From assembly GCA_011772595.1 (NCBI GenBank), contig WVZH01000165.1, positions 2,730 through 13,626 on the forward strand: a stretch of DNA of 10,897 nt, read 5' to 3'. The notes beneath the pieces are model-generated. The model had not been told where the DNA came from. It did no database searches and saw only the letters and a program-made list of their open reading frames with translations. Shown here piece by piece: positions 1-10,897 of the stretch (its first letter is position 1; the number at the start of each line of letters is the position of its first letter). The position numbers and the translations under genes are program-made. Source of the DNA: Anaerolineales bacterium (lineage in GTDB: Bacteria; Chloroflexota; Anaerolineae; Anaerolineales; E44-bin32).

Positions 1-1569
1 ATTGATCCGGTACGAGTGGAAACGGCACGTGGATTGGGGGCCTTGGCGGTCCCACGTGGTGAGGCGGAGGGAGCCGTGGCGGCGTTCAGCCAAGGAATGG
101 GCTGCGACATCGTTTTGATATGCGCCGACACACCCTCCGACGATCCAATCGCACTGGCGGGAGATCTGGCCCGCGACCGAGCGCGTGTGGTGGTAATTGG
201 CGCGGTGGGAATGGACATTCCTCGCAAGACCTATTATGAGAAGGAACTAAGTTTGATTGTTTCGCGCTCGTATGGACCGGGAAGGTATGACCCGGTCTAC
301 GAAGAGGCGGGGGTCGATTACCCTAAGGGTTATGTCCGCTGGACGGAGGGTCGCAATCTACAGGCGGTCGTCGAATTGATTGCCGAGGGAGGACTGGACG
401 CAGCCGCTCTCGTAAGCCATCGCTTCCCAATCGATCGAGCAAATGAAGCGTACGACCTTATTACAGGTGAGTCTGACCAGCCTTTTCTCGGCGTGTTGTT
501 AACCTATCCCCTGGAGGCGCCAGAACCTGTAGCCGGCATGCGTCGCATCGCCCTAGAGGATCGTCCGATAAAACCTTCAACGGCCGTACGTCTGGGAGCG
601 TTGGGAGCAGGGAACTTCGCCACAGCAGTTATGTTCCCAACAATACGGAAAGTGAAGGACGTTGAATTCGTCGGCCTGGCAACGGCGACAGGTTTGAAGA
701 GCGCTCACGTTGGGAAGCGTTTTGGATTTCACTACGCAACCACGGATGAAACCGAGATTTTCTCGGATGAGCAGGTCAATACCGTCGCTATCCTTACCCG
801 TCATCATCAACATGGAAGCCAGGTCGTCGCAGCGTTGAAAGCCGGAAAACACGTCTTTTGCGAAAAGCCGCTTGCATTGGATCGAGAAACGTTGATTGAT
901 GTGGCGCAGGCATTGAAAGCCAGCGAACGGATGTTGATGGTGGGTTTCAACCGCCGATTTGCCCCGCTCGCAGTAGGTATGAAGAGCTTTCTCGAGGGTG
1001 TTCGTGAACCGAAACTGATGTCCTATCGAGTAAACGCTGGTTTCCTTCCGGATGGACATTGGATTCACGACCCGGCACAAGGAGGCGGTCGCATCATCGG
1101 GGAAGCCTGTCACTTCATTGATTTTCTAACCTACATCGTGGGGACAACGCCGAGCCGTGTATCTACCCTCGGGCTACCTGATCTTGATCGTTACAACGAG
1201 GACAATGTGGTGATTACGCTCGAGTTCCCTGAGGGTTCCAAAGGGACAATTATGTATCTAGCGTCCGGTGATCCGACCTTCCCTAAAGAGCGGATTGAAG
1301 TTTTCGGAGGTGGGAGGGTGGCCGTGCTGGATGATTTCCGTCGTCTGGAAACTATCGCCGCAGGGCGGCAACGTATGCACCGTACATTTTTACGACAGGA
1401 CAAGGGCCACAGAAGTGAGTGGAAATTGTTTGTTCGAGCGATCATCGAAGGTGGACCGCCCCCCATCCCCTACGAGCACTTGTTTGACGTCACGCTTGCT
1501 TCTTTCGCTGCAGTCGAATCTCTACGAAAAGGCAAGCCTGTAACGCTCACCTCACTTTCAGAGCCCTGA
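1..1569 (+). CDS. Bi-domain oxidoreductase (zinc-dehydrogenase-like + Gfo/Idh/MocA), 5'-truncated
   Basis: The frame is open from base 1 to the TGA at 1567-1569, and the protein already begins inside a Rossmann fold. The true start is therefore upstream; the GTG at 16 is not a credible start. Residues 1 to about 190 (window numbering) look like the second half of a medium-chain zinc-type dehydrogenase, with a hydrophobic strand before an IGAVGMD loop and a C-terminal catalytic segment. A Gfo/Idh/MocA NAD(P)-dependent sugar oxidoreductase follows. Its nucleotide-binding GALGAGNFA loop is encoded at 595-621, the EKP motif at 862-870 (Lys289), and a GEACHFID motif with His371 and Asp374 at about 1099-1122. 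Proteins of this fused type occur in polysaccharide clusters. The substrate is probably a nucleotide-linked or glycan-linked sugar, but this cannot be fixed from sequence. The stop overlaps the next ATG by 1 nt (TGATG), implying translational coupling with the heparinase-like gene. The family call is firm; the reaction is not known. Confidence 0.88.
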   Translation: MDPVRVETARGLGALAVPRGEAEGAVAAFSQGMGCDIVLICADTPSDDPIALAGDLARDRARVVVIGAVGMDIPRKTYYEKELSLIVSRSYGPGRYDPVYEEAGVDYPKGYVRWTEGRNLQAVVELIAEGGLDAAALVSHRFPIDRANEAYDLITGESDQPFLGVLLTYPLEAPEPVAGMRRIALEDRPIKPSTAVRLGALGAGNFATAVMFPTIRKVKDVEFVGLATATGLKSAHVGKRFGFHYATTDETEIFSDEQVNTVAILTRHHQHGSQVVAALKAGKHVFCEKPLALDRETLIDVAQALKASERMLMVGFNRRFAPLAVGMKSFLEGVREPKLMSYRVNAGFLPDGHWIHDPAQGGGRIIGEACHFIDFLTYIVGTTPSRVSTLGLPDLDRYNEDNVVITLEFPEGSKGTIMYLASGDPTFPKERIEVFGGGRVAVLDDFRRLETIAAGRQRMHRTFLRQDKGHRSEWKLFVRAIIEGGPPPIPYEHLFDVTLASFAAVESLRKGKPVTLTSLSEP

Positions 1570-3848
1570 TGGCCCCTCTAACGCTAGCACTTCGAGCCGT
1601 CCGTGAACTTGGGCCGGGCCCCTTGGTTCTATACGCCCTATATCGAGTTCAACTACGGAGCGGGTGGTTGCGTTGGCGGACGCGGCAATACTCTTGGGAA
1701 GCGCGTCCGCTCTCCTGGTGGCTTCAACCTGGAATTCCCAGCGATCCCGATCGTTATTTAGAACACCGTGCCCAACTGGCGCGTCGTTTTTTCACAAGCT
1801 TTGGCGTGGATTTCAGAGCTTCTCTTACGCGTCTGATCGGTGAAGCAGATACCAAGGTCATTGAGGAGGCCAGGGAGATCCTAGATGGTCGCTTCCGCTT
1901 ATTCGGAGCACGACCGGTGTCATTGGGTTTCCCCCCTGATTGGCACAGCTTCGCGCCCATGGCGGGGGGTGAAAACGCCGAGAGTGTTGGTCACGACCGC
2001 CATTGGACTGTGTACGATGAGAATTCATTGCCGGCAGACGTGAAGCTGCTATGGGAACCGGCGCGCTTTGGCGGGGTGTATCCACTGGTAAGGGCATACC
2101 ATGTAACAGGCGAGGCTCAATACGCCAAAGCTATCTGGACGATGCTGGAATCATGGCGCCATTTCAATCATCCCAATTTGGGCCCGCATTGGTTCTCGGC
2201 ACAGGAAGTGGCGTTGCGCTTAATGGCGATCGTCTTTGCCATGTTTGCCACTTTACCGTGGATCGAGCAGGATCCCGAGAGACTATGCCTCTATGCACAG
2301 ACGATCGCCGTACACGCAGCGCGTATACCGCCCACTTTGATCTACGCTCGAGCGCAGGGAAACAACCATCTGCTTGTTGAAGCGGTGGCGCTGTTTACCG
2401 CGGGTCTGCTATTCCCTGAATTTCGTCAAGCTGAAAGGTGGCACCGCCTTGGACGTCGATGGCTTGAGACTGCCGTTGTGGAGCAGATCTTCCCGGATGG
2501 CGGCTATGTCCAACATTCGACCAATTATCAACGTCTGGCGTTACAGGCCGGATTGTGGGCGGCGCGGTTGGCGGAAGTCAACGAGGTGCCTCTGTCCTCC
2601 GATGTGCTTGATGCACTGTGCAGAATCACCCGCTGCTTGATGGCGCTCACAGATCACGAAAGTGGTCGCACAGCCAACTTCGGTCCCAATGACGGGGCTC
2701 ACATCCTCCCATTGAGCACCTGTTCTGGTGAGGATTTCCGCCCCACGATTCAGGCCGCTTCACTGGCCCTTTTCGGCCGTCGGACTATTCCTCCAGGTCC
2801 CTGGGACGAAGCGTGTGCTTGGCTTGGCCTCGAGGAAGAGACTGTTGTTATCTCACGTGCCGAGGCAGAGAGGGAATCCACGAATGGCGAACCGAACGAT
2901 GGTTTCACCCTCGCCCCGACTCTCTCCCTAGAAGGGAGAGGGGAGACAAGATCGGTTTCACAGGATGTTTTCCCAGAAGCCGGTCTTTATTTCTTACGCG
3001 GGGAATACTCTTGGGGGATGCTACGCTGCGCGCAATTTCGCTCACGACCTGGGCATTCGGATCAGATGCATTTGGACTTGTGGTGGCATGGACAAAATGC
3101 TGCCTGCGATCCTGGCACCTATCTCTACAACGGTGAAGCGCCGTGGGACAATCCGTTAATGGCTGCTGGTGTGCATAACACACTCTTGGTCGACGGACTT
3201 GAGCCTATGAAACGGGTGGGGCGCTTTCTGTGGCTCGACTGGGCGCAAGGGGGGTTCTTGGGATCTTGGAGGTCGCAGGAAGGTGATCTCGAAGTCCTCG
3301 CCGCAGAACAGAGAGGGTATTTGCGTCAAGGTATTCTGCATCGCAGAACCGTCGCTCGGGTTGGAGACGATTTTTGGTTGGTGGCGGATGATTTGCAAGG
3401 CGATGGGGTCCACGTGGCGACCAACGGTTGGTTGATTCCAGATCGACCGTGGCAATGGGAGCAGAAGCAACTCACCTTGAAGTTGTGGGAAAGTCAGGCC
3501 GAGGTGCGGTTGGATGGCCCTCAAGGCCATGTCGGTTTATACCGTGCTGGTGAACGAATTGCGGGAAAAGAGGTCGCTGGGCAAGCTCACCTTTGGGGAT
3601 GGCGTTCGAGGACCTACGCTGTGAAAGAACCAGCATTGCGACTTGTTCACCATGTTGAAGCCCCACTTCCGTTCCGTCTTCAGACGTGGTGGACCTTCGA
3701 TGACTTCAATCCCGAGAGTATCTCGCTTGATTGGAACGAACCCGGATCGGGTTCGACGGCGTTGGCCCGGATCGTGTGGAGAGAACAAAGTTTGGATGTA
3801 AACGATGCACATCGTGTTGATACACCAGGCATTCGCAACATTAGGTGA
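1569..3848 (+). CDS. Heparinase II/III-family protein (putative polysaccharide lyase)
   Basis: This 759-residue protein has the heparinase II/III layout: an alpha-helical toroid domain (about residues 60-430) followed by a beta-sandwich (about 465-730). Family signatures include GNNHLL at residues 264-269, a DGGYVQHSTNYQRL segment with His316 and Tyr320, NFGPNDGAHI, and HSDQMHLD starting at His496. These are the Asn/His/Tyr positions expected of lyases that cleave uronate-containing glycans by beta-elimination. No clear signal peptide is visible, although the N-terminus has a hydrophobic patch near residues 14-25. In a biosynthesis cluster it may trim, release or epimerise the nascent glycan rather than scavenge it. 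Its ATG overlaps the preceding stop by 1 nt, and its 3' end runs 44 nt into the glycosyltransferase gene. The linker at residues 445-461 is encoded by a palindromic repeat. The family is confident; the substrate is unknown. Confidence 0.88.
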   Translation: MAPLTLALRAVRELGPGPLVLYALYRVQLRSGWLRWRTRQYSWEARPLSWWLQPGIPSDPDRYLEHRAQLARRFFTSFGVDFRASLTRLIGEADTKVIEEAREILDGRFRLFGARPVSLGFPPDWHSFAPMAGGENAESVGHDRHWTVYDENSLPADVKLLWEPARFGGVYPLVRAYHVTGEAQYAKAIWTMLESWRHFNHPNLGPHWFSAQEVALRLMAIVFAMFATLPWIEQDPERLCLYAQTIAVHAARIPPTLIYARAQGNNHLLVEAVALFTAGLLFPEFRQAERWHRLGRRWLETAVVEQIFPDGGYVQHSTNYQRLALQAGLWAARLAEVNEVPLSSDVLDALCRITRCLMALTDHESGRTANFGPNDGAHILPLSTCSGEDFRPTIQAASLALFGRRTIPPGPWDEACAWLGLEEETVVISRAEAERESTNGEPNDGFTLAPTLSLEGRGETRSVSQDVFPEAGLYFLRGEYSWGMLRCAQFRSRPGHSDQMHLDLWWHGQNAACDPGTYLYNGEAPWDNPLMAAGVHNTLLVDGLEPMKRVGRFLWLDWAQGGFLGSWRSQEGDLEVLAAEQRGYLRQGILHRRTVARVGDDFWLVADDLQGDGVHVATNGWLIPDRPWQWEQKQLTLKLWESQAEVRLDGPQGHVGLYRAGERIAGKEVAGQAHLWGWRSRTYAVKEPALRLVHHVEAPLPFRLQTWWTFDDFNPESISLDWNEPGSGSTALARIVWREQSLDVNDAHRVDTPGIRNIR
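2901..2949 (+). repeat. C-rich/G-rich palindromic repeat inserted in frame in the heparinase-like gene
   Basis: The segment has a C-rich left half and a G-rich right half around a perfect 7-bp inverted repeat: CTCTCCC at 2922-2928, a 5-nt loop, and GGGAGAG at 2934-2940. The flanks continue the C-rich and G-rich trend. It is read through in frame as the low-complexity stretch TLAPTLSLEGRGETR (residues 447-461), exactly between the helical and beta-sandwich domains. The pattern resembles dispersed palindromic repeats common in intergenic DNA of many environmental bacteria (recollection, not a search result). No second copy was seen in this window. Confidence 0.6.
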
Positions 3849-5040
3849 GCCTGGCGGCACCCGCCACCATGAATTTTCACGCTATCTTGCGGTCCAAGGA
3901 CATCGAGTGACTGTAATTACTGGGCAGGTGAGCTACTTGACCGGCCGACGTACGGCGTCTGGCTGGGTGCAACGTGAAGGCGAAGAAGCAGGTGTATCGA
4001 TCCTACGCTGCTACACCTACCCTGCCTGGCATCGTTCCTTTTTCCATCGCCTGCTCAGTTTCCTCAGTTTCATGCTTTCTTCGTTCATCGTTGGGTTGAG
4101 TGTGCGCGACATTGATCTGGTATGGGGCACTTCGCCACCGATCTTTCAAGGTCTGACGGCGTGGATGCTGGCAAGGCTGAAGCGGACGCGTTTCCTGTTC
4201 GAGGTGCGTGATTTGTGGCCGCACTTTGCGGTCGCCGTCGGCGTGTTACGAAATCCCTTGCTGATCCGACTTTCGGAATGGCTTGAGCGGTTTCTCTACC
4301 GCAGCGCAGACGGTGTCATCGTCAATTCGCCCGGTTTTATCGAGCACGTGAGTATGCGCGGGGCACGCACTGTAGAGTTGGTGCCGAATGGCGTCGACCT
4401 TTCGATGTTTGATGTGGAGGAAATGGAGGAAGCGTTCCGAAAGGAAAACGATCTCGTTGAGAAATTCGTGGTACTTTATGCTGGGGCGCATGGTATGTCC
4501 AACGACCTGGAAGTGATGCTTGAGACTGCTGACCAGATGCGCGAGATGGAGGAGATCGTCTTCCTGTTCATTGGGGACGGGAAAGAGAAGCAAGCGTTGA
4601 TGGCGAAAGCTCAGGCGATGGGTTTGAGGAATGTGCGTTTCATGCCGCCAGTGCCCAAGACCGAGATGCCGAAGGTCTTAGCCGCCGCCGATGTTTGTGT
4701 CGCCATACTGAAGCCGATCGAAGCCTACAAGACGACGTATCCGAACAAGGTTTTCGACTACATGGCAGCCGGGCGCCCTGTGGTGTTGGCAATCGACGGT
4801 GTAATCCGGTCGGTAGTTGAAGAGGCGAGGGCGGGATTGTTTGTGCAGCCCGGGAGCCCGGAGTCCATGTCGCAGGCCATCCGCAAGCTGGCTGAAGATC
4901 GCGACCTGGGGCAACGCATGGGTCGTGCTGGTCGAGATTATGTGGCGGAACATTTCAACCGACCTGTAATAGCGATGCGTCTTGAGGGGATGATGGAGGA
5001 GATGGTAGGGCGCGATCAGGGTAGAGGGGGTGATGTCTAG
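3805..5040 (+). CDS. Glycosyltransferase, GT4-type (WbuB-like GT-B fold)
   Basis: This 411-residue GT-B glycosyltransferase transfers a sugar from a nucleotide donor to a lipid-linked acceptor on the cytoplasmic face of the membrane. The N-terminus (MHIVLIHQAF, then GEPGGTRHHE) is the usual opening of this family, with its glycine-rich acceptor-domain loop, which supports the ATG at 3805 despite a 44-nt overlap with the upstream gene. Other landmarks are RDLWP at residues 135-139, typical of WbuB/FnlA-associated transferases, VPNGVD at 193-198 opening the C-terminal Rossmann domain, and NKVFDYMAAGRPVV at 314-327, the donor-binding block. The first acidic residue of the classical EX7E motif appears replaced, as seen in this subgroup. 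A hydrophobic stretch near residues 74-92 (FFHRLLSFLSFMLSSF region) suggests membrane association. It is probably co-transcribed with the two genes before it. Donor and linkage cannot be predicted. Confidence 0.92.
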   Translation: MHIVLIHQAFATLGEPGGTRHHEFSRYLAVQGHRVTVITGQVSYLTGRRTASGWVQREGEEAGVSILRCYTYPAWHRSFFHRLLSFLSFMLSSFIVGLSVRDIDLVWGTSPPIFQGLTAWMLARLKRTRFLFEVRDLWPHFAVAVGVLRNPLLIRLSEWLERFLYRSADGVIVNSPGFIEHVSMRGARTVELVPNGVDLSMFDVEEMEEAFRKENDLVEKFVVLYAGAHGMSNDLEVMLETADQMREMEEIVFLFIGDGKEKQALMAKAQAMGLRNVRFMPPVPKTEMPKVLAAADVCVAILKPIEAYKTTYPNKVFDYMAAGRPVVLAIDGVIRSVVEEARAGLFVQPGSPESMSQAIRKLAEDRDLGQRMGRAGRDYVAEHFNRPVIAMRLEGMMEEMVGRDQGRGGDV

Positions 5041-5192
5041 TATTGATATACGGCGGTTGGGTTGAGTAGGGACCATTCGATGTCATTGCTCCGATCTAAG
5101 TTATGCGGCGAGACTCCGAAATTCAATGCTAATTCGTCACCTCCACAGAGGCCAATGACAGCCTGGGGAAGATAAAAGAGGTTGTTTCTAGC

Positions 5193-5834
5193 ATGTGTGC
5201 GGCGTTGTTTCCGCAAGGTATCCCACGAAGGAAACGGATCTTCGACCTGGTGCTTACACTGCCAGGGCTGATCCTGATCAGTCCTTTTCTCTTCGTGATC
5301 GCGCTATTGGTACGCTTTCGTCTTGGGAAACCGGTGCTTTTTCGCCAAATGCGCCCCGGTTATCTCGGTAAGCCGTTTGCAATCTACAAGTTTCGAACGA
5401 TGACGGATGCTCGTGATGAGGACGGTGCTCTTCTCCCCGACGCCGAGCGGATGACATGGTTTGGGCGCATTTTGCGATCCTTCAGTCTCGACGAGTTGCC
5501 GGAGGTTATTAATGTGCTGCGCGGGGAAATGAGTTTGGTGGGACCAAGACCGCTCTTGATGCAATATCTCGACCGTTACACACCTGAGCAGGCTCGCAGG
5601 CACGAAGTATTGCCGGGAATTACAGGATGGGCACAGGTCAGTGGGCGTAATGTTATCACCTGGGAAGATAAGTTCCGCCACGATGTGTGGTACGTGGATC
5701 ACTGGTCCCTAAGATTGGATTTGAAGATACTCTGGCAAACGCTTTGGAAAGCGATCAAGCGGGAGGGTATCAGCCAACCGGGTCATGCTACAGCGGAGGA
5801 ATTTATGGGCGATGAGGAGATGGATGGGGTCTAA
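5193..5834 (+). CDS. Small monotopic phosphoglycosyl transferase (bacterial sugar transferase, PglC/WcaJ-C type)
   Basis: This 213-residue protein corresponds to the catalytic domain of the bacterial sugar transferase family (PF02397), without the N-terminal membrane domain of WbaP/WcaJ. It transfers a sugar-1-phosphate from a nucleotide sugar to undecaprenyl phosphate, the first membrane step of glycan assembly. Visible features are the KRIFD entry at 14-18 and a re-entrant hydrophobic helix at about 18-40 broken by Ser30-Pro31. KFRTM at 66-70, the catalytic Asp100-Glu101 dyad in SLDELPEVINVL, SLVGPRP at 114-120 and PGITGWAQVSGRN at 141-153 follow. A purine-rich site (AAGAGGT, about 5176-5182) lies about 10 nt before the ATG. 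The length matches PglC, which uses UDP-di-N-acetylbacillosamine. With PglD-like and PglE-like enzymes downstream, a related amino sugar is a reasonable guess, but specificity is not encoded in an obvious motif. The 152-bp gap before it contains no gene I can support. Confidence 0.93.
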   Translation: MCAALFPQGIPRRKRIFDLVLTLPGLILISPFLFVIALLVRFRLGKPVLFRQMRPGYLGKPFAIYKFRTMTDARDEDGALLPDAERMTWFGRILRSFSLDELPEVINVLRGEMSLVGPRPLLMQYLDRYTPEQARRHEVLPGITGWAQVSGRNVITWEDKFRHDVWYVDHWSLRLDLKILWQTLWKAIKREGISQPGHATAEEFMGDEEMDGV

Positions 5835-5971
5835 GGGTGGAGAGACGAACGAAAGGATAAAGTGTTATATAGATGGGCTGCTATGGATCCAAGTGGATTG
5901 CGATCCGGGGAGGTTATGAATAATTCTGTCAAATGAGAGTTTCGGATTGCTAGAAGGGGTTTTTACTAGAG

Positions 5972-5999
5972 TTGACTTGTGGTATAAGAGGCGTACAAA
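5972..5999 (+). promoter_or_regulatory. Candidate sigma70-type promoter upstream of the 63-residue ORF
   Basis: TTGACT at 5972-5977 matches the -35 consensus at five of six positions. TACAAA at 5994-5999, 16 bp downstream, matches the -10 consensus at four of six. It lies in the AT-richer part of the 254-bp gap 5835-6088, which otherwise holds no supported gene. The -35 element overlaps the first copy of a direct repeat, so a regulator could act here. Alternative -10 elements further downstream (around 6032-6037) are possible. Confidence 0.35.
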
Positions 6000-6013
6000 A
6001 GTCTGACTTGTGG
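5973..6013 (+). repeat. Pair of 10-bp direct repeats, 31 bp apart (possible operator)
   Basis: TGACTTGTGG occurs at 5973-5982 and again at 6004-6013, each preceded by GT or GTC. The start-to-start spacing of 31 bp is close to three helical turns, placing both copies on the same DNA face. They straddle the candidate promoter, which suits tandem binding of a regulator. No matching regulator gene is in the window. Confidence 0.4.
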
Positions 6014-6077
6014 AAATTGCACAAATAGGAATAAGATATATGTATCAGCAAGGCATTTGACACTAACTCACAGCAGA

Positions 6078-6084
6078 GGAGGAG
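6078..6084 (+). promoter_or_regulatory. Strong Shine-Dalgarno fixing the GTG start of the small ORF
   Basis: GGAGGAG ends 4 nt before the GTG at 6089, within a longer purine run from 6075. It is the strongest ribosome binding site in the window and is the main reason to accept the 63-codon frame as a real, possibly highly translated gene. Confidence 0.7.
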
Positions 6085-6088
6085 TAAC

Positions 6089-6280
6089 GTGAAAGAACCC
6101 CTTGAATTCTATGATATTAAAACGAAGACTAAGTTCACGAGTTCGGAATGGAGGATCGAATCCAAAGAGTCGAAGGGAAAGACTCGCTGGTTTGCCGTCG
6201 CTCGCGCCCCGGGAGGAACACATGAAGCCTGGCGGATCGTAGCTGCGGATTTCGCTAAGAAATACACGCAAATGTATTAA
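6089..6280 (+). CDS. Small conserved-looking protein of unknown function (63 aa)
   Basis: I do not recognise this protein. It begins with GTG (MKEPLEFYDIK) behind a near-perfect Shine-Dalgarno and ends at TAA, 24 nt before the stem of a Rho-independent terminator. It has a candidate promoter upstream, so it looks like a self-contained single-gene unit within the glycan locus. The sequence is rich in Lys, Arg, Phe, Tyr and Trp, with no cysteine, no signal peptide and no membrane segment. Alternating polar and hydrophobic residues (FYDIKTKTKFTSSEWRIES, then TRWFAVARAP and AWRIVAADF) suggest a small beta-rich fold of five or so strands with a short C-terminal helix. A nucleic-acid-binding or regulatory role is conceivable from size and charge, but nothing proves it. 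The genetic signals around it argue against a chance frame. Confidence 0.72.
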   Translation: MKEPLEFYDIKTKTKFTSSEWRIESKESKGKTRWFAVARAPGGTHEAWRIVAADFAKKYTQMY

Positions 6281-6288
6281 AGAGCACA

Positions 6289-6351
6289 TTGGAGTTGTGT
6301 ATCCCGAGCTGCCCTTGCAAGTGGGCGGCTCGTTCTTTTTGTACACTCCAA
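6289..6351. repeat. Outer inverted repeat enclosing the terminator
   Basis: TTGGA (6289-6293) and GTGTA (6297-6301) can pair with TCCAA (6347-6351) and TACAC (6342-6346), giving ten pairs with a 3-nt bulge. This second stem encloses both the terminator hairpin and its T-run. It might stabilise the transcript 3' end or act as a DNA-level operator for the downstream E1 genes; which of these, if any, is unknown. Confidence 0.45.
6305..6340 (+). terminator. Rho-independent terminator after the small ORF
   Basis: CGAGCTGCCC (6305-6314) pairs with GGGCGGCTCG (6323-6332) over 10 bp with a single G-U wobble and an 8-nt loop. It is followed directly by TTCTTTTT (6333-6340). This separates the small ORF from the 2-oxoacid dehydrogenase block, which must then have its own promoter or depend on readthrough. 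Confidence 0.85.
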
Positions 6352-6382
6352 CGGTTGTGTTATCATTTTTCTGCTCCTGTCG

Positions 6383-6399
6383 CCTGGTTTGATACCGGG
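6383..6399 (+). promoter_or_regulatory. Short hairpin just upstream of the E1 alpha ribosome binding site
   Basis: CCTGGT (6383-6388) and ACCGGG (6394-6399) can form a 6-bp stem with one wobble and a 5-nt loop, 6 nt before the GAGG ribosome binding site at 6406-6409. No T-run follows, so it is not a terminator. A modest leader structure affecting translation is possible. Confidence 0.25.
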
Positions 6400-6418
6400 T
6401 TGGATGAGGCGTGATTGA

Positions 6419-7345
6419 ATGGTGTCTCAAGTTCCCCAGCAAGAAGAATTCTATCGCCAGATGTTACGTATCCGGCTCTTTGAGGAGACGGTACTGGAGT
6501 TGTTCCCACGTGGCGTGATCTACGGCACCACGCATACCTACATCGGCCAGGAAGCAAACGCGGTTGGCGTGTTGAGTTGGTTGGAAGACGGCGATGTCGT
6601 TGTGAGCAATCATCGTTGTCACGGGCACTTCCTGGCCTATGGTGGTTCGATGCATGCCCTGGCGGCGGAATTGATGGGACGATCAACCGGGGTGTGCGGC
6701 GGGCGCGGTGGCAGCCAGCATGTCAAATGGAAGGATTTTTACGCCAACGGTATCCTGGGTGGGACGATCCCGCTCGCGGTCGGAATTGCTTTTGCCGAGA
6801 TGGTGAAAGGAAACGGCAAGATCGTCTTCGCTTTCATGGGTGATGGGACGCTTGGTGAGGGCGTGGTATACGAAAGCCTCAACATGGCTTCGTTATGGCA
6901 ACTCCCGGTACTTTTCGTTCTTGAGAACAACCGCTATGCCCAGAGCACACCCATCCGCATGAATCTTGCCGGTGAGATCTCGGTGCGCTTCCAGGCTTTC
7001 GGCATCCAGGCCGACGAGATCGAAGCGGCTGACGTGGTTTCTATTCATGAACTCGCCCGGGAGGCTGTGACAAGCGTGCGCGGGGGCGCAGGACCGCGCG
7101 CAGTTATTCTACACACCTACCGCTTTGCTCCACACTCAAAAGGCGACGACACGCGAGACCCAGAAGAGATCGCTAGCTTCAGAGCCCGGGATCCACTACG
7201 TTTGTTGGGGGAAAGTATCCCGGAGAATTCAAGGCGTGACATCGGATCGAGAATTACCCTTGAGGTCGAGCAGGCATTCAAAAAAGCAGAATCCGACCCC
7301 ATGGCAGACCCCCACACGCTCACTCCACCATTGGACGTCGCCTAA
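6419..7345 (+). CDS. 2-oxoacid dehydrogenase E1 component, alpha subunit (ThDP-dependent)
   Basis: This 308-residue protein is the ThDP-binding half of an alpha2beta2 2-oxoacid dehydrogenase E1 (pyruvate, branched-chain or acetoin dehydrogenase type). It decarboxylates a 2-oxoacid and passes the acyl group to a lipoyl arm. Motifs seen are IGQEANAVG at 42-50, SNHRCHGHFLA with His65, and GGRGGSQH at 94-101. The ThDP signature starts GDGTLGEG at 141 and ends with Asn170-Asn171. An active-site loop, HSKGDDTRDPEE, starts at His239. It is at the short end for the family, consistent with compact bacterial forms. GAGG at 6406-6409 precedes the ATG by 9 nt. The stop overlaps the beta-subunit ATG by 1 nt (TAATG), so the two are translationally coupled. 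The substrate cannot be assigned. The location beside sugar genes, not beside a normal E2 or E3, argues for a specialised role. Confidence 0.93.
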   Translation: MVSQVPQQEEFYRQMLRIRLFEETVLELFPRGVIYGTTHTYIGQEANAVGVLSWLEDGDVVVSNHRCHGHFLAYGGSMHALAAELMGRSTGVCGGRGGSQHVKWKDFYANGILGGTIPLAVGIAFAEMVKGNGKIVFAFMGDGTLGEGVVYESLNMASLWQLPVLFVLENNRYAQSTPIRMNLAGEISVRFQAFGIQADEIEAADVVSIHELAREAVTSVRGGAGPRAVILHTYRFAPHSKGDDTRDPEEIASFRARDPLRLLGESIPENSRRDIGSRITLEVEQAFKKAESDPMADPHTLTPPLDVA

Positions 7346-8343
7346 TGAGCACTGTGCTTGAAGCCTTGAACCATGCACTTGCCAGTTGTCTGTCCGCATC
7401 AGAAGATGTGTATTTCCTTGGAGAAGATATCCTGGAACCATACGGTGGGGCCTTCAAGGTTGCCCGTGGCCTATCGACAAGTTTCCCAGAGCGTGTGATT
7501 AGCACACCGGTTTCGGAAGCTGGGATTGTAGGCGTGGGAGTCGGGATGGCTCTGCGAGGTCTACGGCCGGTGGTAGAGATCATGTTCGGCGATTTTGTCA
7601 CCCTGGCCGCTGACCAGCTAATCAACCATGCAGCCAAATTACGTTGGATGAGCGCCGACCAGGTATCTGTGCCTTTGGTGGTACGCACGCCAATGGGTGG
7701 ACGTCGCGGTTACGGTCCCACACATAGCCAGACACTGGAGAAGCATTTTCTGGGGACTCCTGGACTTCGAGTCGTTGCGGTATCCGCGTTGGACGACCCT
7801 GGAAAGCTTCTGCAACAGGCGGTTCTAGAGGACGATGACCCTGTGCTTTTCGTTGAACACAAGCTGCTCTATGCTCGGCCGGTGATATCTCTAAACGATC
7901 AGGTTGAGTTTCACGTAACCCGGCAGGACGGACGCTATCCGACCTATCATTTAGAACTGGCAGGATCACCCTCGCCCGTCCTTACGCTTGCGGCCTACGG
8001 TTACATGGCGGAACTCGCGCGCGAAACGATACAGCGGCTGGCATATGAGCACGAGATCTTTTGTGAACTTGTTGTGCCAACACAATTGAGTCCATTCGAA
8101 CTCCGGTTCCTCGAGACACATGTCTCGCGCACAAGACGCCTACTGACACTCGAGGAGGGATCACGACCGTTAGGCTGGGGTGCGGAGGTCGTCGCACGCC
8201 TGCATGAATCGGCGATACCGGCTCTGGAAGCCAGACGCCTCGCTGCCTGGGATATGCCCGTGCCAGCGGCTGCGCCTCTCGAGGAGGCGGTCTTGCCCGG
8301 TGTGGATGATATTCAGCAGGCGGTGAAGGAGATGGTGTCTTGA
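7345..8343 (+). CDS. 2-oxoacid dehydrogenase E1 component, beta subunit
   Basis: This 332-residue protein has the transketolase-like pyrimidine-binding domain (about 1-180) and C-terminal domain (about 195-325) of E1 beta subunits. Visible landmarks are GEDI at 26-29, the cofactor-activating Glu58 in TPVSEAGIVG, and His127 in GPTHSQTLE. The last corresponds to the conserved GPQHSQ catalytic loop that receives the lipoyl domain. It pairs with the alpha subunit encoded immediately upstream to form an intact E1 heterotetramer. All conserved motifs appear intact, so this is not a decaying copy. A 57-bp gap separates it from the lipoyl-acyltransferase fusion, with no terminator between, so one transcript is likely. 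Confidence 0.93.
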   Translation: MSTVLEALNHALASCLSASEDVYFLGEDILEPYGGAFKVARGLSTSFPERVISTPVSEAGIVGVGVGMALRGLRPVVEIMFGDFVTLAADQLINHAAKLRWMSADQVSVPLVVRTPMGGRRGYGPTHSQTLEKHFLGTPGLRVVAVSALDDPGKLLQQAVLEDDDPVLFVEHKLLYARPVISLNDQVEFHVTRQDGRYPTYHLELAGSPSPVLTLAAYGYMAELARETIQRLAYEHEIFCELVVPTQLSPFELRFLETHVSRTRRLLTLEEGSRPLGWGAEVVARLHESAIPALEARRLAAWDMPVPAAAPLEEAVLPGVDDIQQAVKEMVS

Positions 8344-8400
8344 AAGAAACACAGAGGGGAGTGCGCCGATTACGTGGTGATGAGTCGAGAGGGCTAGGAG

Positions 8401-9489
8401 ATGCCTGAGGCGATAGAAGTTCCTGTCCCATTGTTGAATCCGAATGAGCGGGAAGCCTTGGTGGCGGAGGTTTATGTGTCTGCTGGCGAGCGCGTGGACG
8501 CGGGCGATGTTCTCTGTACCTTGGAAACGACTAAATCAACCGCGGACGTCGTGGCAGAGCAGGAGGGGTACGTTGTCGGATTGCGTGTCATGGTGGGGGA
8601 TGTGTTGGTCGCCGGAGAGCGAATGTGTTGGCTGGCGAAGGAACCCGATTGGCAACCCCCTGAACCCGCTCCCCAAGAGCCCTCCGAAGAGGCGGATGTC
8701 CTTGAAGGTCTGCGGATCACAGGACCTGCGCTGACACTTGCTCGTGAGGTCGGCCTCGACCTGACTTCACTGCCACTTGGGCCCTTGATCACGCGTGAAA
8801 CCATTCGACGAATACAAGGGGGTGAGGAAGCGAGCGATCTTCCTGAGGGACCGTTTGACCAACGAGCGCTTTTGATCTACGGCGGTGGCGGACATGGGAA
8901 GTCACTCATTGATATGGTGCGGGCGCTAGGGGAGCACGAACTCGTTGGTGTGCTCGACGATAGACTGGAGATAGGGAGCAGAGTGCTTGAGGTCCCGGTG
9001 TTGGGTGGCGGCGAGGTCATGGAAGCCCTGTACGCGCGTGGCTTGCGCTTGGCGGTAAACGCTGTCGGAGGCGTGGGTGATATTATGAGCCGGGTGTGGG
9101 TGTTCGAATCCATGCTGGGGGTGGGATTTGATTGCCCTTCACTGATCCATCCGACAGCCTTTGTTGAGCCAAGCGCGACTCTGGAGACGGGTGTACAAGT
9201 CTTCCCACATGCTTATGTCGGCAGTGATGTGCAGATCGACTTTGGTGTGATCATTAACACAGGCGCTGTGGTGTCGCACGATTGCCATGTGGGCACGTAC
9301 GCCAATGTGGCCCCTGGTGCGTTGATTGCCGGGGGCGTGTCGATCGGAGAACGCGTGTTGATCGGTATGGGTGTGACGATCAACCTGCGCGTCTCGGTGG
9401 GTGCCGGTGCACGGGTGGGGAATAGTGCGGTGGTAAAGGAGGACGTCCCACCTGGCGGGATCGTGCGCGCAGGTGCGGTGTGGCCATAG
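8401..9489 (+). CDS. Lipoyl domain - E1/E3-binding domain - PglD/NeuD-type sugar N-acyltransferase fusion
   Basis: This 362-residue protein has three parts. Residues 1-80 are a lipoyl domain: the beta-turn reads LETTKSTAD with Lys45 at the lipoylated position of the usual ETDKA. Residues 81-103 are a Pro/Glu-rich flexible linker. Residues 104-140 match a peripheral-subunit-binding domain (GPALTLAREVGLDL, then GPLITRETIRRI), which in E2 proteins docks E1 or E3. Residues 156-362 are a PglD/NeuD-type acyltransferase, with a GGGGHGK nucleotide-sugar loop (His165), hexapeptide-repeat beta-helix from about 250, and INTGAVVSHDC carrying Asn286 and His293, the position of PglD's catalytic base His125. 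The catalytic core of a normal E2 is absent. It follows both E1 genes and precedes a sugar aminotransferase, so it probably moves an acyl group from E1 to an amino sugar. Oddities: Asn302 replaces a His usual in the family, and the C-terminal GxPA-like CoA-contact motif is missing. The start at 8401 gives the expected lipoyl-domain N-terminus. Confidence 0.9.
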   Translation: MPEAIEVPVPLLNPNEREALVAEVYVSAGERVDAGDVLCTLETTKSTADVVAEQEGYVVGLRVMVGDVLVAGERMCWLAKEPDWQPPEPAPQEPSEEADVLEGLRITGPALTLAREVGLDLTSLPLGPLITRETIRRIQGGEEASDLPEGPFDQRALLIYGGGGHGKSLIDMVRALGEHELVGVLDDRLEIGSRVLEVPVLGGGEVMEALYARGLRLAVNAVGGVGDIMSRVWVFESMLGVGFDCPSLIHPTAFVEPSATLETGVQVFPHAYVGSDVQIDFGVIINTGAVVSHDCHVGTYANVAPGALIAGGVSIGERVLIGMGVTINLRVSVGAGARVGNSAVVKEDVPPGGIVRAGAVWP

Positions 9490-9583
9490 TAGAAGGCTTT
9501 CTATCCAACTGCATTCGGGTTAAATAATATCTTAGTAACTGCAGTCATTTTCTGATTACCGGAGGCTACGCGTACTTATCATT

Positions 9584-9590
9584 AGGAGGG
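9584..9590 (+). promoter_or_regulatory. Shine-Dalgarno deciding the aminotransferase start
   Basis: AGGAGGG lies 5 nt before the in-frame TTG at 9596 and 11 nt before the GTG at 9602. Either codon could start the protein. The spacing slightly favours TTG, the codon type slightly favours GTG, and the difference is two residues. Confidence 0.65.
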
Positions 9591-9595
9591 AAAGC

Positions 9596-10801
9596 TTGCC
9601 TGTGGAAGAAACAGAACGATCGACAAATTCCCCTATTCCAATGTCGTCTCCAGATCTGACGGAGGCGGATCGCGAGGCTGTATCGCAGGTATTACGCACC
9701 CCTCGATTGAGTATGGGTCCGCAAGTCGAGGCATTTGAGATGGCGGTTGGCGAGTATGTAGGCGCTAAGTATGCGATCGCGGTGAGCTCTGGGACTGCAG
9801 GATTGCATCTCTGTGTGCGCGCTGCTGGGATTTCGGATGGTGATTGGGTGATCACGACGCCTTTCTCGTTCGTGGCTTCGGCGAACGTCTTGCTCTACGA
9901 ACGAGCGACACCAGTATTCGTCGATGTCGACCCGCGGACCGGCAACATCGATCCCGAACTCGTCGCGCGGGCTTGTGAGGATTTGAGGCGCGGCGGTAAA
10001 ACGACCAAACATTGGCTGCCGCGTAAGGGCGCAAGCGCTGATGGTGAATTAAGGGCGATCCTACCAGTGGACGTTTTTGGGCAGCCGGCTGATTACGATC
10101 ATTTGATCGCGACGGCGCGCGATCATGATCTGGCGATATTGGAAGACTCGTGTGAGGCTATTGGAGCGCGATATAAGGGTCGATCGGTGGGCGTGCTTGG
10201 TGACGTAGGAGTGTTTGCCTTCTACCCTAACAAGCAGGTCACGACCGGCGAGGGTGGGGTTGTTGTAACAGACAGAGGAGATTGGGCAGAGCTCATTCGT
10301 GCCCTTCGTAACCAGGGGCGCGCCCCTGGGGATACTTGGCTTGAGCATACCTATCTAGGCTACAACTATCGTTTGGACGAGTTGAGCGCCGCCTTGGGCA
10401 GGGCGCAGATGGCGCGCGTTGAGGATTTGTTGCAGAAACGAGACCGTGTAGCTAGTTGGTACAATGAGCGACTTGCAGAAATCCCCGGCGTTGAAGCCCC
10501 ATCCCCCGGCCCGGAAACCACGCGGATGAGTTGGTTCGTGTACGTGGTTCGGTTGGATCGAGGCATTGATCGACAACATGTGGCCAACCTGCTGGCTGGG
10601 CAGGGGATTCCTAGCAGACCCTACTTCGTTCCGATTCATCTGCAACCTTACTTTGTCGAACGTTTTGGCTACCGGCAGGGAGATTTTCCGGTCGTCGAGG
10701 AGCTTGGTCTAAGAAGTTTGGCTCTGCCATTCTCTGGTGTGATGTTGGAGGAGCAAGTTGATCGAGTTTGCCAGGCACTTCGACAGGTTCTCCACGGGTA
10801 A
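9596..10801 (+). CDS. DegT/DnrJ/EryC1/StrS-family PLP sugar aminotransferase
   Basis: This 401-residue enzyme belongs to the sugar aminotransferase family that converts a keto group on a nucleotide sugar to an amine using PLP and glutamate or glutamine. Visible landmarks are SSGTAGLHL (64-72, PLP phosphate contact), TTPFSFVASAN (87-97), VDVFGQPAD (158-166), LEDSCEAIGA with Asp184 contacting the PLP ring nitrogen, and FYPNKQVTTGEGG with Lys213 as the Schiff-base lysine. The N-terminal PIPMSSPDLTEAD and C-terminal FVPIHLQPYF and SLALPFSG motifs are complete. A slightly long loop at about 130-152 (RRGGKTTKHWLPRKG) is noteworthy. The gene lies 106 bp after the lipoyl-acyltransferase fusion with a strong ribosome binding site. 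The amine it makes is the natural acceptor for that acyltransferase, as in the PglE-PglD pair of bacillosamine synthesis. The sugar and position cannot be set from sequence alone. Confidence 0.93.
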   Translation: MPVEETERSTNSPIPMSSPDLTEADREAVSQVLRTPRLSMGPQVEAFEMAVGEYVGAKYAIAVSSGTAGLHLCVRAAGISDGDWVITTPFSFVASANVLLYERATPVFVDVDPRTGNIDPELVARACEDLRRGGKTTKHWLPRKGASADGELRAILPVDVFGQPADYDHLIATARDHDLAILEDSCEAIGARYKGRSVGVLGDVGVFAFYPNKQVTTGEGGVVVTDRGDWAELIRALRNQGRAPGDTWLEHTYLGYNYRLDELSAALGRAQMARVEDLLQKRDRVASWYNERLAEIPGVEAPSPGPETTRMSWFVYVVRLDRGIDRQHVANLLAGQGIPSRPYFVPIHLQPYFVERFGYRQGDFPVVEELGLRSLALPFSGVMLEEQVDRVCQALRQVLHG

Positions 10802-10837
10802 CCCTCTCTGTTTTCGTGTTGGATCAAATGAATGACG

Positions 10838-10897
10838 TAGGGGCGGTTCACGATGTACAACCCGGGGACATAGGTAACACATTGACCCGGACACATA
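10838..10897. repeat. Repeat-like sequence at the right edge (possible IS or palindromic-repeat end)
   Basis: After the aminotransferase stop the sequence has a TAGGGGCGGTTCACGA segment, which resembles one half of a common environmental palindromic repeat. Two related motifs follow 25 bp apart: CCCGGGGACATAGG from 10861 and CCCGGACACATA from 10886. This style resembles the ends of IS481-like elements from memory, but the window stops before any transposase is visible. No convincing gene is present in 10802-10897. Confidence 0.3.

Follow-up and report, generated by a model that had tools for sequence, protein, structure and literature searches.

A lipoyl domain joined to a NeuD-type sugar acyltransferase beside E1 genes in Anaerolineales: a candidate for acyl transfer to amino sugars without CoA

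Genes of the locus and domains of the fusion protein

The window, by which we mean the whole stretch of 10,897 nucleotides analysed here, comes from a contig of an Anaerolineales bacterium. Its open reading frames and their Pfam matches give eight genes, every one on the + strand. One of them joins a lipoyl domain to a sugar acyltransferase of the NeuD/PglD type and is the subject of this report. The genes and features are these:

+ strand: GFO/IDH-type gene, cut by the window edge
+ strand: heparinase II/III-like gene
+ strand: glycosyltransferase gene
5193..5834, + strand: initiating sugar-1-phosphate transferase (Bac_transf, 213 aa; PF02397, E 1.1e-63)
6305..6332, + strand: terminator-like hairpin upstream of E1alpha, 10 pairs of which 8 are G-C (consensus scan only)
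6419..7345, + strand: E1alpha subunit of a ThDP-dependent dehydrogenase E1, 308 aa (PF00676, E 5.4e-55)
7345..8343, + strand: E1beta subunit, 332 aa (PF02779, E 8.4e-31; PF02780, E 1.4e-14; trees)
8401..9489, + strand: fusion of lipoyl, PSBD-like and NeuD/PglD parts, 362 aa plus stop
8401..8637, + strand: lipoyl domain, residues 1-79 (PF00364; AlphaFold2 strands at 5-79; Foldseek match 3crk_C)
8533..8535, + strand: codon of the presumed lipoyl lysine K45, in ETTKS
8638..8706, + strand: Pro/Glu-rich linker, residues 80-102 (from the sequence; pLDDT below 50 at 91-97)
8707..8826, + strand: PSBD-like segment, divergent and lacking the usual loop, residues 103-142 (hhalign; AlphaFold2 helices)
8860..9138, + strand: PglD N-terminal domain region, residues 154-246, with GGGGHGK (PF17836)
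9139..9453, + strand: left-handed beta-helix acyltransferase domain, residues 247-351 (PF00132; PerB, PglB-AT and PglD matches)
9277..9279, + strand: codon of the presumed catalytic base H293
9596..10801, + strand: DegT-family sugar aminotransferase (PF01041, E 4.2e-109)

The two E1 genes overlap by one base; 57 bases separate E1beta from the fusion gene, and 106 separate the fusion gene from the DegT gene. The hairpin at 6305-6332 may mark the start of a transcription unit running E1alpha-E1beta-fusion-DegT; the consensus scan found seven terminator-like sites in 5800-10897, against a mean of 4.1 in shuffled sequences. The E1alpha and E1beta genes directly 5' of the fusion were absent from the preliminary description of this DNA.

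The DegT protein is nearest to the PseC and LegC models of NCBIfam, yet falls under both cut-offs. It is the likely maker of an amino-sugar acceptor, and the sugar-1-phosphate transferase is a possible user of the acylated sugar. Sequence searches with the window's genes placed DegT close to the fusion at 6 of 20 loci and the sugar-1-phosphate transferase at 10 of 20. A Pfam scan detected no carrier-protein domain in the eight window genes.

The preliminary description presented the fusion as an E2 that keeps its lipoyl domain, Pro-rich linker and PSBD in order and has a left-handed beta-helix as its catalytic core. Most of this holds up. Pfam places Biotin_lipoyl (PF00364) at residues 6-76 (E 7.5e-13; 48.6 bits, cut-off 22.1), with Lys45 present in an ETTK motif, and Foldseek matches the domain to the E2 lipoyl domain 3crk_C (E 2.9e-5). 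All 121 aligned rows share E42, T44 and K45. The linker is indeed a Pro/Glu-rich stretch. At the other end, Pfam finds PglD_N (PF17836, residues 157-231, E 6.3e-9) and the hexapeptide repeats of Hexapep (PF00132, E 4.9e-12), and NCBIfam finds NeuD_NnaD (TIGR03570) at residues 157-355 with 169 bits against a cut-off of 160.8. By sequence and Foldseek comparison this C-terminal part resembles PerB, PglB-AT, PglD and VioB. We take the GGGGHGK region to bind the nucleotide sugar, as in the PglD family. H293 aligns with the site of the PerB H141N structure (4eaa). The 2-oxoacid_dh core of ordinary E2s (PF00198) gave no Pfam match in the fusion up to E 0.5, and a beta-helix core is found instead. 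The AlphaFold2 model has a mean pLDDT of 79.5 and a pTM of 0.46, the latter probably low because the domains are flexibly joined.

The middle segment fits the earlier domain order in a looser sense. PF02817, the Pfam model for PSBDs, gives no hit to the window protein at E<=0.5, and at E<=1 it picks up just 2 of 62 family members (best E 0.0085). PSBDs usually carry a GxGxxGR loop, which is missing from all 260 fusions aligned. For a more sensitive comparison we used 21 PSBDs from ordinary E2s of related genomes, chosen by this loop motif; 25 had been found, and four that looked false by eye were dropped. Profile-profile alignment with hhalign matched the segment to these PSBDs with probability 95, E 3.7e-8 and a score of 38.7. 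None of 200 column permutations of the profile reached that score (best 17.8), and the reversed profile scored 11.7. The AlphaFold2 model has helices at 108-116 and 132-139 with a short turn at 121-123, a layout that we take to be the PSBD pattern. Since the profile-profile score lies far above its controls and the helices fall in fitting places, the segment appears to be a divergent relative of the PSBD. The fusion is not an E2 by membership, because its core is of another fold. Nor is it just a NeuD: it is probably a sugar N-acyltransferase that has a lipoyl arm and an E1 of its own.

Distribution of the fusion and its coupling to E1

A search with the window protein returned 2407 relatives at E<=1e-3 among 7996 scored candidates. 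The best 120 of the 2407 are all of fusion length; the remaining rows may include lipoyl-free NeuDs. With a distant fusion as query, the best 120 of 1067 matches all carry PF00364, and with the lipoyl-PSBD part alone, 81 of the best 120 of 263 were new. The proteins listed in these searches and the window protein make up a set of 322, and 321 of these contain the motif E[TNS]TK. Four members that were inspected are truncated or chimeric. A chance origin of the fusion architecture is excluded, as 321 proteins are alike and nearly all are full length.

The few fusion proteins named by organism belong to Anaerolineae/Chloroflexota, as do 22 genome-contig loci. Our genome survey covered Chloroflexota, and in an even draw of 400 genomes from that phylum, seven carry a window-type fusion. 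No record in the plasmid and phage collections has one place covering 80% of the fusion (0/64 and 0/9). Where source annotations are given among the matches listed, they mostly read 'NeuD family', 'NeuD/PglB/VioB family' or 'EpsM' acetyltransferase. With such labels of plain NeuD/EpsM-type acetyltransferases, the lipoyl arm has gone unnoticed.

How closely does the fusion travel with E1? E1alpha and E1beta lie directly 5' of the fusion in all 13 fusion loci among the 22 genome-contig loci, and E1 occurs in none of the nine NeuD-only loci, some of which are stretches of only about 6 kb. Twelve further loci from the 400-genome draw have E1 beside 6 of 6 fusions and 0 of 6 others. Pooled with the window, E1 adjoins 20 of 20 fusions (in a few, E1alpha runs off the contig) and is missing from 15 of 15 loci whose NeuD is without a working lipoyl arm (again with some stretches of about 6 kb). 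One locus, L033 in genome G238, retains a lipoyl remnant without the lysine and without a PSBD; it has no E1 nearby. E1beta matches at E<=1e-100 occur in 7 of the 400 genomes, exactly the seven with the window-type fusion, and weaker matches (1e-60 to 1e-83) in ten more. A fusion and a close lipoyl-free version occur together in none of the 22 genomes. The fusion and E1 are coupled both ways.

The hosts largely possess the machinery that a lipoyl arm requires. LipA, the lipoyl synthase, is present in all 19 fusion genomes, over the cut-off in 18 and as a fragment in the remaining one; by itself this is weak evidence, since LipA is common across the phylum (323 of 400 Chloroflexota genomes at E<=1e-60). 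Eight of the 12 genomes of close lipoyl-free relatives are without LipA, and these are not independent, six being Leptolinea by name. E3 scores over its cut-off in 17 of the 19 fusion genomes, with one fragment and one genome in which it was not found. PF02817 scores over its cut-off in 16 of the 19; we take these matches to be ordinary E2s.

Tracing the weaker E1beta matches brought up two further types of protein that combine a lipoyl domain with a beta-helix acyltransferase. In genome G180 (locus L113) the gene order is GFO/IDH - lipoyl-NeuD (P0327) - E1alpha - E1beta - DegT - Wzz - Wzy. P0327 has a lipoyl motif of the ordinary IETDK type, retains GVPAK and gave no match to PF02817. Its relative in G324, a frame of 403 residues that aligns in two pieces at 78% and 58% identity, lies on a different contig from that genome's E1-DegT-Wzy locus. 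In a NeuD tree the G180 and G324 fusions are separated from the window family and its close lipoyl-free relatives (100/99); three further lipoyl-free NeuDs lie on the same side as the window family, and some branches are long. In G292 (locus L110) the order is GFO/IDH - E1alpha - E1beta - P0326 - beta-helix - DegT, and P0326 is a lipoyl-PSBD-beta-helix protein whose PSBD matches PF02817 at E 7.3e-15. Its type was found in one genome of 330 at E<=1e-30, and none of 802 plasmid and phage records has one place covering 80% of it. The E1betas of the G180/G324 and G292 types sit on the conventional side of the tree, on separate branches. The genomes of both types have E1 with DegT, and two of the three have GFO/IDH. 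Thus an E1 and a lipoyl-bearing beta-helix acyltransferase seem to have been combined, in an amino-sugar setting, on at least three separate occasions.

Proposed reaction, its donor and the alternatives

Why would a sugar acyltransferase carry a lipoyl arm? The preliminary description suggested that acyl groups pass from the arm straight to an amino sugar. It is the best explanation of the comparative evidence (E1 coupling, an invariant lysine, independent fusions) and is supported in part, with the reservation that the CoA-binding residues are not clearly lost. We think it probable that the fusion is the E2-like enzyme of a dedicated E1alpha-E1beta-(lipoyl-PSBD-NeuD) module that transfers an acyl group from arm to amino sugar without CoA. 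Four observations point this way: the dedicated E1 pair, its coupled presence and absence, the invariant lipoyl lysine and the other independent fusions. The strongest of them is the at least three apparent independent origins, which argue that the arm serves the acyltransferase.

The course of events that we infer, from lipoylation and the identity of the acyl group to direct transfer, CoA independence, the exact sugar and the polysaccharide, would be as follows. E1 with ThDP would break down the donor and reductively acylate the lipoyl moiety of Lys45. The arm, tethered and now in its S-acyl-dihydrolipoyl form, would swing into the active site of the left-handed beta-helix, which presumably lies between trimer subunits, as in PglD. 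There H293 would activate the amino group of a nucleotide-linked amino sugar supplied by the DegT aminotransferase, and the acyl group would move onto the nitrogen, bypassing CoA. The arm would be reoxidised by a borrowed E3, the host dihydrolipoamide dehydrogenase. Finally, the N-acylated sugar would pass to the sugar-1-phosphate transferase and into a surface polysaccharide.

The nature of the donor depends on the kind of E1. Among the plasmid matches listed, RenH of the renieramycin symbiont has the highest bit score both for E1alpha (49% over 81% of the query) and for E1beta (266 bits). RenH is an E1alpha-beta fusion adjoining RenI, a lipoyl protein whose C-terminal part is E2-like. In Streptomyces NBC_01136 a set ACP-E1alpha-E1beta-E2 is found downstream of an NRPS-type gene. 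Our E1beta tree, which has 55 rows, separates 20 fusion E1s, RenH and three E1s like it from 31 conventional E1s with support of 100/100; within that group the fusion E1s alone form a weak clade (84/75). The E1alpha tree of 43 rows makes the same split from 19 conventional rows (100/100), with the fusion E1s alone at 88/82. In an E1 tree with ten added loci, rooted at the midpoint, the fusion E1s are one clade (98/97), the Ren-type E1s are its neighbour (99/91) and the joint branch has 100/100. The trees leave out loci that are duplicates, fragments, and E1 rows that are distant or carry long fusions. Their conventional E1s are of PDH/BCDH/Aco type, and their Ren-type rows are RenH and the three like it, with QncN/QncL and NapB/NapD not among the sequences used.

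Fusion and Ren-type E1s also have residues in common that set them apart from conventional ones: Q100 and D244 in E1alpha, and Y123, P125, G137 and E237 in E1beta. RenI and three related E2s lack the PSBD loop, as the window family does, but the lipoyl-PSBD profile fails to tell Ren-type E2s from ordinary ones when it is used to mark the clade. Of the loci with RenH-like E1s, L102 is taken as Ren-type by kinship and by its ACP-E1-E1-E2 gene order beside an NRPS gene, and L101 and L103, which are unannotated, by kinship. We take RenH and the three E1s like it to belong with QncN/QncL, from gene content and from general background on these systems. To judge from the trees, the window E1 is not of the ordinary pyruvate type and groups with the renieramycin-type enzymes.

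According to PMC6335953, the homologous set QncN/QncL/QncM has been shown to direct how a C2-glycolicacyl unit is made and attached, and the donor proposed for the scleric acid set is a ketose phosphate. If the proposed mechanism is right, the acyl group may likewise be glycolyl from a ketose phosphate, so that an N-glycolyl sugar would result. This we hold to be plausible, though somewhat short of an even chance, its one basis being that the E1 pair groups with the renieramycin-type E1 in trees that do not include QncN/QncL. Otherwise the acyl group would be acetyl or another acyl from a 2-oxoacid.

The latter outcome is a serious alternative, to which we give slightly less credence than to glycolyl. 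The E1 would use pyruvate or another 2-oxoacid, the arm would carry acetyl, propionyl or isobutyryl, and the product would be a standard one for a NeuD/PglD-like enzyme. The closest E1alpha chains of known structure are those of human PDH E1alpha, and the nearest NCBIfam model is pyruvate dehydrogenase E1alpha, though the window's E1alpha scores 271.3 bits against its cut-off of 393.85. The lipoyl-free sister enzymes presumably use acetyl-CoA, and the other two fusion types have E1s on the conventional side. Against this, the trees place the window E1s with the Ren-type and away from the conventional E1s used; moreover, acetyl-CoA is always at hand, and a private E1 would be a costly source of acetyl groups. 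The full proposal, in which beta-helix enzymes with their own arm and private E1 carry out CoA-free N-acylation, with at least three origins, and the window family moves glycolyl from a ketose phosphate into a cell-surface N-glycolyl sugar, asks for several things at once, and we regard it as tentative and on the unlikely side.

A different view is that the NeuD domain is an ordinary acyl-CoA enzyme and that the lipoyl-PSBD part is just a tether to E1 or E3, or takes part in some other lipoyl reaction close by. PSBDs do bind E1 or E3, and the residues of the CoA site bear on the question. We counted residues in 260 overlapping, non-independent fusion rows (137 from clade A, 123 from clade B). 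None of the 260 fusions has the C-terminal GxPAK motif, and neither does any of the 12 lipoyl-free close relatives, so its absence says nothing about the donor. Residue 302 is H in clade B and N both in clade A and in 11 of the 12 lipoyl-free relatives; for this reason it too is uninformative. The CoA-binding residues of the NeuD domain are thus not clearly lost, as the tether view would have it.

Other residues near the active site follow the arm. E42, K45, N286, H293 and G311 are invariant in all 260 fusions. At position 320, L occurs in 259 of 260 fusions, against Q or R in all 12 lipoyl-free close relatives; residue 268 is F in 246 fusions and L in all 12 relatives; residue 287 is T in 253 fusions and in none of the relatives. 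Assuming the 18-residue coil repeat, 320 would stack on 302 (equivalent to PglD His134) and 268 would lie under 286 (PglD Asn118). In NeuD trees built from random samples of the listed proteins, one of them without columns 268, 287 and 320, the presence of the arm changes three times, at least two of the changes (on starred branches) being forced, and 320 and 287 change each time. A smaller NeuD sample needs two arm changes among lipoyl-free rows, one of them forced. Two or three changes are too few for a significant sign test. We read them as losses, mainly on account of the lipoyl remnant in L033.

These patterns make the tether view improbable. The lysine, the PSBD and the E1 come and go together, and NeuD residues beside the active site change in step with them. 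The module offers no other acyl acceptor, and separate lineages have joined a lipoyl arm to a beta-helix acyltransferase.

Two further readings fare worse. In the first, E1 would form a C-C bond, adding a two-carbon unit to a keto sugar in the manner of AviB1/AviB2, and the lipoyl-NeuD protein would act separately. PDH-like alpha/beta pairs do act in branched-sugar clusters, as PMC4425429 describes; the main text of that paper, however, has no occurrence of a lipoyl protein, whereas here an invariant lysine is fused to an acyltransferase and goes with E1, and we consider this reading very improbable. In the second, the N-terminal domain would be a biotin carrier, and such carriers, which share the fold, are indeed also among the Foldseek and NCBIfam matches to this part; the idea is scarcely credible, as the motif is E-T-T-K rather than the biotin M-K-M type and the adjacent partner is a ThDP E1, with no carboxylase.

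Related systems and significance

The transfer we favour, from arm to amino sugar without CoA, has partial counterparts. In the arrangement of lipoyl domain, linker, PSBD and acyltransferase, with E1 genes upstream, the fusion resembles the E2s of PDH, OGDH, BCDH and AcoC; unlike them, it has no PF00198 core, its PSBD-like segment has no loop and its E1 is not conventional. With NeuD, PglD, PerB and VioB (TIGR03570) it shares PglD_N, the left-handed beta-helix and the catalytic His, to which it adds the lipoyl and PSBD-like parts. Characterised members of that group use free acetyl-CoA, and the PDB titles of NeuD/PglD-type structures include CoA complexes. Can a beta-helix of this sort accept a tethered donor? 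LpxD and LpxA are left-handed beta-helix acyltransferases that use a protein-tethered acyl thioester, acyl-ACP, and the example of LpxD suggests that the fold can do so. Their sequence similarity to the fusion is weak, and their phosphopantetheine arm is on a separate protein, unlike the fusion's own arm.

The Qnc, Nap, Scl and Ren modules (QncN/QncL/QncM, NapB/NapD, SclQ1-4 and RenH/RenI) supply glycolicacyl units to NRPS pathways. The window E1alpha and E1beta fall in one group with RenH and three similar E1s, and RenI and three related E2s have a lipoyl domain followed by what is, by eye, a loop-less PSBD-like segment. Those modules have a 2-oxoacid_dh-type core and a carrier protein; the core of the fusion, in contrast, is a sugar N-acyltransferase of unrelated fold, and the set lies among polysaccharide genes. 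The sequences compared are those of RenH/RenI and the proteins like them. As in our proposal, the lipoyl arm of these modules gives up its acyl group to something other than CoA (PMC6335953). The pepteridine pathway of Photorhabdus, with an E1 and an E2-NRPS fusion, similarly diverts a lipoyl E2 so that the acyl group ends on an amine; unlike in the fusion, the acyl group is proposed to pass through a carrier protein and condensation domain, and E3 is likely host-supplied in the authors' view (PMC5384830).

The preliminary description knew of no characterised enzyme that transfers acyl groups in this way. For unloading to something other than CoA, precedents do exist: the quinocarcin-type glycolicacyl systems and, as proposed, pepteridine. 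These work with a carrier protein and a core of the E2 type, where the fusion has a sugar acyltransferase. In the open literature, most subscription papers lying outside our search, no paper on a lipoyl-NeuD-type fusion was found among the matches listed. In PMC4875605 the 'lipoylation' of flagellin glycans appears to mean fatty acid chains. The fusion and its E1 are probably a variant of a small class of E1-lipoyl systems that bypass CoA.

If this is true, a new branch would be added to the textbook scheme in which a lipoyl-bound acyl group goes to CoA or, in a few pathways, to a carrier protein: an enzyme of unrelated fold would put it directly on an amino sugar. Lipoate would gain a further use, in a compact acylation module that is self-contained and in which the E1 step decides the donor. 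Central carbon metabolism would be wired to surface polysaccharide, and Chloroflexota would be predicted to make an N-glycolyl (or other N-acyl) sugar by a definable biosynthetic route.

Other lipoyl and beta-helix acyltransferase proteins

A second lipoyl-NeuD type, found in genomes G180 and G324, has an ordinary lipoyl domain and gave no match to PF02817, the Pfam model of the PSBD. The third type, P0326 of G292, comprises a lipoyl domain, a true PSBD, a different beta-helix acyltransferase and a further C-terminal part. E1alpha/beta, GFO/IDH and DegT genes stand in line with the fusion gene in G180 (L113), together with Wzz and Wzy, and in G292 (L110), together with a second beta-helix protein.

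L113:8788-9885 (-), second type, G180
G324:C195:2958-4115, second type, G324
L110:5000-6601 (-), P0326, third type, G292

A degenerate fusion, a NeuD relative and other genes

The L033 fusion keeps an intact NeuD part and a lipoyl-like remnant without the lysine; it has no PSBD and no E1 nearby. An in-frame TAA lies within the match of a lipoyl-free NeuD relative. At L115, a lipoyl-like match (21.9 bits) lies at the N-terminus of an E1alpha frame.

L033:8007-9116 (+), degenerate fusion, G238
G198:C1:2855389-2856057 (-), NeuD relative without lipoyl
L115:3650-5155 (+), E1alpha frame with lipoyl-like match, G151
Window 16-1569, cut gene, weak zinc-dehydrogenase-like part joined to GFO/IDH/MocA oxidoreductase

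A heparinase II/III-like gene follows the cut gene, an order repeated at locus L002.

Lipoate supply and Ren-type E1

Lipoyl synthase exceeded the cut-off in none of six Leptolinea genomes (G015, G017-G020, G022), which may scavenge lipoate, although in four of them E3 does exceed its cut-off and PF02817 finds matches. At two other loci in Chloroflexota, Ren-type E1 is accompanied by lipoyl proteins akin to RenI/E2.

L109:2019-5370 (-), Ren-type E1 and RenI/E2-related lipoyl proteins, G191
L111:6094-9171 (+), the same, G331

Because a PPTase-family gene adjoins the L109 genes, the locus hints at unexplored carrier-protein pathways in Chloroflexota.
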